A stretch of 64,000 nucleotides of DNA from Laspinema sp. D2d (GTDB taxonomy: Bacteria; Cyanobacteriota; Cyanobacteriia; Cyanobacteriales; Laspinemataceae), in contig NZ_JAMXFC010000002.1 of the NCBI RefSeq assembly GCF_025370755.1, forward strand, positions 248,001 to 312,000, in the 5' to 3' direction. The notes under the pieces were generated by a model. It had not been told where the DNA came from and searched no databases. It was given only the letters and a program-made list of their open reading frames with translations. This document shows, in pieces, positions 1 through 64,000 of this stretch. Both the position numbers and the translations under genes were made by a program. Numbering within the stretch: the stretch's first letter is position 1; every line of letters starts with the position of its first letter.

Positions 1-849
1 TAATTGGTTAGTTATAAATAAACGAGATTCAGAAGCAATACATTTCGCTAAATGTCTTAAGCTAAATAATACACTATGGTCCTTAGTTATTTGTTTTAAA
101 TCACACAATACTGAATCAACTTTAGAGGATTCAGAAGGTATAATTATAAAATTTTCAGTTAATTTTCGCAAATTTTTCTTGTCTTGCTCTGACTTAATTG
201 GACGGATGTCATTGAAAATTTCGTCAACCAAACAAATTGTAACATCAGCTTGCAGCCAGTCTGTCAATAAAAGTTTTGAATCGGCGTTTTTATCCAGTTT
301 TTCAGGGCTGGCTAATTCAAAGAAAATATTTTTATCTATAACAACACATAGAGTTTTTTCTAGTTGCTTTTGAGTGGCAGCATAAACGAGGGGTAATTGC
401 TTATTCTCTAACCACCAAAATGCATTAGTCTTGCCCAATGTTCTTGCTTTTTTATCATGACTCCACACAAAACCTAATTTAGGCCACATTTCGGTTACTT
501 CATAATCTGTGCGGCAGGTCAAGCCAATGCCACTATATTCTTTAGTTTCCTCTTTTAGCAAGTCTACTAGCTTTTTAGCAATGCCCATGCCTCGGTGTGA
601 CTCAGCTACACATAAATGCTTAAGTGTTATCCTATCACAAGTTTCAGCTTTCCCATATAAAAGATAGCCCACGCATTTCTTGTTAGAATCAATAGCTACA
701 ATAATCTGACGCCGTGAAGCATGATCCTGAAAAGCTCCTTTAGGAAAAAAGCTTAAAGTCTTTTTGTTGGAATCCCCTAATGCAATTACTGCTTCCAAAT
801 AGGGTGATTGAGCGTCGATAATTTCCAGCTTCACTTCGTTTTTATGCAT
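1..849 (-). CDS. GNAT acetyltransferase fused to a PIN-like domain (partial)
   Basis: The minus strand is open from the ATG at 849 to the window edge (283 codons, no stop), so the C-terminus is missing. The N-terminal ~150 residues fit a GNAT N-acetyltransferase: a beta strand VGYLLYG, then HLCVAESHRGMGIAKKL with the R-G-x-G-x-A acetyl-CoA loop, and a late FVWSHDK segment. Residues ~165-283 look like a PIN ribonuclease fold: VVIDKNIFFEL supplies the first Asp, and SLRHLAKCIASESRLFIT resembles the usual HLAxAxxS...FxTxD end of PIN domains. GNAT acts by acetyl transfer from acetyl-CoA; PIN domains are metal-dependent RNases. Whether the fusion is a toxin, a tRNA-acting enzyme or something else is not visible. 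It is convergent with nothing nearby and lies 60 bp upstream of the end of the next minus-strand gene. The GNAT part is well supported, the PIN part moderately. Confidence 0.72.
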   Translation of the reverse strand, partial: MHKNEVKLEIIDAQSPYLEAVIALGDSNKKTLSFFPKGAFQDHASRRQIIVAIDSNKKCVGYLLYGKAETCDRITLKHLCVAESHRGMGIAKKLVDLLKEETKEYSGIGLTCRTDYEVTEMWPKLGFVWSHDKKARTLGKTNAFWWLENKQLPLVYAATQKQLEKTLCVVIDKNIFFELASPEKLDKNADSKLLLTDWLQADVTICLVDEIFNDIRPIKSEQDKKNLRKLTENFIIIPSESSKVDSVLCDLKQITKDHSVLFSLRHLAKCIASESRLFITNQL

Positions 850-909
850 AGCTATTTTCGCTAAACGCTTCAATTTGGATTATAACATACAAATCTTACC
901 CTGCTTTAT

Positions 910-1935
910 CTATCTTACCCAATCTGGGGCATTCGGGAGTAAGGCGTAAAGGGTTTTTAACGTTTCGATATCTTTCTGAAACCAACTCTCCATCCACTGA
1001 CTGTATCCTGCTATAACGTTACCCTCCAAGGCTTTCCCTTGCAAGACTTGGGTAATCAAATAGGCGGCCATCATGCCGGACATGATGGCTTTTAAGACTC
1101 CATGAGAGGAGGCTGGATCTAGGACTGTGGCGGCATCTCCAACTAGAAAATAACCCGGTCCAGCAGGGGGAAAAACTTGTCTCCAAGTGACATCGGCAAC
1201 GGCGGGTTTTTTCCAGGGTTTTAGGGTTTGGAATTCGGGGGGTTGCCAGTTTTTTTCTAGGGGTTTGTGGTGGAAATCTAGGCGAGTCCATTGGTAGAGT
1301 TGGGGACGGACTTTGGCGGTCCAAATCCATCCCCCTTCGCCTGCTACGATCGCCGGTGCATGATCTCGAATAGGACAGTCTCCTTGGACATAGCCATAAT
1401 GGGCGATTAAGGGGGGAGAAAATGGGTTAATTGCTAACTTTAATTGTTTGGCTAACCATTGTCTACTGCCGGTGGCATCGACTGCAAATTTTGCCTTGAT
1501 TTCACCTTGGTTCGTGGCGATTCCTGTAACTCGGTTTTGGCTGACAATCGGATGTGAGGCGCGGCAGGGTTGGTGGACTTTGACGCCTAATTCCACCGCC
1601 CGATCGCGCAAGATTGTATCAAAATCCGCCCGCCATGCCTGAAATCCCTGCCAAGGTCCAGTTTCATCGGACCCAAAGGGTTCAAACCGGCGATTGCTCT
1701 CCCATTGTATCCAGTTTCCGGGATGACGCAGGAATCCGGCAGTTAAGAGGCGACTGCCGACTCCTAACTGCTGTAACAGGGGTTCAATGCCGGGGTGAAG
1801 GGTTTCCCCCGGGCGATCGCGGGGGAAAGATTCCGCTTCGGCAATCGCCACTCGGAACCCTTGCTGTGCCAAGGCAATGGCGGCAGCAGTGCCTCCCGGA
1901 CCACTCCCGGCGATCGCCACGTCCACCTCACACAT
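910..1935 (-). CDS. FAD-dependent oxidoreductase, LodB/GoxB-like
   Basis: This 341-residue flavoprotein has the GSGPGG dinucleotide-binding loop at residues ~11-16, a DRPGETLHPG motif near 40, the VDATGSR motif near 152 and GYFLVGDAATVLDP near 270 (the Gly-Asp FAD contact). The order and the PGE(S/T)L motif fit the tryptophan-halogenase-like/geranylgeranyl-reductase superfamily, which includes LodB and GoxB, the flavoproteins needed to build the CTQ cofactor of lysine and glycine oxidases. Its start overlaps the end of the upstream 764-aa gene by 8 bp, so the two are probably translationally coupled. The halogenase signature WxWxIP is not seen, so halogenation is unlikely. A maturase role for the upstream partner is an inference from the pairing; FAD-dependent oxidoreductase itself is secure. 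Confidence 0.8.
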   Translation of the reverse strand: MCEVDVAIAGSGPGGTAAAIALAQQGFRVAIAEAESFPRDRPGETLHPGIEPLLQQLGVGSRLLTAGFLRHPGNWIQWESNRRFEPFGSDETGPWQGFQAWRADFDTILRDRAVELGVKVHQPCRASHPIVSQNRVTGIATNQGEIKAKFAVDATGSRQWLAKQLKLAINPFSPPLIAHYGYVQGDCPIRDHAPAIVAGEGGWIWTAKVRPQLYQWTRLDFHHKPLEKNWQPPEFQTLKPWKKPAVADVTWRQVFPPAGPGYFLVGDAATVLDPASSHGVLKAIMSGMMAAYLITQVLQGKALEGNVIAGYSQWMESWFQKDIETLKTLYALLPNAPDWVR

Positions 1936-4222
1936 TTTTCGATTCCCAGACGCCGGAATCCCGTTTCATCAACACCCGCAGTCCATCCACAAACAGGGTG
2001 ACCCGTTCGCGGATTTCTACCCAGCGTTTCCGAACGTCTTCCGGGGTTGTTATATTTCCATGTCGATACATTTCAAAGCGATAAATTTTTCCCCGTAAGC
2101 GTTGACCTGTTTGGGTTTGGGCTTCTAGTAGTTCTGTCTCCGTTGGGGTCACTTCCCGGAAGGAGAGAACCCCCCATTTGGATTTTTCATTAACAATTCG
2201 GCCAAATGCCTCAGCGTCTTGCCCCTCGGACTGTCCGGGAGGAAAATATTTCTCCTCTTCGATCCCTAAAGCGTGATAGACATAGGCCATTGTCAGCACT
2301 CTCGCCTCGTACTCTCTCACATCTACTTGTCCTGTTAGGGCTAAAGTGAATTTACCCTGTAAGGCATTGGTGACGTAATCGACATGATCGATCGCCTCAT
2401 ATTCGACCACCTGGCGATCGGGCAGTTGGACCAGGCGCGGTCCCGGAACCCCATCCCAAGGCAGTTCGCCGGTTTGCCCAATTTCCGCATCAGTCATAGG
2501 GCTGACGGTGGGCCAACTTCGCATCGGTTCAAAGGTACGGGCGGCATCAGGAGAGACCGCAGGCCAAAAGGCACTAAGTGCGGCACAAAGTTTAGAATCT
2601 TCCGGGAAGGGACTACCTAAACCATAAGCAGCTAGGAAATCCAAGCCTTCTGGAGTGCGATCAAAGCTCACATCCCATCCCGGTGCATAGATTCCGGCAG
2701 CCGCATCCGGGAGGTAGGATTGGCGATTCAGGATGAAACGGTCTAGGGGACGTTGTTTGACAAAAGGTTCTCCGGGTAAGGAGACGATCGCCGTTACCGT
2801 GGTATCTTCCGGGCGAAAATCGGAGCCCGGTAAGGCCAAATTCGGCGGCATTCGCTCATCGGACAAGGTTTCTGGGGGAATTCGCCAAATGCTGTTTCTC
2901 ACTGCTTCTGGCACCGATTGTTCCCACCAATCCATCATGTGCCGTTGATCGCAGGTGGGGAAGTAATCCGGGGCACTCACCAGGGAATAAGCAGGAACCC
3001 GTCGGGGGATTTGAATGGCTAATTCCGGGCAGAGGGCCTCAATCCAGCCATCGGCAGTAAAATCGAGGTAATGTAAGGCATTGTATCCACCTTGGGCTAC
3101 TATACTAGCAACATTGGGGCGTTCATTCAGGTCGGTTACTGTGCCATTGGGTAGCACTTGGTGACGGGCGTGTACATATTCTGGGGCGCGTCGGGCTTCG
3201 TTGTCTGCGGGAATTAGCAAGCTGGAGGAGAGGGTTAAGCCATAGTTGGCGGGAACTTGATAAGTGAGAGGTTTGCCTTGATATTCTGCTACGGCAACGA
3301 GATGGGGATGAACAATGGGGATGAGGGTTCCCATACCATCATCGGGATTTTGTGAGAATTCGGCGATACCTTCGCTAAAGATAAAGGGGGGATTGCTGAT
3401 ATCCGGTTCACTCCAGCCGGTGTCATACCCTTGGTTTTGGAGTTGGAGATGGATACGACGGAGTTTTTCATTGATATGCTTGGCTTCTAGGGTCAGGGTT
3501 AAGTTAAAATTACGGATACATTCATTACCGTTAAACAGTTTGTGTAAGGGAAACCAAAATAACCGGCGATCGTCTCCATCGCGCACTCGCATCGGCTTGT
3601 ATCCTGGGCGATCGCCTCGCCGGATCACGGCAACATAGGCGCTATACCGGGCGGGAATCACCCGCATGGCTTGGGAGTCCCCTTCTACAAAGGGTAAAAA
3701 CCCGCGATGTTTACCGTCATACAGGGCTTCAGCGGTTCCCACTCGGGCGACCCCAGTCCGGGAAAAGCACAAATCGGCGTGTTTCTGATGGGGGGTATCC
3801 GAGGCGGGACGGTATTCGGCGGCAAAGACAGCGATCGCCAAGGGTCCATAATTCGCCTTGACCCGCAATTCCGTTAAGGAGGGGGGTTTGACGCCATAAA
3901 CGTAGTTTTCCACCGCCTCAATCTCAGCGAGGGTGGGAAAGGCGGTTAATTCATTGCCCGGGGTCCCGGTAATCACCGTCGCCGAAGCTAAGGCATGATA
4001 GAGTAAACTGCGCCCAGGAGATCCGGGTGCGATCGCCCGATTCCCTTCATCGGCAAAATCCGTAAATCCTGGAATAGTGCGGTTGATGTTCGGGAGGATT
4101 TTTCCCAGTTCCCCCGCCAAGTTTGCCGCTGTGATATCCAATCCATGCTGTAACAGTAATTCTCGCCATCCGTGGTTCGCAAGGCGATCGCAGACTTGTT
4201 TAACCTGATCGATTAAGGCCAT
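1928..4222 (-). CDS. Large soluble protein, possible LodA/GoxA-like quinoprotein or peroxidase-like oxidase
   Basis: This 764-residue protein has no signal peptide or membrane segment. It starts at an ATG 7 nt after AGGA and overlaps the next flavoprotein gene by 8 bp. I do not recognise it with certainty. Hints of a LodA/GoxA-type CTQ oxidase are the flavoprotein partner, the size (LodA is about 730 aa), the segment FSRTGVARVG near residue 160 (compare the family's IGIARVGNS), a Cys in SKLCAALSAFWPAVSPD and a Trp 43 residues later in LPWDG, which could be the crosslinked Cys/Trp pair. The N-terminal ~130 residues, including SPGRSLLYHALASA and IEAVENYVYGVK, are an extension I cannot place. 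The C-terminus is charged. LodA-type enzymes oxidatively deaminate amino acids and release H2O2; this function is a hypothesis here. Confidence 0.45.
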   Translation of the reverse strand: MALIDQVKQVCDRLANHGWRELLLQHGLDITAANLAGELGKILPNINRTIPGFTDFADEGNRAIAPGSPGRSLLYHALASATVITGTPGNELTAFPTLAEIEAVENYVYGVKPPSLTELRVKANYGPLAIAVFAAEYRPASDTPHQKHADLCFSRTGVARVGTAEALYDGKHRGFLPFVEGDSQAMRVIPARYSAYVAVIRRGDRPGYKPMRVRDGDDRRLFWFPLHKLFNGNECIRNFNLTLTLEAKHINEKLRRIHLQLQNQGYDTGWSEPDISNPPFIFSEGIAEFSQNPDDGMGTLIPIVHPHLVAVAEYQGKPLTYQVPANYGLTLSSSLLIPADNEARRAPEYVHARHQVLPNGTVTDLNERPNVASIVAQGGYNALHYLDFTADGWIEALCPELAIQIPRRVPAYSLVSAPDYFPTCDQRHMMDWWEQSVPEAVRNSIWRIPPETLSDERMPPNLALPGSDFRPEDTTVTAIVSLPGEPFVKQRPLDRFILNRQSYLPDAAAGIYAPGWDVSFDRTPEGLDFLAAYGLGSPFPEDSKLCAALSAFWPAVSPDAARTFEPMRSWPTVSPMTDAEIGQTGELPWDGVPGPRLVQLPDRQVVEYEAIDHVDYVTNALQGKFTLALTGQVDVREYEARVLTMAYVYHALGIEEEKYFPPGQSEGQDAEAFGRIVNEKSKWGVLSFREVTPTETELLEAQTQTGQRLRGKIYRFEMYRHGNITTPEDVRKRWVEIRERVTLFVDGLRVLMKRDSGVWESKNV

Positions 4223-4292
4223 AAGTGATTCCTGGTTTAATCCTAATTATTATAGAGCGACTCTTGGAATAATTGGAGAATTCCTTTAAGGA

Positions 4293-4344
4293 GTGGGAGT
4301 ATCTTGCTCCTTTATAGCAGTATTAGGAAGTAAAATGCTCCCAC
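4293..4344. repeat. Imperfect hairpin in the divergent intergenic region
   Basis: GTGGGAG at 4293-4299 pairs with CTCCCAC at 4338-4344, and a small nested stem AAGGAG/CTCCTT lies at its left foot. It sits between the start of the minus-strand oxidase operon and the plus-strand DUF4351 gene. It resembles common cyanobacterial intergenic hairpins containing GGGAG...CTCCC. A regulatory role is not shown. Confidence 0.35.
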
Positions 4345-4472
4345 TTCAGTAGAAAGATAGCATACTTTAGCCTATTGAATCGGGTATGCTTAACAAGCAA
4401 AAATATTTGTAAATTATCTTGCTTTTTATATAAAATAATTATAATATTAAGGGAAAATATCCGCATAAAACA

Positions 4473-5330
4473 ATGGGGAAAGCAGATATTAGCAGTAAAA
4501 AATTAATCGGACTTTACCCCGATGGATGGGTCAAATGGGTGACTCGATCATCCGGTACAGTTGCCCAAGTCATTCTCGATTCAGAATTTCAATGGCTGAG
4601 TCGAGATAGCGATATCCTCATCAAAGCCTATAGCGAGGAAGAAGGGGAATTTATTAGCCTAACCGAAGTCCAATTTCGCCCGGATCCTCGGATGCCTGTG
4701 CGGATTCGGGCTTATGCGGCACTGGCAGAAGAAAAATATGATTTGCGCGTGCATCCGATGGTGGTCAATATTTTTCCGCCAACCGGGAACACCCCCATTC
4801 CCACTCGTTATGAATCGAGTATTATGGGACTAGAGGCAAGGCAAGACTATGAGGTGATCAACCTCTGGGAAATCGATGCCGAGGTTGCCTTTCAACCGGA
4901 ACTCAAGGCCCTATTGCCCTTAGCAACGGTGATGAAAGGGGGTGCAAACGAAACCATCTTACGTCGCGCCGCAGTCCGAATACAACAGGAAGAACGGTCG
5001 GAAGATTTACAACGATTGTTGGGAATTTTTTCTAGCTATGTATTAGGAGAAAATATCGTGGAGAAAATCCTGAATTTTGCAACTCAGGCATTATTGGAAT
5101 CCCCTTGGGGTCAAGACATTTTACAGCAAGGAGTGGAAGAAGGACGCCAAGAAACACGACAACTCATCCAACACCTAATCCGGTGTCGGTTTGGAGAAGT
5201 CCCGGAAGCGGTGGAAGCTAATTTGCAACGGTTGAACCGGGAGCAATTAGAACTGTTTGCCGAAAGGCTGATGAATGTAAATTCTTTGGAAGAATTGATG
5301 GCGGCTTTTCCTACAGGGACTGACAACTAA
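4473..5330 (+). CDS. DUF4351 / Rpn-family PD-(D/E)XK nuclease-like protein
   Basis: This 285-residue protein has the layout of the cyanobacterial Rpn/YhgA-like family. An N-terminal nuclease-like half contains EGEFISLTEVQFRPDPRMPVRI (strand, acidic residue, then Q-x-R), where ExQ fits the PD-(D/E)XK core. A C-terminal DUF4351 segment, about residues 225-280, contains HLIRCRFGEVP and LNREQLELFAERL. Families of this kind are multicopy in cyanobacteria, and Rpn proteins promote RecA-independent recombination in E. coli. The ATG at 4473 has no strong Shine-Dalgarno sequence. A damaged copy of its 3' end follows at 5470-5786. The family assignment is firm; nuclease activity is assumed from the family. 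Confidence 0.78.
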   Translation: MGKADISSKKLIGLYPDGWVKWVTRSSGTVAQVILDSEFQWLSRDSDILIKAYSEEEGEFISLTEVQFRPDPRMPVRIRAYAALAEEKYDLRVHPMVVNIFPPTGNTPIPTRYESSIMGLEARQDYEVINLWEIDAEVAFQPELKALLPLATVMKGGANETILRRAAVRIQQEERSEDLQRLLGIFSSYVLGENIVEKILNFATQALLESPWGQDILQQGVEEGRQETRQLIQHLIRCRFGEVPEAVEANLQRLNREQLELFAERLMNVNSLEELMAAFPTGTDN

Positions 5331-5351
5331 AGTCAAGTTCTGTAGAAAAGC

Positions 5352-5451
5352 CAGGACTTACACACTCTTAAAAGTTAAACCCTAAATGTAGAGGCGATTC
5401 GCGAATCGCCTCTACATTTAGCCCAGGTTATCAAAATATGCTTAAGTCCTG
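5352..5451. mobile_element. 100-bp symmetrical MITE-like element
   Basis: CAGGACTTA (5352-5360) is matched by its exact complement TAAGTCCTG (5443-5451). A perfect 38-bp palindrome fills the middle (5383-5420, core GAGGCGATTCGCGAATCGCC). Both share one dyad axis at 5401.5, so the whole block is a single symmetrical element. Terminal CAGGACTTA and a self-complementary core are what non-autonomous transposon remnants look like. No transposase lies nearby and no clear target duplication is visible. It separates the intact DUF4351 gene from its partial copy. Confidence 0.6.
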
Positions 5452-5469
5452 ACCCACCGGAACCAGCTA

Positions 5470-5786
5470 CTTGGGGATTTTTTATAGCTATGTATTAGGA
5501 GGAAAATATCGTGGATAAAATCCTAAATCCTTTCACCCAGGCATTCGTGGAATCCCCTTGGGGTCAAGAAATTTTCAAGCAAGGATTGGAACAAGGACGT
5601 CAAGAAGTAGTACGACGAATCATCCAACGCATGATCCGGCATCGGTTTAGAAAAGTATCGGAAGCGGTTGAAGCTAACTTGCAACGATTGAACCGGGAGC
5701 AATTAGAAATGGTCGCGGACAGGCTGATAGATGGAAATTCTTTGGAAGAATTGATGGCGGCTTTTCCTCCCGTGACTGACAATTAA
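5470..5786 (+). pseudogene. Partial, frame-damaged duplicate of the DUF4351 gene 3' end
   Basis: From about 5470 the sequence repeats the last third of the gene at 4473-5330, from the segment encoding the GIFSSYVLGENIVEKIL region to the stop. One extra G in the run at 5497-5502 breaks the original frame. The same insertion makes a perfect AGGAGG eight bases before GTG at 5511, from which a 91-residue DUF4351 fragment (5511-5786) is open to the original stop. Protein identity to the parent over DUF4351 is high (for example, LNREQLE and SLEELMAAFP are kept). The likeliest reading is a decaying tandem duplication, but a translated small protein cannot be excluded because the new ribosome site is well placed. 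Confidence 0.65.
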
Positions 5787-5792
5787 AATCGG

Positions 5793-5831
5793 GTTTTGTA
5801 GAGAAGTGAAATTAGCGCTTCCCTACAAAAC
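5793..5831. terminator. Hairpin downstream of the DUF4351 fragment
   Basis: GTTTTGTAGAGAAG at 5793-5806 pairs with CTTCCCTACAAAAC at 5818-5831, with one mismatch and an 11-nt loop. It starts 6 bp after the stop at 5786. No T run follows, so it may be a repeat-type hairpin or an end-stabilising structure and not a classical terminator. From here to valS (5832-6098) I see no gene. Confidence 0.4.
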
Positions 5832-6098
5832 AGATTTGATAAACTTAACAGCGATCGCCTTTTTGATTCCACAACAAGCAATTTCTCCCACCCTTCGCCG
5901 ATCGCCAGGACCCTTAGAAATGGCATAGACTCCTCCCCTAGCGCCCTCCGTCTCCAACTGTGGGGGTCCGGGTCCCTCGGGAACTGCCGCACCATCCTTC
6001 CTGGAGGGGTCCTGATTATTTTCCGTTCGTTTCCGTCAAAGGCTTGTGGCAAAATCGTAAGATAGATCAGTTTGTAGTCCGTTCACCTTATATTCCCG

Positions 6099-8840
6099 AT
6101 GACTTCCACCATTCCTAACTTACCGAGTCAATATGAACCCAAGACGACAGAAGCCAAGTGGCAAGCGTTTTGGGAAGAGAATCAGGTTTTTAAAGCGGAC
6201 CCGAATCACCCGGGAGAGCCTTACTGTATCATGATTCCCCCGCCCAATGTTACGGGTAGCTTACACATGGGACACGCCTTTGAAAGCGCCCTGATTGACG
6301 TGCTGGTGCGCTATCATCGCATGAAAGGGCGCAATACCCTGTGGTTGCCGGGGACGGATCATGCCAGTATTGCGGTTCAGACAATTTTGGAACGGCAACT
6401 GCGCGAAGAAGGCAAAACGCGGGATCAAGTGGGACGGGAGAAGTTCCTGGAACGCGCTTGGCAGTGGAAAGAAGAGTCGGGGAATACGATTACCAATCAG
6501 TTGCGCCGGTTGGGAGTTTCCGTGGATTGGACTCGCGAACGGTTTACGATGGATACCGGACTCTCCAAGGCGGTTCTGGAAGCGTTTATCGCCTTGCATG
6601 ACGAGGGACTGATTTATCGCGGTAAATATATGGTGAACTGGTGTCCGGCGAGTCAGTCTGCGGTGTCGGATTTGGAGGTGGAACAGCGGGAAGTGAATGG
6701 TCATTTATGGCACTTTCGTTATCCCCTGAGTGATGGTTCGGGATTTGTGGAGGTGGCGACGACTCGACCCGAAACAATGTTAGGAGATACGGCAGTTGCT
6801 GTTAATCCTAATGACGATCGCTACAAAGGGTTAATTGGGAAAATGTTAACTCTGCCGATTATGAATCGGGAAATTCCGATTGTGGGAGATGAGTTTGTTG
6901 ATCCGAGTTTTGGGACGGGTTGTGTTAAAGTAACTCCGGCCCATGATCCCAATGATTTTGAAATGGGAATGCGGCACAATTTGCCGTTTATTACCATTAT
7001 GAATAAAGATGGGTCATTGAATGAGAATGCTGGACCTTTTGCCGGACGCGATCGCCAGGATGCCAGGAAGGCGGTGGTGCAGCAGTTGGAGGCAGAGGGA
7101 CGGCTGGTGAAGGTGGAGGAATATAAGCATACGGTTCCTTATAGCGATCGCGGTAAAGTCCCCATCGAACCTCTGATTTCAACGCAATGGTTTGTGAAAA
7201 TTGACTCTCTCTCCAGTCGCGCCTTGACGTTCCTGGATGAGCAAAATTCCCCTCGGTTTGTCCCCGATCGCTGGACGAAAGTTTATCGCGATTGGTTGGC
7301 AAAACTCAAAGATTGGTGTATTTCTCGGCAACTCTGGTGGGGACATCAAATTCCCGCTTGGTATGCGATTAGTGAAACCGGGGGAATGATTGCCGATGAT
7401 ACGCCATTTGTGGTGGCAAAATCCGCTGAGGAAGCTACCGCCAAACTAAAAGCTCAATTTGGAGAAACCGTCGAAATTCAACAAGACCCGGATGTGTTGG
7501 ATACTTGGTTTTCCTCGGGATTATGGCCGTTTTCAACCTTGGGATGGCCGGATAGAACTGAAGATTTGGACACCTATTATCCCACCACAACTCTAGTTAC
7601 TGGTTTCGATATCATCTTCTTCTGGGTAGCGCGGATGACGATGATGGCGGGACATTTTACGGGGAAAATGCCCTTTAAAGACGTTTACATTCATGGATTA
7701 GTCCGGGATGAAAATAACAAGAAAATGTCAAAGTCTGCGGGGAATGGCATTGACCCCTTGCTGTTGATTGAAAAATACGGAACTGATTCTCTCCGTTATA
7801 CGTTAATTCGAGAAGTAGTTGGCGCGGGTCAAGATATTCGTTTAGAATATAATCGGACAACGGATGAATCTGCTTCTGTAGAAGCCTCGCGGAATTTCAC
7901 GAATAAATTGTGGAATGCGGCGCGGTTTGTAATGATGAATTTGGAGGGACAGACGCCGCAACAGTTGGGAAATCCAGGAGAGAATCCCTCGAATTTGGAA
8001 CTGTGCGATCGCTGGATTTTGTCGCGCTATTATCACACGGTGCAGCAAACCTGTGAAGCAATTAATACTTATGGGTTAGGGGATGCTGCCAAAACCTTGT
8101 ATGAGTTTATTTGGGGAGATTTCTGCGATTGGTATATTGAATTAGTCAAGTCGCGGTTACAGGGAGAAGATGCCGCTTCCCGACGAGTGGCACAACAAAC
8201 CCTTGCCTTTGTGTTAGAAGGAATTCTCAAATTACTCCATCCATTTATTCCTCATATTACCGAGGAAATTTGGCATACGTTAACCCAAGCGGAGTCAACG
8301 GCATCCTTAGCGGTGCAACTCTATCCCGACGCTGATTCTAATTTGATAAACGGTGGATTAGAATCCGACTTTCAGTTACTCATTGGTGCAATTCGCACCA
8401 TTCGGAATTTACGCGCTGAGGTGGAAATTAAACCCGGGGCAAAAATTAAGGCAATTTTGCAAAGTGACAGCGATAAAGAACGGGATATTCTACAGCGAGG
8501 GGAATCTTATATTCAAAATTTAGCCAAAGTTGCAGAGTTGACTATTACCCCTGCTTTAGCAGAAGAACCGGAACAAACCATTGCCGGAGTGGTGGGAACT
8601 GTTCAAGTTTTAGTGCCTCTAGCGGGAGTAGTAGATATCCAACAACTCTGTGCCAAACTAGAGAAAAGTTTGGATAAAATTGAGGGGGAAGTTAAATCGA
8701 TTTCTGGACGATTATCTAATGCTAAGTTCGTGGATAAAGCCCCTCCTGAAGTGGTCCAAGGGGCGCGAGATAGCCTCGCTGAAGCAGAGAAACAGGGTGA
8801 AATTTTACGCGATCGCCTCCGTCAATTAAGAGGTGAATAA
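6099..8840 (+). CDS. valS: Valyl-tRNA synthetase
   Basis: The 913-residue product is a full-length class I aminoacyl-tRNA synthetase that charges tRNA-Val with valine in the cytosol. The HIGH-type motif is [13 protein letters not shown] near residue 47-59, the KMSKS motif is [12 protein letters not shown] near 541, and the CP1 editing domain lies between ([17 protein letters not shown], then [17 protein letters not shown]). The C-terminal ~70 residues form the heptad-rich tRNA-binding arm ([19 protein letters not shown]) typical of ValRS, which separates it from IleRS and LeuRS. The ATG at 6099 gives the expected N-terminus. It appears to be a single-gene transcription unit on housekeeping grounds, with about 300 bp of non-coding DNA upstream and a hairpin downstream. 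Confidence 0.97.
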
Positions 8841-8877
8841 TCCGAAACCACCCTAACTGTTGAAGATAAATCTGCCT

Positions 8878-8909
8878 CCGGTCCTCTCTCTCATTGAGAA
8901 TGGGACCGG
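8878..8909 (+). terminator. Probable valS terminator hairpin
   Basis: CCGGTCC at 8878-8884 pairs with GGACCGG at 8903-8909, and the loop itself is a small palindrome (TCTCATTGAGA). It starts 38 bp after the valS stop. There is no T tract, so intrinsic termination is only a reasonable guess. Confidence 0.45.
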
Positions 8910-8961
8910 AAAACGATAATTCTCGCCCATTCCAATCCATCACCTTTTGAAGCAGACTGCA

Positions 8962-9480
8962 ATGATATACTTAGCTCAGGTGCAAAAAAAAGGATTCTTA
9001 GGCAAAACTGGGTTGCGATTATTAGCCTGTCAGAAATCTGGAGAGATCTGGGCTTTGGTATCGGAAACTGATCCAATTGTCACCACAGAAGCCAACGCAT
9101 TTGGCGAGGGAATTCTCGTTTTAGCGGATATTACCACTGGGGGACAAATTCGCACCATCAATGAGGCGACGGAATGGGCGATTAAGCTGGTTCAACAATA
9201 TTTGACTAAAGGATTGACGCCCGAATTTTTACAGGACCAGGCGGATGAAATTGAACAATGGCGACAATCTTTGACGTTACAAAGTCAGGAACTCTCCCGG
9301 CGTGCCCTAGAATTAGAAGCCCGGAGAGACCAACTTCAAGCCTTAGAAGAAAAGCTCAAAAAAGAACAACATCGCTTGGAAATATTGGCTCAAAAATTAG
9401 AAGTTTCGGCGGAGGATAGCAGCGATAAGAATGAAGAAATAGAAGAAAAAATAGAGGTTGACAAAATAGAGGATTTATGA
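8962..9480 (+). CDS. Conserved cyanobacterial coiled-coil protein
   Basis: A 172-residue protein of unknown function. I prefer the ATG at 8962 (MIYLAQVQKKGFLG) to a TTG 15 bp upstream. The first ~95 residues look like a compact alpha/beta domain ending in TEWAIKLVQQYL. Residues ~105-150 form a heptad-rich coiled coil (RRALELEARRDQLQALEEKL), and the tail is acidic (EEIEEKIEVDKIEDL). No signal peptide or transmembrane segment is seen, so it is probably cytoplasmic. It stands alone: valS ends 121 bp upstream, and the helicase gene begins about 235 bp downstream. I recognise the type from cyanobacterial genomes but know no function. Confidence 0.65.
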   Translation: MIYLAQVQKKGFLGKTGLRLLACQKSGEIWALVSETDPIVTTEANAFGEGILVLADITTGGQIRTINEATEWAIKLVQQYLTKGLTPEFLQDQADEIEQWRQSLTLQSQELSRRALELEARRDQLQALEEKLKKEQHRLEILAQKLEVSAEDSSDKNEEIEEKIEVDKIEDL

Positions 9481-9653
9481 TAATTACTTTAAAAAACTGA
9501 GGATGATTTCTAAAAATGCGATGTGGTAGGCAGAGACAATTTTAGTTAAAATAAAACTACGGTTTCCTATAGAAGCCCGATATGAAAAGTTGTTTTTATC
9601 GAGTACCCTGGGGAGGCAGGTTTTGTCTGTATAGCCCCACCTTGGAAAGTTCA

Positions 9654-9687
9654 GGTTTTTGCAAACCTCTCAGTATCGGATTCCGTA
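9654..9687. repeat. Recurring 34-nt hairpin-plus-CGGATTCCG element, copy A
   Basis: The element has an AGGTTT-ttgc-AAACCT stem followed by GTATCGGATTCCGTA. It matches 29 of 34 positions of a segment at 35213-35246 and more weakly one at 37118-37147. Here it lies directly upstream of the helicase coding region, within the leader if translation starts at GTG 9716. I do not recognise it as a known RNA family. Confidence 0.45.
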
Positions 9688-9715
9688 TCCCGCTTGTTAT
9701 GAATCAGGAGTGATT

Positions 9716-12700
9716 GTGCCATCGATTGAAGCAGATCCTAGCAATTTTAGTGAATTACTGGAAATTGTCCGGGATGGATATGAAATCTCTCTAAAACCGG
9801 GAGATTACAAGGGGACATTCACGATCGCGCGTTCAGTCACAATTCGCGGGAGTGGCGGTGATTCTGTGCTGTTTGCAGTGGATGCGCCTGCGGTGGTGGT
9901 GACGGTTGCCGGAGTGCGCTTGGAGAATTTGGCGATCGCCCGAACTGTTGGGGGTGAAACAGGTGCTGTGGCGGTGAGGGGTGAGGCAAATACCGCGCCG
10001 ATTTTGTATCAGGTGAGATTAACCGGCAGCGCGGAAAATGTCCAGTGGGAAGGCGCGATTTGGGAGGTTCCGGCGCGATTGGAGTTTGGGGAAATTGAAC
10101 CCAATCGCCAGGTAGAAAAAGCTTGGGAACTGCAACTCGGTGAGTCTTGTCAGGTGGTGTCGGACTTGGATTGGTTGCAAGTGCGATCGCAGTATTTGTC
10201 CCCCGGATTGCAGTTGCTGCAAATGGCGGTGAATTCCCAGGGAATCCCCGCAGGAACTCGGTTGTCAGGGTCAGTATATTTATGTTCCGAGGATGACAAG
10301 CGTGAGATTCAGGTGACGGCGGAGATTATCAGTCGGGTGGAGTGGGTGACGACGGTAGTACCCTCGGAAAAATCGGCTGCCAAGCAGGAGGAGGCAAAGT
10401 GGGGGTATCGGTTCGTTGGCAAAACCGCGATCGCGAATGTGATTCGGGAACTCGCAGGGGAAAAACCTGGCGATCGCGATGAGGATTTCCGCAGTCGTCG
10501 CGATCGGGCGGAACTGTTATTCTCACAACTGTTAGAACAGCGATCGCACTCTTTTTACTTGCGCCGTTTGGGGACGGGGAAAGATGCGGGAGAGGAACGG
10601 TGGCAACTCACCCTAGCTTGCGATCGGGAGGAACCCGGAATTCCCTTGCTGGAAAAGCGCTACAAAACTTTATCTTTAATAGCAGTAGTCAGTCCCGATG
10701 GACGGGGGGGATTACGCTTGATTGATGTCAATTTTGTTCCCCTGACTCGGGGACGGGGGGACGGGTTTACAGTCCTTTGTCTTTTGCGGTTGCTACCGGA
10801 TCACCAGTATGATTTAGGTGTTCCCCGTTCCGCCTTAAAACGCATGGCAAAGCTGCCAGTTTCTGGAGATTTAATTCCCACGGAAGAACAACTTCAGGCA
10901 TGGCGAGTTTATGTGGAAATTGAGAGACGGATTGCGGAGTCTCGTCAGTTTTGTGTGCCGTTTATGGGTCACAATTATGGGGCAGATGCGCGCCGGATTA
11001 GCTTTGAAATCGAGAGTCGTGAGGCAACCATTGACGGCAGCAGCGAAACCGAATTAACCGCAGCAGAATTCTGGAGTCGTACCTATAAAGCCCGCAGCGA
11101 ACAGCTTCGTTTGTTTGAAAGTTCTCCCCTAGGAAAAAGTGGCCGAGATGGACGAATTTTAGGGCGAATTGACTCTGTAGATTCAGAACGGCGTTTGATC
11201 AGAATTAAGCCGGATGGTGACTTGCTAGAGTTGATGTCGGGGGGTTACTATCAGTTACCCGAAAGGGGTTATTTTTTGTTTGAAGCCTTTGGGGAACTAA
11301 GTCAAATCAATCATAAAATGACCGCTTTAAAACGCCTAGAACAGGGTCATAGCCAGAATCCCTATTTAGGCCAATTTTTCTTTGATTCGGGACAGGCACG
11401 AGTTCCTAAACAAACGATTAAACTGGAGAGGGCGGAATTATTATTACCGGCTGCCAATCCGGACCAAATTGCCGCAGTGGAAATGGTGTTATCTGCCAAA
11501 GATTTGGTCTTAATTCAAGGTCCTCCAGGAACAGGAAAAACCACAGTAATTGCGGAAATTTGCTACCAAGTGGCGCGGCGAGGGGGACGAACTTTAATCG
11601 CATCCCAAGCGAATTTAGCGGTGGATAATGCCTTGAGTCGATTGGTTCATAGTCCCGTGATTCGGGCGTTGCGCAAGGGAAAAGCGGAGAAGGTGCAGGA
11701 AGAAGGTGCACCCTATTTAGAAGAAAATGCGATCGGAACTTGGCTGCAAAATACCGCAAGTCACTGTGAGACAGATTTGGAAAAACGGCGCAATGATTTA
11801 GCATTTTATCATAAAATGCGGCAAGTGGCGGCGGAATTTGAGATGTATTTGGCGGCGGAAGAAGCACTCGCCAGCGATCGCCTGTTTTGGAAAGAGCGTC
11901 AGGAGAGTTTAATCGAAAATCGGGCAATTTGGGAACAGCAATATCAAGCCGCACAAGCGCAAAATCCCGAGGTAAAACGAGTGAATGCGGAGTTGGCAAC
12001 GTTGTTAGCTACTGCACCAAATGTATCCTGGGAATCGCCGGATGTAGTGAAGTTATTAGCGGAAATTCGCCCTTATACCCTAGAAGATAGTAGGGTTAAA
12101 ACGTTTATTGATGCAGTGCGAGTGGCGTTACCTTTAACCCAAGAATTGGGCTGGGTTCGTCCCGATCTCGGTGCATTTGGGTTAGCCGCTTGGTGTTGTG
12201 AAACTGTTGCGCCAGAGTTGGCTAAATTGAGGGAAATTGTCACAGAAGCCGATCGCACTGCTGAGGCGATCGCCGCTGCGTCTACTGCCGTCCAACAATT
12301 TCGGGCAGATTCCACTCCATTGCATCAACGGCAAGGGGAATATGAACAAGCTTTGACTAAGCAAAAATCCCTCCAGCAACGCTTCCAAAATTTACAAACT
12401 CGGAAGTTAGAAATTGACCGCGTGATTAAGGAGGTTGGGGTTTGGTTGGAAACAGCGCCCGCCCAAGTTTATACAATTTTAAAACAATCGGTGCAAACGG
12501 GTCAACCCTTTAACAGTAAATTAATTCACGTTCCGCCTAGTTTACTGACTATAGCCCAAACCTTGAATGTGGTAATTATGCCCAATTATGGGAATTATCC
12601 AGTGACGGAACTGCCGAATTGGGAGCAATTTCTGAAAGCCTTAGCTTATGAAATTAAGGGAAATTTTCGCAATACCAAAGGCAATCATTCCTATTTTAAT

Positions 12701-14692
12701 GAATTTTTGCACCGCAGTCTGAATCAGCCCCCGATTGTCTTTTCAGCCAGCGATCGCAGTCTCTGGCGGGAACTGGCGGCAGGATATGGCAATTATCCCC
12801 AATTGACGACATCGGGACGGCAGAATTTAGTCGTCAAAACTCAGGAAGTTTTACAGCAGCAGCAACAACAGTATGCCACCTTATGGCAAGTTCAGTCAGT
12901 CGAATTGACCCTGCAACAAATCGCCCAAACCACCATTGATGAAATTGTCACCCAGGCGCGGCAATGTTTACTCCCTCTGAAAACCGAAACGGAACAAGGA
13001 TTAAGCCATATCGGACAACAGTGGCATCAAATTCAGCATTGGATTGCCGCCCAAAAACCCCAAATTGAACAATCGCAAGCTGCCCTCAACTTATTGCGTC
13101 AAGAAGGGGAAAAAACTCTTCAACAAGCGTTAGAACAGTTACAACAATTAAGCCAACAACCGCACCTCCCTCCGGCAATTTTAACCGGAGTCCAGCGATA
13201 TCAAGCTAACCGGGCTTTAATTTGGGAAAAACCCTCAGAATTTGGGACAATAGTGCAATCTTGGGAGAGTCGAATTGCTACCTTAGAAACCGCCCTTGGT
13301 ACTTTAGCCCCCTTTGAAGTTTTAGGTCATATTCATACCCTAATTAAAAGTTATCTCACCCAGCAGCAACAAAATTTGCAACCCCTGCAACAACAACTAG
13401 AACAGTGTGAACTAGAACTGCATGAAATCACCCAACAACTCACCACGAATCTACCCGAACCCTTACTCATCCATCGTAACTGGTGGCGGCAAACCTGGGA
13501 AACCCTGCGCGATCGCCTGCCGCAAATTTCTGAAGATCACTGCTTTGAATTACCCTTTTTACATCAAGTCAAAAGTCAGTTTGAAACCTGGGAACAGGCA
13601 GGCAATCAGGAAGAACAGTATCTCAATCGCTATCAAAACTTAGTGCAAGATTGGATCGAAAAACTTCGGAATCCCTCGGAACAGGACCGGACTGAATTGC
13701 GTCAAATTTATCTGGACAATGCCAATGTGATAGGGATTACCTGTGTCCAAGCTGCGCGACGAGACTTTTCCGAAGAATTTAATAAATTTGACGTAGTGAT
13801 TATCGATGAAGTCAGCAAATGCACGCCCCCAGAATTATTAATCCCCGCCCTCAAAGCGAAACGATTAGTTTTAGTCGGCGATCGCTGTCAGTTACCGCCT
13901 ATGCTAAATGATGATACCATCGAAGATATTGCTGTGGAAATGGGTAGCAGTAAAGAGGCATTGCAATTTTTGGAAGACTCATTTTTTAAACTGCAATTTG
14001 ATGCCGCCCCCGAGTCCATCAAAACTATGCTAACCATTCAGTATCGGATGCATCCCAACATCATGGGCGCGATTAATCAATTTTACGATCGCCGTCTGCA
14101 ATGTGGTATTTTAGACCCGGATCAAGCCCGCAAACATCACCTAGATAGTTCCATCATCCAGCCACATCAACACCTGATCTGGGTGAAAATGCCCCAAGAC
14201 TCCACCTTTGGCGAACGTAAAGAAGGGACCTCCTTTATTAATCCCAAAGAAATTGAGGCGATCGAACAGTTATGTCAGAATATGGAAACCACTTGGGCAG
14301 AAAAAATCGCCCAGGGCCATCCCCCTAAAGAAATTGGTATCATTACCTTTTATCGCGCGCAACTCAACCGGATTGAAGAGAGAATTTTGGAAGGCGATCG
14401 CTTCCCTTCCTTGCAAATTAGAACCGGAACCGTTGACCAATTTCAAGGCATGGAACGGTCCGTCATTATTGTTAGCATGGTTCGTAACAATGCAGAAGGA
14501 AAAGTTGGATTTGCTAAAAAATCAGAACGGGTGAATGTGGCTTTTTCTCGCGCCCGAGAATTGCTGGTTATCGTTGGTTGTCATGAATTATTTGCCCATC
14601 ATCATGGGGAAGTGGGCCGAATTTATTCTGAAGTGTCTAATGTTGTACGTCATCAAGGAGGTCTCATTGATGTTTCTCGAATCCTCCCCTAA
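9716..14692 (+). CDS. Giant SF1 (DNA2/NAM7, COG1112-like) helicase with N-terminal beta-rich domains
   Basis: An open frame begins at TTG 9659; GTG 9716 has AGGAG five bases upstream and gives a 1658-residue protein, so I chose it. Residues ~1-90 repeat short hydrophobic strands (VTIRGSGGDSVLF, VRLENLAIA) like a right-handed beta-helix, and another beta-rich region follows to ~200. The ATPase is Superfamily I: Walker A GPPGTGKTT near residue 601, Walker B VVIIDEVSK near 1358, then VGDRCQLPP, QYRMHPNIM, GTVDQFQGMERSVIIVS and NVAFSRAREL. About 750 residues, rich in Gln and predicted coiled coil, separate Walker A from Walker B. The PLD-like gene overlaps its 3' end by 23 bp. UPF1-like helicases unwind RNA or DNA 5'-3'. 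With the PLD partner, an anti-phage role (Mokosh-like) is plausible but unproven. Confidence 0.85.
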   Translation: MPSIEADPSNFSELLEIVRDGYEISLKPGDYKGTFTIARSVTIRGSGGDSVLFAVDAPAVVVTVAGVRLENLAIARTVGGETGAVAVRGEANTAPILYQVRLTGSAENVQWEGAIWEVPARLEFGEIEPNRQVEKAWELQLGESCQVVSDLDWLQVRSQYLSPGLQLLQMAVNSQGIPAGTRLSGSVYLCSEDDKREIQVTAEIISRVEWVTTVVPSEKSAAKQEEAKWGYRFVGKTAIANVIRELAGEKPGDRDEDFRSRRDRAELLFSQLLEQRSHSFYLRRLGTGKDAGEERWQLTLACDREEPGIPLLEKRYKTLSLIAVVSPDGRGGLRLIDVNFVPLTRGRGDGFTVLCLLRLLPDHQYDLGVPRSALKRMAKLPVSGDLIPTEEQLQAWRVYVEIERRIAESRQFCVPFMGHNYGADARRISFEIESREATIDGSSETELTAAEFWSRTYKARSEQLRLFESSPLGKSGRDGRILGRIDSVDSERRLIRIKPDGDLLELMSGGYYQLPERGYFLFEAFGELSQINHKMTALKRLEQGHSQNPYLGQFFFDSGQARVPKQTIKLERAELLLPAANPDQIAAVEMVLSAKDLVLIQGPPGTGKTTVIAEICYQVARRGGRTLIASQANLAVDNALSRLVHSPVIRALRKGKAEKVQEEGAPYLEENAIGTWLQNTASHCETDLEKRRNDLAFYHKMRQVAAEFEMYLAAEEALASDRLFWKERQESLIENRAIWEQQYQAAQAQNPEVKRVNAELATLLATAPNVSWESPDVVKLLAEIRPYTLEDSRVKTFIDAVRVALPLTQELGWVRPDLGAFGLAAWCCETVAPELAKLREIVTEADRTAEAIAAASTAVQQFRADSTPLHQRQGEYEQALTKQKSLQQRFQNLQTRKLEIDRVIKEVGVWLETAPAQVYTILKQSVQTGQPFNSKLIHVPPSLLTIAQTLNVVIMPNYGNYPVTELPNWEQFLKALAYEIKGNFRNTKGNHSYFNEFLHRSLNQPPIVFSASDRSLWRELAAGYGNYPQLTTSGRQNLVVKTQEVLQQQQQQYATLWQVQSVELTLQQIAQTTIDEIVTQARQCLLPLKTETEQGLSHIGQQWHQIQHWIAAQKPQIEQSQAALNLLRQEGEKTLQQALEQLQQLSQQPHLPPAILTGVQRYQANRALIWEKPSEFGTIVQSWESRIATLETALGTLAPFEVLGHIHTLIKSYLTQQQQNLQPLQQQLEQCELELHEITQQLTTNLPEPLLIHRNWWRQTWETLRDRLPQISEDHCFELPFLHQVKSQFETWEQAGNQEEQYLNRYQNLVQDWIEKLRNPSEQDRTELRQIYLDNANVIGITCVQAARRDFSEEFNKFDVVIIDEVSKCTPPELLIPALKAKRLVLVGDRCQLPPMLNDDTIEDIAVEMGSSKEALQFLEDSFFKLQFDAAPESIKTMLTIQYRMHPNIMGAINQFYDRRLQCGILDPDQARKHHLDSSIIQPHQHLIWVKMPQDSTFGERKEGTSFINPKEIEAIEQLCQNMETTWAEKIAQGHPPKEIGIITFYRAQLNRIEERILEGDRFPSLQIRTGTVDQFQGMERSVIIVSMVRNNAEGKVGFAKKSERVNVAFSRARELLVIVGCHELFAHHHGEVGRIYSEVSNVVRHQGGLIDVSRILP

Positions 14693-16571
14693 ACCCATTG
14701 ATTCCTCCTTGCAATCCTCCGTGGAAAAGCTGGAAAAAACCAGTCCGGGATTATCGGTGATTGCCGCTAGACAATTCCGCTACGCTTTGGTTCAAACAGG
14801 CATCGAATTGATGGTAACCGCCCCGAGAAAATTTAATGTTTTAGAAGAATTTATCCTCCGGGCCAGTCTAGAAATTACCCCGTCACCCACTGAAGTTGAA
14901 CTTGCCCAAGTCCTGGGTTTAGACCCCATTTTTGTCAGAAGTACCACCGCCAATCTCCTGGCATTAAATACCTTAAATGTTTTGCCCGATGGGTCCCTTA
15001 AACTCACCCCCGAAGGTCGAATTTTTTATGAAAAAGGGTCAGTCCCGCAACCGCCCGAAAGTCATCCCCTCTATGCGATCGCCGACCCGTTATTACAGGT
15101 AACTACCTTTGAACTCAATCCCCTCCGCGAATCCGCCTTAAACCTCCCCAATTTAGGGGATTTTCTCCCCCTCAACCGTCGCATCCAACCCATAGACTCC
15201 CTGACCCTCACGGAAGTCCAACAACGCCTGATCCATCAAGGATTGGGGTTTCACAGTCCCGAATCCGGCAAAGAAGTCACTGCTTTTAAAATTGCAGAAT
15301 CGCCAGAAATGCGCTGGCAATCGGTGGCACTATTTGCCATTTTTGATACCCTAAATCAGGGTTTAACGCTCCAATTTAGACGGGGACAACAGTTACTCGA
15401 ATCTGCCACTCTTTGGCTAGAAACACTTCAATCTGAGGAGGGAATTTCCCTAACAGAGTTGTTTGAATTGAGGGCGATCGCCAGTGATGGAAGTTTTCTA
15501 CAGGAGAATCCAGGGGTTGAAGCTAGACTGGAACAAGTCCGCCAAGTCGTAATCCCAACTTTAAATAGTAAGGGGGATAATGCTGAAGAAAATCCCCCCG
15601 AAAGCGGTAGTGCAATTTTAATGACGGAGAATCAGATTCAGACCCAAGTTTTAGAAACCCTGCAAATGGCTACCCATCAGGTGTTAATTTATTCGCCTAA
15701 ATTGACAGAAAAAGGGATAAATCATCGCCTATTACAAGGATTACAATCTCTGGTAAAACGGGGGGTTTGGATTCTTATGGGACAGGGAACTGTATCCGAG
15801 GAATCCTCAGAAACTCCGTCCATTTCTCCGGAATGGGTGACAAAATTGGCAGGGATAACCACAGCAGAAGGACTGTCTGCTATACAAATTGTTGAGTTAG
15901 AACAGTCTCACGCTAAAGAAGTGGTCATCGATCGCCAGATTTATCTCTGTAGCGCGCATAATTGGTTAACTTATGGAGGCGATCGCCTACCCCAGGGAGA
16001 AACCGTCTATCAAGTTACCCTTCCCGAAATCGTCAGTGATGCCTATCAATCCCTCTCTACCCAATTTCAACAACGCGCCGAATCCCTCTGGCAACAGGCA
16101 ATTACGAATCAAGATGAGTCCCTTGCCACCACCTCTCTAAGTATCTGGGGGGGGTTGGGTAGAGAAGACACTGCCTTACAGCAGATTCAGGATAGGGGGT
16201 GGCTGGAATTGCTCCCGATTTGGCTGAAAATCGCTTGTCAGGGCTTGCGATCGCAGCAAATGTCTCCGGATTCTCCTAGCTTGAATCAGGCGCTTTCCCA
16301 GCTATCAGAACTCACCCTGGATTTCCCGGAACTGGATAGCTTGTGCGATGCATGGCGGCAAGTGATAGCGGTTATTGCCAGTAGCGATCGCACTATTGCT
16401 GTTAAGTTACTCTCAGAACCCGTCTGGCAACACTTCACCCGTCTGGGGATTGCATCGGAGGCAGTCGAGTCACCGGATGCCTTTATTGCTACCGAACTTC
16501 CTAAACTCCTGCCACCCCTTCCTCAGATTAACAGCACAAAGACTCATCCAAAAAAACCAAAACGCCATTAA
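14670..16571 (+). CDS. Phospholipase-D-like (single HKD) protein with winged-helix N-terminus
   Basis: The start is ATG 14670, seven bases after AAGGAGGT. It overlaps the helicase stop by 23 bp, which implies translational coupling. The 633-residue product has a winged-helix-like region at ~40-115 (VELAQVLGLDPIFVRSTTANLL, then LPDGSLKLTPEGR). A PLD-fold region spans ~310-460 and contains QVLIYSPKL and one HKD motif, HAKEVVID, near residue 414 (H-x-K-x4-D), followed by CSAHNWL. PLD nucleases with one HKD act as dimers. The rest is helical with no motif I know. The fold and partner suggest a nuclease subunit working with the helicase. The HKD motif is clear, and the function is inferred. Confidence 0.75.
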   Translation: MFLESSPKPIDSSLQSSVEKLEKTSPGLSVIAARQFRYALVQTGIELMVTAPRKFNVLEEFILRASLEITPSPTEVELAQVLGLDPIFVRSTTANLLALNTLNVLPDGSLKLTPEGRIFYEKGSVPQPPESHPLYAIADPLLQVTTFELNPLRESALNLPNLGDFLPLNRRIQPIDSLTLTEVQQRLIHQGLGFHSPESGKEVTAFKIAESPEMRWQSVALFAIFDTLNQGLTLQFRRGQQLLESATLWLETLQSEEGISLTELFELRAIASDGSFLQENPGVEARLEQVRQVVIPTLNSKGDNAEENPPESGSAILMTENQIQTQVLETLQMATHQVLIYSPKLTEKGINHRLLQGLQSLVKRGVWILMGQGTVSEESSETPSISPEWVTKLAGITTAEGLSAIQIVELEQSHAKEVVIDRQIYLCSAHNWLTYGGDRLPQGETVYQVTLPEIVSDAYQSLSTQFQQRAESLWQQAITNQDESLATTSLSIWGGLGREDTALQQIQDRGWLELLPIWLKIACQGLRSQQMSPDSPSLNQALSQLSELTLDFPELDSLCDAWRQVIAVIASSDRTIAVKLLSEPVWQHFTRLGIASEAVESPDAFIATELPKLLPPLPQINSTKTHPKKPKRH

Positions 16572-17424
16572 TCGGGTTAAAGAGTGGAGATTGATATTAT
16601 ATTCCATGAATTTACTACTACCTGGTATAGAGGCCAACTGACACAATTGCTCCATTCAATTATTATAACTTAATGAGAGTTTAGTCCCTAGCATAAAGTG
16701 GAAGTTTCAAATTTAAAGATTTGATGAAAACTTGGGCAAAGTCAAGCACTAAATCTTGCCCGAAGCTATCAAGCTGACCCCAAAAAAGTCAGCGGCTATC
16801 TCTACCTACAGGAATACATTCTCCCTCATGGACTTGATTAATTCTTTTCTCCATCACTCCCCTGAACAATCACTGAGCCTTACCCCTCAAAAGCCTTACT
16901 CCACAAGCTTTTAAGGCCGGTTAACTGCTTGGGGTGATCCAGGTTCCAGAAGAGGCATTACTGCGTCAATGGACAAGTTGTCTACCTTAAGACTTAGAAC
17001 TCACCCATCCGAGGCTTTTAACCCTTTCCCCCTAATCTATCCGGAGAGGGATTAACCTGGGGATGACCCTATGTTAAAAGAGTGAGAATTAATCAAAATT
17101 CTTTGAACCGGGAAAGTGTCCTAGAAATTGCACCCTAGGGACAATTTAAGCACTCGCGAGACTGGTTAAAATCCTTCTGTGACAGGGTGATTTCCTTGTG
17201 CCTTAGCCGAAATGAAAGCCTCAAATTTCCTCCCGAGTTGCCCTAGGAAGCTACCCCGATCTTTCCTATGATCCGGGCGACTAATCGGAGTAAAATTCAG
17301 CGGTAAAATCAATATTAAAGGTTTCTCTCCCTGGGTCCCCCTTCCCTCCTAAATTGAAGATATTCAAAGCCTGATTTTTGGGAAAAATGGCTTGATTTAA
17401 TAAATCGCCCTAAAACGGTCAATT
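16572..17424. other. 853-bp intergenic region with two coding-like remnants
   Basis: No intact gene is visible. It separates the helicase/PLD pair from the exporter locus. The last ~140 bp, AT-rich and immediately upstream of the ATG at 17425, presumably contain the exporter promoter, but I cannot name a -10 element with confidence. Two short open stretches within it look like gene debris and are listed separately. Confidence 0.6.
16728..16990 (+). pseudogene. Possible gene remnants (two short coding-like fragments)
   Basis: At 16728-16841 one frame reads GQSQALNLARSYQADPKK, then a Tyr/Leu-rich stretch ending LPHGLD and a stop. At 16925-16990 another frame reads LGVIQVPEEALLRQWTSCLP and a stop. 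Both have protein-like composition, but each is preceded by an in-frame stop and has no start codon or ribosome site. They may be ends of decayed genes. I do not recognise the family, and chance is possible. Confidence 0.25.
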
Positions 17425-20400
17425 ATGAAAGGAATATTCCCGAAAAACAAGATTGATAAATCCCCCCTTGTTTCTTCCTCCCCTCCTTTAGAAACTCAGC
17501 CCACCCTGATGCAAATTTTGGGCGATTCAACTTCTGAGTTAGTCCCTACAACCCAACTCATTCAATCCTGTCAAATGCAGGAGTTTGAAGTGGGAGACCC
17601 GCTCCTGGGTTTCGAGGAGTCCGATCCAGAAACTGCAAGCGATGATCCGCTAATTTCTAAGCCCTGTTATTTCATCGATCAAGGGCGAGTCCGGTTGCTG
17701 GTATTCGATGCCGAACGACAACGAGAAATCTGTGGGATGGTCCTGGAGAAAGGGGATAGTTTTGGGTTGGATGAACTGTTCAACCCGAATCCATTTCCTT
17801 ATCGAGCCGTGGCTGCCAGTGAGGGGGTTGTCTCTCGGATTAATAAAGGTGAACTTTTGCCTTGGTTGGAGCAAGAATCGGCACTCCAAGCGTATTTAAA
17901 GGAACAAACGACTCAACGGCAATGGCAGCTTTTTTTGAAAACCTTGACTGAACTGCGATCGCTCTCCAGTCACCAGATTCAGCAACTCCTCCCGTATCTC
18001 CAAGAAAAATCCATCCCCGCCGGTGCCTCCCTGGTGGAAATCACTCCGATGGAGGGGGGTTGTTACTGGCTCAGGAGTGGGGAAATTCAGCGGGAAACAG
18101 AGGCATCTGAGTTGGAAATTCTGGGGATGGGAACCCGGTGGGGATATCCCGAAGAAATTCCTGCCGACTGGATTGCCGCCACAGAATTAACCGTCCTTGA
18201 ACTCCCCATCAGCCACTGGGAATCTGCCACAGCGATCGCCCCCATCCTAGCTGGCGATCGCCCCGAAAACGGCAACGGACAAATCACCCCAAAAGCTAGA
18301 AGAGCGACCCCAATCAACACCCCCACGGGTCCACCTGTTATCCAGCAACCCCCCAATCAGTCCGGCGATCGCCGCCCAAATAGTCCCTCCACCGACAGCC
18401 TCGCCCTCTTTCCCAAACCCCTGCGGCGTCGGGTCCTCGATACCCTAGCCCGCTATCCTCATATTCAACAGCAATCCTCCTCAGATTGTGGTGCCGCCTG
18501 CTTAGTCATGGCGGGGAAATACTGGGGCAAAAACTTTAGTATCAATTATGTGAGGGAGATTGCCAATGTGGGCCGTGCCGGAGCCTCCCTCAAAAGCCTC
18601 GCCAAAGCCGCCGAAACCTTGGGATTCCAAGCTCGACCCGTGCGCGCTTCCCTGAGCCGATTAGCCGAACAGCACAATCCCTGGATCGCACACTGGGAGG
18701 GAATGCATTATGTCGTCATCTATAAAGTCCAAAATAACCGGGTTCTCGTCTCCGACCCCGCTGAAGGCAAGCGCTGGGTCCCCAAAGCCCAATTTTTAAA
18801 CAGTTGGACCGGGTATGCCCTCCTCCTAGACCCCACAGAACGGCTGCAAGACTCCCACAGCCAGCAACGCACCCTCGGCAGTTTCTTGCGGGTACTCTCC
18901 CCCTACCGTACCCTCTCCCTGCAAATTATCCTCGCCTCGGTGCTGATCCAACTCTTTGGCATCGTCACCCCTTTATTCACCCAAATTATTATCGACCAAG
19001 TGGTCGTTAGCAAAAGTGTAAATGCCCTCACAGTCTTTACATTAGGAGCGCTCTTATTTGGCATAGGAAGTATCTTCCTCAATGCTACCCGGCGATATTT
19101 ACTCGATTACTTTTCCAACCGCATTGACCTCACCCTAATTGCCGGATTTATCAGTCACACCTTAAAATTACCCTTAAAATTTTTTGAATCTAGGCGAGTC
19201 GGAGATATTATTACCCGGGTTCAGGAAAACCAGAAAATCCAACGATTTTTAATCGGCCAAGTCGTCTTAGCCTGGTTAAATTTCCTAACGGCGTTTGTAT
19301 ATCTCGGCTTAATGTTGTACTACAACGCCCGCCTTACCCTCTTGGTATTGGGATTGATTCCTCCCCTCGTCATTTTGACTCTCCTGGCAACCCCTTTCAT
19401 GCGTCGAGTCTCCCGCGAAGTCTTTAACGCTTCTGCGGATCAAAACTCTTCTTTGGTGGAAATGATGACCGGGGTATCCACGGTAAAAACCTCGGCAGCA
19501 GAGCGCGAATTGCGCTGGCGGTGGGAGGAGCAGTTAACAACATCTCTCAATGCTCGATTCCGGGCGCAAAAATTGGCTAATACCCTACAAAGCACCGGAG
19601 GATTGATTGAAAACTTAGGGAATATTGCCTTGTTGTGGTATGGTGCGCTGCTGGTCATTCAAGGAGATCTGACCGTGGGTCAGTTGATGGCATTCAATCT
19701 GATGATCGGCAAGGTAATCTCTCCCGTTTTGGATTTGGTCAACCTGTGGGACGAACTGCAAGAGGTGCTGATTTCCGTGGAACGGCTGAATGATGTCCTG
19801 TGCGCTGCACCCGAGGAATCCCCGGGAAGTCGGATGCTGGTGTTACCGAAATTACGGGGCCAGGTGCGATTAGATAAGATGACGTTTCGGTACAGTGAGG
19901 AGCAGGAACGCAATACGTTAGAAAATATTTCGTTTGAGGTGGAACCGGGGCAAACGATCGCCATTGTGGGTCGCAGTGGGTCGGGAAAAAGTACCTTGGT
20001 GAAATTGCTCCAGGGGTTGTATTACCCGACTAGCGGTCGCATCTGGATCGATGGTCACGATATTCAGCACATTTCACCCCAATCATTGCGGAGTCAAATG
20101 GGGGTTGTACCGCAAGAGTGTTTCCTGTTTTCGGGGACGATCGCCGAGAATATTACGCTCTTTGCCGATGATATTCCCCTGGATGTGGTGGTGGATGTCG
20201 CCAAACTGGCGGAAGCACATGGGTTTATTCAGGAGATGCCTTTAGGATACAACGCCAAGGTGGGGGAGCGCGGAGCATCCCTTTCAGGAGGTCAGCGACA
20301 GCGAATCGCGATCGCCCGTGCCTTGTTGGGAAATCCCCAGCTTTTAATCCTAGATGAAGCGACGAGTTCTTTAGATACGGAGTCCGAACGCCGATTTCAG

Positions 20401-20589
20401 CAGAACTTAGAACGTATCCGCCGCGATCGCACTACCTTTATCATTGCTCACCGTCTTTCTACCGTCCGCAATGCCGATTGTATTCTCGTCCTCGATCGCG
20501 GACTTCTAGTCGAGTCCGGCAGTCATGATGAGTTAATGAAGCAACGAGGTCTCTATTATCACCTGGCCCAGCAACAGCTTGATCTTTAA
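17425..20589 (+). CDS. HetC-like peptidase C39/ABC exporter with cyclic-nucleotide-binding-like N-terminus
   Basis: The 1054-residue protein has, in order: two cNMP-binding-like beta domains (~45-150 and ~175-280; CYFIDQGRVRLLVFD, GCYWLRSGEIQ); a Pro-rich linker; a C39 peptidase (~345-475) with catalytic Cys ~355 in SSDCGAACLVMAG, His in HYVVIYKV and Asp in VSDPAEG; six membrane helices (~490-760); and an ABC ATPase with Walker A GRSGSGKST near 849, signature LSGGQRQR near 952 and LLILDEATSSLD. C39 exporters cut leaders after Gly-Gly and pump out the rest. The architecture and length match HetC of heterocystous cyanobacteria, and a HetP-like gene and an HlyD adaptor follow. The three double-glycine precursors at 24-25.7 kb are the obvious substrates. 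It starts at an ATG with no strong ribosome site. Confidence 0.9.
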   Translation: MKGIFPKNKIDKSPLVSSSPPLETQPTLMQILGDSTSELVPTTQLIQSCQMQEFEVGDPLLGFEESDPETASDDPLISKPCYFIDQGRVRLLVFDAERQREICGMVLEKGDSFGLDELFNPNPFPYRAVAASEGVVSRINKGELLPWLEQESALQAYLKEQTTQRQWQLFLKTLTELRSLSSHQIQQLLPYLQEKSIPAGASLVEITPMEGGCYWLRSGEIQRETEASELEILGMGTRWGYPEEIPADWIAATELTVLELPISHWESATAIAPILAGDRPENGNGQITPKARRATPINTPTGPPVIQQPPNQSGDRRPNSPSTDSLALFPKPLRRRVLDTLARYPHIQQQSSSDCGAACLVMAGKYWGKNFSINYVREIANVGRAGASLKSLAKAAETLGFQARPVRASLSRLAEQHNPWIAHWEGMHYVVIYKVQNNRVLVSDPAEGKRWVPKAQFLNSWTGYALLLDPTERLQDSHSQQRTLGSFLRVLSPYRTLSLQIILASVLIQLFGIVTPLFTQIIIDQVVVSKSVNALTVFTLGALLFGIGSIFLNATRRYLLDYFSNRIDLTLIAGFISHTLKLPLKFFESRRVGDIITRVQENQKIQRFLIGQVVLAWLNFLTAFVYLGLMLYYNARLTLLVLGLIPPLVILTLLATPFMRRVSREVFNASADQNSSLVEMMTGVSTVKTSAAERELRWRWEEQLTTSLNARFRAQKLANTLQSTGGLIENLGNIALLWYGALLVIQGDLTVGQLMAFNLMIGKVISPVLDLVNLWDELQEVLISVERLNDVLCAAPEESPGSRMLVLPKLRGQVRLDKMTFRYSEEQERNTLENISFEVEPGQTIAIVGRSGSGKSTLVKLLQGLYYPTSGRIWIDGHDIQHISPQSLRSQMGVVPQECFLFSGTIAENITLFADDIPLDVVVDVAKLAEAHGFIQEMPLGYNAKVGERGASLSGGQRQRIAIARALLGNPQLLILDEATSSLDTESERRFQQNLERIRRDRTTFIIAHRLSTVRNADCILVLDRGLLVESGSHDELMKQRGLYYHLAQQQLDL

Positions 20590-20817
20590 TTTCAAAACCT
20601 ATCATCGGTTTTGTGGAGGCAACCCGGTTAGGCTTTTTAGGATAGGTTAGCATTCTCTACCTATAGAGGGACGAAATTTATCTTAAATTCCAATATATGG
20701 CTCTGTAAAATCACTAAAATGTAAAGTTTTATGTTTTCCTCTCCCTTCAAAAAATCCTTATAAATCCCCAGTTTTCCAGCCTTAATTTTAAAGAAAGGAT
20801 AAAGTCTGTAACAATTA

Positions 20818-20830
20818 TGCCAATTTGGCA
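20818..20830. promoter_or_regulatory. TGCCA-N3-TGGCA palindrome, site 1
   Basis: TGCCAATTTGGCA, a perfect 5-3-5 dyad, lies 229 bp after the exporter stop and 52 bp before the possible TTG start of a small ORF (20882). It is 368 bp upstream of the HlyD start. It matches four other sites in this locus. Its role as an operator is inferred from recurrence and placement. Confidence 0.5.
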
Positions 20831-20881
20831 GAAACCCTCTGTCAAAAGTCTAGGATATTTACAGAGAGGAGCTTTCTTCTT

Positions 20882-21073
20882 TTGAAGTGTGTAATAAATT
20901 TTTACAATAATAGGTATCACTTGATTTTTAAAAGAGGGGGATGTTGTCATCACCAAAAAGTTGAGAGATCCATCGAAAGGTTAAGGCGTTTAGGGCATCG
21001 GTACAGTATCACAGAAATAGAACCAGAAACCGGACTACTGTTCCTAATCGGCGGCTCATCCGCCCATTCTTGA
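20882..21073 (+). CDS. Possible 63-aa protein ending in Gly-Gly plus five residues
   Basis: An open frame has a TTG start at 20882, ten bases after GAGGAG (20866-20871). The second half is convincingly protein-like (RSIERLRRLGHRYSITEIEP, then GLLFLIGG), while the N-terminal ~25 residues are less so. The chain ends Gly-Gly-Ser-Ser-Ala-His-Ser. It lies between the exporter and the HlyD gene, just after a TGCCA-N3-TGGCA palindrome, so it belongs to this locus by position. I do not recognise the family. A longer frame extends to TTG 20825, which overlaps the palindrome and is less likely. It could be an annotation-missed small gene or a remnant. Confidence 0.4.
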   Translation: MKCVINFYNNRYHLIFKRGGCCHHQKVERSIERLRRLGHRYSITEIEPETGLLFLIGGSSAHS

Positions 21074-21198
21074 TTAAGAAACTGAGTTTGTATTCCTGGG
21101 ACTGAACTCACTCCCTAGGGCCGGAAGTACCAGCACTCAGAAAAACAGCTCAGTTCCCCCCTAACCCCACGATATCGATAATCAGGAAAGTAAGAGTT

Positions 21199-23232
21199 AT
21201 GAATATTAATATCCGCCCTAGCCAACTCAGAGCTAAAAATCGAACATTACAGGGTGAAGAACAGCGATCGCTTCAATCCAAGGGGGTAGAGATCCGGGAT
21301 CTATCTAACGCTGACGATGGGGTCGAGGAGTTGACCGATGCAGGCGATCGCGCCACTTCTATCTATGGAGGGATTGCCAGTGCGGGGACCCCAGGGACTT
21401 CTGTCCCCAACCCCCCAGCAGAGTCTTTCAATGACGCCAGAAAAGGGGACGAAATTTGGTCCCCCTCCCTACAGAACTTGCTGGATCAGCCTACCGCAGC
21501 ATTTCCGAGTCGGGTCCTGGGGGGAGGACTGGCGTTTTGTCTGGCCTTTGCAGCTTGGGCCTGGTTCGGGGAAGTGAACGAGGTGGGTCAGGCGCGTGGT
21601 AACTTAGTATATCAGGGGGATGTATATCCCGTTCATCCGGTAGAACTGGGGAAAGTTGCTAAAATCGCCGTTGCTGAAGGCGATCGGGTTAAATCCGGTG
21701 ACATGATTGCCGAACTCGATAGCACCCTCCTGACCACGGAAATAGCGCGCATCGAATCCCAGCTATCCGCCTTGGAAATGCAATGGGGACAAAAGCAAAG
21801 TGCGATGGAGACCACTCGTCAGGAAGCAAAAACTCGAACGACGATCGCTCAAACCGAGATGGCAGCTCATGCCACGGCGATCGCGCAAGCTCAGAAGCAT
21901 TTGGAAACAACCCGTACCCTGCTCCAGCAGCAGCAAGAGGATGCACTTGCCATTGACTCGCGACTTAAGACCCTTGAACCCCTAATGTTGCACTCAGAAC
22001 AACTCGTCGCCCAACTGCAAGAGGACATCCGCGCTCAAGCGGAACGGAGGGAAAGGTTAGCACCCTTGGAAGAAAAGACAAACGAATTGATCCAGCAACT
22101 CGAAACTGATGTGACGGCGCAGGGGGAACGGCGAAATTTGGTCCAACCCCTGGAGGAGAAAACTCAGGAGTTGATCGCACAATTGGAAATGGATGTCAAA
22201 GCCCAGGAAGAGCGCTTGCAAAGGTTAAGGCCCTTAGTACAGGAAGGGGCTTTGTCTCAAGAACAGTTGTTTCAAGCTGAACAAGCCCTGCGCGATCGCC
22301 AGAATGCCTTAATTAGAGCACAAATGGTCGAGGCCAATCAAGCCAAGGACCGTTTATTTGAGGCAGAACAAGCATTGCGCGATCGCCAAACTGCATTGAC
22401 CCGAGCGCAAATGTCCGAGGCGACTCAATCCCAAGAGCGGTTATTTGAGGCAGAACAAGCATTGCGCGATCGCCAAACCGCCGCAGTGCGATCGCAAATG
22501 TCAGAAGCCACTCAAGTGCGGGAACGGTTATTTGAAGCTGAACAAGCCGCCCGGACCCAACGCCAGCGAATTACCGAAACTGAAGGCCAAATTGAGCAAG
22601 CACAAGGGGAATTAGAAAGACTACAAATCCAGCTTGCCCAAAAGAAAACCGAAGCCGAACGGATCCAACTCGAATCCCAGCAACAGATCAAGCAACTCGA
22701 ACTCGAATTAAGCAATCTCCAAGGCGAAGTCACCGATACCCGCAATCGAATGGCAACGGCGAAAGCACAACTTAACAATCGGTTTCTGTATGCTCCCGTC
22801 GATGGGGTGATTCTCTCCCTAGAAGTGAGCAACCCCGGGGAAGTAGTCCAGCCGGGACAACCCATTGCGGCGATCGCTCCGGATGATGCACCCCTAGTCC
22901 TCGTTGCCAACGTCAATAACCGCGATGCGGGATTTATGCAAACTGGCATGAGCGTTCAGGTTAAATTCGATGCGTATCCTTATCAACGCTACGGCATCAT
23001 TCCCGGGAAAGTTACCTCAATCTCCCCTGACACAAAACGAGATGAACAATTGGGGGATGTATATCAAGTGGAGATCGCCCTTGACCGCAACTACATCATC
23101 GAAAATCAAGAACCCATCTACTTTAAACCCGGTCAGACGGCCAATGCGGAAATCATCATTCGTCACCAGCGAATCGCTGATATTTTCCTAGATCCAATTC
23201 GGCGGATTCAAGAAAGTGGACTGAATTTTTAA
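21199..23232 (+). CDS. HlyD-family periplasmic adaptor with very long coiled-coil hairpin
   Basis: The 677-residue protein is the membrane-fusion partner expected for the C39/ABC exporter. Its N-terminal ~95 residues are cytoplasmic and polar; one membrane helix follows (VLGGGLAFCLAFAAWAWFG, ~110-128). Then come a lipoyl half-motif (VYPVHPVELGKVAKIAVAEGDRVKSG), a coiled coil of about 370 residues (~175-550), the second lipoyl half (FLYAPVDGVILSLEVSNPGEVVQPG cut at its ends) and a beta-barrel finishing GQTANAEIII. The hairpin is far longer than the usual ~100-250 residues because of internal tandem repeats. The ATG at 21199 follows GGAAAGTAAGAGTT, a weak ribosome site. It bridges the inner-membrane exporter to an outer-membrane channel, which is not encoded here. 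The HetP-like gene starts 32 bp downstream. Confidence 0.92.
   Translation: MNINIRPSQLRAKNRTLQGEEQRSLQSKGVEIRDLSNADDGVEELTDAGDRATSIYGGIASAGTPGTSVPNPPAESFNDARKGDEIWSPSLQNLLDQPTAAFPSRVLGGGLAFCLAFAAWAWFGEVNEVGQARGNLVYQGDVYPVHPVELGKVAKIAVAEGDRVKSGDMIAELDSTLLTTEIARIESQLSALEMQWGQKQSAMETTRQEAKTRTTIAQTEMAAHATAIAQAQKHLETTRTLLQQQQEDALAIDSRLKTLEPLMLHSEQLVAQLQEDIRAQAERRERLAPLEEKTNELIQQLETDVTAQGERRNLVQPLEEKTQELIAQLEMDVKAQEERLQRLRPLVQEGALSQEQLFQAEQALRDRQNALIRAQMVEANQAKDRLFEAEQALRDRQTALTRAQMSEATQSQERLFEAEQALRDRQTAAVRSQMSEATQVRERLFEAEQAARTQRQRITETEGQIEQAQGELERLQIQLAQKKTEAERIQLESQQQIKQLELELSNLQGEVTDTRNRMATAKAQLNNRFLYAPVDGVILSLEVSNPGEVVQPGQPIAAIAPDDAPLVLVANVNNRDAGFMQTGMSVQVKFDAYPYQRYGIIPGKVTSISPDTKRDEQLGDVYQVEIALDRNYIIENQEPIYFKPGQTANAEIIIRHQRIADIFLDPIRRIQESGLNF
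22261..22560 (+). repeat. 87-bp tandem repeat inside the HlyD gene
   Basis: Units start at 22261, 22348, 22435 and (partial) 22522, each encoding 29 residues beginning [ED][QR]LF[EQ]AEQA. The first three contain LRDRQ, encoded across a HIP1 site. Upstream, a separate 28-residue repeat (LEEKT-[NQ]-ELI-QLE type) is present about twice. The repeats keep the coiled-coil register, so copy-number change would alter hairpin length without breaking the frame. Confidence 0.8.
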
Positions 23233-23264
23233 AGTTTTTTTTTAGCCATAAGGAAAAATCAATC

Positions 23265-23666
23265 ATGCCTTCTCCCATGTCATATTCTAATAACCCCCTT
23301 AACAAAGTCATGACCCAAGAGCAATTTGATCGAGTCGTCGAAGCCATTCTCGCCGGACAGTATTCTTGGGCTTGCGTTTTAATCCTGCGCTTTGGCGGTT
23401 ATAACCCGCTCCACTATATACCCTATCGGACTTACAATCGGTTGATGAAGCAACAACGTCAAGGGCTCACCGAGAGCGGACATCGGACCCCCGAAAATAA
23501 TGGAACTAACGCCTACTCACTCGACCCTCATGAGCAGGAAGATTCACCCTTGAAAGAGCGCACTTATTTAGAAGTGGTTGAAAATCCCATGAACGATGTT
23601 GAGACCAGCCCCCATCACTCCCCGCTCAAAGCCAGCAGACAAACCCCTTCTCTAAACCGTAGATAA
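23265..23666 (+). CDS. HetP-like protein
   Basis: This is a 133-residue protein. Residues ~16-62 carry the hallmark of the HetP family: QFDRVVEAILAGQYSWACVL, then ILRFGGYNPLHYIPYRTYNRL (one segment, cut here). The remaining ~70 residues are polar, Pro/Ser-rich and probably disordered. In Anabaena, HetP and its homologues control commitment to heterocyst formation, and hetP lies next to hetC. Here the gene follows HetC-like and HlyD genes in the same direction, 32 bp from the latter, and ends at a strong terminator, so they probably share a transcript. Related HetP-like proteins occur in cyanobacteria that do not make heterocysts, so a developmental role cannot be assumed. The start at 23265 is an ATG; an ATG at 23277 is also possible. 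Confidence 0.88.
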   Translation: MPSPMSYSNNPLNKVMTQEQFDRVVEAILAGQYSWACVLILRFGGYNPLHYIPYRTYNRLMKQQRQGLTESGHRTPENNGTNAYSLDPHEQEDSPLKERTYLEVVENPMNDVETSPHHSPLKASRQTPSLNRR

Positions 23667-23753
23667 CTTTAAGGCAAACCTACCCTTTCGGCCCTCTCTT
23701 TAACCCCTTATCTCATCTACTGACTAACTTTTTAACATATCATCATACTCCTG

Positions 23754-23784
23754 CCTAGTTCCGTTTCAGAACTAGGTTTTTTTT
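23754..23784 (+). terminator. Intrinsic terminator after the HetP-like gene
   Basis: CCTAGTTC (23754-23761) pairs with GAACTAGG (23769-23776) around a 7-nt loop and is followed by eight T residues. It closes the exporter-adaptor-HetP unit about 90 bp after the stop. Confidence 0.85.
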
Positions 23785-23983
23785 ACGTCCTGTACCCTCT
23801 CCCCTGGGTAATGATTACCGATTTTTATTAAATTGACTTCCCCCTTTTCCTTGTAAGTAATCCCTATAGACCGCTTTTATGATACCACTTACTCATCTTT
23901 TTGATTCCATAAAAATATCAGTAACAAATAAATATTCGGATAAATAAAAAGCGAGTTTTTTAGCAGATTTGTGGACAAATACC

Positions 23984-23996
23984 TGCCAAAATGGCA
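23984..23996. promoter_or_regulatory. TGCCA-N3-TGGCA palindrome, site 2
   Basis: TGCCAAAATGGCA, a perfect dyad in the non-coding region between the HetP terminator and the first precursor peptide. Sites 3 and 4 follow at intervals of 77 and 79 bp, a regular array suited to cooperative binding. It is 251 bp upstream of the peptide start. Confidence 0.55.
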
Positions 23997-24060
23997 TAAA
24001 TTTACCAGAAAAGAGGCTAGATTAATCCTAACAACTCTCAAACTAAATTTTTTAAAAATT

Positions 24061-24073
24061 TGCCAAAATGGCA
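24061..24073. promoter_or_regulatory. TGCCA-N3-TGGCA palindrome, site 3
   Basis: TGCCAAAATGGCA, identical to site 2. It lies 174 bp upstream of the first precursor peptide start. Confidence 0.55.
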
Positions 24074-24139
24074 ACCTTAGCTCAGAAAAATTCGCTAATA
24101 TTAACCTAGAAAGATTAACAGTGACACCTTACAAAAACT

Positions 24140-24152
24140 TGCCAGCATGGCA
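24140..24152. promoter_or_regulatory. TGCCA-N3-TGGCA palindrome, site 4
   Basis: TGCCAGCATGGCA keeps both arms exactly while the spacer differs, as expected of a protein-binding dyad. It lies 83 bp upstream of the first precursor start, within promoter range. Confidence 0.55.
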
Positions 24153-24234
24153 GGTCAAACCCAGGAACACTTGTTAGGATAAAAACCAAAATTAACCCCT
24201 CGAAAGTTTCACCAATTTCTACAGGAGGAAAGTC

Positions 24235-24474
24235 ATGATTATTTCCGATTTGAACCATCTCGAAATGGCAGATGACAACATCAAAGGTGGTTTTTCTGGC
24301 ACATTTTTATTCGGCTCTTTAACCGTTGGAGTGGCAATTGGTAACGTCGCGATGGCTGATTCTCAAGCTGTTGCTATAGGATATAATGGCACATTCGCCA
24401 GTTCAGGAAGTTATACTTTTACGACTCACTATTCGAGCCAATCTGGCACATCTAGCCTATCAGTATCCAGCTAA
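24235..24474 (+). CDS. Double-glycine precursor peptide 1
   Basis: This 79-residue peptide is preceded by AGGAGG seven bases before the ATG, the best ribosome site in the locus. The leader MIISDLNHLEMADDNIKGG (19 residues) ends in Gly-Gly and belongs to the cyanobacterial bacteriocin-type signal that starts M-I-I-S-D-L. The core (~60 residues) begins FSGTFLFGSLTVGVAIG and is rich in Gly, Ser, Ala and Thr, with no Cys. It is the expected substrate of the C39 exporter at 17425-20589: cleavage after Gly-Gly, then export. Three TGCCA-N3-TGGCA palindromes lie upstream and a strong terminator follows, so it is probably its own transcript. Core function (bacteriocin, signal or surface protein) is unknown. 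Confidence 0.8.
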   Translation: MIISDLNHLEMADDNIKGGFSGTFLFGSLTVGVAIGNVAMADSQAVAIGYNGTFASSGSYTFTTHYSSQSGTSSLSVSS

Positions 24475-24485
24475 AATGACAAATC

Positions 24486-24530
24486 ACCCGCTGAATACTT
24501 CGCCATATTTCAAGAATTCAGCGGGTCTTT
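24486..24530 (+). terminator. Terminator after precursor 1
   Basis: ACCCGCTGAAT (24486-24496) pairs exactly with ATTCAGCGGGT (24516-24526), followed by CTTTTAAAT. It begins 12 bp after the stop codon. Confidence 0.8.
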
Positions 24531-24582
24531 TAAATCATCTAAGTTAAGATTCAAATCACTTCATCCATTGCGGAGAAAATTC

Positions 24583-24705
24583 ATGATTATTTTGCGTCGC
24601 CTTACACGGAGTCATATTAAAACTTTAAAATCAAACCATAAGGGTATAAATTTATCCTCTAGGGAAGTTTATCGTCAGATTTTTAACTATTGGAGGGCAA
24701 ATTAA
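24583..24705 (+). CDS. Possible 40-aa basic peptide beginning MII
   Basis: The frame has GGAG eight bases before an ATG and encodes MIILRRLTRSHIKTLKSNHK and 20 more residues, very basic and ending NYWRAN. The first codons (ATGATTATTT) are identical to those of precursors 1 and 2, but the S-D-L and Gly-Gly leader features are absent. It may be the decayed start of a fourth precursor whose body was replaced, because the inverted-repeat element at 24661 begins inside it. Translation is uncertain. Confidence 0.25.
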   Translation: MIILRRLTRSHIKTLKSNHKGINLSSREVYRQIFNYWRAN

Positions 24706-24925
24706 GGTAGCAGCCAGCATTTCGCTAACTCTAATACTGCTTAAGTCCGGGGTATAAAGTGTCAACTTTACCGGAGCCTTGAACGGTTTAATGATTTACC
24801 GACTTGTTCCAAATTTCCACCTGCCTGGTAAAGGATAGAGGGGAACTGCATACCTGATTCAATTGACCCCCCGTAGAAGGTTGATTTGTCGCCTTTAATC
24901 TAAGCGCTGAGAGATAAACTTCCCT
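24661..24925. mobile_element. 265-bp element bounded by 13-bp inverted repeats
   Basis: AGGGAAGTTTATC (24661-24673) is matched by GATAAACTTCCCT (24913-24925). Similarity continues inward (GTCAG against CTGAGA with one offset). There is no coding capacity inside. It sits between precursors 1 and 2 and has the form of a MITE. I see no certain target-site duplication and no related transposase, so this is tentative. Confidence 0.4.
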
Positions 24926-24994
24926 GATGATATTTCATCAGTTTGCATTCTCATTTTTTGGAATAGCTGGTTTTATTTAATTAGGAGAAAAGCG

Positions 24995-25219
24995 ATGATT
25001 ATTTCCGATTTGACTCACGTAGAAACCCTTGCTGAAGATCTCAAAGTTGAAGGCGGTTATGCCTATGCAGGCGCTTGGGCAGGGGCCTATGCTTCGGGAC
25101 CCTATTACGCCTCCACTTATACCGATACTTACGCAAGTGCTAGTGTATATCAGAGCTACTACTGGTATGGCTCTAACTACGCTAGCTCTAACTCATCCTC
25201 AAATGCGTCCGCCTCGTAG
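24995..25219 (+). CDS. Double-glycine precursor peptide 2 (Tyr/Ala/Ser-rich core)
   Basis: This 74-residue peptide has AGGAG eight bases before the ATG. The leader MIISDLTHVETLAEDLKVEGG matches precursor 1 in its first six residues and acidic middle, and ends in Gly-Gly. The core (53 residues) begins YAYAGAWAGAYASGPYYAS and is dominated by Tyr, Ala and Ser, with about a quarter aromatic residues and no Cys or charged residues except one Asp. That composition is unusual for an antimicrobial peptide and would suit a sticky or self-assembling surface peptide. It is a predicted substrate of the HetC-like exporter, and a terminator-like hairpin follows about 95 bp downstream. Confidence 0.78.
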   Translation: MIISDLTHVETLAEDLKVEGGYAYAGAWAGAYASGPYYASTYTDTYASASVYQSYYWYGSNYASSNSSSNASAS

Positions 25220-25313
25220 TCCCTCAATCCCCAAGCGGTTTCTAGCTATAAATCCGAACAATAGCCGGATTAAATGGCGAACTTAGTCCGAGATTTCAAT
25301 GAGTAATCAATAG

Positions 25314-25343
25314 CATGGAAAGTCAATTCCTTGACTTTCCATG
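25314..25343 (+). terminator. Terminator-like hairpin after precursor 2
   Basis: CATGGAAAGTCAA (25314-25326), loop TTCC, and TTGACTTTCCATG (25331-25343) form a perfect 13-bp stem. It is followed by TTCTCT, a weak T tract. It lies 51 bp before precursor 3. Confidence 0.65.
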
Positions 25344-25393
25344 TTCTCTAAAAATTGCACCCAATTTTTGTTGTCAGGAGATTAACAAATAGT

Positions 25394-25654
25394 ATGGTTA
25401 TTTCTGATTTGAAATATGGCGAAGAATTGACCGAAGAAATTTCTCCGATAGAAGGGGGATTTGCTTCAGTGGGAGTCGGGTCTTCCTCATGGGCAAATGG
25501 GGGGGACCTAGCCTTAACCTACTCCTATACAGCTACGATGGCTGAATCTTCTTTTTCTGCCGGTTCTTTAGCCTTTGGGATAGGTTATACCTTCTCAGTT
25601 GGCTACACTTTACCGTCCTTGCCCTATCCCTTAGCTGGAGCCACTCTTTGGTAG
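25394..25654 (+). CDS. Double-glycine precursor peptide 3
   Basis: This peptide has 86 residues from ATG 25394. The open frame extends to 25355, but the family leader starts at MVISDL, and CAGGAG lies about 13 bases upstream. The leader MVISDLKYGEELTEEISPIEGG ends in Gly-Gly like the other two. The core begins FASVGVGSSSWANGGDLALT and continues with Thr, Ser, Ala and Tyr and a short hydrophobic stretch (FGIGYTFSVGYTL). The three cores share little beyond small and aromatic residues, so this looks like a family with a conserved leader and diverged product. A 23-bp-stem terminator follows. Export by the C39 transporter is the expected fate. Confidence 0.78.
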   Translation: MVISDLKYGEELTEEISPIEGGFASVGVGSSSWANGGDLALTYSYTATMAESSFSAGSLAFGIGYTFSVGYTLPSLPYPLAGATLW

Positions 25655-25701
25655 GGTTTAGCTTTCTACTGTGGGATGTTACTCAGCTAATTGCTACTAT
25701 T

Positions 25702-25764
25702 ATCAGGACCGTTTCAACTGATTTTCTATTGAGAAATCATCAAATCAGTTGAAACGGTCCTGAT
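25702..25764 (+). terminator. Strong hairpin terminator after precursor 3
   Basis: A perfect 23-bp stem joins 25702-25724 (starting ATCAGGACCGTTTCAACTG) to 25742-25764, with a 17-nt loop and TTTATC after it. Such a long perfect stem could also be a bidirectional terminator or repeat element. Confidence 0.7.
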
Positions 25765-25870
25765 TTTATCGTATAATAATTAAGGGTTTATTTTATTTTT
25801 AGATTTTTACAGCGGCTATCCAGAGGATGTTCCCGAGGGGTTTTTAGATAATTTTAAGGGAGATAACGTA

Positions 25871-26611
25871 ATGAGGGCGAATTTATCCAAGGCAGGAATT
25901 GAGGCCGAAGAGATTGTTGATTTTCTTAAAAAAGAACTGCAATTCAAAACCCTGTGTGAAAAAATTTTATATCAAAAAGTCATCGAAGAGGCTAGTCGAG
26001 AACGAGGGGTCATGGTGACTCCAGAGGAAATACAAGCAGCAGGCGATCGCTTTCGGGCACAACATCGTCTGGAGAAAGCTGCGGATACTTTAGCTTGGCT
26101 TGAGGATCAAATGATTTCCCCCGAAGATTGGGAGGCGGGAATACGCGATCGCCTACTGACTCAAAAACTAGCCGAGGCTCTATTTGCCCAACAAGTGGAA
26201 AAGTTTTTTGCCGAAAATCGGATAGATTTTAACCAAATCTTGCTCTATCAAATCATTGTTGCTTCCGAAAAAGTTGCCCAAGAAATCTTTTATCAAATTG
26301 AAGAACAGGAAATTAGTTTTTATGAAGCCGCACATCTTTATAATAGAGATGAGCGGCGGCGTTTATCTTGCGGATGTGAAGGCAAGGTTTCCCGTTCTAC
26401 CTTAACCCCAGAAATCGCCGCTGCTGTATTGAATGCGCCGATGGGAGAGGTGATTGGCCCAGTAACAACCCAGCAAGGGTATCATCTATTTCTGGTAGAA
26501 GAGACGATTCCTGCCGAACTCACCCCGGAACTTCGCCAACAAATTATCGAAAAAATGTTTAAAGAGTGGCTGACGAATGAGTTAACTTATTTCATCCATA
26601 GCACAGTTTGA
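25871..26611 (+). CDS. PpiC/SurA-type peptidylprolyl isomerase
   Basis: The 246-residue protein has GGGAG before the ATG. The N-terminal ~115 residues are helical, SurA/trigger-factor-like (VIEEASRERGVMVTPEEIQA). Residues ~120-225 are a parvulin domain: YQIIVASEKVAQEIFYQI, FYEAAHLYNRD, then LNAPMGEVIGPVTTQQGYHL with the conserved G-P-V...G-[YW]-H. There is no signal peptide, so it would act in the cytoplasm on proteins before export. Genes of this type often accompany bacteriocin-like precursors and C39 exporters in cyanobacteria. Here it follows the three precursors in the same direction, which supports a chaperone or leader-handling role. That role is an inference; the parvulin fold is clear. 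Confidence 0.85.
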   Translation: MRANLSKAGIEAEEIVDFLKKELQFKTLCEKILYQKVIEEASRERGVMVTPEEIQAAGDRFRAQHRLEKAADTLAWLEDQMISPEDWEAGIRDRLLTQKLAEALFAQQVEKFFAENRIDFNQILLYQIIVASEKVAQEIFYQIEEQEISFYEAAHLYNRDERRRLSCGCEGKVSRSTLTPEIAAAVLNAPMGEVIGPVTTQQGYHLFLVEETIPAELTPELRQQIIEKMFKEWLTNELTYFIHSTV

Positions 26612-26753
26612 AGACCTAAGTTTTCCATCCCAAAGCTATCTTCCACTCCGCCCTAAACGCTTCGTGGTTATCTTCTTTTCCTTCTCCCCTAAAAAAATCA
26701 ATTTTAAGTCCTACAAGCCTTTTTTATTCTCCCCTCAAGGGAACAATTTTAGG

Positions 26754-27614
26754 TTAATTATGGACTTTTTTCTGTTTGTTTTTTACACAAAATCCAATCC
26801 CTACTAAGAAGAGAGCAAATGTTGCCGTTGGTTCAGGAACTTGGACTTCAGCTTCATTGATGCTGAAAGCGACTAAAGTAAGATGAGTGGGATTTTCAAA
26901 ATAACGTTGTAATGATCCACTGACTAATTGTTGAGCGAATTTCTGCTTAGAATCAAATGCCGTATAACTGGAGTCTGTGGCTTGGATTTGACCGAAAGAT
27001 TGATAGTTGATGAAGTTACTATCCCCTGGACTTGGTGATAATTTTCCCGATAAAGTCACCGAATCTAACAGGCTAACTTGGTCAGATTTTGTCGTATCAA
27101 ATAAGCCAAAACTTACCGTACCCTTAGCTTTAGCAGTTTCATATTTTTCTTCTACTAATAAACCCAGGGTCAAAAAAGCATTAAAATCAAAAGAAAATGA
27201 TTCAGATTCTCCAATTGAAAAATTTCCTAGGATGTGAGCTTGACTTCGTGCCTTGCCGAGGTAATCAGAACCTTGCCCTAGGACTAAACTTGATGAGGCT
27301 AGATTTGCCAAGGGGGCCCAATTAGGAAGATTCCAGAAGTTCGCTGTTGCTTGACTCATTGCATTAACAGAACTGCCTTCACCTGCGATCGCCAAGGTAT
27401 TTGTCTGGCTCAATACCCCCGTGGAATACGAACTGTGGCTAAAGTTTTCAAACTCTAACATTCCTCCGGAAAAGGATAACGTACCCGCCTGTGCGGGGGA
27501 TGAAGCGATCGCACCGATCGCCGCGATCGCTACGCCAGGGGTAACCCAGAAAAGCAAGTTTCTGTTTAGTTTTATATTATATATTGTGTAATTCTCAGTT
27601 TTATAGGGCAGCAT
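26754..27614 (-). CDS. PEP-CTERM sorting-domain protein
   Basis: The 286-residue protein starts at an ATG preceded by AGAGGAG. Residues ~20-44 are a signal peptide (LLFWVTPGVAIAAIGAIASS, cleavage near AQA-G). The body is Ser/Thr/Gly/Asn-rich and beta-prone, without Cys pairs. The C-terminus is a PEP-CTERM tail: VPEPTATFALFLVGIGF, then a short Lys-rich end (KNKQKK). Such proteins are recognised by exosortase, cleaved at the PEP site and passed to the cell surface or matrix; no exosortase is in the window. A TGCCA-N3-TGGCA palindrome lies 65 bp upstream of the start, linking it to the peptide locus that it faces. Confidence 0.85.
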   Translation of the reverse strand: MLPYKTENYTIYNIKLNRNLLFWVTPGVAIAAIGAIASSPAQAGTLSFSGGMLEFENFSHSSYSTGVLSQTNTLAIAGEGSSVNAMSQATANFWNLPNWAPLANLASSSLVLGQGSDYLGKARSQAHILGNFSIGESESFSFDFNAFLTLGLLVEEKYETAKAKGTVSFGLFDTTKSDQVSLLDSVTLSGKLSPSPGDSNFINYQSFGQIQATDSSYTAFDSKQKFAQQLVSGSLQRYFENPTHLTLVAFSINEAEVQVPEPTATFALFLVGIGFCVKNKQKKVHN

Positions 27615-27678
27615 TTTTTATCTCCTCTAACTTTCACTCTCGAATAACCCGATGCTACCTGGAACAATTTCATAAAAA

Positions 27679-27691
27679 TGCCATTTTGGCA
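27679..27691. promoter_or_regulatory. TGCCA-N3-TGGCA palindrome, site 5
   Basis: TGCCATTTTGGCA is 65 bp upstream of the PEP-CTERM gene start on the minus strand. Arms are identical to the four sites in the exporter/peptide locus. Confidence 0.5.
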
Positions 27692-28037
27692 GATTTTTGA
27701 ATTGTGAATTTTTATTGAAGTGATAGGTCAAAACACAACCGGGAATTTATCTAAAATTTATATAAAGTTATGATGAAGTTATAAAAAACTAAGCGTTATT
27801 ACGGATCGTAAAATTGAAAATGTGTTAAGTGAATTTGATTTTTTCGGAAATCGGGGTTGAGGGTTTAGGAAACCTAGAGTTAGCCCCCGCTAGGATGCCA
27901 GTACAGGAGTGAGAAAAACGCTGCTTTCTGAACAGAATGGTGATCATTAGCAACCTGCTGTAAAACAGACACTCGGTAACGGTTTTCTGAAGTTAATGCT
28001 GTACCGATACCCTAGGCGATCGCCTCCCCCAAATAAA

Positions 28038-28060
28038 TAGGGTGGGCATTGCCCACCCTA
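28038..28060. repeat. Interspersed hairpin, probable bidirectional terminator
   Basis: TAGGGTGGGCA and TGCCCACCCTA form an 11-bp stem around a single base. This sequence type is a common cyanobacterial intergenic repeat. It lies 27 bp after the end of the minus-strand M16 operon. Otherwise 27692-28037 shows no gene. Confidence 0.55.
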
Positions 28061-28086
28061 CAGCCCTGATGGAGAAACTCTGCTGA

Positions 28087-29583
28087 CTAACTTCTCGATG
28101 GTTCAGGAATAGTAATGTCAATCGAAGTAACAGCAGTATTGGGAGTGAGACTACTTAAAGGAGGGTTAATCTCCATTGGATTCCCCACCACTAAAGTCAC
28201 TAACTGATCCGGGTTCAAGTATTTCTGTGCCACCCGCTGCACATCTTCAATGGTGGTTTCTTCGACACCGCGCCGATATTGGAAGATAAAATCCTCGGGA
28301 TATCCATAATATTCATATCGCATTAACCGGGACAAGGTTTGACTCGGGTCGGCAAAATTGAAAATAAAGGAATTGAGGGTGGTATCTTGAGCATATTTTA
28401 ACTCTTCAGCCGTAATGGGTTCCGTGCGAATGCGTTCGATTTCTCGAAATACGGACTGAATAAAAGGTACGGTTGCTTCCGATCGCGTTTGTCCCCCAGC
28501 GATAAACATTCCTGGATAATCGTAGCGGGGACTCCAGACCCCATACACGGAATAGGCTAATCCTTCGCGCGATCGCACTTGGTTAAATAACCGTCCCCCA
28601 AATCCATTCATGACCCCATTCAGGACAGACAATGCCGGATAATCAGGACTACTTAATTCTCCCCCCAAATGGCCGATTTGAATTGTACTTTGGGTTAATT
28701 GAGGGCGTTCCACTAAAAAGACTCCCCCTTGTTTCGCTTGAGCGGTTGGGGATAAAGTGGGAATACTTTGACTGAGGGTTTTATCGGGTTTCCAGTCCCC
28801 CAATTTCTGCTCAATGAGCGATCGCATTTCAGCAATTTCAAAATCTCCAACAATGCCCAAAATGATGTTATTGGGATGGAAATAACGCTCGTAAAATTTC
28901 ACCACATCGGCCCGGGAAATATTGTCCAAAGTTTGATATTCAATCGTCCGAGCATAAGGGCTACTTTCGCCATAAATCAGCTTTTGGAATTCCCGCGAGG
29001 CGATCGCATTTGGCGCATCATTCCGACGGGCGATCGCCCCGGATTGTTGGCGTTTGGCTAACTCAATTTGCTCCGGTGCAAATGCTGGAGTTCTGATCAC
29101 TTCCGCAAATAGTTCAAACACCTCCTCTAAATCCTGACTTAAGGCACTAAAACTTGCCGATGCTGAGGTCGTGTCTACCCCTGTTTCTACCGAAGCGGCG
29201 CGCCGTTCTAGTAACTCATTTAATTCATCCGGGGAATGTAATGTTGTTCCCCCCGTTCGTAATACTTGACCCAAAATTTGCCCGAGTCCAGTTTGATTCG
29301 CCGGTTCCAAGCGATCGCCGGTGCGAATTAAAGCAGTTCCTGAGACTAAAGGCAATTCCCGGTCCTGCATCAAATAGACCACCATACCATTCTCTAGCTC
29401 AAAGCGCTCAAAAGGTGGTAACACAATTTCCGGAGCCGGTGGAAACTCCAAATCCGTATAATGTTTCGCCGATTCGGCAGTGACATTCACCGTATTCAAT
29501 AGCAACCAGATGATCGGTAAAACAAACAGCAGAATCCAATATTTTGGGGGTCGATTCTTAGATGTAACCATTCTATAACTCAT
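28087..29583 (-). CDS. M16 peptidase-like subunit without catalytic motif
   Basis: This 498-residue, insulinase-fold protein has an N-terminal hydrophobic segment (YWILLFVLPIIWLLLNTV), so it is exported or membrane-anchored. The first M16 domain aligns with catalytic members, but where HxxEH should be it reads TGLGQILGQVLRTGG, so it cannot bind zinc. The second domain contains the R/Y substrate-binding type segment FNQVRSREGLAYSVYGVW. Its ATG shares one base with the stop of the upstream catalytic M16 gene (TAATG), giving translational coupling. Such pairs work as heterodimers, the inactive partner shaping the substrate chamber. The substrate is unknown; peptides in the periplasm are likely. 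Confidence 0.88.
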   Translation of the reverse strand: MSYRMVTSKNRPPKYWILLFVLPIIWLLLNTVNVTAESAKHYTDLEFPPAPEIVLPPFERFELENGMVVYLMQDRELPLVSGTALIRTGDRLEPANQTGLGQILGQVLRTGGTTLHSPDELNELLERRAASVETGVDTTSASASFSALSQDLEEVFELFAEVIRTPAFAPEQIELAKRQQSGAIARRNDAPNAIASREFQKLIYGESSPYARTIEYQTLDNISRADVVKFYERYFHPNNIILGIVGDFEIAEMRSLIEQKLGDWKPDKTLSQSIPTLSPTAQAKQGGVFLVERPQLTQSTIQIGHLGGELSSPDYPALSVLNGVMNGFGGRLFNQVRSREGLAYSVYGVWSPRYDYPGMFIAGGQTRSEATVPFIQSVFREIERIRTEPITAEELKYAQDTTLNSFIFNFADPSQTLSRLMRYEYYGYPEDFIFQYRRGVEETTIEDVQRVAQKYLNPDQLVTLVVGNPMEINPPLSSLTPNTAVTSIDITIPEPSRS

Positions 29584-31226
29584 TACGATTCTTCCTCTGG
29601 CAGCAGCAGTCCTACGGTCCGATTTTCGGGCCGGAATGTGTCACGAGAGACACGGAGAATATCTTTCGGCGTCACCGCAGCAATTTGCTCTAGTTCTTGT
29701 AACAAATTGCGCCAATCGCCGGTTTTAATTTGATATTCCACCAACAAACTCGCCATGCCTTGATTAGAAGCCAGCGATCGCAACACCTCTGCTCTAGCTT
29801 GGGTTTTCACCCGCTCTAACTCCTCAATCGAGACTTCCTCTACCGTCAACCGATTGATTTGTTCTTGCAATCCAGCCGCGACTTCTTCTACGGTATGACC
29901 GGGCGCAGTCAGGCCATAAAATAGCATCAAATTGGGATATTTCTGTCCAGGAAATCCATTCAAACCCTGAGCAGTGAGGGCGACTTGTTGCTGTTCTACG
30001 AGGGATTTATAAAGACGAGAAGTCCGACCTGAACTCAGGATTTGTGCCAACAATTCATAGACAACATTATCGGGATGATCGATACCGGGACGGTGATATC
30101 CTTCCAAATACCAAGGTTCAGAGGGGAAGCGGACGACAACCTGTCTCGGTTCCGTTTGGGGAGGCTCGGTTTTATCAACTTTCGGCGGTGTCGGACCCGC
30201 TGAGTAACGACCAAAATAAATCTGTGCCAATCGCTGGACATTCTCCGGGTCCACATCTCCAACAACAGCGATCGTCAAATTGTTGGGAACGTAATAAGTC
30301 TCAAAAAACTCCTGGACATCCTCACGCCGGAGATTAACTAAATCTTCGGGATAGCCGATCACAGGTTGGCGATAGGGATGCGCCACAAAGGCAGTCTGAA
30401 GAAATTCTTCAATCATTTTGCCAATGGGGGAGTTATCCGTGCGCATTCTTCTCTCTTCGAGAATCACCTGCTTTTCCCGATAGAATTCCCGAAAGACGGG
30501 TTCTAGGAAACGCTCAGACTCTAGGGACATCCACAGTTCTAACTTATTGGAAGGAAAGCTGTAGAAATAGCGAGTGGCATCAGCAGACGTGGTAGCATTG
30601 AGTCCAACGCCGCCGGATTGTTCGACAATTTGACCCATTTCGTTCTGAACCACCAACTCAGCGGCTGCCGCCTCGGTTTTGTCAAATTCCGCTTGTAACT
30701 GTTGAGCTTCGGCAGTTTTTCCAGCGGCGGTGGCGGTTCTAATTTGAGCATCCAGGCGATCGAGTTTGTCGAGTAGCTCTTTTTCCGCTGGATAGTTTCG
30801 GGTCCCAATTCGCTGAGTCCCTTTAAAGGCTAAATGCTCTAAAAAGTGGGCAACGCCGGTTTTGCCTTCCGGTTCGTTGGTACCCCCGACATCAGCGTAT
30901 GTTAGAAATGAAACAACCGGGGCGGTATGTCGTTCTAAAACGATAAACTTGAGTCCATTATCCAGGGTAAACTCGCTGATTTTCTCGGCAACCCGGTCTA
31001 AATAAGGCTGGATTGATTGAGTGGTAGCGGGGGAGACTTGCTCTCGCCCTAGTGCCGGGTTTAATGAAATCCCGGACCATAGCAGAAGCGTGACCACAAG
31101 GGCGATCATGAAGTGTCGGGAATGGGACTCGTTCCCAGTCCAGCGGGATTTTCCCCATTTTGCGATCGCCATCGGAAACCTAGAGATTGACATAGCCAAT
31201 AAAAAAAAGCGGTGATTTTGATTCAT
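29583..31226 (-). CDS. M16 zinc metallopeptidase, catalytic subunit
   Basis: The active-site motif is HFLEHLAFKGT (HxxEH, the inverted zinc motif), and a downstream Glu supplies the third ligand in the M16 family. A membrane/signal segment (MIALVVTLLLWSGISLNP) near residues 40-57 sends the enzyme to the periplasm. The frame opens at a TTG (31277), but I prefer ATG 31226 (MNQNHRFF, 547 aa); later ATGs are possible. A ~45-residue insertion rich in Ala, Glu and Gln (LDKLDRLDAQIRTATAAGK) follows the active site. It overlaps the inactive subunit by one base. A TetR regulator is transcribed divergently 150 bp away and may control the pair. Confidence 0.9.
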   Translation of the reverse strand: MNQNHRFFLLAMSISRFPMAIAKWGKSRWTGNESHSRHFMIALVVTLLLWSGISLNPALGREQVSPATTQSIQPYLDRVAEKISEFTLDNGLKFIVLERHTAPVVSFLTYADVGGTNEPEGKTGVAHFLEHLAFKGTQRIGTRNYPAEKELLDKLDRLDAQIRTATAAGKTAEAQQLQAEFDKTEAAAAELVVQNEMGQIVEQSGGVGLNATTSADATRYFYSFPSNKLELWMSLESERFLEPVFREFYREKQVILEERRMRTDNSPIGKMIEEFLQTAFVAHPYRQPVIGYPEDLVNLRREDVQEFFETYYVPNNLTIAVVGDVDPENVQRLAQIYFGRYSAGPTPPKVDKTEPPQTEPRQVVVRFPSEPWYLEGYHRPGIDHPDNVVYELLAQILSSGRTSRLYKSLVEQQQVALTAQGLNGFPGQKYPNLMLFYGLTAPGHTVEEVAAGLQEQINRLTVEEVSIEELERVKTQARAEVLRSLASNQGMASLLVEYQIKTGDWRNLLQELEQIAAVTPKDILRVSRDTFRPENRTVGLLLPEEES

Positions 31227-31377
31227 CAGTCTGAGGGTGACCCCTCGATTGAGGGTCAGCCATTTTAAGAGACGCAAGGGCGGTTATTCCTCTGTTTGAT
31301 TCGGGTTCGTTGAGTCCTCCGGGGTTAGAAAAAAACGCTACTGATGTGATTTCCCACAGCACTATTTTCTATTAACG

Positions 31378-32001
31378 ATGAATATATTTACTCGCTCCCA
31401 ACCTGCTGAAACCGATACGCGCACCCGGATTTTAAATGCGGCGCAACGGTTATTTGCCCAAAAGGGTTACAACGGAACCACTACAAGGGACCTCGCTCAA
31501 GCTGCTAGTGTAGCTGAGGGCACCCTATTCCGTCATTTTGCCAATAAAAAAGCAATTTTGGTAGAGTTGGCAACGGAGGGATGGATCGAAATCCTCACGG
31601 ATCTGCTCACAGAACTGAGTGAAATGGGCAGTTATCAGGCGGTGGCGCAGGTGATGCGGCGGCGAATGTTGAATATTCACAAGAATGCCGATTTGATGCG
31701 GGTTTGCTTTCTGGAGGCGCAGTTTCACCCGGAGTTACGCGATCGCATCCAAGCGGAGGTGATTTCCAAAATGACCGATGTCGCTGAGGCATTCTTTGAA
31801 ACCGCAATGGAACGCGGCATTTATCGTCCCATGAATCCTCGCCTGGTGGCTCATGTTTTTCTGGGAATGTTTGCCGTAGCAGGTTTTAGTCAACAAACCC
31901 TCCTGGAAAACGATTCCTCTCCCAAAGCTATGCAGGAAATGGCGGAAGGATTGGCGGATATCTTCTTGCATGGAGTGTTAGCACAACCGCAGAACGAGTA
32001 A
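31378..32001 (+). CDS. TetR/AcrR-family transcriptional regulator
   Basis: The 207-residue protein has a classic N-terminal TetR helix-turn-helix: TRILNAAQRLFAQKGYNGTT, then DLAQAASVAEGTLFRHFANK. The ligand/dimer domain follows from ~65 and is helical without a recognisable pocket signature. These proteins are usually repressors released by a small ligand. It is divergent from the M16 peptidase operon, with about 150 bp shared between them, so that operon is the natural first candidate target along with its own gene. I found no convincing palindrome in the short intergenic region. Confidence 0.92.
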   Translation: MNIFTRSQPAETDTRTRILNAAQRLFAQKGYNGTTTRDLAQAASVAEGTLFRHFANKKAILVELATEGWIEILTDLLTELSEMGSYQAVAQVMRRRMLNIHKNADLMRVCFLEAQFHPELRDRIQAEVISKMTDVAEAFFETAMERGIYRPMNPRLVAHVFLGMFAVAGFSQQTLLENDSSPKAMQEMAEGLADIFLHGVLAQPQNE

Positions 32002-32012
32002 TCCTCCCTTGT

Positions 32013-32456
32013 TCATCCCTTGATAAGGGTCCGCGCCTGTTGAATCCATCGTGTCACTTCATCCACGGGGGGACAAAGGTCCCGGCGTTGGAGATTGGCA
32101 ACTTGGACCCTTAAAAGTTGTTGGTGCAATCGATGAATGGGTAAGTCAGCCAATTGGGCGATCGAAGCAATCCCGGCGTGTAGCAATAATCCACAATATT
32201 GACAGCCGACACTGGGAATTGAAGCCAGTTCTGCCATTGCCACCCATTTATTCACATATTGAACATGGATGCCTAACTCCCTGGCGATCGCCTGCCGTTG
32301 CTCAGATGTTTTCCCTCGGCGCAGCAGTTCCCCAGTCGTGGTAATCCCGCAACTTTCCAGTAAATTTTGGTCCGGGGAACTGACCCCAGGTAATTGGGCG
32401 ATCGGCCAGTGAGTCTGTTTTAAGGGGCGCACTTGCCCCGATTTAGATGCGTTCAT
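32013..32456 (-). CDS. DUF4332 (helix-hairpin-helix) protein
   Basis: The 147-residue protein contains two helix-hairpin-helix-like modules: LPGVSSPDQNLLESCGITTTGELL and IPSVGCQYCGLLLHAGIASIAQL (each cut at its ends). This matches the DUF4332 family common in cyanobacteria, which resembles the DNA-binding HhH repeats of RadA or topoisomerases. The function is unknown; nucleic-acid binding is plausible. It is convergent with the TetR gene (11 bp between stops) and divergent from aminopeptidase P. The ATG at 32456 is the only sensible start. Confidence 0.82.
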   Translation of the reverse strand: MNASKSGQVRPLKQTHWPIAQLPGVSSPDQNLLESCGITTTGELLRRGKTSEQRQAIARELGIHVQYVNKWVAMAELASIPSVGCQYCGLLLHAGIASIAQLADLPIHRLHQQLLRVQVANLQRRDLCPPVDEVTRWIQQARTLIKG

Positions 32457-32548
32457 GGGTTGAATGGAATAAAGACTCCTCTTTAACTAGGGTAACCGTT
32501 CGTCAGAACGCCTTAAGGGGGATTTGGGCTGAAATCTCTTTAGTCCCT

Positions 32549-33991
32549 ATGATGGATGAGCACACCCTAATTGATCCCAAGACGAAATTATCCCTTATGC
32601 AAATATCCTCTGCTGCAACGTCCCTAGAAACGGCCCTCCATCAGCGCCGCAGCAAGCTGGCAAACGAGGTGGCTTTTCCCGTGATTTTGTGGTCGGGAAG
32701 TCCCTGTTCCCGCAATTTTCCGGCGAATGTCTACCCGTTTCGCTCAAGCAGTCATTTCTTATATTTTGCTGGACTTTCCCTAGAAAATGCGGCAATTCGT
32801 CTGGAAGGGGGCAGATTGGAATTGTTTATGGATGATCCCCACCCTGGGAGTACCCTCTGGCATGGAGAAACGCCAAAGCGATCGCAGGTTGCCGAGGCGA
32901 TCGCGGCGGATGAGGCATTTCCCCTCTCGGAGTTAAAATCTCGTAGCCAAAATGCCGCAACGGTTGCAGCAACGGATTTGAAAACGCGGATGGAACAGGT
33001 GGATATCCTCGATCGCCCCGTGGGATTGTTTCCTGATCACGGGAACCCCACCGTTGCGCGCGATCGGGAATTAGCCCTGGCGATCGCTCAATTACGGCTG
33101 ATCCACGATGAATCCGCGATTCGTGAACTGTTACAAGCGGCTGCCTGTACCGTCCAAGCGCATCTCGTCGGAATGATGTCCACTCGACGCGCTCAAACCG
33201 AAGCAATGGTCCGGGGTGCAATGGAAGGGGCAATTATGGCCCAGAATTTTACCTGTGCTTATAACAGTATTGTCACGGTTGAAGGCCAAGTTTTGCATAA
33301 TCAGCATTACCATAACCCCTTGCAACCGGGAGATTTGCTCTTAGTGGATGTGGGTGCAGAAACCGCCACAGGTTGGGCAGCAGATGTCACCCGCACCTGG
33401 CCGGTTTCAGGGCAGTTTTCCCCCACCCAGCGGGATATCTACGATGTAGTTTTGGCGGCCCATGACGCCTGCATTGAGCAGGTGGGTCCTGGGGTCGAAT
33501 ATGCGGATATTCATCGGATCGCAGGGGTGGCGATCGCCCAAGGATTGGTAGATTTAGGAATTCTGCGCGGCAATCCCGAGGATTTGGTGGAAATGGACGC
33601 CCATGCCTTATTTTTTCCGCATGGGATTGGTCATCTCCTGGGATTGGATGTTCATGATATGGAAGATTTGGGAGATATTGCGGGATATCAGGAGGGTCGC
33701 GATCGGAGCGATCGCTTTGGATTATGTTACCTGCGTCTGAACCGGACTCTACAACCGGGAATGTTAGTCACTATTGAGCCAGGATTTTATCAAGTCCCCG
33801 CAATTTTAAACGACCCTCAACGACGTTCTCAATATGATGGGGTCGTCAACTGGGATAAATTAGCCCAGTTTCACGATGTCCGGGGCATCCGCATCGAGGA
33901 TGATGTCATGGTTACCCAACAGGGTCGGGAGGTCTTTACTGCTGCCTTGCCGGTGCAAGCGCAGAAAATTGAGCAGATTGTTCGGGGTTGA
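32549..33991 (+). CDS. Xaa-Pro aminopeptidase (aminopeptidase P, M24B)
   Basis: I chose ATG 32549 (480 aa). The frame is open back to 32447, but that would overlap the divergent DUF4332 start. ATG 32597 is also possible. The N-terminal creatinase-like domain is followed by the pita-bread catalytic domain with all five metal ligands visible: Asp in LLLVDVGAE, Asp in WAADVTRTW, His in HGIGHLLGLDVHD, Glu in VTIEPGFY and Glu in GIRIEDDVMV. It removes N-terminal residues that precede proline, using two Mn2+ ions, in the cytosol. Probably monocistronic. Confidence 0.92.
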   Translation: MMDEHTLIDPKTKLSLMQISSAATSLETALHQRRSKLANEVAFPVILWSGSPCSRNFPANVYPFRSSSHFLYFAGLSLENAAIRLEGGRLELFMDDPHPGSTLWHGETPKRSQVAEAIAADEAFPLSELKSRSQNAATVAATDLKTRMEQVDILDRPVGLFPDHGNPTVARDRELALAIAQLRLIHDESAIRELLQAAACTVQAHLVGMMSTRRAQTEAMVRGAMEGAIMAQNFTCAYNSIVTVEGQVLHNQHYHNPLQPGDLLLVDVGAETATGWAADVTRTWPVSGQFSPTQRDIYDVVLAAHDACIEQVGPGVEYADIHRIAGVAIAQGLVDLGILRGNPEDLVEMDAHALFFPHGIGHLLGLDVHDMEDLGDIAGYQEGRDRSDRFGLCYLRLNRTLQPGMLVTIEPGFYQVPAILNDPQRRSQYDGVVNWDKLAQFHDVRGIRIEDDVMVTQQGREVFTAALPVQAQKIEQIVRG

Positions 33992-34099
33992 ATTTCAATC
34001 CTTTGAGTGGGACTCGCGGGCCACAATTTGTGACCCGCTACCTCATGAAGCGATCGCTTTCAGTTCCACAGAACAGGGTCAGCCGTACAACTTAAAAAA

Positions 34100-34333
34100 C
34101 TAGCGTTCTGAACGCTCCTCCCGACTACCTCGATGATGATCGCATTCTTTCTGATCGTTCTCCTTACAGTCGGAATTTGCCTCTGTAGTTGGACGCTCCT
34201 CATAGGGTCTCGTCACGGGGACTGACATCGCGTGAATATCCGGCGCGGGTAGTCCGGGCCCAAAAGATAGCTGGAGGGGCAACAGAAACGGTGCCAGATT
34301 CAATCGGAAATGTGCAAATTTGAGTGTTAGCAT
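34100..34333 (-). CDS. Hypothetical 77-aa protein (doubtful)
   Basis: An open frame starts at ATG 34333 with no ribosome site. The N-terminal half is hydrophobic and Pro/Leu-rich (NLAPFLLPLQLSFGPGLP) and the C-terminal half highly charged (KENDQKECDHHRG). It could be a small exported protein, but no homology is apparent to me, and the region 33992-34691 has no other candidate. Confidence 0.25.
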   Translation of the reverse strand: MLTLKFAHFRLNLAPFLLPLQLSFGPGLPAPDIHAMSVPVTRPYEERPTTEANSDCKENDQKECDHHRGSREERSER

Positions 34334-34691
34334 TAGCTGATACGAAAGTCTTCTGATTTCATTAGTCTATAAAACAGTGGCAATTTTTGCACTTAAAAAA
34401 TTGCTTCATATTCGGGCTTTAACTTCACTGAAATCCGGAATAAACCTTGTTTTAATAAGAATTGGCTAACTTTCGTAACTATAGGCCAAGTTGGTCATTT
34501 TTAGATATGGGGTTTAACCCTTCATGGGCAAAAGCAATCAGGGAGAGTAACCTCCCGTTTTTGGAGTAGGATTACTTTTGCTTAAACCAGGAACTTTGAT
34601 GCCCATAGCAGTCCCTGAAGGAACGCCGTAGCCCCTTTGGCTCCTAACTCAGAAGATTTTTCTTCCCATAGCATAAAATAGGAGACAGTCC
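34334..34691. other. Non-coding stretch before a small ORF
   Basis: The stretch is AT-rich with no gene, no clear terminator and no repeat that I can define. Confidence 0.5.
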
Positions 34692-34883
34692 ATGTTTCCT
34701 AAGAATTTTTATCAATTTCACTTAGAGACTGTGGCATCGATACCAGCTACCCTCCAGCGTCAAAATTTTTGGGGTTTTAGCTTGCCCTCGATCGCTCAGA
34801 CTGATCGGGTGAGCCTTATTCCCCTCAATCACCCCATCCATTTGATCCTCTCTCAACGGGGACCAGCGATGCTCTGGAGTTAG
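34692..34883 (+). CDS. Hypothetical 63-aa peptide
   Basis: The only strong point is the ribosome site: AGGAGA seven bases before the ATG. The product (MFPKNFYQFHLETVASIPA...) is Leu/Ile/Pro-rich, without a signal peptide, Cys pattern or Gly-Gly leader. It is isolated in 1.6 kb of otherwise gene-free DNA. I do not recognise it; it may not be a real gene. Confidence 0.35.
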   Translation: MFPKNFYQFHLETVASIPATLQRQNFWGFSLPSIAQTDRVSLIPLNHPIHLILSQRGPAMLWS

Positions 34884-35117
34884 AGCTTTTTTGTTTGTAA
34901 TATCCATCCAAGGATAGATGTTTTTGTTTGAAAAGATACTTTTTTTTAAATAAATCCTGGTAGAGATGCTTCCCATCGTGATCCTCTTTTTCTCTGGCTT
35001 TTTCACCCGCCTCTGGTGATTCAGTAAACCGACCCTCTCCTGAACTTTTCTAACCTCACTCTCGAATAAGTGAAATCACTTAAGCATTCATTCTCTACCC
35101 GGTCCGTTTATTTTCAC

Positions 35118-35158
35118 ATCAGCCAAATGTCTTAACAGAAATCAGCTATTTGGCTGAT
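35118..35158. repeat. Inverted repeat ATCAGCCAAAT / ATTTGGCTGAT
   Basis: Perfect 11-bp arms at 35118-35128 and 35148-35158 flank a 19-nt loop. No T run follows. It could be a terminator of something unannotated or a repeat. Confidence 0.5.
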
Positions 35159-35212
35159 ACTGAGTATATACACTTAAATAAATTCCCCTGAGTCTCCACC
35201 CTTGAGGGTGCG

Positions 35213-35246
35213 GGTTTTTATAAACCTATCCGTACCGGATTCCGTA
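35213..35246. repeat. Recurring 34-nt element, copy B
   Basis: A GGGTTT-ttat-AAACCT stem is followed by GTACCGGATTCCGTA. It is identical to copy A (9654-9687) at 29 of 34 positions, and the differences include the hairpin loop. Confidence 0.45.
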
Positions 35247-35601
35247 GAAGCTGTTGAGCCTTAAAATTAGAGGCTCCTAGGGAAGCTCAGTGCTCTGACT
35301 CCAAAAGTTTCCTAATGTTCTAGTCTCCAATTTAGAGAGGCATTAGCTGATTCTTAATGGCGGATTGCTGATGACCAAGAGAATTCTGTTACATGAAGGA
35401 ATGAGAATTTCTCGGGGGTGTTCTGTACTTTAGTTTGTTGGAATCGTTTTCCCAACGAGATGAGGGATCTATTGAGCTACAAGGGTTTGGGGGTAGATTC
35501 CGCAAAACTCTTCTCTATGAATTGTTTTCGGTTTGTTGGTACAAGATTCAGTAAAATAACGAACGTCGATGGTTTTTATTCTGTGAGGTAGGGTGTGCAA
35601 T

Positions 35602-36945
35602 ATGCACAGAGGTAAAAAACGGATTGCGATCGCACTGACAAGTTCTCTGAGTCTACTGGCGGCTGGGATGTGGTGGATGCCCCAACCTCAAGCCCAAGCC
35701 CCACCGCTTAGTTGTTCTCCCACTGCAATGGAGAGGGACTCCGAGAGGGATACCGTTGGCGATCGCCCCACTCCCGAGGACAATTCCTCGCCTATTAATC
35801 CGAACTGTGCTGACTCGATGTCCGACTCTACGGATAAATGGGCCTACCCCTCTGAGTTTGCACCGTTGTTGCAACGATACGATACCCTGTTGGCACGGAT
35901 GGAAACGGTAGAACGAAATCTGGCTAAACAACTCAATGGCAAACCCTACTGGGAAGAAGCACTCAAGTATGGTGTGCAAGCATCAGAGTTGGGTAAAGCT
36001 GGGAACTCCTCCGTTGAGACATTACAAACCCTCAAATCTCTCTGGGAACAAGCCCTGGATAACCTGCATCAAGTTCCCCCTGATTCCGACTATGGCGATC
36101 GCGCCCAGGCAAAAATTGCCGAATATCAAGCTAATTTAGAGGATGTTTCCTACCGTCTGGAAGTAGCACAATCCCAATTTTTAATTCCCATTGCCCAACG
36201 CAGTGGGCTTTCTTCCCAAGTCAAAATCACCATCTGTCACCTCACTACAAGCACTTGTCGCCGATTGCGCGGAAATGAACCGGCGCGAGATGCCGCCAGT
36301 TTGATGAAAGTCCCGATCGCCGTGGCTTTAATGAACAAAGTCACCTCGGAAAAACTCCGATTCGATACCCCCATTTTTGTTGATCCGGCTAACTATACGG
36401 AGGATGCCTCAGAACTTCGCGTGGGTGAAAAATATCCCATCGAAACTGTTTTAAATGCCACCATCGGTCACAGTAGTAATATCGGCCCCAATCAAATTAT
36501 TGATTATTTGGGGTGGGATTACATTAATCAAGTCTTAGAAGAACGGGGTTTCAAACAGACGCGGGTTTATTCCAAATTTGTGGGCGATCGCATTTATCCT
36601 CAGAATGTGGCGATCGGCAGAAACACCACCACCAGCGATGATCTGACTCAGATGATGATTCAAATTTATAACCGAGAACATCTCGGCGATGAAATTCTGA
36701 TTCGTTCCCTGGAACGGCAATATGACCATGAACTCGGATTCGCAGGGTTAGAAGGTGGGTTCGGTCACTGGTTAGGAGAAAAAACTGGGCAAACCTCTCG
36801 CGTCCTGGGCACCACCCTAGCGATGAACCTCTTCGGCGAGACTTATATTATTACCGTCATTGACGATGGTGCCTATAGTGAACCGACCATTCGTCAGTTT
36901 ATTTCTGAAATCTCAGAATATCTCTTCCGCAGTGGTCAACTCTAA
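35602..36945 (+). CDS. Class A beta-lactamase-fold serine hydrolase, exported
   Basis: The 447-residue protein is read from ATG 35602 (a GTG lies nine bases upstream). An N-terminal signal segment (IAIALTSSLSLLAAGMW, then AQA) is followed by ~170 residues of polar and coiled linker. The catalytic domain (~200-447) shows the three serine-transferase motifs: SLMK near 233, SSN near 291 (GHSSNIGPNQ) and KTG near 394 (GEKTGQTSRV). Proteins of this kind in cyanobacteria are PBP-like or beta-lactamase-related enzymes acting on peptidoglycan in the periplasm. The Glu166 omega loop typical of penicillinases is not obvious, so resistance activity is doubtful. It stands alone. Confidence 0.85.
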   Translation: MHRGKKRIAIALTSSLSLLAAGMWWMPQPQAQAPPLSCSPTAMERDSERDTVGDRPTPEDNSSPINPNCADSMSDSTDKWAYPSEFAPLLQRYDTLLARMETVERNLAKQLNGKPYWEEALKYGVQASELGKAGNSSVETLQTLKSLWEQALDNLHQVPPDSDYGDRAQAKIAEYQANLEDVSYRLEVAQSQFLIPIAQRSGLSSQVKITICHLTTSTCRRLRGNEPARDAASLMKVPIAVALMNKVTSEKLRFDTPIFVDPANYTEDASELRVGEKYPIETVLNATIGHSSNIGPNQIIDYLGWDYINQVLEERGFKQTRVYSKFVGDRIYPQNVAIGRNTTTSDDLTQMMIQIYNREHLGDEILIRSLERQYDHELGFAGLEGGFGHWLGEKTGQTSRVLGTTLAMNLFGETYIITVIDDGAYSEPTIRQFISEISEYLFRSGQL

Positions 36946-37221
36946 GAGCAAGGGGTTCTAGCGATCAATACCAGAGGGGGGATCATCACACCCCATCCAG
37001 TTGAAAACATTTCTGTTCCGGAGTTCAACAGTCAGTTTTCGCTGTTTAGCCCGCGCAGGAGAGGCGCTGTCCTGTGAGCCTCCAGGCTTTCCTTACGGAA
37101 CGCTCATAGAACAGCTTGCGGGTTTTAATAGACCCATGAGTACCAGACGGGGGATCAGTAGCCGCCAGGGAGTTGCTCCCGATACTATGAAAAAGAAAAC
37201 CTCTGACCTTAACGATTCGAC
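36946..37221. other. Intergenic region with direct repeat and element copy C
   Basis: TACCAGAGGGGGGATCA (36969-36985) recurs with one change at 37141-37157. Between them is a weaker copy of the 34-nt element: GCGGGTTTT... with a GGGT/ACCC stem at 37120-37135, matching copy B at about 24 of 30 positions over 37118-37147. No gene is apparent. Confidence 0.4.
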
Positions 37222-38091
37222 ATGGTGTCTACTCCAACCCTCACTTATTCCCCCCATCACTTAAGTTCGATTATCCGGGGATCAGGCTTTCCCATTCTCT
37301 GTTTGCATGGACATCCGGGACATGGGGCTTCCATGTCTGTGTTTACGGACCATTTAAGCCAAAGATTCCAAACCATTGCCCCGGATTTGCGGGGGTACGG
37401 GAAAAGTCGTACCCGAGGCCATTTTCAAATGACCGACCATCTGAGGGATATAGAAGCATTGCTCGATCGCTGTGAAGTGGAGCGCTTTTTACTCTTAGGT
37501 TGGTCCCTAGGCGGAATTTTAGCAATGGAACTGGCGTTGCGCCACCCCGATCGCGTCACGGGGTTGATGTTAGTAGCTTCTGCCGCCCGTCCCCGGGGTT
37601 CCCATCCCCCAATTAGTTGGCAAGATTTAGCATTTACCGGAATTTCCGGGATTATTAATCGAGTCATCCCCAGTTGGCAATGGAATATCGAAACCTTGGG
37701 TAGGCGATCGCTCTTTCGATACCTCATTCAGCAACATACTCCGCTCGCTTACCAATACCTAGCCGATCGCGGAATATCTGCCTATCTTCAAACCAGCCGT
37801 CCAGCCCGGAATGCACTCAATGCCGCCCTCCGAGGGGGCTACAACCGACTCTCTGACCTGGAACACATTACTTGTCCCTCCTTAGTCATGGCGGGGGAAG
37901 CGGACCGCCACATTACCGCCGATTCTAGCCGGGAAACTGCTGAACACTTGAAACATTCTGAGTTCATCTGCTACCCCAATACGGCTCACCTGTTTCCTTG
38001 GGAAATACCGGCACAAGTCCTCGGGGACATTGATCGCTGGATTGATCTCTATCCCCAAGTCGTTGCATCATCCGAGCGTTCTTCCCAATAA
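37222..38091 (+). CDS. Alpha/beta-fold hydrolase
   Basis: The 289-residue protein has the canonical fold and triad of the epoxide-hydrolase/haloperoxidase type: oxyanion segment LCLHGHPGHG near 25-35, nucleophile elbow GWSLGG near 92-97 (Ser), Asp in GEADRH near 225 and His in NTAHLFPWE near 255. APDLRGYGKS is the conserved strand-4 motif. A Ser nucleophile indicates esterase-like or C-C hydrolase chemistry; the substrate cannot be told. There is no signal peptide, so it is cytosolic. It follows a 275-bp gap and is convergent with the DUF1816 gene. Confidence 0.9.
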   Translation: MVSTPTLTYSPHHLSSIIRGSGFPILCLHGHPGHGASMSVFTDHLSQRFQTIAPDLRGYGKSRTRGHFQMTDHLRDIEALLDRCEVERFLLLGWSLGGILAMELALRHPDRVTGLMLVASAARPRGSHPPISWQDLAFTGISGIINRVIPSWQWNIETLGRRSLFRYLIQQHTPLAYQYLADRGISAYLQTSRPARNALNAALRGGYNRLSDLEHITCPSLVMAGEADRHITADSSRETAEHLKHSEFICYPNTAHLFPWEIPAQVLGDIDRWIDLYPQVVASSERSSQ

Positions 38092-38113
38092 TGAGGCAGC
38101 CTCCCCGTTCAAA

Positions 38114-38398
38114 CTAACCACTATAGGCCGGGGATTTTCCCCGACTACCCATCTCCCCCGGCTCCTCATAAACCGTGAGATCGCTGGGTTTGCAGCGTTT
38201 GACCGCAAAGGAGATACCCTGAGCGCTTTCTTGTTCGAGGTCTTCTATATATCCGTTTTTAGCGGTTTCGGCTTCCGTTTTACTCAGGAATGGTCCAAAG
38301 TAGTAAGTACACCGAGGATTGTCTGTGCCAATTTCCACCCACCAGGCCCAGCCTAAAAGGTTTAGCAAGCTAATCAAGATTTCTTTCAAGTCCTTCAT
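38114..38398 (-). CDS. DUF1816 protein
   Basis: The 94-residue protein has the DUF1816 pattern: a helix, then WWVEIGTDNPRCTYYFGPF, EAETAKNGYIEDLEQESAQG and KRCKPSDLTVYEE. The family is nearly restricted to cyanobacteria and related to CpcD-like linker folds. The function is unknown, with a phycobilisome-associated role sometimes suggested. The start is an ATG at 38398. It is convergent with the hydrolase (22 bp between stops) and precedes the RlmB-type gene in the opposite direction of map order. Confidence 0.85.
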   Translation of the reverse strand: MKDLKEILISLLNLLGWAWWVEIGTDNPRCTYYFGPFLSKTEAETAKNGYIEDLEQESAQGISFAVKRCKPSDLTVYEEPGEMGSRGKSPAYSG

Positions 38399-38468
38399 AT
38401 CATTCCCCTATTTACCGTTGTATGACGACGAGGTGCTATTAAGAGTTGGTTCAGTCTGAGTGGTTAAT

Positions 38469-39575
38469 TTACATTTCTTTATACTCCCTTGGATTTATTT
38501 TTTCAACAGTATTTTTCTTCAGATTTCCCATGTTGGGACGCTGAGTCCATCGCTGACGAAAAATCTCGTAAAGCGCCATCCCCGTTGCCACTGAGACATT
38601 CAGGCTGGGGATCTTTCCTTGGAGGGGGATAGAAATTAATTCATCGCAGTGACGTTGTGTCAACAAATTCAAACCTTCCCCTTCGGATCCCACAACCAAA
38701 ACCGTGGGTCGGGTAAATTCGATGCTGCTCACAGTCGAAGGCGCATTGGCGGCAGTGCCATAAATCCAAAAGCCTGCGTCTTTTAACTCTTCCAAGGCTC
38801 GACTGAGATTGATCACCCGGGCAACGGGAAAAAATTCTAAGGCACCGGCGGCGACTTTCATCACGGTGGATGTGATCCCCACCGCGCGTCTTTGGGGGAT
38901 CACCATTCCTTGAGCGCCGATCGCCTCAGCGGTGCGAATCATTGCCCCTAAATTGTGAGGGTCGTTAATCCCATCGCCCACGAGGAGAACCGGGCGATCG
39001 GAGACTTTTAAGGCATTGGCAATTAAATCCGGAAGTTCCCAATAGGTATAGGGAGAAACCTGTGCGGCAACCCCTTGGTGATTTTCTCCGTGAGTGAGGA
39101 GATCCAAGCGGCGGTAATCGACTTCATCAATGACAGTTCCCGTAGCTTTGGCATTGGCGATCGCCGTATGAAAGCGGGGATCATACCGCAATTGAGCCGT
39201 AATCCAGACCCGATGCAGTTGCCGTTCTCCCTCTAAAGCACTCAATACCGTATGGCGACCATAGATCAGATCTTTGAGGTCTGTATCTGTGTCTAGGGCC
39301 GGTTGACCAGCGCCCGAGGGAAAAGATTTCCGACTTTTCCCATCTTTTTTTGGATAGGATGATCCCTGTCCACCGTCTTTTTTGGGGTAGAACGATCCCT
39401 GTCCACCCTCTTTTTTGGGGTAAGACGATCCCTGTCCACTGTCTTTTTTGGGGTAGGACGATCCCTGTCCACTGTCTTTTTTGGGGTAGGACGATCCCTG
39501 TCCACTGTCTTTTTTCGGATAAGATTCTCGCTTGGATCGGACGGAGGGCTTCAAATTTTCGGGTTTACCAGGCAT
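38469..39575 (-). CDS. rlmB: TrmH/RlmB-family RNA 2'-O-ribose methyltransferase with repeat-rich N-terminus
   Basis: The 368-residue protein has a SpoU-type SAM-dependent methyltransferase at the C-terminal ~260 residues. Motifs are [20 protein letters not shown], then VGSEGEGL and [20 protein letters not shown], which form the trefoil-knot SAM site. An N-terminal L30e-like RNA-binding domain ([14 protein letters not shown]) precedes it. RlmB methylates a guanosine of 23S rRNA. The first ~80 residues are an unusual basic tail made of an 11-residue repeat, [11 protein letters not shown], absent from standard RlmB. The family is firm; the exact RNA target is assumed. Confidence 0.88.
39339..39521 (-). 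repeat. 33-bp tandem repeat in the RlmB-like N-terminus
   Basis: Three exact-protein copies of [11 protein letters not shown] are followed by [22 protein letters not shown] and a partial YPKKDG. The unit is 33 bp, so changes in copy number stay in frame. The tail is basic, low-complexity and likely disordered. Confidence 0.9.
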
Positions 39576-39691
39576 GACAATTATAATTTGGGGGGGTAGA
39601 TAGCTTCATCCCGATGTGGTGTTGAGTCTCTTTCCCCGTGGGGGAAGCTCAAGGGAGGGAATCAGCGTGATCGTAATGGGTGGAACTGGCT

Positions 39692-40207
39692 TTAGAGTTC
39701 AGTAGAGCCACCGCTTTCGGCAGGTTCGAGATTTAATTGGGTGAATAGGAAGATCAAGCGGTTGGGATCAGTGAGGTATAAATATCCCATCAGGCTTTCC
39801 AAGCTCGTTGCCTGTTGATAAATCGCGGCATCGACTCGTTTCGGCCCTCCCGTGGCAGCATTGCGCCCGCGTTTGAGAATCTCAAATTCGCTAGGGGTTA
39901 GGAACGGTTCGAGCGATCGCAGCATTCGCGCTTGGGTCTCGGCTCGCACTTGCGACACCACACAATTATGATAGAGCTTCTGGCGTTTGGGTGGTCGTAA
40001 ATACCAGGCGCGGATAAACAGTTCATACACCGCATCTCCCAGATAGGCTAGGGCGATGGGTGATAGCTGTTGAATTTCCGGGGCCGATAATTTTTTGACC
40101 GGGAGCATCAGGGACAAGCACTCCTGGCGATCAAAGGCCAGAGTAGAGGGGGGGACATCAGCAACTAGATTAGGTTCTGGGCTTGTTGCTTCTGGGATTG
40201 CTGTCAT
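39692..40207 (-). CDS. mrnC: Mini-ribonuclease III
   Basis: The 171-residue protein consists of an RNase III catalytic domain only, with no dsRNA-binding domain. The signature is [20 protein letters not shown], then [29 protein letters not shown] and ESLMGYLYL. The conserved acidic residues (D in GDAVYE, E in [10 protein letters not shown]) are present. Mini-III trims the ends of the 23S rRNA precursor. The N-terminal ~35 residues are extra and Pro-rich. It precedes the methyltransferase gene on the same strand (116 bp), so two 23S rRNA-processing genes are neighbours and may be co-transcribed. Confidence 0.93.
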
Positions 40208-40495
40208 ACTGCCCGCACCAAACCATTTAAGTTAATGATTCCCGATCCCACGTTCAAACTCCCCTAACTGGATTAACTGGGTTACCATTGTATGTTTTAA
40301 ATTCTTGAGTGCGAAAATTGTACCAGGGTTACTCCCTCGCCTCACATTCTAGTCCCCAAACTAGGGGGGGTGGGTCAGCCGATCGCCTGAAGTCTCCCTC
40401 TGCCCTGGGGCATAATTACCCAATGCGATCGCATTTAACCTCATGCCGATGGATAGGGGGATTATAACATTCTGCGATCGGGTTCTCATCGGATT

Positions 40496-40601
40496 GGGAG
40501 ATGGGGAGGATGGGGAGGATGGGGAGGATGGGGGGGATGGGGGGGATGGGGGGGATGGGGAGGATGGGGAGGATGGGGAGGATGGGGAGGATGGGGAGGA
40601 T
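40496..40601. repeat. 9-bp G-rich minisatellite (GATGGGGAG)
   Basis: About twelve copies of a 9-bp unit, mostly GATGGGGAG with three GATGGGGGG in the middle. Runs of four to six G at 9-bp spacing could form G-quadruplexes. A C-rich complementary block follows at 40636-40712. It does not encode a credible protein. Confidence 0.9.
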
Positions 40602-40635
40602 TAAGAATTTTGTAGTAACGACTTGCTATCGTTTC

Positions 40636-40712
40636 CATCTCATCTCCCCCATCTCCCCTATCTCCCCTATCCTCCCCATCTCCCCCATCTCCCCTATCCT
40701 CCCCATCTCCCC
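40636..40712. repeat. C-rich block complementary to the minisatellite
   Basis: The block has units CATCTCCCC and CATCCTCCCC-like, 9 bp, roughly complementary to the G-rich block 35 bp upstream. The two arms could form a long imperfect hairpin. It ends 60 bp before the stop of the minus-strand STAS gene, so it could affect 3' end formation there. Confidence 0.75.
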
Positions 40713-40771
40713 AATAAACTAGCTATCCAGTATCAAAATTGACCTGGATAGCCATTTAGAGCATTAAACAC

Positions 40772-41140
40772 TCAAGTAGGTTTGATGTTTTCTAGGGCAG
40801 CGTCTAACGATGACTGCAAAGAGAGAAACTTCTCTAATCGAACCAGTTTGACCGTTTGGGTCACCCGGGGATTGCTGACAATTTGTAAGGTACCTTCAGC
40901 ATTTTCAGCTTTTTTTACCAGTTGCACCAGCGCACCTAAACCAGAACTGTCAACAAAATCTATTTTGGATAAATCCAAAATAATGTTGGTGGGACCCTCG
41001 TCAATACACTGACTGATCGCCTTCCGAAAGGTCGCTTCCGAAAAGGCATCGAGTAAGCCAGTGAGACGGAAGAGTTGGTAATTGTTCCCGACTTCGCGCG
41101 TGCCTCTTAGGCTAACGGTCAGGGTTAGTGGCTCAGGAAT
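40772..41140 (-). CDS. STAS-domain anti-sigma factor antagonist with non-standard start
   Basis: The domain fits SpoIIAA-like antagonists: SLRGTREVGNNYQLFRLTGL, an FRKAISQCIDEGPTNIILDL strand-helix-strand unit, then DFVDSSGLGAL with the phosphorylatable Ser. Such proteins bind anti-sigma kinases or phosphatases in partner switching. In this frame a TAG stands 9 bp before ATT at 41140-41138, and there is no ATG, GTG or TTG before the conserved core. The strong AGGAGG at 41151-41146 is spaced five bases from that ATT, which points to ATT initiation and a 122-residue protein (I-P-E-P-L-T-L-T-V...). An ATG further in (at 40978) would delete half of the domain. Confidence 0.85.
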   Translation of the reverse strand: MPEPLTLTVSLRGTREVGNNYQLFRLTGLLDAFSEATFRKAISQCIDEGPTNIILDLSKIDFVDSSGLGALVQLVKKAENAEGTLQIVSNPRVTQTVKLVRLEKFLSLQSSLDAALENIKPT

Positions 41141-41302
41141 AACGCCCTCCTAGCTGCATACTCCTCAAATCGACGCTCTATTTTAAAGGCTTTCTCGCCG
41201 GTTGTAAATGAGCAGCGCCTTACGATTTTTAGATTGTAATCGCTCTGATTGCCGATTGACAAGGAATTTTGCCAATTACCCGGTTTTTAATTCGGCTTGA
41301 GG

Positions 41303-42463
41303 CTAACTGGCTGTTTTCGAGGCTGTGCGAGCTTCGCGCATGGACTCGACAAACTGTTTAAAGATATAGTCCGCATCATGGGGACCAGGGCTGGCTTCGG
41401 GGTGGTACTGGACGGAAAATACCGGCAGAGACTTGTGACGCAATCCGGCAATGGTGCGATCGTTCAGGTTCAAATGGGTAATTTCCACCTCGCTGCTGAG
41501 GGAATCGTCACTTAAGGCAAAGCTGTGATTTTGGCTGGTAATTTCGACTTGACCCGTTAACCCTGCCGGTTGATTTAATCCGCGATGCCCAAATTTGAGC
41601 TTAAAGGTATCGGAACCGAGGGAGAGTCCCAAAATCTGGTGTCCTAAACAAATCCCAAACATGGGTTTCTCAGAACTCAGCAATTGTTTGGTAGTTTCGA
41701 CCCCTTGGGTCACCGCAGCAGGGTCTCCAGGTCCATTGGAGAGAAAAATCCCATCGGGATTGTGCTTGAGAATCTCCTCGGCGGAAGTGGTGGCGGGAAC
41801 GACTATGACGCGACATCCATAACTTGCTAGACGGCGGAGGATATTACGCTTAATCCCAAAATCTAGGGCAACGACGGTGAATGTTTCGCCGTTCATGCCT
41901 AGAGCTTGGGGGCTGAATTCCCAATGAGGGTCCGTGGTTTCAGTCCACTCGTAAACGGTTGAGGTGGAGACTTCGGGGACGAGGTTTAAGCCCTTCATGG
42001 AGGGGGCCGCTTGCACTTGGGCGAGTAATTCGGCGGGGTCAAGGATTTCGGTGGAAATTCCGCCATTCATGGCCCCAACCATGCGAATTTTGCGGGTGAG
42101 TGCACGGGTATCGATCCCGTAAATTCCGGGAATATTGTTTTGGGTCAGATAATCGGGTAGGGACTGGCTTGAGCGCCAGTTGCTGGGGCGTTTGCAGATA
42201 TTCCGAGCGATCGCCCCTCGGACTTGGGGACGTTGGGATTCTTCGTCGTCGGGATTCACCCCGGTATTGCCTAATTCGGGATAGGTGAACGTCACGATCT
42301 GGCCGCAGTAGCTGGGATCTGTCAATACCTCTTGATACCCTGTCATCCCGGTATTGAAGACCACTTCACCAATGGTCGTGCCAGTGGCTCCAAAGGACCA
42401 ACCGCGATAGGACGTTCCATCTGCCAGTACGAGCAAGGCAGGGCGATCGGCAGAAAGAGACAT
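41303..42463 (-). CDS. carA: Carbamoyl-phosphate synthase small subunit
   Basis: I chose ATG 42463 ([19 protein letters not shown], 386 aa), preceded by GAGG; the frame also has an upstream ATG at 42523. The N-terminal CarA domain ([20 protein letters not shown]) is followed by a class I glutamine amidotransferase with nucleophile Cys in [10 protein letters not shown] near 270 and His/Glu in [12 protein letters not shown]. It releases ammonia from glutamine for the CarB subunit, giving carbamoyl phosphate for pyrimidines and arginine. carB is not adjacent. It is divergent from the retropepsin-like gene. Confidence 0.96.
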
Positions 42464-42887
42464 AGAAACCTCACTAGCTTCAGGGGTCATTTTTCGGCAG
42501 TCAAGGGGAAGGGGTTCATTCATCTATGAGGCACCCAGCCGTTTGACTTCCGCAACATCCCATTATTCCATGAGTTGCTTTCTTGGCGCATATCCGTTGG
42601 CCATAATGTAAAGAAGCGATCGCAACTTACTCTCCTGGATCCCGTGAGCCATAGTGCCTCACCTAAGTTCAATTTCTGGGGGGATTTCCTCCTCAGCTTC
42701 AGGGTCTGTAAATGTCTCCCTGCGCTCCTTTCGCTTTCCCGAAGCAACCGGGCATAATAGACCTAAACCCAATAGACTCATTTGCACCGTAGGGTAAGCA
42801 TTGCTCAACTCTAGGCTGCTCCGATGGCCCAGATTTAGCCATTCTCCCTTTCCATTCCTGCTCTAACTGCCAAGAGGAAAAAATTTC
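42464..42887. other. Divergent intergenic region carA / protease
   Basis: This presumably contains the promoters of both flanking genes. I see no repeat, RNA or palindrome that I can support. Confidence 0.5.
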
Positions 42888-43463
42888 ATGAAAAAAATTC
42901 TCTCTGCCCTATTTGCTGTAGCCAGTCTAGGATTCATGGGGCCTGCCGCCCTCACCCAGGAATATCCCGGTTGTTTCGCCATTGATTCCAATGGCAACCT
43001 CCTGGATTTAGGCAACCTCTGCCCCAATGCAACGACCGAGGTCCAAGCAGGGGCCATGTCCGGGGTCTTTCAAATCCCTATCAAACGTCGCCAGGGCGGC
43101 ATTCCCGTGGTCGATGTTATCTTCAATGGCACAGAGAAATTTGAGATGCTTTTTGATACGGGGGCAAGTGCCACCTTAATCACCCCCTCGATGGCGAGCA
43201 GTTTAAATGTAGTCCCCTTTGATAAAGCTCGAATTTCTACCGCCAGTGCCTCGGATGTGGAAATGGAGGTGGGCCGAGTTTCTAAAATCCAAGTGGGGGA
43301 TGCGACCCTGGAAGAACTCCTCGTCACGATCGCCCCGCCCGGTGTTGAGGGGGGTCTCCAAGGCATGGGTCTTTTAGGGCAGAACTTTTTCGGCAGTTAC
43401 GATATCACGATCAAGGAAAATATCATTGAATTACGAACTCGCGCCGGTGGGAGTGAAAATTGA
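42888..43463 (+). CDS. Retropepsin-like aspartic protease, exported
   Basis: The 191-residue protein has a signal peptide (MKKILSALFAVASLGFMGPA) followed by a short Cys-containing linker. The protease domain (~65-185) has the single-domain aspartic protease motif: FDTGASATLI near 89 and a late hydrophobic-hydrophobic-Gly turn (GMGLLGQNFFG). Retropepsin-like proteins dimerise to build one active site. The setting suggests a periplasmic protease of the TIGR02281/clan AA type; no partner is encoded nearby. It is convergent with trpD. Confidence 0.88.
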   Translation: MKKILSALFAVASLGFMGPAALTQEYPGCFAIDSNGNLLDLGNLCPNATTEVQAGAMSGVFQIPIKRRQGGIPVVDVIFNGTEKFEMLFDTGASATLITPSMASSLNVVPFDKARISTASASDVEMEVGRVSKIQVGDATLEELLVTIAPPGVEGGLQGMGLLGQNFFGSYDITIKENIIELRTRAGGSEN

Positions 43464-43521
43464 GGCTTGACTGAAACTTGACCCGGGCTAAGATAGGGGT
43501 CAAGTTTTAGATCCGAGGGAC

Positions 43522-43590
43522 TAGAAACCGGGTTTCTTGCCCAGATTTACTGCTAATTCCGACAAGTTTTCTGAAGAAACCCGGTTTCTA
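43522..43590. terminator. Inverted repeat between convergent genes
   Basis: TAGAAACCGGGTTTCTT (43522-43538) pairs exactly with AAGAAACCCGGTTTCTA (43574-43590) around a 35-nt loop. Each arm is itself nearly palindromic. It lies between the convergent protease and trpD stops and may end both transcripts; the sequence type recurs in cyanobacterial genomes. Confidence 0.6.
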
Positions 43591-43603
43591 TCTCGCTGCT
43601 GTC

Positions 43604-44695
43604 TTACTGCTTCAAAAATGCTACCAATTGCTCTAATTTTGTCCAAGCGGCACCAGAGGCGAGAATTTCTTGAGCTAAGGCGATGCCCTGGATATGGTCC
43701 CCACACGGGATAATGCCGCTGACTTGTAACGCTAAGGCAGCATTTAAGGCGACTACATCCTGTTGTGCTTGAGTCCCGCCACCTTGGAGGACCGACTGCA
43801 AAATCTGGGCATTTTCTAAGACATCTCCACCCCGTAATGCTCCCGGGGGTGCGGGTTCCAGTCCGACTTCTGCGGGTGTTATGGCACTCAGTTGGACTTC
43901 TCCATTGGCAAGGATGGCTAAATCACTGGCTTCTGCCAATCCCGCTTCATCGAGTTTTTCCCGTCCATGCACCACGATCGCTAATTCGGTCCCCAATTGT
44001 CGTAACGCATGGGCGATCGGTACCACTAAGTGGGGGTCACAGACCCCAATCACCTGTCCCGTGGGCCGCACAGGATTGACCAGAGGTCCCAATAGATTAA
44101 ACACGGTGCGGATTTTTAAGGTACGGCGCAGGGGGGCTACCGCTTTCAGGGCGGGATGCCAACCCGGTGCAAACAGAAAGGTGATCCCCACTTCATCTAA
44201 AGCAGCGATCGCCTGATTACCCGGTGCATTCAAATTCACACCCAAGGCTTCCAACACATCGGCAGAACCCACCTTACTCGATGCCGAGCGATTTCCATGT
44301 TTAGCAACTTTCACCCCGGCTGCTGCGGCGACAAAGGCAACGCAGGTGGAAATATTAAAGGTCGAAGCCCCATCGCCTCCGGTGCCACAGGTATCGATCG
44401 CCTGTTTGCGCGTTTCACTATTTGCCCCGGTTTCCATATAAGCCGACTGGGATTGCAATACTTTTGCCATCCCTGCCAGTTCCTCGGCGGAGACACTTTT
44501 ACTTTGGAGGGCAGCTAAAATGGCCCCTGATAACACTGGGGGAATTTCTTCCTGAAGCCATCCATACATGAGTTGACTGGCTTGATCCATCGTCAGGGAT
44601 TGGCGATCGAGCAATTGTTGCAGTAACTCGGACCAGTTGGTGTCTAAGGGGGTTTTGACGGGGGTTTGTGCGGTTGCGGATGGAGAATCAGTCAT
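43604..44695 (-). CDS. trpD: Anthranilate phosphoribosyltransferase
   Basis: I chose ATG 44695 ([10 protein letters not shown], 363 aa); the frame opens at 44719. The family signature is [17 protein letters not shown] near 105, followed by [21 protein letters not shown] and the C-terminal [20 protein letters not shown]. It transfers phosphoribosyl from PRPP to anthranilate, the second step of tryptophan synthesis. It is not linked to other trp genes, as is usual in cyanobacteria. Confidence 0.96.
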
Positions 44696-44887
44696 AGTTA
44701 AATTTGGATTGCACGGCAAGCAGTTGGGGGTGCTGCTGATTTAAACCAATCGATTTTACCGCGAGAAGCAGGCGCTGAGGAGAGTTTCGGAGTGGGTTTT
44801 CAGAAGTGGGTCTGGATTGAAGGTTGGGAGGTGGCTATGTTAGGATTGTCCTGTGGATAACAGTGGTCTCTCAACTGGGAAACAATC

Positions 44888-45112
44888 ATGACAGCAATAT
44901 ATAGATTAAATGCTAATGAGATTGATGCTCAATTTTTAGATGACATTAAAGCAAAGTTTTCTGATAAGCAGATAGAAATAATTGTGTCTGAACTCGATGA
45001 AACTGAGTATTTGTTGAGTTCAAAAATTAACAAAGAAAAATTAATGGCCGCCATTGAAGACGTTAATAATGGTCAAAACTTAATTGAAGTCAACTTAGAC
45101 AGCTTTCTATAA
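44888..45112 (+). CDS. Antitoxin of a Txe/YoeB-type module
   Basis: The 74-residue, AT-rich gene is separated by one base from the toxin start. The sequence MTAIYRLNANEIDAQFLDDI, with acidic FSDKQIEIIVSELDETEYLL and C-terminal INKEKLMAAIEDVNNGQNLI, fits the short antitoxins (YefM/Axe-like or a cyanobacterial variant). The N-terminal part would bind DNA and dimerise, and the C-terminal part wraps the toxin. The module is autoregulated in known systems. Confidence 0.82.
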   Translation: MTAIYRLNANEIDAQFLDDIKAKFSDKQIEIIVSELDETEYLLSSKINKEKLMAAIEDVNNGQNLIEVNLDSFL

Positions 45113-45113
45113 A

Positions 45114-45380
45114 ATGAACAGGAGAATAGTCTTTCATTATTCTGCTTTTGTAGATTTTAATGAGTGGCTCAATTTAGACAAAAAGCTCCATAAAAAAATA
45201 ATAGAGCTGATAAAAGACATTGAACGTTCCCCGTATGAGGGATTGGGCAAACCCGAACCTCTCAAATATGAATTAAGTGGGTTTTGGTCCAGACGCATTG
45301 ATATGGAAAATCGGTTAATTTATAAAGTAACAGATGAAGAAATATTCATTTTTGCTTGTAAATTTCATTATGAAGTGTAA
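45114..45380 (+). CDS. Txe/YoeB-family mRNA interferase toxin
   Basis: The 88-residue protein has a RelE fold: a helix, DIERSPYEGLGKPEPLKYEL, GFWSRRIDMENRLIYKV and the C-terminal FACKFHYEV. In YoeB the catalytic Glu, Arg and terminal His-Tyr correspond to the Glu in DEEIF or in the PEPLKYE segment, the Arg of WSRRID and FHYE. It cuts mRNA at the ribosomal A site. Its base composition is lower in G+C than the neighbouring housekeeping genes, which fits horizontal transfer. Confidence 0.9.
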   Translation: MNRRIVFHYSAFVDFNEWLNLDKKLHKKIIELIKDIERSPYEGLGKPEPLKYELSGFWSRRIDMENRLIYKVTDEEIFIFACKFHYEV

Positions 45381-45529
45381 CTACAATTAATAGCGGTCTT
45401 GTAGCACTCTCAAGTTATCAGGCTGTGCTGGAAAACGCAAGGGTTTTGGAACGAAAGTCTCCTCTAGGAAAGGTAGAATTTCCAGGTTAAGGCTTAGAAT
45501 GAGGGATGTTCAGTACCTGGGGTGACTTG

Positions 45530-46105
45530 ATGGATCGGCGTGACTGGCTGAATATTGCTGAATATGTCTCTCTGGCGGGTGTAGTGGTGGGGTCAGTGCT
45601 GGCGGCTATTTCTGGGGAGGTGATTTATGCGGCACTGCCGGTGACGCTTTCTTTGGGGTTGAATTTGGTGAATCGGCGACGACAGATGAGACGATCGCCG
45701 GTGGGGGTGCAGGAAGTAAAAATTGCCCCAGAATCAATGAAGGCGACGATCGCCCAGGAAATCGAGCCGGTGGTGGCGGTAGTGCGACAATTGCGATCGC
45801 GCTCAACGGAGTTAGAGCAATCTCTCGTGGTGCTGAAAACCCAGGTACAGCGCCTCCGGAGTGAGTTTCAAGAGCGCCCCGAATTGGAACAGGTGGAAAG
45901 TTTGGCGGAAGTAATTACGGCGCTACAACAGTGTTTGGAGGGACTGCCTCCAGGGAAATCAGGACAAACACCGATCGCGGAACTGGAGAGGGAAATTGTC
46001 CAGGCGATCGCTCGAATCCCTTCTATAGTGGAAGTAGAGGTCCAACAACAGTTGCAGAAACTCGGCGAACTTCCACCGAAACGCAACCCCTCATCAGAAC
46101 GTTAA
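45530..46105 (+). CDS. Cyanobacterial membrane protein with coiled coil
   Basis: I chose ATG 45530 (MDRRDWLNIAEYVSLAG, 191 aa) over an upstream ATG at 45506. Two closely spaced membrane helices cover ~10-50 (VSLAGVVVGSVLAAISG, YAALPVTLSLGLNLV), followed by a basic stop-transfer (NRRRQMRR). Residues ~70-190 are a long coiled coil (ELEQSLVVLKTQVQRLRSEF). I know similar proteins in cyanobacteria but no function. queE starts 26 bp downstream in the same direction. Confidence 0.7.
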   Translation: MDRRDWLNIAEYVSLAGVVVGSVLAAISGEVIYAALPVTLSLGLNLVNRRRQMRRSPVGVQEVKIAPESMKATIAQEIEPVVAVVRQLRSRSTELEQSLVVLKTQVQRLRSEFQERPELEQVESLAEVITALQQCLEGLPPGKSGQTPIAELEREIVQAIARIPSIVEVEVQQQLQKLGELPPKRNPSSER

Positions 46106-46131
46106 TCCAGTAAAGAATCCATCGATTGATC

Positions 46132-46944
46132 ATGACTGCAACTATTGCCGCTCCTCCCACTGTAAGAGCGATCGAAGTATTTTCTGGTATTCAAGGCGAA
46201 GGATTGAATGTGGGGACTCGTCAAATTTTCATTCGCTTTGCCGGATGCGATTTGCGCTGTGACTATTGCGATAGCGCCCATACTTGGACGGCACCGGATA
46301 CCTGTCGGATTGAAAAAACTCCTGGCGATCGCGATTTTGAAATTCATCCTAACCCCGTCCCCCTGCCGCTGTTTTTAGACTGGATCGATCGCCAAAATCA
46401 ACCGGGTTTACATGACAGCATCAGTTTAACTGGCGGTGAACCTTTACTTCATACCCCCTTTTTAGCCGAATTTCTCCCACAACTCAAACAACGAACCGGG
46501 TTACCTCTGTATTTGGAAACGGGGGGTCATCGTCCCCAACAATTGCAGCGGATTTTGCCTCATTTGGATCTGGTGGGAATGGATATTAAATTGCCGAGTG
46601 TCAGTGGGGAAACCCATTGGCAGGCGCATCAGGAATTTTTGAGTCTCTGTTGTGCTGCCGGAGTAGAGGTATTTGTCAAAATTATTATTTCAGATGACAC
46701 CTTAGAGGCGGAATTGGAACAGGCGGCGCAATTAGTGGCGGGGGTTAATCCCCAGGTGACGGTGTTTTTGCAACCTGTGACGCCACTGAATGCAGGAGAA
46801 AGGGTCAACTTTGGCGATCGCCCCACCCTTGCTATAAAATCACCAGCACCCACAAAGGTGCTGGCGTGGCAAGGGATGATGAAACGGTGGCTCCAACCCG
46901 TGCGGGTGGTCCCACAAACCCATAAAATGTTGGGTCAGTTGTAG
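46132..46944 (+). CDS. queE: 7-carboxy-7-deazaguanine synthase
   Basis: The 270-residue protein is read from ATG 46132 (a TTG lies six bases earlier). It is a radical SAM enzyme with CDLRCDYC (C-x3-C-x2-C) near 37-44 binding the [4Fe-4S] cluster, preceded by VFSGIQGEGLNVGTRQIFIR, typical of QueE, and followed by SLTGGEPLLH. It converts 6-carboxy-tetrahydropterin to 7-carboxy-7-deazaguanine for queuosine tRNA modification or 7-deazapurine DNA modification. No other que or dpd gene is present here. Confidence 0.95.
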   Translation: MTATIAAPPTVRAIEVFSGIQGEGLNVGTRQIFIRFAGCDLRCDYCDSAHTWTAPDTCRIEKTPGDRDFEIHPNPVPLPLFLDWIDRQNQPGLHDSISLTGGEPLLHTPFLAEFLPQLKQRTGLPLYLETGGHRPQQLQRILPHLDLVGMDIKLPSVSGETHWQAHQEFLSLCCAAGVEVFVKIIISDDTLEAELEQAAQLVAGVNPQVTVFLQPVTPLNAGERVNFGDRPTLAIKSPAPTKVLAWQGMMKRWLQPVRVVPQTHKMLGQL

Positions 46945-46960
46945 TAGGAAGCGGTGGGGG

Positions 46961-47617
46961 TTAGTACACGCTTTCCGTATTCGTGGTGGTTTCCCGCGCC
47001 GCCTTAACCTTGGCTTTGGCTTTAGCAGCACTGCGTTTGAGCGCTTGCAATCGGGCTTCATATTTGCTGCGCTGCCGTTTTTTGGGCGTAAGTTCGACGA
47101 GGGTTTTTAGGGCGCTACCGAGACTTTTGTAAGCATTGGGAAGGGAATACCCAAAACGAGTCGCAAGGGCGATCGCTTTTTCATCCGCTTCAATTGCTTC
47201 TTTTAAGGTGCGATCTCCATTGTTTTTCTGATAGAGTCGGTATCCCGCCACCCCGCACAGAGACAGTGCCAACAACAGCAGCAATCCATCCTGTACCCAC
47301 AGTTCTCCCACTGCACCACCTAACCCGATCGCCAGCGCCGCCATTTCCCATCCCTCTTTAGAAATGGTGTCATTTTGGATGCGTGCTACTTCATGCCAAA
47401 ACAGCAAGTTGCGCTGATCTAGGGCGAGTTGTTCCCACTTCACTAGGTCAATTTGGACTTCCACCTGATCGCTTCCGATTTCTTCACTGCGAACCAAGGG
47501 CGGATTCACTTCGATCGCTTTTTCGACCATGACCCAGCTTTGCAATTCCGGCGGCAGTAAGCCTTTAAGCCGTCGGAGTTCTATCATGTCAGCTTTTGTC
47601 GTAGTATATGAGGTCAT
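46961..47617 (-). CDS. DUF3318 membrane protein
   Basis: The 218-residue protein matches the cyanobacterial DUF3318 family: IELRRLKGLLPPELQSWVMV at the start, LLFWHEVARIQNDTI in the middle, two membrane helices (MAALAIGLGGAVGELWV, LLLLLALSLCGVAGYRLY), then a basic, Ala/Lys-rich tail. The function is unknown. The conserved F-W-H-E resembles a metallopeptidase HE pair, but no full HExxH is present. It is convergent with queE, 16 bp apart. Confidence 0.85.
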   Translation of the reverse strand: MTSYTTTKADMIELRRLKGLLPPELQSWVMVEKAIEVNPPLVRSEEIGSDQVEVQIDLVKWEQLALDQRNLLFWHEVARIQNDTISKEGWEMAALAIGLGGAVGELWVQDGLLLLLALSLCGVAGYRLYQKNNGDRTLKEAIEADEKAIALATRFGYSLPNAYKSLGSALKTLVELTPKKRQRSKYEARLQALKRSAAKAKAKVKAARETTTNTESVY

Positions 47618-48072
47618 TGCTCAAGCCGCTGAAAATTTGACACAAAAAACAGTTTATCTACATTGGATTGTAGCGATTTTTAGGCCATAAGCACCACTCC
47701 ACTCCCCCTGATTCGGTTTCCTGGGGCATCCATACCCCTCAAAAATGTCCTCAGATAACCTAGTTCCCTATTTCACTCCTCGGGGAGTTGACAATTTTTA
47801 TAGCTTCTAGTAAAATTGCTAAAATTTCCAAACTTATCGCGTAATTCGTTTAATTTGCAAGATTTAAACCGTGGCAATCTTAAGATACGCCAATAGCAAG
47901 CAAGATGCTCGCACTCCTGATTGCTAAATGCCAATGACTCCAGAACTATAGGGTTAAATTATCAAACTTTTATCCTTTCCCAGGATAGGGTTTATTTTAT
48001 GCAAATTAAATGTAAAACGCCATTTAGGGGCATCTCGTCTAAAATCCATCACCCTGGTTCAGCGGCTATTTT
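47618..48072. other. 455-bp intergenic region
   Basis: It lies upstream of the DUF4344 lipoprotein and the DUF3318 gene (divergent). There is no gene, RNA or convincing repeat; a short TGGCAATCTTAAGATACGCCA near 47873 is only an imperfect dyad. Confidence 0.45.
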
Positions 48073-49014
48073 ATGAAAATTTTGCCCGATCGCCTCCGCC
48101 GGATTTATGTCACCTTAATGAGTTTCGTGGTTCTTACTCCGGTGTTAATCAGTTGTACAGAAATAGAGATAGAATCCAGTTCCACCGAGTCGGAAATCTC
48201 TGCAACAGCAACCCCTATTGGAAAAGCGCGATCGGGTCATATTGAAGGAACCACTCCTGCCAGTAATACTCGCATAATAATCCGGCAAAGTGCCCAAACC
48301 GATGAACTGGAAGATCCCGGAAATATTTTAATCTTTCATACCCCCGTAGAAGATGAAACCTATCAAGAAGTTCATGAAATTATCCAAGAAAGTGAAATTT
48401 TTGAAGAAATCGCTCAAACCATTAATGAATTATTAATATTACCCAATGATATTCCCGTTTATTTCATGGAATGTGGGGAAGCAAATGCTTATTATGACCC
48501 CTCCACGGTTGAAATTACAATGTGTTATGAATTAATCGAAGGGTATAAACAAATTTTCACCGAAGAGGTGGAAACCGATGAAGAATATATTGCTGAAGTG
48601 ATTAATGCCGGACTTTTTACCTTTTTTCATGAACTCGGACACGCTTTAGTAGATCAGCTAGAATTACCCATTACGGGGAGAGAAGAAGATGTAGTCGATG
48701 AATTTGCCGCCATCATCTTATTACAAGCCGGAGAAGAAGGAGAAAATGCAGTTCTTTCAGGAGTCTGGCAATTTGCCGTGGATGCAGAAGAGGAAGCAGA
48801 GTTAGAAGAGTTGACCTATTGGGGAGAACATTCTCTAAATATTCAACGGTATTACAATATGGCCTGTTTAGTTTATGGCAGCAATCCAGAAAAATATCAA
48901 TTCTTAGTAGAAGATGAAGATTTACCAGCAGAAAGAGCAGAGGGGTGTGAGTACGAATATGCTCAAAAGTCTCAAAGTTGGGAAGTCTTGCTTTCCCCTT
49001 ATTATCAAGAGTGA
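48073..49014 (+). CDS. DUF4344 zinc metallopeptidase-like lipoprotein
   Basis: The 313-residue protein has an N-terminal signal ending in a lipobox-like LISC at residue ~28. The DUF4344 motif is FFHELGHALVD near 186 (HExxH), with a downstream EFAAIILL where the third ligand would be expected, and MCYELIEGYK before it. The protein is very acidic (many Glu/Asp stretches). It is predicted to be a lipid-anchored periplasmic or cell-surface peptidase. It is convergent with the WD40 gene (82 bp between stops). Confidence 0.87.
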   Translation: MKILPDRLRRIYVTLMSFVVLTPVLISCTEIEIESSSTESEISATATPIGKARSGHIEGTTPASNTRIIIRQSAQTDELEDPGNILIFHTPVEDETYQEVHEIIQESEIFEEIAQTINELLILPNDIPVYFMECGEANAYYDPSTVEITMCYELIEGYKQIFTEEVETDEEYIAEVINAGLFTFFHELGHALVDQLELPITGREEDVVDEFAAIILLQAGEEGENAVLSGVWQFAVDAEEEAELEELTYWGEHSLNIQRYYNMACLVYGSNPEKYQFLVEDEDLPAERAEGCEYEYAQKSQSWEVLLSPYYQE

Positions 49015-49096
49015 ATCAGCGGATTAAATTTAGCGTCCCGGTTTGTAGTAATGACTGAGTTCGTTAACTACGCACAGGAGAGAAGAACGACTAAAG

Positions 49097-52000
49097 TTAG
49101 TCGGGTTGACAGAGGGAAGATTCTAGGGTGTGGGTGACATAATCATATAATCGATCGCAAGCTAGGTTTAAAAGTTTATCTAACTTTGAGCGATCGCCTT
49201 CACCATCTAAACTCTCTCGGGAAATATCCGCAATGGTCCACAGTTTCACCGTTTGGTCCCAACTAGCAGAAGCTAAAATCTGACTATCGGGACTAAAACT
49301 GCCCCCAGCAATCCGGTTTTGATGTCCCTCTAAAGTGGTTAAGAGGCGACCGTTACGACTCCAAATTTTCACGGTGCGATCGTCACTGGCCGAGGCTAAA
49401 ATCTTGCCATCAGATGAAAAACTCACCCATAAAACTTTATCTCGATGTCCCTCTAAGGTATTTAACAATTCTCCATTCCCACTCCAAATTTTCACGGTAT
49501 TATCATCGCTGGCGGTGGCGATCGCTGCTTCATCCGGAGAAAAACTGACACTATTCACTTCATCCAAATGTCCCTCTAAGGTAGCAGCTACCGTAAAGGT
49601 ATCGCTATTCCATAATTTCACCGTTTTGTCTGCACTGGTGGAGGCAATTAATTTCCCTTTTGGACTGAATTTTACCTCAAACACTCGTCCTTGATGGCCG
49701 GTTAAAGTTGCCAGAAGACTACCGTTTTGATTCCAAACTTTAACAGTCCCATCCCAACTGCCAGAAACTAGGCGATCGCCCTCGGGAGAAAAATTCACAC
49801 TATGCACTAGATCTGAATGTCCCCGCAGGGTCTGCAAAACCTTCCCTTGCTGGTCCCAAAGTTTGACGGTTTTATCCCGACTTGCGGAGGCGATTTCCTC
49901 TCCATCAGGAGAAAATGCCACCCCCTGGACCCAATCCTCATGCCCTCGCAGAGTTTTGACTAACGTCCCGTCTTGTTGCCACAGTTGCACCGTGTTATCC
50001 CGACTTGCGGAGGCCAAAATCTCGCCATCGGGGGAAAAACTCACCATATTGACCAAATCTCGATGTCCCTGAAACACCTCAATTAACCGAATTTCAGGAT
50101 TCCATAACATCGTTGTATTATCCCCACTCGCCGAGGCCAAGGTTTTGCCATCGGGGGACCAGGCAATGTCCCAGATGGCAGCACTATGGGCCGTTAAAGT
50201 CTTCAGCAGGGTCCTATCATAGACACTCCAGAGTTTAACGCTGTGGTCCTCACTCGCGGTCCCTAGCAAATGACCATCAGGGGACCAAATTACCCGAGTC
50301 ACCACATTGTCATGCGCTTTGAAAGAGGTGATTAATTGTCCCTCCAGAGTCCAGAGTTTGACCCGGCCATCCCCACTCGCTGTCGCCAAAGTTCGACCAT
50401 CGGGAGCAAAATTTACCGTAGAAACACCGCTTTGATGTCCGGTCAATGTTGTTAATAATTCCGCTTGTCCTTGGGAATTAATTTTCCAAAGTTTTACTTG
50501 ATTGTCATAACTGGCCGTCGCCAGCATTTCCCCATCGGGAGAGAAACTAATATCGGAGATTTCTTGGGTATGGGCCGTGAGAGTTTGCAGGAGAGTGGGT
50601 GGGGTTTGGGAATTCGGTTCAATGCGCCAAATTTTCGCAGTTTTATCCTTACTTCCCGTGACCAGTAAGTTACCTTGGGGACTGAAAGTCACGGCAAAAA
50701 CACTTCCTTGATGTCCGATAAGGGTATGACGAAGAGTGCCATCCATTCCCCACAATTTGACGCTGTGATTAGCATTCGCCGTGGCAAGGGTTTGTCCGTC
50801 CGGGAAAAACCCTAGTCCATAAACGCGATCGCCATGTTCTAAGGTATGCAGTAATTCCCCTTGCGCTGTCCACAAAATTACTGTACCATCAGCGCTGGCG
50901 GTGGCAAGGGTTTCTCCGTTGGGAGACCAAGCAACATCCCACACCCATCCGTGATGCCGATTTAAACTGTTCCTTTCTTGAAGATTGGCTAAAATAGTTT
51001 CTAAATTAAGGACTGCCGGGGCCATTAATTCCGAAGTTGCCCAATTGGATTGTAATTTTTGACCCGCCCTAATTGCATTAACTAACGCTTCGAGTTTTTC
51101 ATTGGAAGAGTTCCGAATTTTAGAAGCAGAAGTAAGGGCTTTAATTTCAGCGATTTCAGCTTGCCGTTTTTGCGAATTTGCCCACGCAATAATGGTGAGG
51201 GAAAGGAGGGAAACCGCACAGAGTCCCACTAATCCGAAAGTAATCACCCGTTGGGCTTTTTTGTAGGCGGTATCTAGGATTTGTTTGGCTTTTCGTTCTG
51301 CTTCTAAGGTGATTTCGGTTTCCAGTTTCGCTAATTCCAGAGATTTTTTCTCGCTGTTTTGACTAGCGGATAAAAACTGGTAATCGCGATCGCTTAAACT
51401 TTTATCAGCGGCCCAGTTTAGGGCATCCTGTAACGCCTGTCCCCGCAACAACCGGGAAGAATCTTCCTCGCCACTCTCCCACCAAGCGGCGATCGCCTCG
51501 GAATAGGGACGCAAAGTCGCCAACTGGTTTTCAATCCAGTCGGCATTAAAAATCTGTTGATAAATTCGGTTAAATACGGTTAAATTGCCCTGGTGTTTGA
51601 CGATTAACCCCGAGAGACGTAGTTGAGTTTGTTCGGGACTATTATCCGCCGGGTAACCTTCGGGGTGCGCTGTTAAAATTTTTTGATATAATCCCAATCG
51701 TCGGGGGGTGCGTTTTTCATCACTCAGGAGGCGATCGCGAATTGTTTTTAAATGGTCCGGTTCATCCTGAGATTCCCAATTATCCAGCAGGTGCATTTTA
51801 ATCAATCCCCCTACATTCGGTTGAGAATTATGAGCTTTATCAACCAATAATTTACATAATTTTTGGGTTAAAAAGGGTTGTCCCCCTGTCCAATCTAAAA
51901 TTTCCGATAACACAGTTTCAGGGTAAGTAAATTGCTGAGATAGTCCCGGAAGTAATGCGGGTTTTGCTTCAGCTAAAGTAAACCCATGTAAGGCAATCGC

Positions 52001-52597
52001 TTGTCCAATATTAAACGGGGTTCGTTGTTTGTCGGCGATTAAATCCGACGGGGTGGCAACTCCTAACAAACAAAAAGTCAGACGATTGTAAGAGGGATGA
52101 TGGGCCCGTTGATTGTAACAAGCACGAATAAAGGCAAAAAAATCATCCGTGGGAAAATTTAAACTGAGGATACTGTCAATTTCATCGATAAAAATGACAA
52201 TCGTTCCCGGAATTTGCACCAAAACCACGGTTTCAATAAACTCCCGAAATCGCCCCAAGGGGGATAACCAATCGCGATCGCGCCACCAAGACCCCAAATT
52301 CACCTCAAGCTGCAAATCCAGGGTCAGACTGCGAAGCATATTCGCATACCACTGAGTGGAAGTCCCCTGCTGGATATTATCCATTGAAATATCAATCACA
52401 CTACAGGCAACCCCTGCTTGTTTTAGCTGCTGCATCACCTGGACCCGCAAGCTAGATTTTCCCGTTTGTCGAGAATTCAATACATAACAAAACTGCCCAG
52501 ATTTTAATCCTTCATATAGCTCAAAATCCGCCTTTCTTTTCACATAAGTCGGGGCATTTTCAGGTAATGTTCCGGAAAAAATATAGGAGTCTGTCAT
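49097..52597 (-). CDS. AAA-like (STAND-type) ATPase with 14 WD40 repeats
   Basis: The 1166-residue protein has an N-terminal AAA-like domain (~1-330) of the cyanobacterial AAA_35 type, with Walker A variant NSRQTGKSS near 44, TIVIFIDEIDSIL (Walker B) and a GQPFLTQKLCKLL lid motif. A membrane segment follows (ITFGLVGLCAVSLLSLTIIA, ~450-470). Then come 14 WD40 repeats, each with an H-x-x-x-V/I...FSPDG...D-x-x-V-K-L-W core, enough for two seven-bladed propellers. Such proteins are signalling or conflict-response switches in filamentous cyanobacteria; ligands are unknown. A second AAA-like gene lies upstream on the same strand. Confidence 0.9.
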   Translation of the reverse strand: MTDSYIFSGTLPENAPTYVKRKADFELYEGLKSGQFCYVLNSRQTGKSSLRVQVMQQLKQAGVACSVIDISMDNIQQGTSTQWYANMLRSLTLDLQLEVNLGSWWRDRDWLSPLGRFREFIETVVLVQIPGTIVIFIDEIDSILSLNFPTDDFFAFIRACYNQRAHHPSYNRLTFCLLGVATPSDLIADKQRTPFNIGQAIALHGFTLAEAKPALLPGLSQQFTYPETVLSEILDWTGGQPFLTQKLCKLLVDKAHNSQPNVGGLIKMHLLDNWESQDEPDHLKTIRDRLLSDEKRTPRRLGLYQKILTAHPEGYPADNSPEQTQLRLSGLIVKHQGNLTVFNRIYQQIFNADWIENQLATLRPYSEAIAAWWESGEEDSSRLLRGQALQDALNWAADKSLSDRDYQFLSASQNSEKKSLELAKLETEITLEAERKAKQILDTAYKKAQRVITFGLVGLCAVSLLSLTIIAWANSQKRQAEIAEIKALTSASKIRNSSNEKLEALVNAIRAGQKLQSNWATSELMAPAVLNLETILANLQERNSLNRHHGWVWDVAWSPNGETLATASADGTVILWTAQGELLHTLEHGDRVYGLGFFPDGQTLATANANHSVKLWGMDGTLRHTLIGHQGSVFAVTFSPQGNLLVTGSKDKTAKIWRIEPNSQTPPTLLQTLTAHTQEISDISFSPDGEMLATASYDNQVKLWKINSQGQAELLTTLTGHQSGVSTVNFAPDGRTLATASGDGRVKLWTLEGQLITSFKAHDNVVTRVIWSPDGHLLGTASEDHSVKLWSVYDRTLLKTLTAHSAAIWDIAWSPDGKTLASASGDNTTMLWNPEIRLIEVFQGHRDLVNMVSFSPDGEILASASRDNTVQLWQQDGTLVKTLRGHEDWVQGVAFSPDGEEIASASRDKTVKLWDQQGKVLQTLRGHSDLVHSVNFSPEGDRLVSGSWDGTVKVWNQNGSLLATLTGHQGRVFEVKFSPKGKLIASTSADKTVKLWNSDTFTVAATLEGHLDEVNSVSFSPDEAAIATASDDNTVKIWSGNGELLNTLEGHRDKVLWVSFSSDGKILASASDDRTVKIWSRNGRLLTTLEGHQNRIAGGSFSPDSQILASASWDQTVKLWTIADISRESLDGEGDRSKLDKLLNLACDRLYDYVTHTLESSLCQPD

Positions 52598-52630
52598 GAT
52601 TGATTTACTAGATTAGATTGGGATTAAATG

Positions 52631-52806
52631 GGGAGGACCCCCCCTAGCCCCCCCTTGCTAAGGGGGGGAATTAAAATGAGGATTAAGATTATTTTCCTTA
52701 CTATTTCCAGTCCCCTCCCCTTAGCAAGGGGAGGGTTAGGGTGGGGTCCCCTCCGATTGCCAAGGGAGGGTTAGGGTGGGGTTCCCTCCGATTGCCAAGG
52801 GAGGAA
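52631..52806. repeat. Cluster of inverted and tandem repeats
   Basis: An inverted repeat of CCCCCTTGCTAAGGGGG type (near 52650) recurs as CCCCTTAGCAAGGGG (near 52717), followed by two tandem ~35-bp units (52731 and 52766) containing AGGGTTAGGGTGGGGT and CCTCCGATTGCCAAGG. The block lies between the two AAA-like genes and resembles REP-type repeats. Confidence 0.75.
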
Positions 52807-52866
52807 TTAAAACACAATTTTATGGATTGGATAGTTTTACCCTTAAATCAGACAATTAATTTATTA

Positions 52867-54264
52867 CTAATTAACTGCCAAACGCACCGAAAAATACTGT
52901 TGATATAACTGAAATCGAGGAGTAACATTATTATCCTGCAACTGAACCAACCCCATGCTATATAATTTAAAAGCGCGTTCCGAAGGAATTTTAACGGGCT
53001 TATTTGCCATCACCACATCGCGAAAAGCAGCAGCTAATTCGGGATGATGTTGGAGATTCCATAAATGTTGGCGGAGATGGTCACTAAATGGCCCTGCTTC
53101 TGTTGGTGCAATCTGGGAAAATTGTTCTAACGTCATGGGTTGACGGCACAAAAAATCCAGGGATTTTCGGATTAAATAGGGATGGCCCCCGATCGCACTC
53201 ATCAACTGACGAACTTCTACCTCAGTATCCCAGTTTAAGCCATACCGTTGAGCTAAATCCTGCACCTGTAAAGCTGTAAATTCCGGTAACGGAAAGACAG
53301 CGCCCACGTTGGCAAGGGGAGAATGATTGATATCCAGGGCGCTATAAACTTCCGTAGAATGGACCACAATTAATCGCAGTTGTTTCCAGATATCCCCCCG
53401 GCGATCGCTGCGTCTGGCGATATCATACCAGGCGCGCAATAATCGACAAAAATCGTTAGCAATTTCGGGATGTTCAAACACAACATCAACTTTGTCTAAA
53501 GCTAAGACTAACGGAGTGGGTAATTGAGATAAAATATACTCCTCAAAATAAACCGTACAATTATTATTACAGCCAAAAATATCGTCCCAATAATTTGATA
53601 ATTGATTCGGTAATCCCGATAATTGACCCACGCTGGCGCAAAACCACTGCAAGAAGGTCCGCAGGTCCGCAAATACGGTACTATCAGCCAAGTCAAAACT
53701 TAACGTAACGGTGTGATAATTGGCAGTTCGGGCCACTTCTAGGATGCGATCGAGTAGGGAGGTTTTGCCCATTTGTTGGGGCGCTTTAATCCGAATCAAT
53801 GCCCCCGCTTGGGCGATCGCCACTTGACATCGGGCTTCTATCGGTGGACGGTGAACATAAAACCGTGAATCCAAAGGGACTGACCCTTCTGAACCGTCTA
53901 GCATAGGTTCCTTGACCGCTTCTGAGGTCACTAAACCCTCGGGTTTCAGCAAAGATCCTACTCCCATCGGGGAAGGCTTTAACATTTCTTTCCAATGTCG
54001 TTCTAACGCCGTTTTAAAGTTTTTCTTACTGACTTTCTCCCCTAATGAATCCGATAAGCGTTGCCAGAAATCTTTACCGACCATTCGGTGTAAATAATTA
54101 GCGGCATATTCAGTATTTTCGGCAATTTCTTCGTAAGTTTTATCTTGCCATGCACCCCGAAAAATCATCATTTCAATGTCGCTGATATGTTTTCCCGTTC
54201 TGGCAAAAATTACTTGATCGGCTATTTTGAATGCTTCTTCAAAATTGATAGGAGTTTCCTGCAT
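52867..54264 (-). CDS. AAA-like ATPase with N-terminal helical (vMAP-type HTH) domain
   Basis: This is a 465-residue protein. The first ~95 residues (IADQVIFARTGKHISDIEMM, YEEIAENTEYAANYLHRMVG) look like the helix-turn-helix found at the N-terminus of vWA-MoxR-associated and AAA-like proteins in cyanobacteria. The ATPase (~130-400) has Walker A variant KAPQQMGKTSLL, LVLALDKVDVVF (Walker B) and GGHPYLIRKSL (lid). A winged-helix tail ends the chain (KIPSERAFKLYSMGLVQLQ). It is the same family as the WD40 protein downstream, 269 bp away and on the same strand. The role is probably in regulation or defence-type signalling. Confidence 0.82.
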   Translation of the reverse strand: MQETPINFEEAFKIADQVIFARTGKHISDIEMMIFRGAWQDKTYEEIAENTEYAANYLHRMVGKDFWQRLSDSLGEKVSKKNFKTALERHWKEMLKPSPMGVGSLLKPEGLVTSEAVKEPMLDGSEGSVPLDSRFYVHRPPIEARCQVAIAQAGALIRIKAPQQMGKTSLLDRILEVARTANYHTVTLSFDLADSTVFADLRTFLQWFCASVGQLSGLPNQLSNYWDDIFGCNNNCTVYFEEYILSQLPTPLVLALDKVDVVFEHPEIANDFCRLLRAWYDIARRSDRRGDIWKQLRLIVVHSTEVYSALDINHSPLANVGAVFPLPEFTALQVQDLAQRYGLNWDTEVEVRQLMSAIGGHPYLIRKSLDFLCRQPMTLEQFSQIAPTEAGPFSDHLRQHLWNLQHHPELAAAFRDVVMANKPVKIPSERAFKLYSMGLVQLQDNNVTPRFQLYQQYFSVRLAVN

Positions 54265-54434
54265 AAAGCTTAAAGTTTTGATAAAGAGAAAGGGACTCTC
54301 CGGGGTAATAACTATTAATTTGTATTATATCAGGTTGCTGCGGTAGCCTAGGGCGCACAGTGGGTCAGGGTGGGGACACAAACACCCTGAATGTTTCAGA
54401 ATTTCAGGAAAGTGAGTAAAAGATAACGAATGAG

Positions 54435-54475
54435 TAATTGATAATTGATAATTGATAATTGATAATTATCAATTC
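54435..54475. repeat. ATTGATA 7-bp tandem repeat ending in a palindrome
   Basis: Four to five units of ATTGATA end in ATTGATAATTATCAAT, a 16-bp palindrome. It lies in the 409-bp divergent intergenic region between the AAA-like gene and the 126-aa ORF. Confidence 0.8.
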
Positions 54476-54673
54476 AACAATCTCCCGGCGGAGTTGGAAA
54501 AAATTTTTTTCTGTCCGGATTTGCTAGGTCAGGAAAAGTAATAAAAAGTCATCAGCGATCGCCGTCCCAGGAACCTCATGTCAAAGTTTCATGACTTTTT
54601 GGCATTTCCGAGGTCATAAAAGGTATCGGCGATCGCGGATACTATCATATACAGTACACCTGGGAGGGTGCTG

Positions 54674-55054
54674 ATGTATTACGCTTACCTCACTGTCCCA
54701 AATCACGAGTTTGAAGAACTATTTCCCCAGGGAGTGCCTACCTTTGGGTTCACCCCGGATGATTTCATAGAAATTTATGATGGATGCACCGGCGAGTTGA
54801 TGGATATTGAACCGGCCTTTCGCGTGAACCGCGCTGGGTTGACCTGGGACCAAGAACTCGCTCTGTTCCAAGAATACACTGCAATGATGAATGATCCTCT
54901 ATTTGTCCAAGGAATGTTTAGGTTATTGGACAGTGGTTGGTTTACTATTTCCGAGTCCCAAGTTCAGTCGGTCGTGTGGCGCGATCGCGAAGAAATTTTT
55001 TGCTTTCAATATCATAAAAATAAAACAATGGATGCTAATCCTTTATTGACTTAG
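54674..55054 (+). CDS. Hypothetical 126-aa protein
   Basis: I chose ATG 54674, which has GGGAGG six bases upstream (a GTG lies six bases earlier). The product is acidic and aromatic-rich (MYYAYLTVPNHEFEELFPQG, DDFIEIYDGCTGELMD) with no signal peptide or membrane segment. Codon use looks genuine. I do not recognise a family. It stands alone, 520 bp before the Rieske cluster. Confidence 0.6.
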   Translation: MYYAYLTVPNHEFEELFPQGVPTFGFTPDDFIEIYDGCTGELMDIEPAFRVNRAGLTWDQELALFQEYTAMMNDPLFVQGMFRLLDSGWFTISESQVQSVVWRDREEIFCFQYHKNKTMDANPLLT

Positions 55055-55574
55055 CCTGGTGTTCATTCAATGCCCTATCCATTGTTCCCCTATCTCTCCA
55101 GACCAGCGGGTGAGATGAGGAATTTTTTCTTAGGTAAAATGTACCCAAGGAAGGGGATTGGCTTAGGGCCGTGGGTTCTGGTCGAACTCCCGAACCACTT
55201 AAACTCTTGCTAATCTGAACCATAGAGACCCGCTTGTTTCTCCTTCATTTTCATTTATGCTTATTCACAATAACAGAAGTGAAACCGGGTAAGGGACTGG
55301 GTTCTGGGCCAGTTTATGAACTGTCTGCGGCAGCGATCGCCGGAGTCTGTTTTATCAGTTTTAATTAATCCATTGATCCATTGCCGATTCAAATTTATCA
55401 TAGATTAAGGATATTAAGGATCAATGATTCCTCGCCAAAACCCTTAACGGGGATGAAGATTTGATGAGGCTGAACCTCCCTAATAACAAGGGGATTGCCT
55501 GTTTAAATCTATTGGGTATAATTGATATCAAAGCTTAATTCATAGTTTAAATCTTATTCAAGGAAACCATTTCA
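55055..55574. other. 520-bp region upstream of the oxygenase cluster
   Basis: No gene. It probably contains the promoter of the cluster that starts at 55575. The last ~130 bp are AT-rich, but I cannot name a specific operator. Confidence 0.5.
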
Positions 55575-56636
55575 GTGATTCAATTCGAGTCTCAACCCCT
55601 AGCCGATTTAGCCCAAAGCCTACGGACCGTTCGTCAAGCCAAAACCTTTAATAATCCCGAACGATTTATCGAAGGGTGGTACTGGGCCATCCGGTCTAAG
55701 GACCTAAAAATCGGTCATGTCAAACCTATCACTCTACAAGGTCGGAACCTGGCAATTTATCGAGGAACCGATGGCAAAGTTGTCGCCTTAGATGCCTACT
55801 GTCCCCACATGGGCGCTCACCTGGCTGAAGGCAAAGTTGATGGCAATGGATTACGCTGTTTTTTCCACAATTGGAAATATGATAATCGAGGTCTCTGTGT
55901 CGAAAGTCCGGGCCTAGATAGAACGATTCCCGCCAAAGTTCGGTCTTGGCCTACGGCTGAAAACTATGGTTTAGTCTGGGTTTGGACCGGCGAGACTCCC
56001 CGACATCCCGTGCCTTATGTTCCCGAATTAGCGGGTAAAGACTGTGATGCTGGCTTTGGGTTAGGGTTTCGTAAAAACTGTCATCCGAATGTAGTGATGA
56101 TTAATGCGATCGATGCCCATCATTTTAATACGGTTCATAACCTACCCGTTGAGGTTAAATTTGAGAAAAAAAACCTCAACGAAAATGCCATTATTTTTAA
56201 CAATATTACCCGAGGGGGAGACCAATCTTGGTTTATCAAGCTGATTCGTCCCCTTTATAAAAATGAAATTACCTACAAGATGTGTTATTGGTATGGCAGT
56301 ACCGGGACCGTGACCGTAGGGCCAGACTTTTTACACTTTCATATTATGTTTAGTATCCGCCTCAAAGCCGATGGAAAAGCCGAAGGTCAAACGATCGCCA
56401 TTACCGAGAAACGCTCAGGTTTATGGGGATGGCTGTTTAATCGAATTGTCCTGTGGATTACCTTGCGGGTGGGGAATTACTTTGCCAAAGGGGATACTCA
56501 AGTATTTGAAACCATTAAATTTGATTTAAAAACCCCAACTATAGCCGATCAAGCGATTATCGAGTTTATCGAACAAGTAGAAACACAAAAACCGCTCAAA
56601 TGGGAAACCTGGGAGACAGTTGAGCATCTGTCATAA
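55575..56636 (+). CDS. Rieske non-heme iron oxygenase 1
   Basis: The 353-residue protein starts at GTG 55575. The Rieske [2Fe-2S] motif is CPHMGAHLAEGK...CFFHNW (C-x-H near 76-78, C-x2-H about 17 residues later). The catalytic iron site is NAIDAHHFNTVH (D-x2-H-x4-H type), followed by a variable substrate domain with a hydrophobic C-terminal segment (WGWLFNRIVLWITLRVG). It resembles KshA/PaO-like terminal oxygenases of cyanobacteria that hydroxylate or desaturate hydrophobic substrates using electrons from a ferredoxin. It is the first gene of a co-directional set; the di-iron gene starts 47 bp downstream. Confidence 0.93.
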   Translation: MIQFESQPLADLAQSLRTVRQAKTFNNPERFIEGWYWAIRSKDLKIGHVKPITLQGRNLAIYRGTDGKVVALDAYCPHMGAHLAEGKVDGNGLRCFFHNWKYDNRGLCVESPGLDRTIPAKVRSWPTAENYGLVWVWTGETPRHPVPYVPELAGKDCDAGFGLGFRKNCHPNVVMINAIDAHHFNTVHNLPVEVKFEKKNLNENAIIFNNITRGGDQSWFIKLIRPLYKNEITYKMCYWYGSTGTVTVGPDFLHFHIMFSIRLKADGKAEGQTIAITEKRSGLWGWLFNRIVLWITLRVGNYFAKGDTQVFETIKFDLKTPTIADQAIIEFIEQVETQKPLKWETWETVEHLS

Positions 56637-56683
56637 TCCCGACGACTCCGCGAAAAACCTGGGCTAGACTACGCCATAATGGA

Positions 56684-57631
56684 ATGGTTGCCACGGAGTC
56701 ACCGATGAGTCAATCTTTATTTACTACGGCGCGGTTTGACTTACCTCATGTTACGGAAGGCGATAAATTGCATCGCCTTCTTTCTGCTGCTTTAAAAAGT
56801 AGAATCGGCCATGAGTTGCCAATCCCAGAGGCAGTCACCCCGGCCTATTGGAATTCATCTTATTTTGGCCTAGATCAGGTGAAAATTTTTCAGGATGCCA
56901 CCGGGGAAGAACAACAGAAAATTTTGCATTACTGTAGCAACGCACTTCTGGAAGAAGCCTACTTTGTAGAAAAAGCAGGCGTGGGATATATGGCGAAAAT
57001 GGTCATGTTGGCGGAAACTACAGAAGAACGGATGTTGTATGGCTTATTTGCAGCGGATGAAGCCACCCATTTAGCCCAAATTCGGCCATTTTTAGGCGAT
57101 CGCAACCCCGTGACAACGGGCGATCGCTTTTTAGAATTACTGGCTGAAATTGTGGAAATGGAGGATAAAAGCGTCTTAATTTTTGTGATTCAGGTGGTGT
57201 TAGAAGGATGGGGACTCAGCCATTATCGCCACCTCGCTAACGACTGTTGCGATCGCGAATTAACCCAAATGTTTCGCGGATTTCTCGATGCTGAGGCGCG
57301 CCATCATAGTACCGGCGTCACCTTGTGCGATCGCCATCCCATTCCCCCGCAATCCCAGAGTGCGATCGTTGAAATCCTCACCTCATTCTTGCAGATGGTC
57401 CAAGTAGGACCCCAACGAGTCGTTCAGGCAATCGCACAAGTTAAAGGGGATTTATCCCGTCCCCAACAAATCAAAATTTTTCAAGAATTAGATACCGAAA
57501 CCCACAGCGGCACTCGCCTCCAACTTCTGCGATCGCTCCTCCGCTCTGACCCTACTCATTCTATCATCAATCACCTAGAAGAACGGGGGTCATTTAAACC
57601 CTTTTCCCCAGAACAATGCGTTTTTCTATAA
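56684..57631 (+). CDS. Ferritin-like di-iron oxygenase candidate
   Basis: The 315-residue protein, all helical, carries the four-helix di-iron signature: Glu in LLEEAYFVEKAG near 89-90, D-E-A-T-H near 124-128 (E-x2-H), Glu in VLEGWGLSHY near 172, and D-A-E-A-R-H-H near 201 (E-x2-H). The spacing suits a ferritin-like oxygenase or oxidase that activates O2. The start is either ATG 56684 or ATG 56705 (MSQSLFTT). I do not know the specific family; neighbours imply a tailoring oxidation of the cluster's product. It is not a storage ferritin, being twice as long. Confidence 0.78.
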   Translation: MVATESPMSQSLFTTARFDLPHVTEGDKLHRLLSAALKSRIGHELPIPEAVTPAYWNSSYFGLDQVKIFQDATGEEQQKILHYCSNALLEEAYFVEKAGVGYMAKMVMLAETTEERMLYGLFAADEATHLAQIRPFLGDRNPVTTGDRFLELLAEIVEMEDKSVLIFVIQVVLEGWGLSHYRHLANDCCDRELTQMFRGFLDAEARHHSTGVTLCDRHPIPPQSQSAIVEILTSFLQMVQVGPQRVVQAIAQVKGDLSRPQQIKIFQELDTETHSGTRLQLLRSLLRSDPTHSIINHLEERGSFKPFSPEQCVFL

Positions 57632-57698
57632 AAACTTATCCTCAATATTTGTAATAACGACTTCCATCGTTCTTCCCCATCCCTCATTCATCCCCATT

Positions 57699-58928
57699 AT
57701 GAACAACCTTTTCAACGAACCTAAACCTAATACCCTCCTAGAACACGAAAAAATCTACCGAAAACTCCAACTCAACTACCACCGCAATCAACAACAGGAC
57801 CAAACCGCATCAATTGATCAAGCTGCCAACGCCTTCTCCTATGCCAATTGCCAAAACGAATACTGGAACCCGGAAGAATTTTCCCTCCTCTACGGAACCC
57901 CACTTTGGGACCAATCTACCCCCAGCCAAAAGCTAATACTCAATCACCTCTACTGGGTCGCTTACTACTCCCAAATCATCTCCGCAGAAATTGCCACAAT
58001 CTTATTTAATCAAACCAGCGCTGCTGGACTTTATGCCCAGGAAGACTTTCGCTTAGTTTGCGATATGCTTGACCTCGAATCTGCCCAAGAACGGGCGCAT
58101 ATTAACGCTTTTAAGACCATTTCAGAACAAGTAGAAGCGGCATTATTTGGCAAACGGATCTTCACCTATCCCATGCGTGGACCTTACACCGAAACAATGG
58201 TTCATGCCAATACCAACGCCCTTAAAACCTGGTGGAAACAACTACAACTCCGCTGTTTTGGAATGCTTTCTTCCGGGAATACATTTTTAGCCTGTCAGTA
58301 TTTTACCGTGCGGGGACTGCGAACTTTAAACGGAAAATTAGTCCAGCATAAATTAAGCCAATATTATCAAAATCATCTGGACCAAGAAAATGCTCCAATT
58401 CCAGCTAAAATTTCTTATTATCATTTTTTAGATGAAAGCTTTCATTTTAATAGTTCGACCCTGTTATCCCATGAAGTAGTAACCTGTTTGAAAAAGCCCA
58501 CCTCATTCGAGACATTTGTCGCCAACTTGGGTTTGCAAGGATGTCAAAAAGATCATGCTCATTTTTCCGTAGCAATTAATGGGATATTTTGGTATGATCC
58601 GGCCCTCTATTCCGCGATTTATGAACTCTTGCGATCGCCCGTCTTTGCCCTGAGTGATCCCGATGCCAAACAGATGATGCAGGATTGCTTTACTCAGGAA
58701 ACTGAAGGACTCCATCGCAGTTATAAAACCCATCAAGAGGCGAGGGCATCCTATCAAGTCTATCTTGAAAAAGTGGACTATGCCTGGAAAATTAACCGGG
58801 AAATGTCCATTATGGCAGCGACTTCGATTCCTCGCTATCTAGCCACCCAAAAAAAAGCGCTCTCTCAGGGTTTTGCGGCCCCCATTCCCCCTCCTTCTCG
58901 TCCTTTAAAATCCCTCGCTTTGCGTTAA
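57699..58928 (+). CDS. AurF-like di-iron N-oxygenase candidate
   Basis: This is a 409-residue protein. Candidate iron ligands are Glu in SAEIA near 96, E-R-A-H near 131-134 (E-x2-H) and H-F-L-D-E-S-F-H near 240-247, which reproduces the H-x3-E-x2-H arrangement of AurF, the aryl-amine N-oxygenase. The position where AurF has its remaining Glu may be Gln200 here (ACQYFTVRG), which would be unusual. The first ~40 residues are polar, and the C-terminus is Pro-rich. AurF-type enzymes convert amines to nitro or hydroxylamine groups; the substrate here is unknown. It lies 31 bp before the second Rieske gene. Confidence 0.65.
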   Translation: MNNLFNEPKPNTLLEHEKIYRKLQLNYHRNQQQDQTASIDQAANAFSYANCQNEYWNPEEFSLLYGTPLWDQSTPSQKLILNHLYWVAYYSQIISAEIATILFNQTSAAGLYAQEDFRLVCDMLDLESAQERAHINAFKTISEQVEAALFGKRIFTYPMRGPYTETMVHANTNALKTWWKQLQLRCFGMLSSGNTFLACQYFTVRGLRTLNGKLVQHKLSQYYQNHLDQENAPIPAKISYYHFLDESFHFNSSTLLSHEVVTCLKKPTSFETFVANLGLQGCQKDHAHFSVAINGIFWYDPALYSAIYELLRSPVFALSDPDAKQMMQDCFTQETEGLHRSYKTHQEARASYQVYLEKVDYAWKINREMSIMAATSIPRYLATQKKALSQGFAAPIPPPSRPLKSLALR

Positions 58929-58959
58929 AATTTATCTATTTTATAGTGATTAAAGTTCC

Positions 58960-60009
58960 ATGAATTCCAGGCAAAATCGAAATACCCAACCTCGAACCGA
59001 GATGCACATCTTTAACAACTGGGATGTGGTTGCCAAAGGATGGTATATTGCTTGTCCTAGTAAAGAAATAGCCCGAGGCAAACTGAAATCATTGGAAGTC
59101 TGTGGACAACAAATTGTTTTGTTTCGGGGAGAAGATGGCAAAGTTCGGGCTTTAGATGCCTATTGTCCCCATCTTGGGACTGACTTAGGAATTGGGCGAG
59201 TGGAGGGGAATTTAATCCGCTGTTTTTTCCATCATTGGGCGTTTGATGAAGAGGGAACTTGTCAGGATATTCCTTGTCAATCCAGCATTCCTGAAAAAGC
59301 CCGATTACAATCTTATGCTACCGATGAAAAATATGGAATGATTTGGGTTTATCCCGATGCAACCGCACCGGAAGGGGTGGCAGAATTCGATGAACTCAAG
59401 GGAAAAACGGTGATTGCCGTTCGCGATCGCCCGTTTGAACGCACCTGCCATCATCACATTTGCATGATGAATGGAATTGATGCCCAACATCTGCAAACGG
59501 TGCATAAAGTTAATATTAATATGAATCTGACCTTACAGGAAAATGAATCCGGTAGTCTCATGGATTTTACCCTTAGTGGTGAATTTCCTAACACCACCCC
59601 CCGAGAACGGTTGGCCCGGAAATTTTTAGGACAAAATTATGCTTATAGCATGAGATATCAAAATGCTTGCTTGGGTCTATTAACTACGATGAAAAATGTT
59701 AAATTGATTCCGCCCTTACACATGATTTATGCTTATCTTCCCCTGGAACCGGGCAAAATTAAGGTGCAAAATATTTATGTAGCCGCCCGTCGTCCGGGAA
59801 TTTTGGGTTGGGTATTGACTTACTTTTTATTGTTTTGTACGAAGATGCTTTATTTATTTTTGAAGGGAGAAGATGGGAAGATTTATGACAATATTCGGTA
59901 CAATCCCAATGCTTTGCTAAGTATTGATCGCCCGTTGGCCGAGTACATGAAATATGTCGAACGATTAACTCCTTCTAGTTGGTCTAAAATGCCGGTTAAG
60001 GGGGAGTAA
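58960..60009 (+). CDS. Rieske non-heme iron oxygenase 2
   Basis: The 349-residue protein is similar in layout to oxygenase 1. The Rieske motif is CPHLGTDLGIGRVEG...CFFHHW (Cys near 69), and the mononuclear iron motif is NGIDAQHLQTVH. The C-terminal domain has a membrane-like stretch (ILGWVLTYFLLFCTKMLYLF). These two enzymes share the D-A-Y-C-P-H context and probably arose by duplication. It depends on a ferredoxin, and one is encoded 104 bp downstream. Confidence 0.93.
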   Translation: MNSRQNRNTQPRTEMHIFNNWDVVAKGWYIACPSKEIARGKLKSLEVCGQQIVLFRGEDGKVRALDAYCPHLGTDLGIGRVEGNLIRCFFHHWAFDEEGTCQDIPCQSSIPEKARLQSYATDEKYGMIWVYPDATAPEGVAEFDELKGKTVIAVRDRPFERTCHHHICMMNGIDAQHLQTVHKVNINMNLTLQENESGSLMDFTLSGEFPNTTPRERLARKFLGQNYAYSMRYQNACLGLLTTMKNVKLIPPLHMIYAYLPLEPGKIKVQNIYVAARRPGILGWVLTYFLLFCTKMLYLFLKGEDGKIYDNIRYNPNALLSIDRPLAEYMKYVERLTPSSWSKMPVKGE

Positions 60010-60113
60010 AGTTTTAGAGATTATGGGGATTATTTAAGGTGAAATTAGCCGGAGACAGAGCCTCCAATTGGGCATTCCCAGGCAGAGCATATTAAATTAA
60101 AGGATGGGCTTTT

Positions 60114-60401
60114 ATGAAACGGTGTTTTGTTAGATTTCCAGGGACGAATTATCCAGCGATCGCTTTACCTCAACATGACAATTTAGCTAATTATTTAACC
60201 GTACAAAATTCAACGGTTTTGTTTGGATGTCGGACGGGAATTTGTGGGACTTGTTTGTGTGTGATTGAGGGAGATATTCTTCCAGCGAATTTGGAAGAAC
60301 GGGAGGTTTTAGATATTTTAGCACCGGGATATCCTCAAGCGCGGTTAGCTTGTCAAGTAGATGTAACGAACGATATTGCGATCGCCCCTTTTGAGGAATA
60401 G
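60114..60401 (+). CDS. [2Fe-2S] ferredoxin, plant-type
   Basis: The 95-residue protein binds a [2Fe-2S] cluster through FGCRTGICGTC (C-x4-C-x2-C) and a fourth Cys in RLACQVD, the plant-type pattern. It likely delivers electrons to the Rieske oxygenases of the cluster; no ferredoxin reductase is encoded in the window, so a general reductase may serve. The next Rieske gene starts five bases after its stop, indicating one transcript. Confidence 0.93.
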   Translation: MKRCFVRFPGTNYPAIALPQHDNLANYLTVQNSTVLFGCRTGICGTCLCVIEGDILPANLEEREVLDILAPGYPQARLACQVDVTNDIAIAPFEE

Positions 60402-60406
60402 CAATT

Positions 60407-61429
60407 ATGGGATTTGAAGACTTTTGGTATGTGGTAGCACTGAGTGAGCAATTGAAGCCTAAAACAGTGCTTTCGCGCACGATTTTGGGGGAATGGTTGG
60501 CGATTTTTCGGGATGAACAAGGGGAAGTAGTGGCATTACGCGATCGCTGTATGCACCGCAATAGTCGCCTTTCTCGGGGTAAAGTCTGCCAGGGGACTTT
60601 GCATTGTCCCTATCATGGATGGGTTTATGATAAATCGGGTCAAGTGGTAGCGGTTCCTGCGGAAGGAGAACAGTTTAAAACCCTTGCCTCTCGTCGGACT
60701 CATTCTTATTCAAGTCAAGAAAAAGATGGGTATATTTATGTCCGACTAGCGGAGAATTCTACGCTCAATCTTGACCCTTTTCCCATGCCTTACTATGGCA
60801 AACCAGGATGGGAAACTGTGCGGGTAATTAACCGATTTCGCAACAATGTTACCAATTGTGCCGAAAATTTTATTGATATTCCGCACACCGCCTCAGTGCA
60901 TCCTGGAGTCTTTCGTAAACCGCAGCAAAAACAGTTAGAAATGATGGTGGAACGCCGGGATGGGTCGGTATTTGTCACCTATCGGAATGAAACTACCAAT
61001 TTGGGATGGTATTCGCGGTTTTTAAATCCTCAAGGCGGGGAAATTTACCATACGGACTGTTTTTCCATGCCTAATGTAACCAGTGTAGAATATCACTTGG
61101 GAGAAAATCGCCATTTTTTTATTACCAGTCAATCGATTCCCGAAACAGAAGATTCGACCTTAGTTTATACCGATGTGACCTTTAATTATGGGTTTTGGAA
61201 TAAAATGGCTCGTCCTTTTGTGCGCTGGACTGCCCAGTATATTATTAAACAAGATATAGAAATTTTAGGGATTCAGCAAGAGGTAATTGAGAAATACGGA
61301 ACTCAATTTGCCAATACGCCAGCGGATACTATTCATGTTTTTGTTGAATCCATTCGCAAGGCCATTTCAGCCGGGGAAGACCCGAGATTACTTCCCCAAA
61401 AATCTGTAACAGTTAACTTTTGGGTTTAG
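60407..61429 (+). CDS. Rieske non-heme iron oxygenase 3
   Basis: The 340-residue protein has its Rieske motif near residue 48: CMHRNSRLSRGKVCQG...CPYHGW. The iron motif is NFIDIPHTASVH (D-x2-H-x4-H). The shorter N-terminus and C-P-Y-H-G-W sequence put it nearer the phenylpropionate/vanillate-demethylase type than the first two. It follows the ferredoxin by five bases, which suggests that it is the ferredoxin's closest partner. Confidence 0.93.
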   Translation: MGFEDFWYVVALSEQLKPKTVLSRTILGEWLAIFRDEQGEVVALRDRCMHRNSRLSRGKVCQGTLHCPYHGWVYDKSGQVVAVPAEGEQFKTLASRRTHSYSSQEKDGYIYVRLAENSTLNLDPFPMPYYGKPGWETVRVINRFRNNVTNCAENFIDIPHTASVHPGVFRKPQQKQLEMMVERRDGSVFVTYRNETTNLGWYSRFLNPQGGEIYHTDCFSMPNVTSVEYHLGENRHFFITSQSIPETEDSTLVYTDVTFNYGFWNKMARPFVRWTAQYIIKQDIEILGIQQEVIEKYGTQFANTPADTIHVFVESIRKAISAGEDPRLLPQKSVTVNFWV

Positions 61430-61455
61430 ATTTTATTCACCGTATCAGGAAATTT

Positions 61456-62181
61456 ATGGCTATTTTTATTACATTTGTCACTCTGTTAATTTTGACGTTT
61501 GCCCGAACGGAACAACGGGCTAATTTCAAGGCTAAATCTTGTCAGGATTGGCTTTTAGATGCAATTGGCTTATGCTTTCAAGGAATTTTAATACCTGTCC
61601 TGCAAATTATCCTAATTTATCAAGTGTATCAGCATTTTCTCCCCGAAAGTCGCGGGATTTTAAACTTACATCCTCTCCTGGCTTTTGGCCTCAGTTTTGT
61701 TGGGGTCGATTACTTGTATTATTGGAATCATCGATTGCTCCATAGTCGGAGGTTCTGGCGGTTGCATCTGGTTCATCATACCATGACTGAACGGCAAGTT
61801 CTCGGTACTTCTCGCAATACTTTATGGACCAGTTTTTTAATTGTTTATCTCTGGATTCATGCTCTCTTTATTTATCTAATCCAAGACGCAAACATTTATA
61901 TAATTGGAGTAACTTTAACCTCAATTTTAGATTTATGGCGGCATAGTGAAATTGAACCCTTACCGGACACATTCTTGCATCGCTTTCTCTCTCCTTGGTT
62001 GATTTTACCGAGGGATCATGCATGGCATCATAGTCGGGAGTCGATGGGGGTTAACTATGGGGCAAATTTAAAACTCTGGGACCGATGGCATGGCACAAAT
62101 TATGACAGTAACACCACACCGAAGGCTTTAGGAATTACCACGAATTTAACCTTATTTCAAAAGTTAATGTGGCCGTTTTAA
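61456..62181 (+). CDS. Fatty-acid-hydroxylase/sterol-desaturase-type membrane protein
   Basis: I chose ATG 61456 (241 aa, AGGA five to eight bases upstream). The frame also opens at a TTG that overlaps the previous stop. Four hydrophobic helices surround three His clusters: HRLLHSRRFWRLHLVHH and HAWHHSRE. This is the eight-His di-iron motif of the family, which hydroxylates or desaturates lipids in the membrane. It may act on a long-chain or terpenoid intermediate made by this cluster. Confidence 0.9.
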   Translation: MAIFITFVTLLILTFARTEQRANFKAKSCQDWLLDAIGLCFQGILIPVLQIILIYQVYQHFLPESRGILNLHPLLAFGLSFVGVDYLYYWNHRLLHSRRFWRLHLVHHTMTERQVLGTSRNTLWTSFLIVYLWIHALFIYLIQDANIYIIGVTLTSILDLWRHSEIEPLPDTFLHRFLSPWLILPRDHAWHHSRESMGVNYGANLKLWDRWHGTNYDSNTTPKALGITTNLTLFQKLMWPF

Positions 62182-62220
62182 CTTAGGGTTTTAGCCCTGT
62201 TTAATAAAAAATAAACTTCA

Positions 62221-62850
62221 ATGACCTTACTCAGTCTGATTCTTTCCTTCTTTCCAGCGATCGTGATGGGAATGACCGCCGCATCTTTTCTCTGGATTTG
62301 TCTTTCACCGGGTATTTTAGGGGTTTTAACCTTAATCTTTTCTTTGTATGGATTTCCCGTTATAGTTTATCGGATTCACAATTATTTTTATCCATTAAAA
62401 GAAGGAATTTCTTACTTAAAAGGCCCAGATTATTCTCCTTGGTGGGGAGGTCATCAAATTCAGGCTATTTATATTACGTTTCCGGCGATTGAATCGGTGT
62501 TACGGCTGATTCCCGGGGCTTTTTCTCTGTGGTTGAGATTGTGGGGGGCAAAAATTGGCCGAGGGATTTATTGGATGCCGATTTTAGAACTGGCCGATCG
62601 CGGATTATTGGAAGTAGGCGATCGCACTATTGTCGGTCATCGAGTGGGGATTTATAGTCATGTTATTAAACCAAAACATAACAACTTAATGCTGTATGTA
62701 AAATCCGTCAAAATTGGCACTGATGTGTTTGTCGGTTCCGGGACCCATTTTGGGCCGGGAGTCACTATCGCCAATGGGGCTTATCTTCCCATTGCCACCC
62801 ATCTTTATCCGAATACCAAAGTCACCCCCCGCAAGCATTCGACGGATTAA
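62221..62850 (+). CDS. Left-handed beta-helix acyltransferase-like membrane protein
   Basis: The 209-residue protein has two N-terminal membrane helices (LLSLILSFFPAIVMGMTAAS, LGVLTLIFSLYGFPVIVY), then a hexapeptide-repeat region (LEVGDRTIVGHRVGIYSHVI, IGTDVFVGSGTHFGPGVTIA) typical of left-handed beta-helix acyltransferases. The helix is short, about three to four coils. It could transfer an acyl group to the cluster product, or be a scaffold. It starts 39 bp after the hydroxylase gene. Confidence 0.75.
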   Translation: MTLLSLILSFFPAIVMGMTAASFLWICLSPGILGVLTLIFSLYGFPVIVYRIHNYFYPLKEGISYLKGPDYSPWWGGHQIQAIYITFPAIESVLRLIPGAFSLWLRLWGAKIGRGIYWMPILELADRGLLEVGDRTIVGHRVGIYSHVIKPKHNNLMLYVKSVKIGTDVFVGSGTHFGPGVTIANGAYLPIATHLYPNTKVTPRKHSTD

Positions 62851-63044
62851 ATTTATATAAAAAGCGGATTTTATATAAATTATGCTGTAGAGATAATTAA
62901 TCACTCATGATAGTCTTCTCCTTTGGGAGATTAACCCATTAAAAGTGTCTTTAACTCCTTTTGAGTTTTAGACATAATTTTCCTAAAATTGTATTTTTCT
63001 AATTTTCTCTAATCATTGATTCATTCCATTAGAATCGGATAACT

Positions 63045-64000
63045 ATGATGCGTCCTATTATTCAACTCTTTTCTTTTTTACTCGGGTTGTATGCCTATAA
63101 GTTTTCCCAAGCTTTAAAAAACCCTCGGAGGTCTCAGCGGTCTGTCCAACAAGAAATTTATCGAAATTTTCTAGGCAGTGACTATGGAAAATCCCTGGGT
63201 TTAAGTTCCCATCCTAAAGCTTCCTTAAATGAACAATGGAATCAGATTCCAGTTGTAGACTATGAGGACATTCAACCCTGGACAGAACCTGTTAATCTCG
63301 CATCAAACCTGGCCTCCGATCAACCCGGTAACCCGACCTCCTTGCCGGGAAAGTCTCTGACCCCGGAACCAATTTTATTTTATGAAAAAACCTCTGGGAG
63401 TCGCGGACCCGCTAAATGGATTCCTTACACCCAATCCCTACGTTCTAGCTTTAACTCCATGTTTTGTGTGTGGGTGCATGATCTGATAGAAAATGGCCCG
63501 AAATTTGAGACAGGAAAATTTTATTTCTGTATTTCCCCCCAACTGAAAGACCCCCAATTACTTAATGAAATATCTGCCGGACTGGCCGATGATTCTGAAT
63601 ATTTAGATGGATGGTTGCGGGCTTTACTGAGTTTGGTATTAGTCGCACCCCCTCGACTGAAATACCTCCAAGACCCCGATGAATTTAAAGAACAGTTAAG
63701 TTTGGAACTGTTATGCGAAGACCGCTTAGAAGCGATTTCCATTTGGAGTCCCAGTTTTCTAAAAGTGCTGTTGGATTATATAAAAACCCATCGGGAGTCG
63801 CTGGTAGAGAAATTGGGTCCTAAAATCTCTCACCAGCGCGGGCAACTGTTGAGGCAGTCGCCGATTTCCTGGACTGAAATTTGGCCGAAACTGAAACTGA
63901 TTTCCTGTTGGGATAGCAGTCACTCTCGGGAACAAGCCGAATTTCTGCAAAAACTTTTTCCCGGGGTGATGGTACAGGGGAAAGGATTGCTCGCAACTGA
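63045..64000 (+). CDS. GH3-family acyl-adenylating enzyme (partial)
   Basis: The gene starts at ATG 63045 (or 63048) and runs off the window after about 318 codons. GH3 features seen: the N-terminal helix, YKFSQALKNPRRSQRS, NFLGSDYGKSLGL, then FYEKTSGSRGPAKWIPYTQS, which is the ATP-binding P-loop-like motif of adenylating GH3 proteins. Known GH3 enzymes join amino acids to carboxylic acids (jasmonate, indole-acetate). The gene is co-directional with the oxygenases after a 194-bp gap, so it may activate the cluster's acid. The C-terminal half is not visible. Confidence 0.88.
   Translation, partial: MMRPIIQLFSFLLGLYAYKFSQALKNPRRSQRSVQQEIYRNFLGSDYGKSLGLSSHPKASLNEQWNQIPVVDYEDIQPWTEPVNLASNLASDQPGNPTSLPGKSLTPEPILFYEKTSGSRGPAKWIPYTQSLRSSFNSMFCVWVHDLIENGPKFETGKFYFCISPQLKDPQLLNEISAGLADDSEYLDGWLRALLSLVLVAPPRLKYLQDPDEFKEQLSLELLCEDRLEAISIWSPSFLKVLLDYIKTHRESLVEKLGPKISHQRGQLLRQSPISWTEIWPKLKLISCWDSSHSREQAEFLQKLFPGVMVQGKGLLAT

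Follow-up and report, generated by a model that had tools for sequence, protein, structure and literature searches.

The locus described here raises a simple question: do nine neighbouring genes, rich in predicted iron-dependent oxidative enzymes, form one pathway, and if so, what does it make? They lie on contig NZ_JAMXFC010000002.1 of the filamentous cyanobacterium Laspinema sp. D2d, in and just beyond a 64,000-nucleotide stretch ("the window", whose positions are used throughout). The features are as follows, each with the evidence for its assignment in brackets.

55495..55522, + strand: candidate promoter-like site TTGCCT-16-TATAAT, weak, ~50 bp 5' of R1
55575..56636, + strand: R1, Rieske oxygenase, 353 aa (Pfam, site residues)
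56684..57631, + strand: FerrA, ferritin-like di-iron oxidase, 315 aa (conserved metal-site residues)
57699..58928, + strand: homologue of the CylC-type dimetal halogenases, Gln subclass, 409 aa (motifs, tree)
58960..60009, + strand: R2, Rieske oxygenase, 349 aa, R1 paralogue (Pfam)
60114..60401, + strand: Fd, 2Fe-2S ferredoxin, 95 aa (Pfam; C39, C44, C47, C80)
60407..61429, + strand: R3, Rieske oxygenase, 340 aa, related to SxtT/DdmC/VanA (Pfam)
61420..62181, + strand: FAH, fatty-acid-hydroxylase family, 253 aa (Pfam; histidine boxes intact)
62221..62850, + strand: Hexa, hexapeptide-repeat (acyl)transferase, 209 aa (Pfam)
63045..64691 (window ends at 64000), + strand: GH3 adenylating synthetase, 548 aa (Pfam, motifs)

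Nine genes conserved as one unit

The initial annotation described at least nine genes running in one direction, and the ORF listing, continued past position 64000 as it had proposed, agrees: nine forward-strand ORFs run from 55575 to 64691 in the order R1-FerrA-CylC-type-R2-Fd-R3-FAH-Hexa-GH3. The gaps, in that order, are 47, 67, 31, 104, 5, -10 (R3 and FAH overlap), 39 and 194 bp. Pfam gives matches above cut-off for the three Rieske proteins and for Fer2, FA_hydroxylase, Hexapep and GH3. Promoter-like sites number 30 in the region vs 21.8 (sd 4.1) in shuffles, so the one before R1 is a candidate only and its presence does not establish a function.

The GH3 gene ends 691 bp beyond the window; between it and the contig end lies a gene for a CAP/RTX protein of 788 aa. 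This last gene is present in all six genus-mates with contigs reaching that far and absent from every compared cluster locus of another family; one further match, weak and repeat-type (33%), is at a locus without the cluster (L041). We weighed the protein as a CylK-like partner (CylK carries a calcium-binding domain) and set it aside; among cluster loci it is confined to the genus. A 128-aa gene upstream of the cluster is also confined to the genus among the loci fetched.

The nine genes are one unit and not chance neighbours, because they stay together throughout cyanobacteria and also at loci in four further phyla. Conservation of the set in relatives was the check that the initial annotation had named, and it was borne out: among the best 80 of 120 relatives, all nine families occur in 34/51 full-flank loci and at least eight in 42/51 (matches below 60 bits left out), with R2 absent from 6/51 and GH3 from 12/51. 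In loci with both members of a pair (same best 80 of 120), the same-strand neighbours are Fd-R3 in 65/66, R3-FAH in 60/60, FAH-Hexa in 56/56 and Hexa-GH3 in 52/52. A "neighbour" in this context is the next gene among the nine. For example, Fd-R3 gaps are at least 700 bp in 20 of the 64 measured, and other genes may intervene.

Genes outside the nine recur as well. A tenth partner family, present in 62/80 homologous loci (best 80 of 120 relatives) and elsewhere in the own genome, matches no Pfam or NCBIfam family and looks GNAT-like by eye only. A frame of the Mpo1 type (2-hydroxy-fatty-acid dioxygenase family), alone or fused, occurs in 29/80 loci of the same set, and 3/4 such frames put to Pfam match. 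The leftover neighbours of these 80 loci were grouped by clustering and only some were scanned; two groups are found in at least 10/80 loci, and neither is a known alkyl-halide user.

Where genes are scattered, they can still be retained together. Cluster-type CylC and GH3 genes have identical genome sets, in 17/59 genomes and in 22/291 sampled genomes of the cyanobacterial class (counted genomes being mutually related), with GH3 matches below 340 bits counted as other paralogues (best 257 and 160 bits in the two sets, respectively). One genome (G048) retains both genes 953 kb apart, and its genus-mate G020 is without the CylC-type gene, GH3 and a close Fd/fed6 homologue. In another (G040) the cluster is split with both pieces at contig ends, which may be an assembly break. 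That nine or ten genes are kept together, or co-retained when scattered, points to a molecule worth keeping.

The iron enzymes and the synthetase

The third protein, which the initial annotation called AurF-like, is best classed from its sequence as a CylC-type dimetal-halogenase homologue and not an N-oxygenase. Its site residues are E97, Q130-E131-xx-H134, Q216 and H242-xx-D245-E246-xx-H249, and its gene is single-copy in the Laspinema sp. D2d genome. The first-helix Glu, QExxH and HxxDExxH, eight residues in all, are present in the own protein and in 80/80 loci (best 80 of 120 relatives), and they are shared with the CylC/NocO diiron halogenases as described in the available part of PMC12101540. 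However, Q216 replaces a Glu. Gln occupies this position in 80/80 loci and in 7/7 cluster-type sequences (own included), vs Glu in 27/27 rows of other CylC relatives (4/4 + 23/23; 26 different genes). The invariance of Gln is limited to these 80 loci and seven sequences because the best 80 of 120 relatives were kept; the residue check covered 7 of the 22 cluster-type genomes in the 291-genome set, the other 15 being separated by low two-piece scores. Cluster-type sequences form a separate clade (support 100/100, branch 2.04) in a tree of 57 chosen rows whose bootstrap had not settled.

The other oxidative enzymes have intact site motifs. R1 conserves the Rieske residues C76/H78/C95/H98 and the mononuclear iron site H183/H188, and is 31% identical to R2; the best NCBIfam match of R1, R2 and R3 is 4beta-methylsterol monooxygenase, well below cut-off. 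FerrA (315 aa) matches no Pfam family, though for one homologue Pfam reports a sub-threshold Ferritin_2 match (21.9 vs 24.7 bits). The conserved residues of FerrA are E91/E96, E126xxH129, E174 and E204xxH207, and it shares its fold class with aldehyde-deformylating oxygenase and with the hydroxylase of methane monooxygenase. Hexa, which the title of the initial annotation omits, is probably membrane-anchored, its N-terminus having been judged by eye.

GH3 has the three nucleotide motifs (TSGSRGPAK, LLATE, GGLYRYRIGD), which are also recognisable in OlsH, another bacterial adenylating GH3. OlsH, according to the available part of PMC12493201, is a GH3-like fatty-acid:ornithine amide synthetase in planctomycete ornithine-lipid formation, whereas the GH3 here is surrounded by oxygenases. 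OlsH is the sole NCBIfam match of GH3 (20.9 vs a cut-off of 620 bits), as OlsE is of FAH (54.5 vs 475 bits). With scores so far under the cut-offs, both likenesses are at superfamily level only.

A proposed carrier-free pathway and its alternatives

We tentatively favour, at somewhat under an even chance, one conserved, carrier-free pathway in which an existing fatty acid or fatty-acyl lipid is turned into an oxidised product resembling an aminolipid. Electrons from the ferredoxin would reach all three Rieske oxygenases and, probably, the di-iron enzymes. For its part, the CylC-type enzyme would attack an unactivated C-H bond, most likely putting in chlorine, which may or may not persist to the product, while FerrA, FAH and R1-R3 would add oxygen or oxidise further. 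GH3 would adenylate the carboxyl with ATP and then couple it to an amino acid or amine, more probably as an amide than as an ester, and Hexa may contribute an acyl or acetyl group. We infer the fatty-acyl substrate, the chlorination, the amide product, the amine partner and the order of steps. Neither a FAAL nor an ACP was found by Pfam and NCBIfam among the ten window proteins scanned. Gene conservation and co-retention, the CylC-type site residues, the GH3 motifs, the OlsH and OlsE matches and the Mpo1-type frames speak for the model. Against it count the low OlsH and OlsE scores, Q216, the loci without R2 or GH3, the isoprenoid synthase genes of several carriers (below), and PMC8406957, which saw no substrate-activation protein in its Rieske-containing class. 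Of the initial annotation, the single gene unit, the several O2-dependent oxidations and a GH3 reaction to an amide or ester are supported; its N-oxygenation is not.

The CylC-type enzyme may also be read otherwise. Halogenation may be lost or altered because Q216 takes the place of a Glu (E252 in NocO) at which an Ala substitution inactivates NocO (PMC12101540), so in the same pathway the enzyme could have become a hydroxylase, desaturase or oxidative-cyclisation enzyme. We consider this quite possible, though it falls clearly short of an even chance. The strict division between Gln and Glu, the separate clade and the lack of a known alkyl-halide user in either recurrent leftover group argue for it. 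On the other hand, Q216 lies beside the proposed chloride site, and Gln leaves open the coordination position to which chloride is proposed to bind; none of the other eight residues varies, and PMC12101540 counts a small Gln subset within the halogenase family. N-oxygenation of the AurF kind, with a nitro compound or an N-oxide as product, is very improbable. AurF heads the Foldseek matches (2jcd, E 0.03), but these come from a structure model of poor quality (pLDDT 59.5), and the Pfam AurF score of 23.4 bits is below the gathering cut-off of 29.6; moreover, the positions of AurF D135 and E196, as mapped in the available part of PMC12101540, both carry Gln in 80/80 loci (best 80 of 120 relatives) alongside the CylC motif pair, where AurF has Asp and Glu.

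The substrate could also be something other than a fatty acid. PaO/CAO-type Rieske oxygenases act on chlorophylls, and the initial annotation had named chlorophyll or carotenoid turnover as what the enzymes might do instead. Turnover of chlorophyll or another photosynthetic pigment is extremely unlikely: ChlL/BchL is over cut-off in 0/6 non-cyanobacterial carriers (MAGs, completeness not given), and most sampled cyanobacteria are without the cluster. A carotenoid or other isoprenoid substrate is unlikely, but it keeps some weight because phytoene/squalene synthase family genes (PF00494) are found in 5/6 non-cyanobacterial carriers; the own genome has one too, and the sub-cut-off sterol-enzyme matches of the Rieske proteins fit. 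Against it, a Planctomycetota carrier (a MAG, completeness not given) is without PF00494, the relatives named for GH3, FAH and the Mpo1-like frames act on fatty acids, and the own genus has no hopene cyclase. Hopanoid tailoring, suggested by the likeness of the Rieske and FAH proteins to enzymes of sterol metabolism, is very unlikely because the own genome and seven genus-mates carry the cluster with no hopene cyclase found in any of them. Nocuolin was set aside as product because NocO acts together with the FAAL NocL and the ACP NocM, and such partners are absent at the locus.

Known relatives and distribution

The initial annotation's "unassigned" holds for the product, none having been found for this cluster type in the literature searched, but not for the cluster type, which was catalogued in 2014 and 2021. 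Eusebio et al. (PMC8406957, 2021) described, in the part available, orphan "Rieske-containing" CylC clusters of Nostocales and Oscillatoriales with 2-4 Rieske proteins, a sterol-desaturase/FAH and only one CylC homologue, lacking both a carrier protein and a known product. With three Rieske proteins, one FAH and one CylC-type gene, the locus belongs to this class. CylC homologues of this class share a clade with those of the PriA-containing type, and the 100/100 clade here likewise includes the G048 copy, whose locus has PriA. GH3 has 0 occurrences in PMC8406957, whereas it is part of the present cluster; nor were the Gln signature, GH3 co-retention or whole non-cyanobacterial clusters seen in the available part of that paper, which places proteobacterial and Melainabacteria CylC homologues in the same network cluster. 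Compared with NocO (PMC12101540, available part), and with carrier-dependent CylC pathways generally, the locus differs in its Gln at the E252 position, its lack of FAAL/ACP (ten window proteins) and its separate clade.

The 2014 record (PMC4284462, available part) described cluster f around fed6/ssl2559 as a ferredoxin neighbourhood only. Its order, rieske-ho-ho-fed6-pobA-sterol desaturase-ho, equals R1-FerrA-CylC-Fd-R3-FAH-Hexa here, with R2 extra between CylC and Fd. The same source called fed6 essential and not deletable, but it was later fully deleted with photoautotrophic growth like the wild type (PMC8887894), and we make no claim that it is essential. Fd probably belongs to the Fed6 group.

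The Synechocystis copies are presumably sll0263-sll0266; under that tag, sll0266 falls in iron starvation. ssl2559 sits downstream of the sll1291 cluster, which we take to be of the response-regulator/CheW/MCP kind; in genome G304, an Fd homologue (50%) comes after response-regulator, CheW and MCP genes. Phosphorus limitation induces ssl2559, to a smaller degree in a phoB mutant, but the authors consider that the gene may be cotranscribed with the cluster upstream of it (PMC11126600). Support for a phosphorus-free lipid is therefore mild at most.

Diiron halogenases are wanted as C-H chlorination catalysts and so far act on ACP-bound chains; in the Gln subclass they would have a relative that works without a carrier. 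The GH3 link makes an "unknown oxidative cluster" directly testable. More broadly, the cluster may mark an undescribed, widespread group of polyoxygenated acyl-amide lipids, chlorinated openly or cryptically, in cyanobacteria and at least four other phyla, made by a Gln-marked carrier-free halogenase and a GH3 amide synthetase; we regard this as a speculative and rather unlikely extension. The distribution is patchy yet widespread: the cluster is absent from most sampled cyanobacteria, and rearranged copies are found in the unrelated phyla Myxococcota, Elusimicrobiota, Bdellovibrionota and Planctomycetota. On plasmids, relatives are found at 28-34% only.

Layout and surroundings of the cluster

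The window lies at 248001-312000 of contig C66 in the Laspinema sp. D2d genome (G000). Its nine cluster genes run in the order R1, FerrA, CylC-type, R2, Fd, R3, FAH, Hexa, and GH3, where R1-R3 are Rieske oxygenases, FerrA is a ferritin-like di-iron protein, the CylC-type protein is a dimetal-halogenase homologue, Fd is a 2Fe-2S ferredoxin, FAH belongs to the fatty-acid hydroxylase family, and Hexa is a hexapeptide transferase. Extension past 64000, as the initial annotation had suggested, completed GH3: the contig continues for 3255 bp, encodes one further protein (CAP/RTX), and ends.

54668-55054: protein of 128 aa, encoded upstream of R1; genus-mate copies 94-99% identical
55575 onwards, +: nine cluster genes, successive gaps 47, 67, 31, 104, 5, -10, 39, and 194 bp
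63045-64691 (window-equivalent), +: GH3 gene, 548 aa, completed by contig sequence beyond the window
64795-67161 (window-equivalent; L002:10796-13162 in the extended locus): 788-aa protein encoded after GH3, with a CAP domain and long calcium-binding repeats of the RTX type

Pfam matches above the cut-off were Rieske (three proteins), Fer2, FA_hydroxylase, Hexapep, and GH3; the 409-aa CylC-type protein matched AurF below the cut-off, and the Pfam search gave no match for the 315-aa FerrA. The cluster's G+C is 43.0%, versus 47.1% in the remainder of the window. Because the genus retains the CAP/RTX protein and no cluster locus from another family showed one, it is probably outside the pathway. 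The 128-aa protein has no family match, and none was seen in the other-family loci fetched. Directly upstream, on the opposite strand (49097-54264, -), are genes for a WD40-repeat protein (1166 aa) and an AAA_35 protein (465 aa).

Conservation of the gene set

The cluster is a real, conserved orphan pathway, and it is near certain that its nine genes form one unit, as the initial annotation had supposed. Of the 51 loci with ~10 kb on either side, 34 carry all nine families, 8 carry eight, 3 carry seven, and the other 6 carry fewer (minimum two, in L052). The CylC-type gene occurs in 8/8 genomes of the genus (G000 included), and 6/7 genus-mates share the nine-gene order; in the seventh (G001), the cluster is on a short contig broken off inside R3, with GH3 on a separate contig.

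A scan of named genomes retained the best 80 of 120 loci, where the closest CylC-type relatives (91-92%) are from Phormidium pseudopriestleyi, two Oscillatoria, and two Laspinema; the source organism would accordingly belong near these in the Oscillatoriales. Neighbours in these 80 were counted on the same strand, considering only the nine families, and other genes may intervene. Adjacency was found in every locus with both genes for R3-FAH (60/60), FAH-Hexa (56/56), and Hexa-GH3 (52/52), and nearly so for Fd-R3 (65/66), R1-FerrA (71/73), and FerrA-CylC (71/75). CylC-R2 (29/61) and CylC-Fd (44/74) are looser, partly because R2 changes place. Each of the eight other proteins has pairwise distances that track those of the CylC-type protein (r 0.86 to 0.96, raw correlation with no species-tree control).

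The cluster belongs to the "Rieske-containing" class of PMC8406957 (36 clusters, orphan) and has the order of "cluster f" around fed6 in PMC4284462. The latter calls fed6 essential; PMC8887894 reports its full deletion. Fd-R3 gaps of at least 700 bp (20/64 measured) are consistent with variant f' of PMC4284462. An extra short R3-like frame lies between Fd and full R3 in L060, L089, L098 (~13.2 kb), and L091 (11.5 kb). A literature search for product and genes, with most subscription papers and all preprints outside its coverage, found no product.

Six of the best 80 of 120 loci are non-cyanobacterial, all from MAGs (Planctomycetota, Elusimicrobiota, three Myxococcota, and Bdellovibrionota), five with G+C of 53-73% and one with 37%. 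Their sequences form a single clade within the cluster-type CylC tree (support 97/98). The Bacteriovoracaceae locus packs all nine genes, together with an SDR and the ~246-aa partner described below, into ~10 kb as two opposing blocks, and the Planctomycetota contig has only R1, FerrA, CylC, Fd, and R3, then unrelated-looking genes.

In five genomes with genes missing beside CylC, GH3 and R3 were located elsewhere in 5/5; in G048, GH3 is 953 kb away on the same contig, and the separation in G040 may be an assembly break. The genomes with cluster-type CylC are exactly those with a close GH3 (340 bits or more for the best piece): 17/59 relatives (neither in the other 42) and 22/291 genomes of the class (neither in the other 269), counts which come from related genomes and are not independent trials. 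In two PriA-type, Synechocystis-like genomes, Fd and R3 stand as a pair away from R1-FerrA-CylC (L171:8923-10222, L178:9084-10392). One pair comes after genes for a response regulator, CheW, and an MCP, and the second is close to a gene for the 49-kDa subunit of NADH dehydrogenase.

Besides the nine families, two groups recur in at least 10 of the best 80 of 120 loci: a ~246-aa protein with no Pfam or NCBIfam match (near the cluster in 62) and a linked Amidohydro_3/Mpo1-like group (29, often beside R2). Within those 29, 27 have an Mpo1-size frame, and L065 and L117 have fused frames. Pfam confirmed the Mpo1-like assignment in L078, L117, and L065 and gave no confirmation in L120.

L076:5943-6683: 246-aa family member
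C54:239608-240258 (L124): unlinked homologue of that family in G000, 42%
L078:494-2200 and L078:5428-5886: Amidohydro_3 hydrolase and Mpo1-like protein
L065:15033-17228 and L117:7088-9421: both domains in one frame

Active sites

The CylC-type protein carries QERAH and HFLDESFH, i.e., the diiron halogenase signatures QExxH and HxxDExxH. At the position of NocO E252 (= AurF E196), accessible text of PMC12101540 reports an inactive Ala mutant, proposes a site open for chloride, and mentions a small Gln subset, with genomic context unnamed there. This position is Gln in 80/80 cluster-type loci (best 80 of 120) and in 7/7 cluster-type sequences of a second sample (one being the window's own gene), and Glu in the other rows, 4/4 and 23/23 (26 different genes). 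A branch of length 2.04 with support 100/100 separates the two types. Together, the signatures and the Gln/Glu split make the AurF-like N-oxygenation first proposed unlikely; chlorination, the family's known reaction, would have about even odds.

At least 95% of rows keep the Cys/His ligands of the Rieske centre and the iron-site His in all three Rieske oxygenases, Fd's four Cys, FAH's histidine boxes, and, in FerrA, E91, E96, E126xxH129, E174, and E204xxH207. The best alignment of the FerrA model (pLDDT 82) is with cyanobacterial aldehyde-deformylating oxygenase (Z 17.6 over 206 residues, 3.2 A). Methane monooxygenase hydroxylase scores nearly as well, as does ribonucleotide reductase R2; these matches indicate fold class, not function. 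GH3 keeps the three nucleotide motifs (GGLYRYRIGD versus GLYRYRLGD in plant JAR1), and its sole NCBIfam match is OlsH, far below the cut-off.

Candidate substrates

A role in chlorophyll turnover, which the initial annotation had raised, is made very unlikely by ChlL/BchL being over the cut-off in 0/6 non-cyanobacterial carrier genomes (MAGs, completeness not stated). A hopanoid is very unlikely because none of the genus's eight genomes, two of them 87% and 92% complete, has a hopene cyclase. An isoprenoid is a possible substrate, kept as a candidate because PF00494 (phytoene/squalene synthase) is present in G000 and 5/6 other carriers. The FAH and Mpo1-like families work on fatty-acyl chains. 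OlsH, a bacterial GH3 with shown activity, couples fatty acids to ornithine (PMC12493201), and on these two analogies a fatty acid is the favoured candidate substrate. The fatty-acyl amide model is tentative, its chances slightly short of even.
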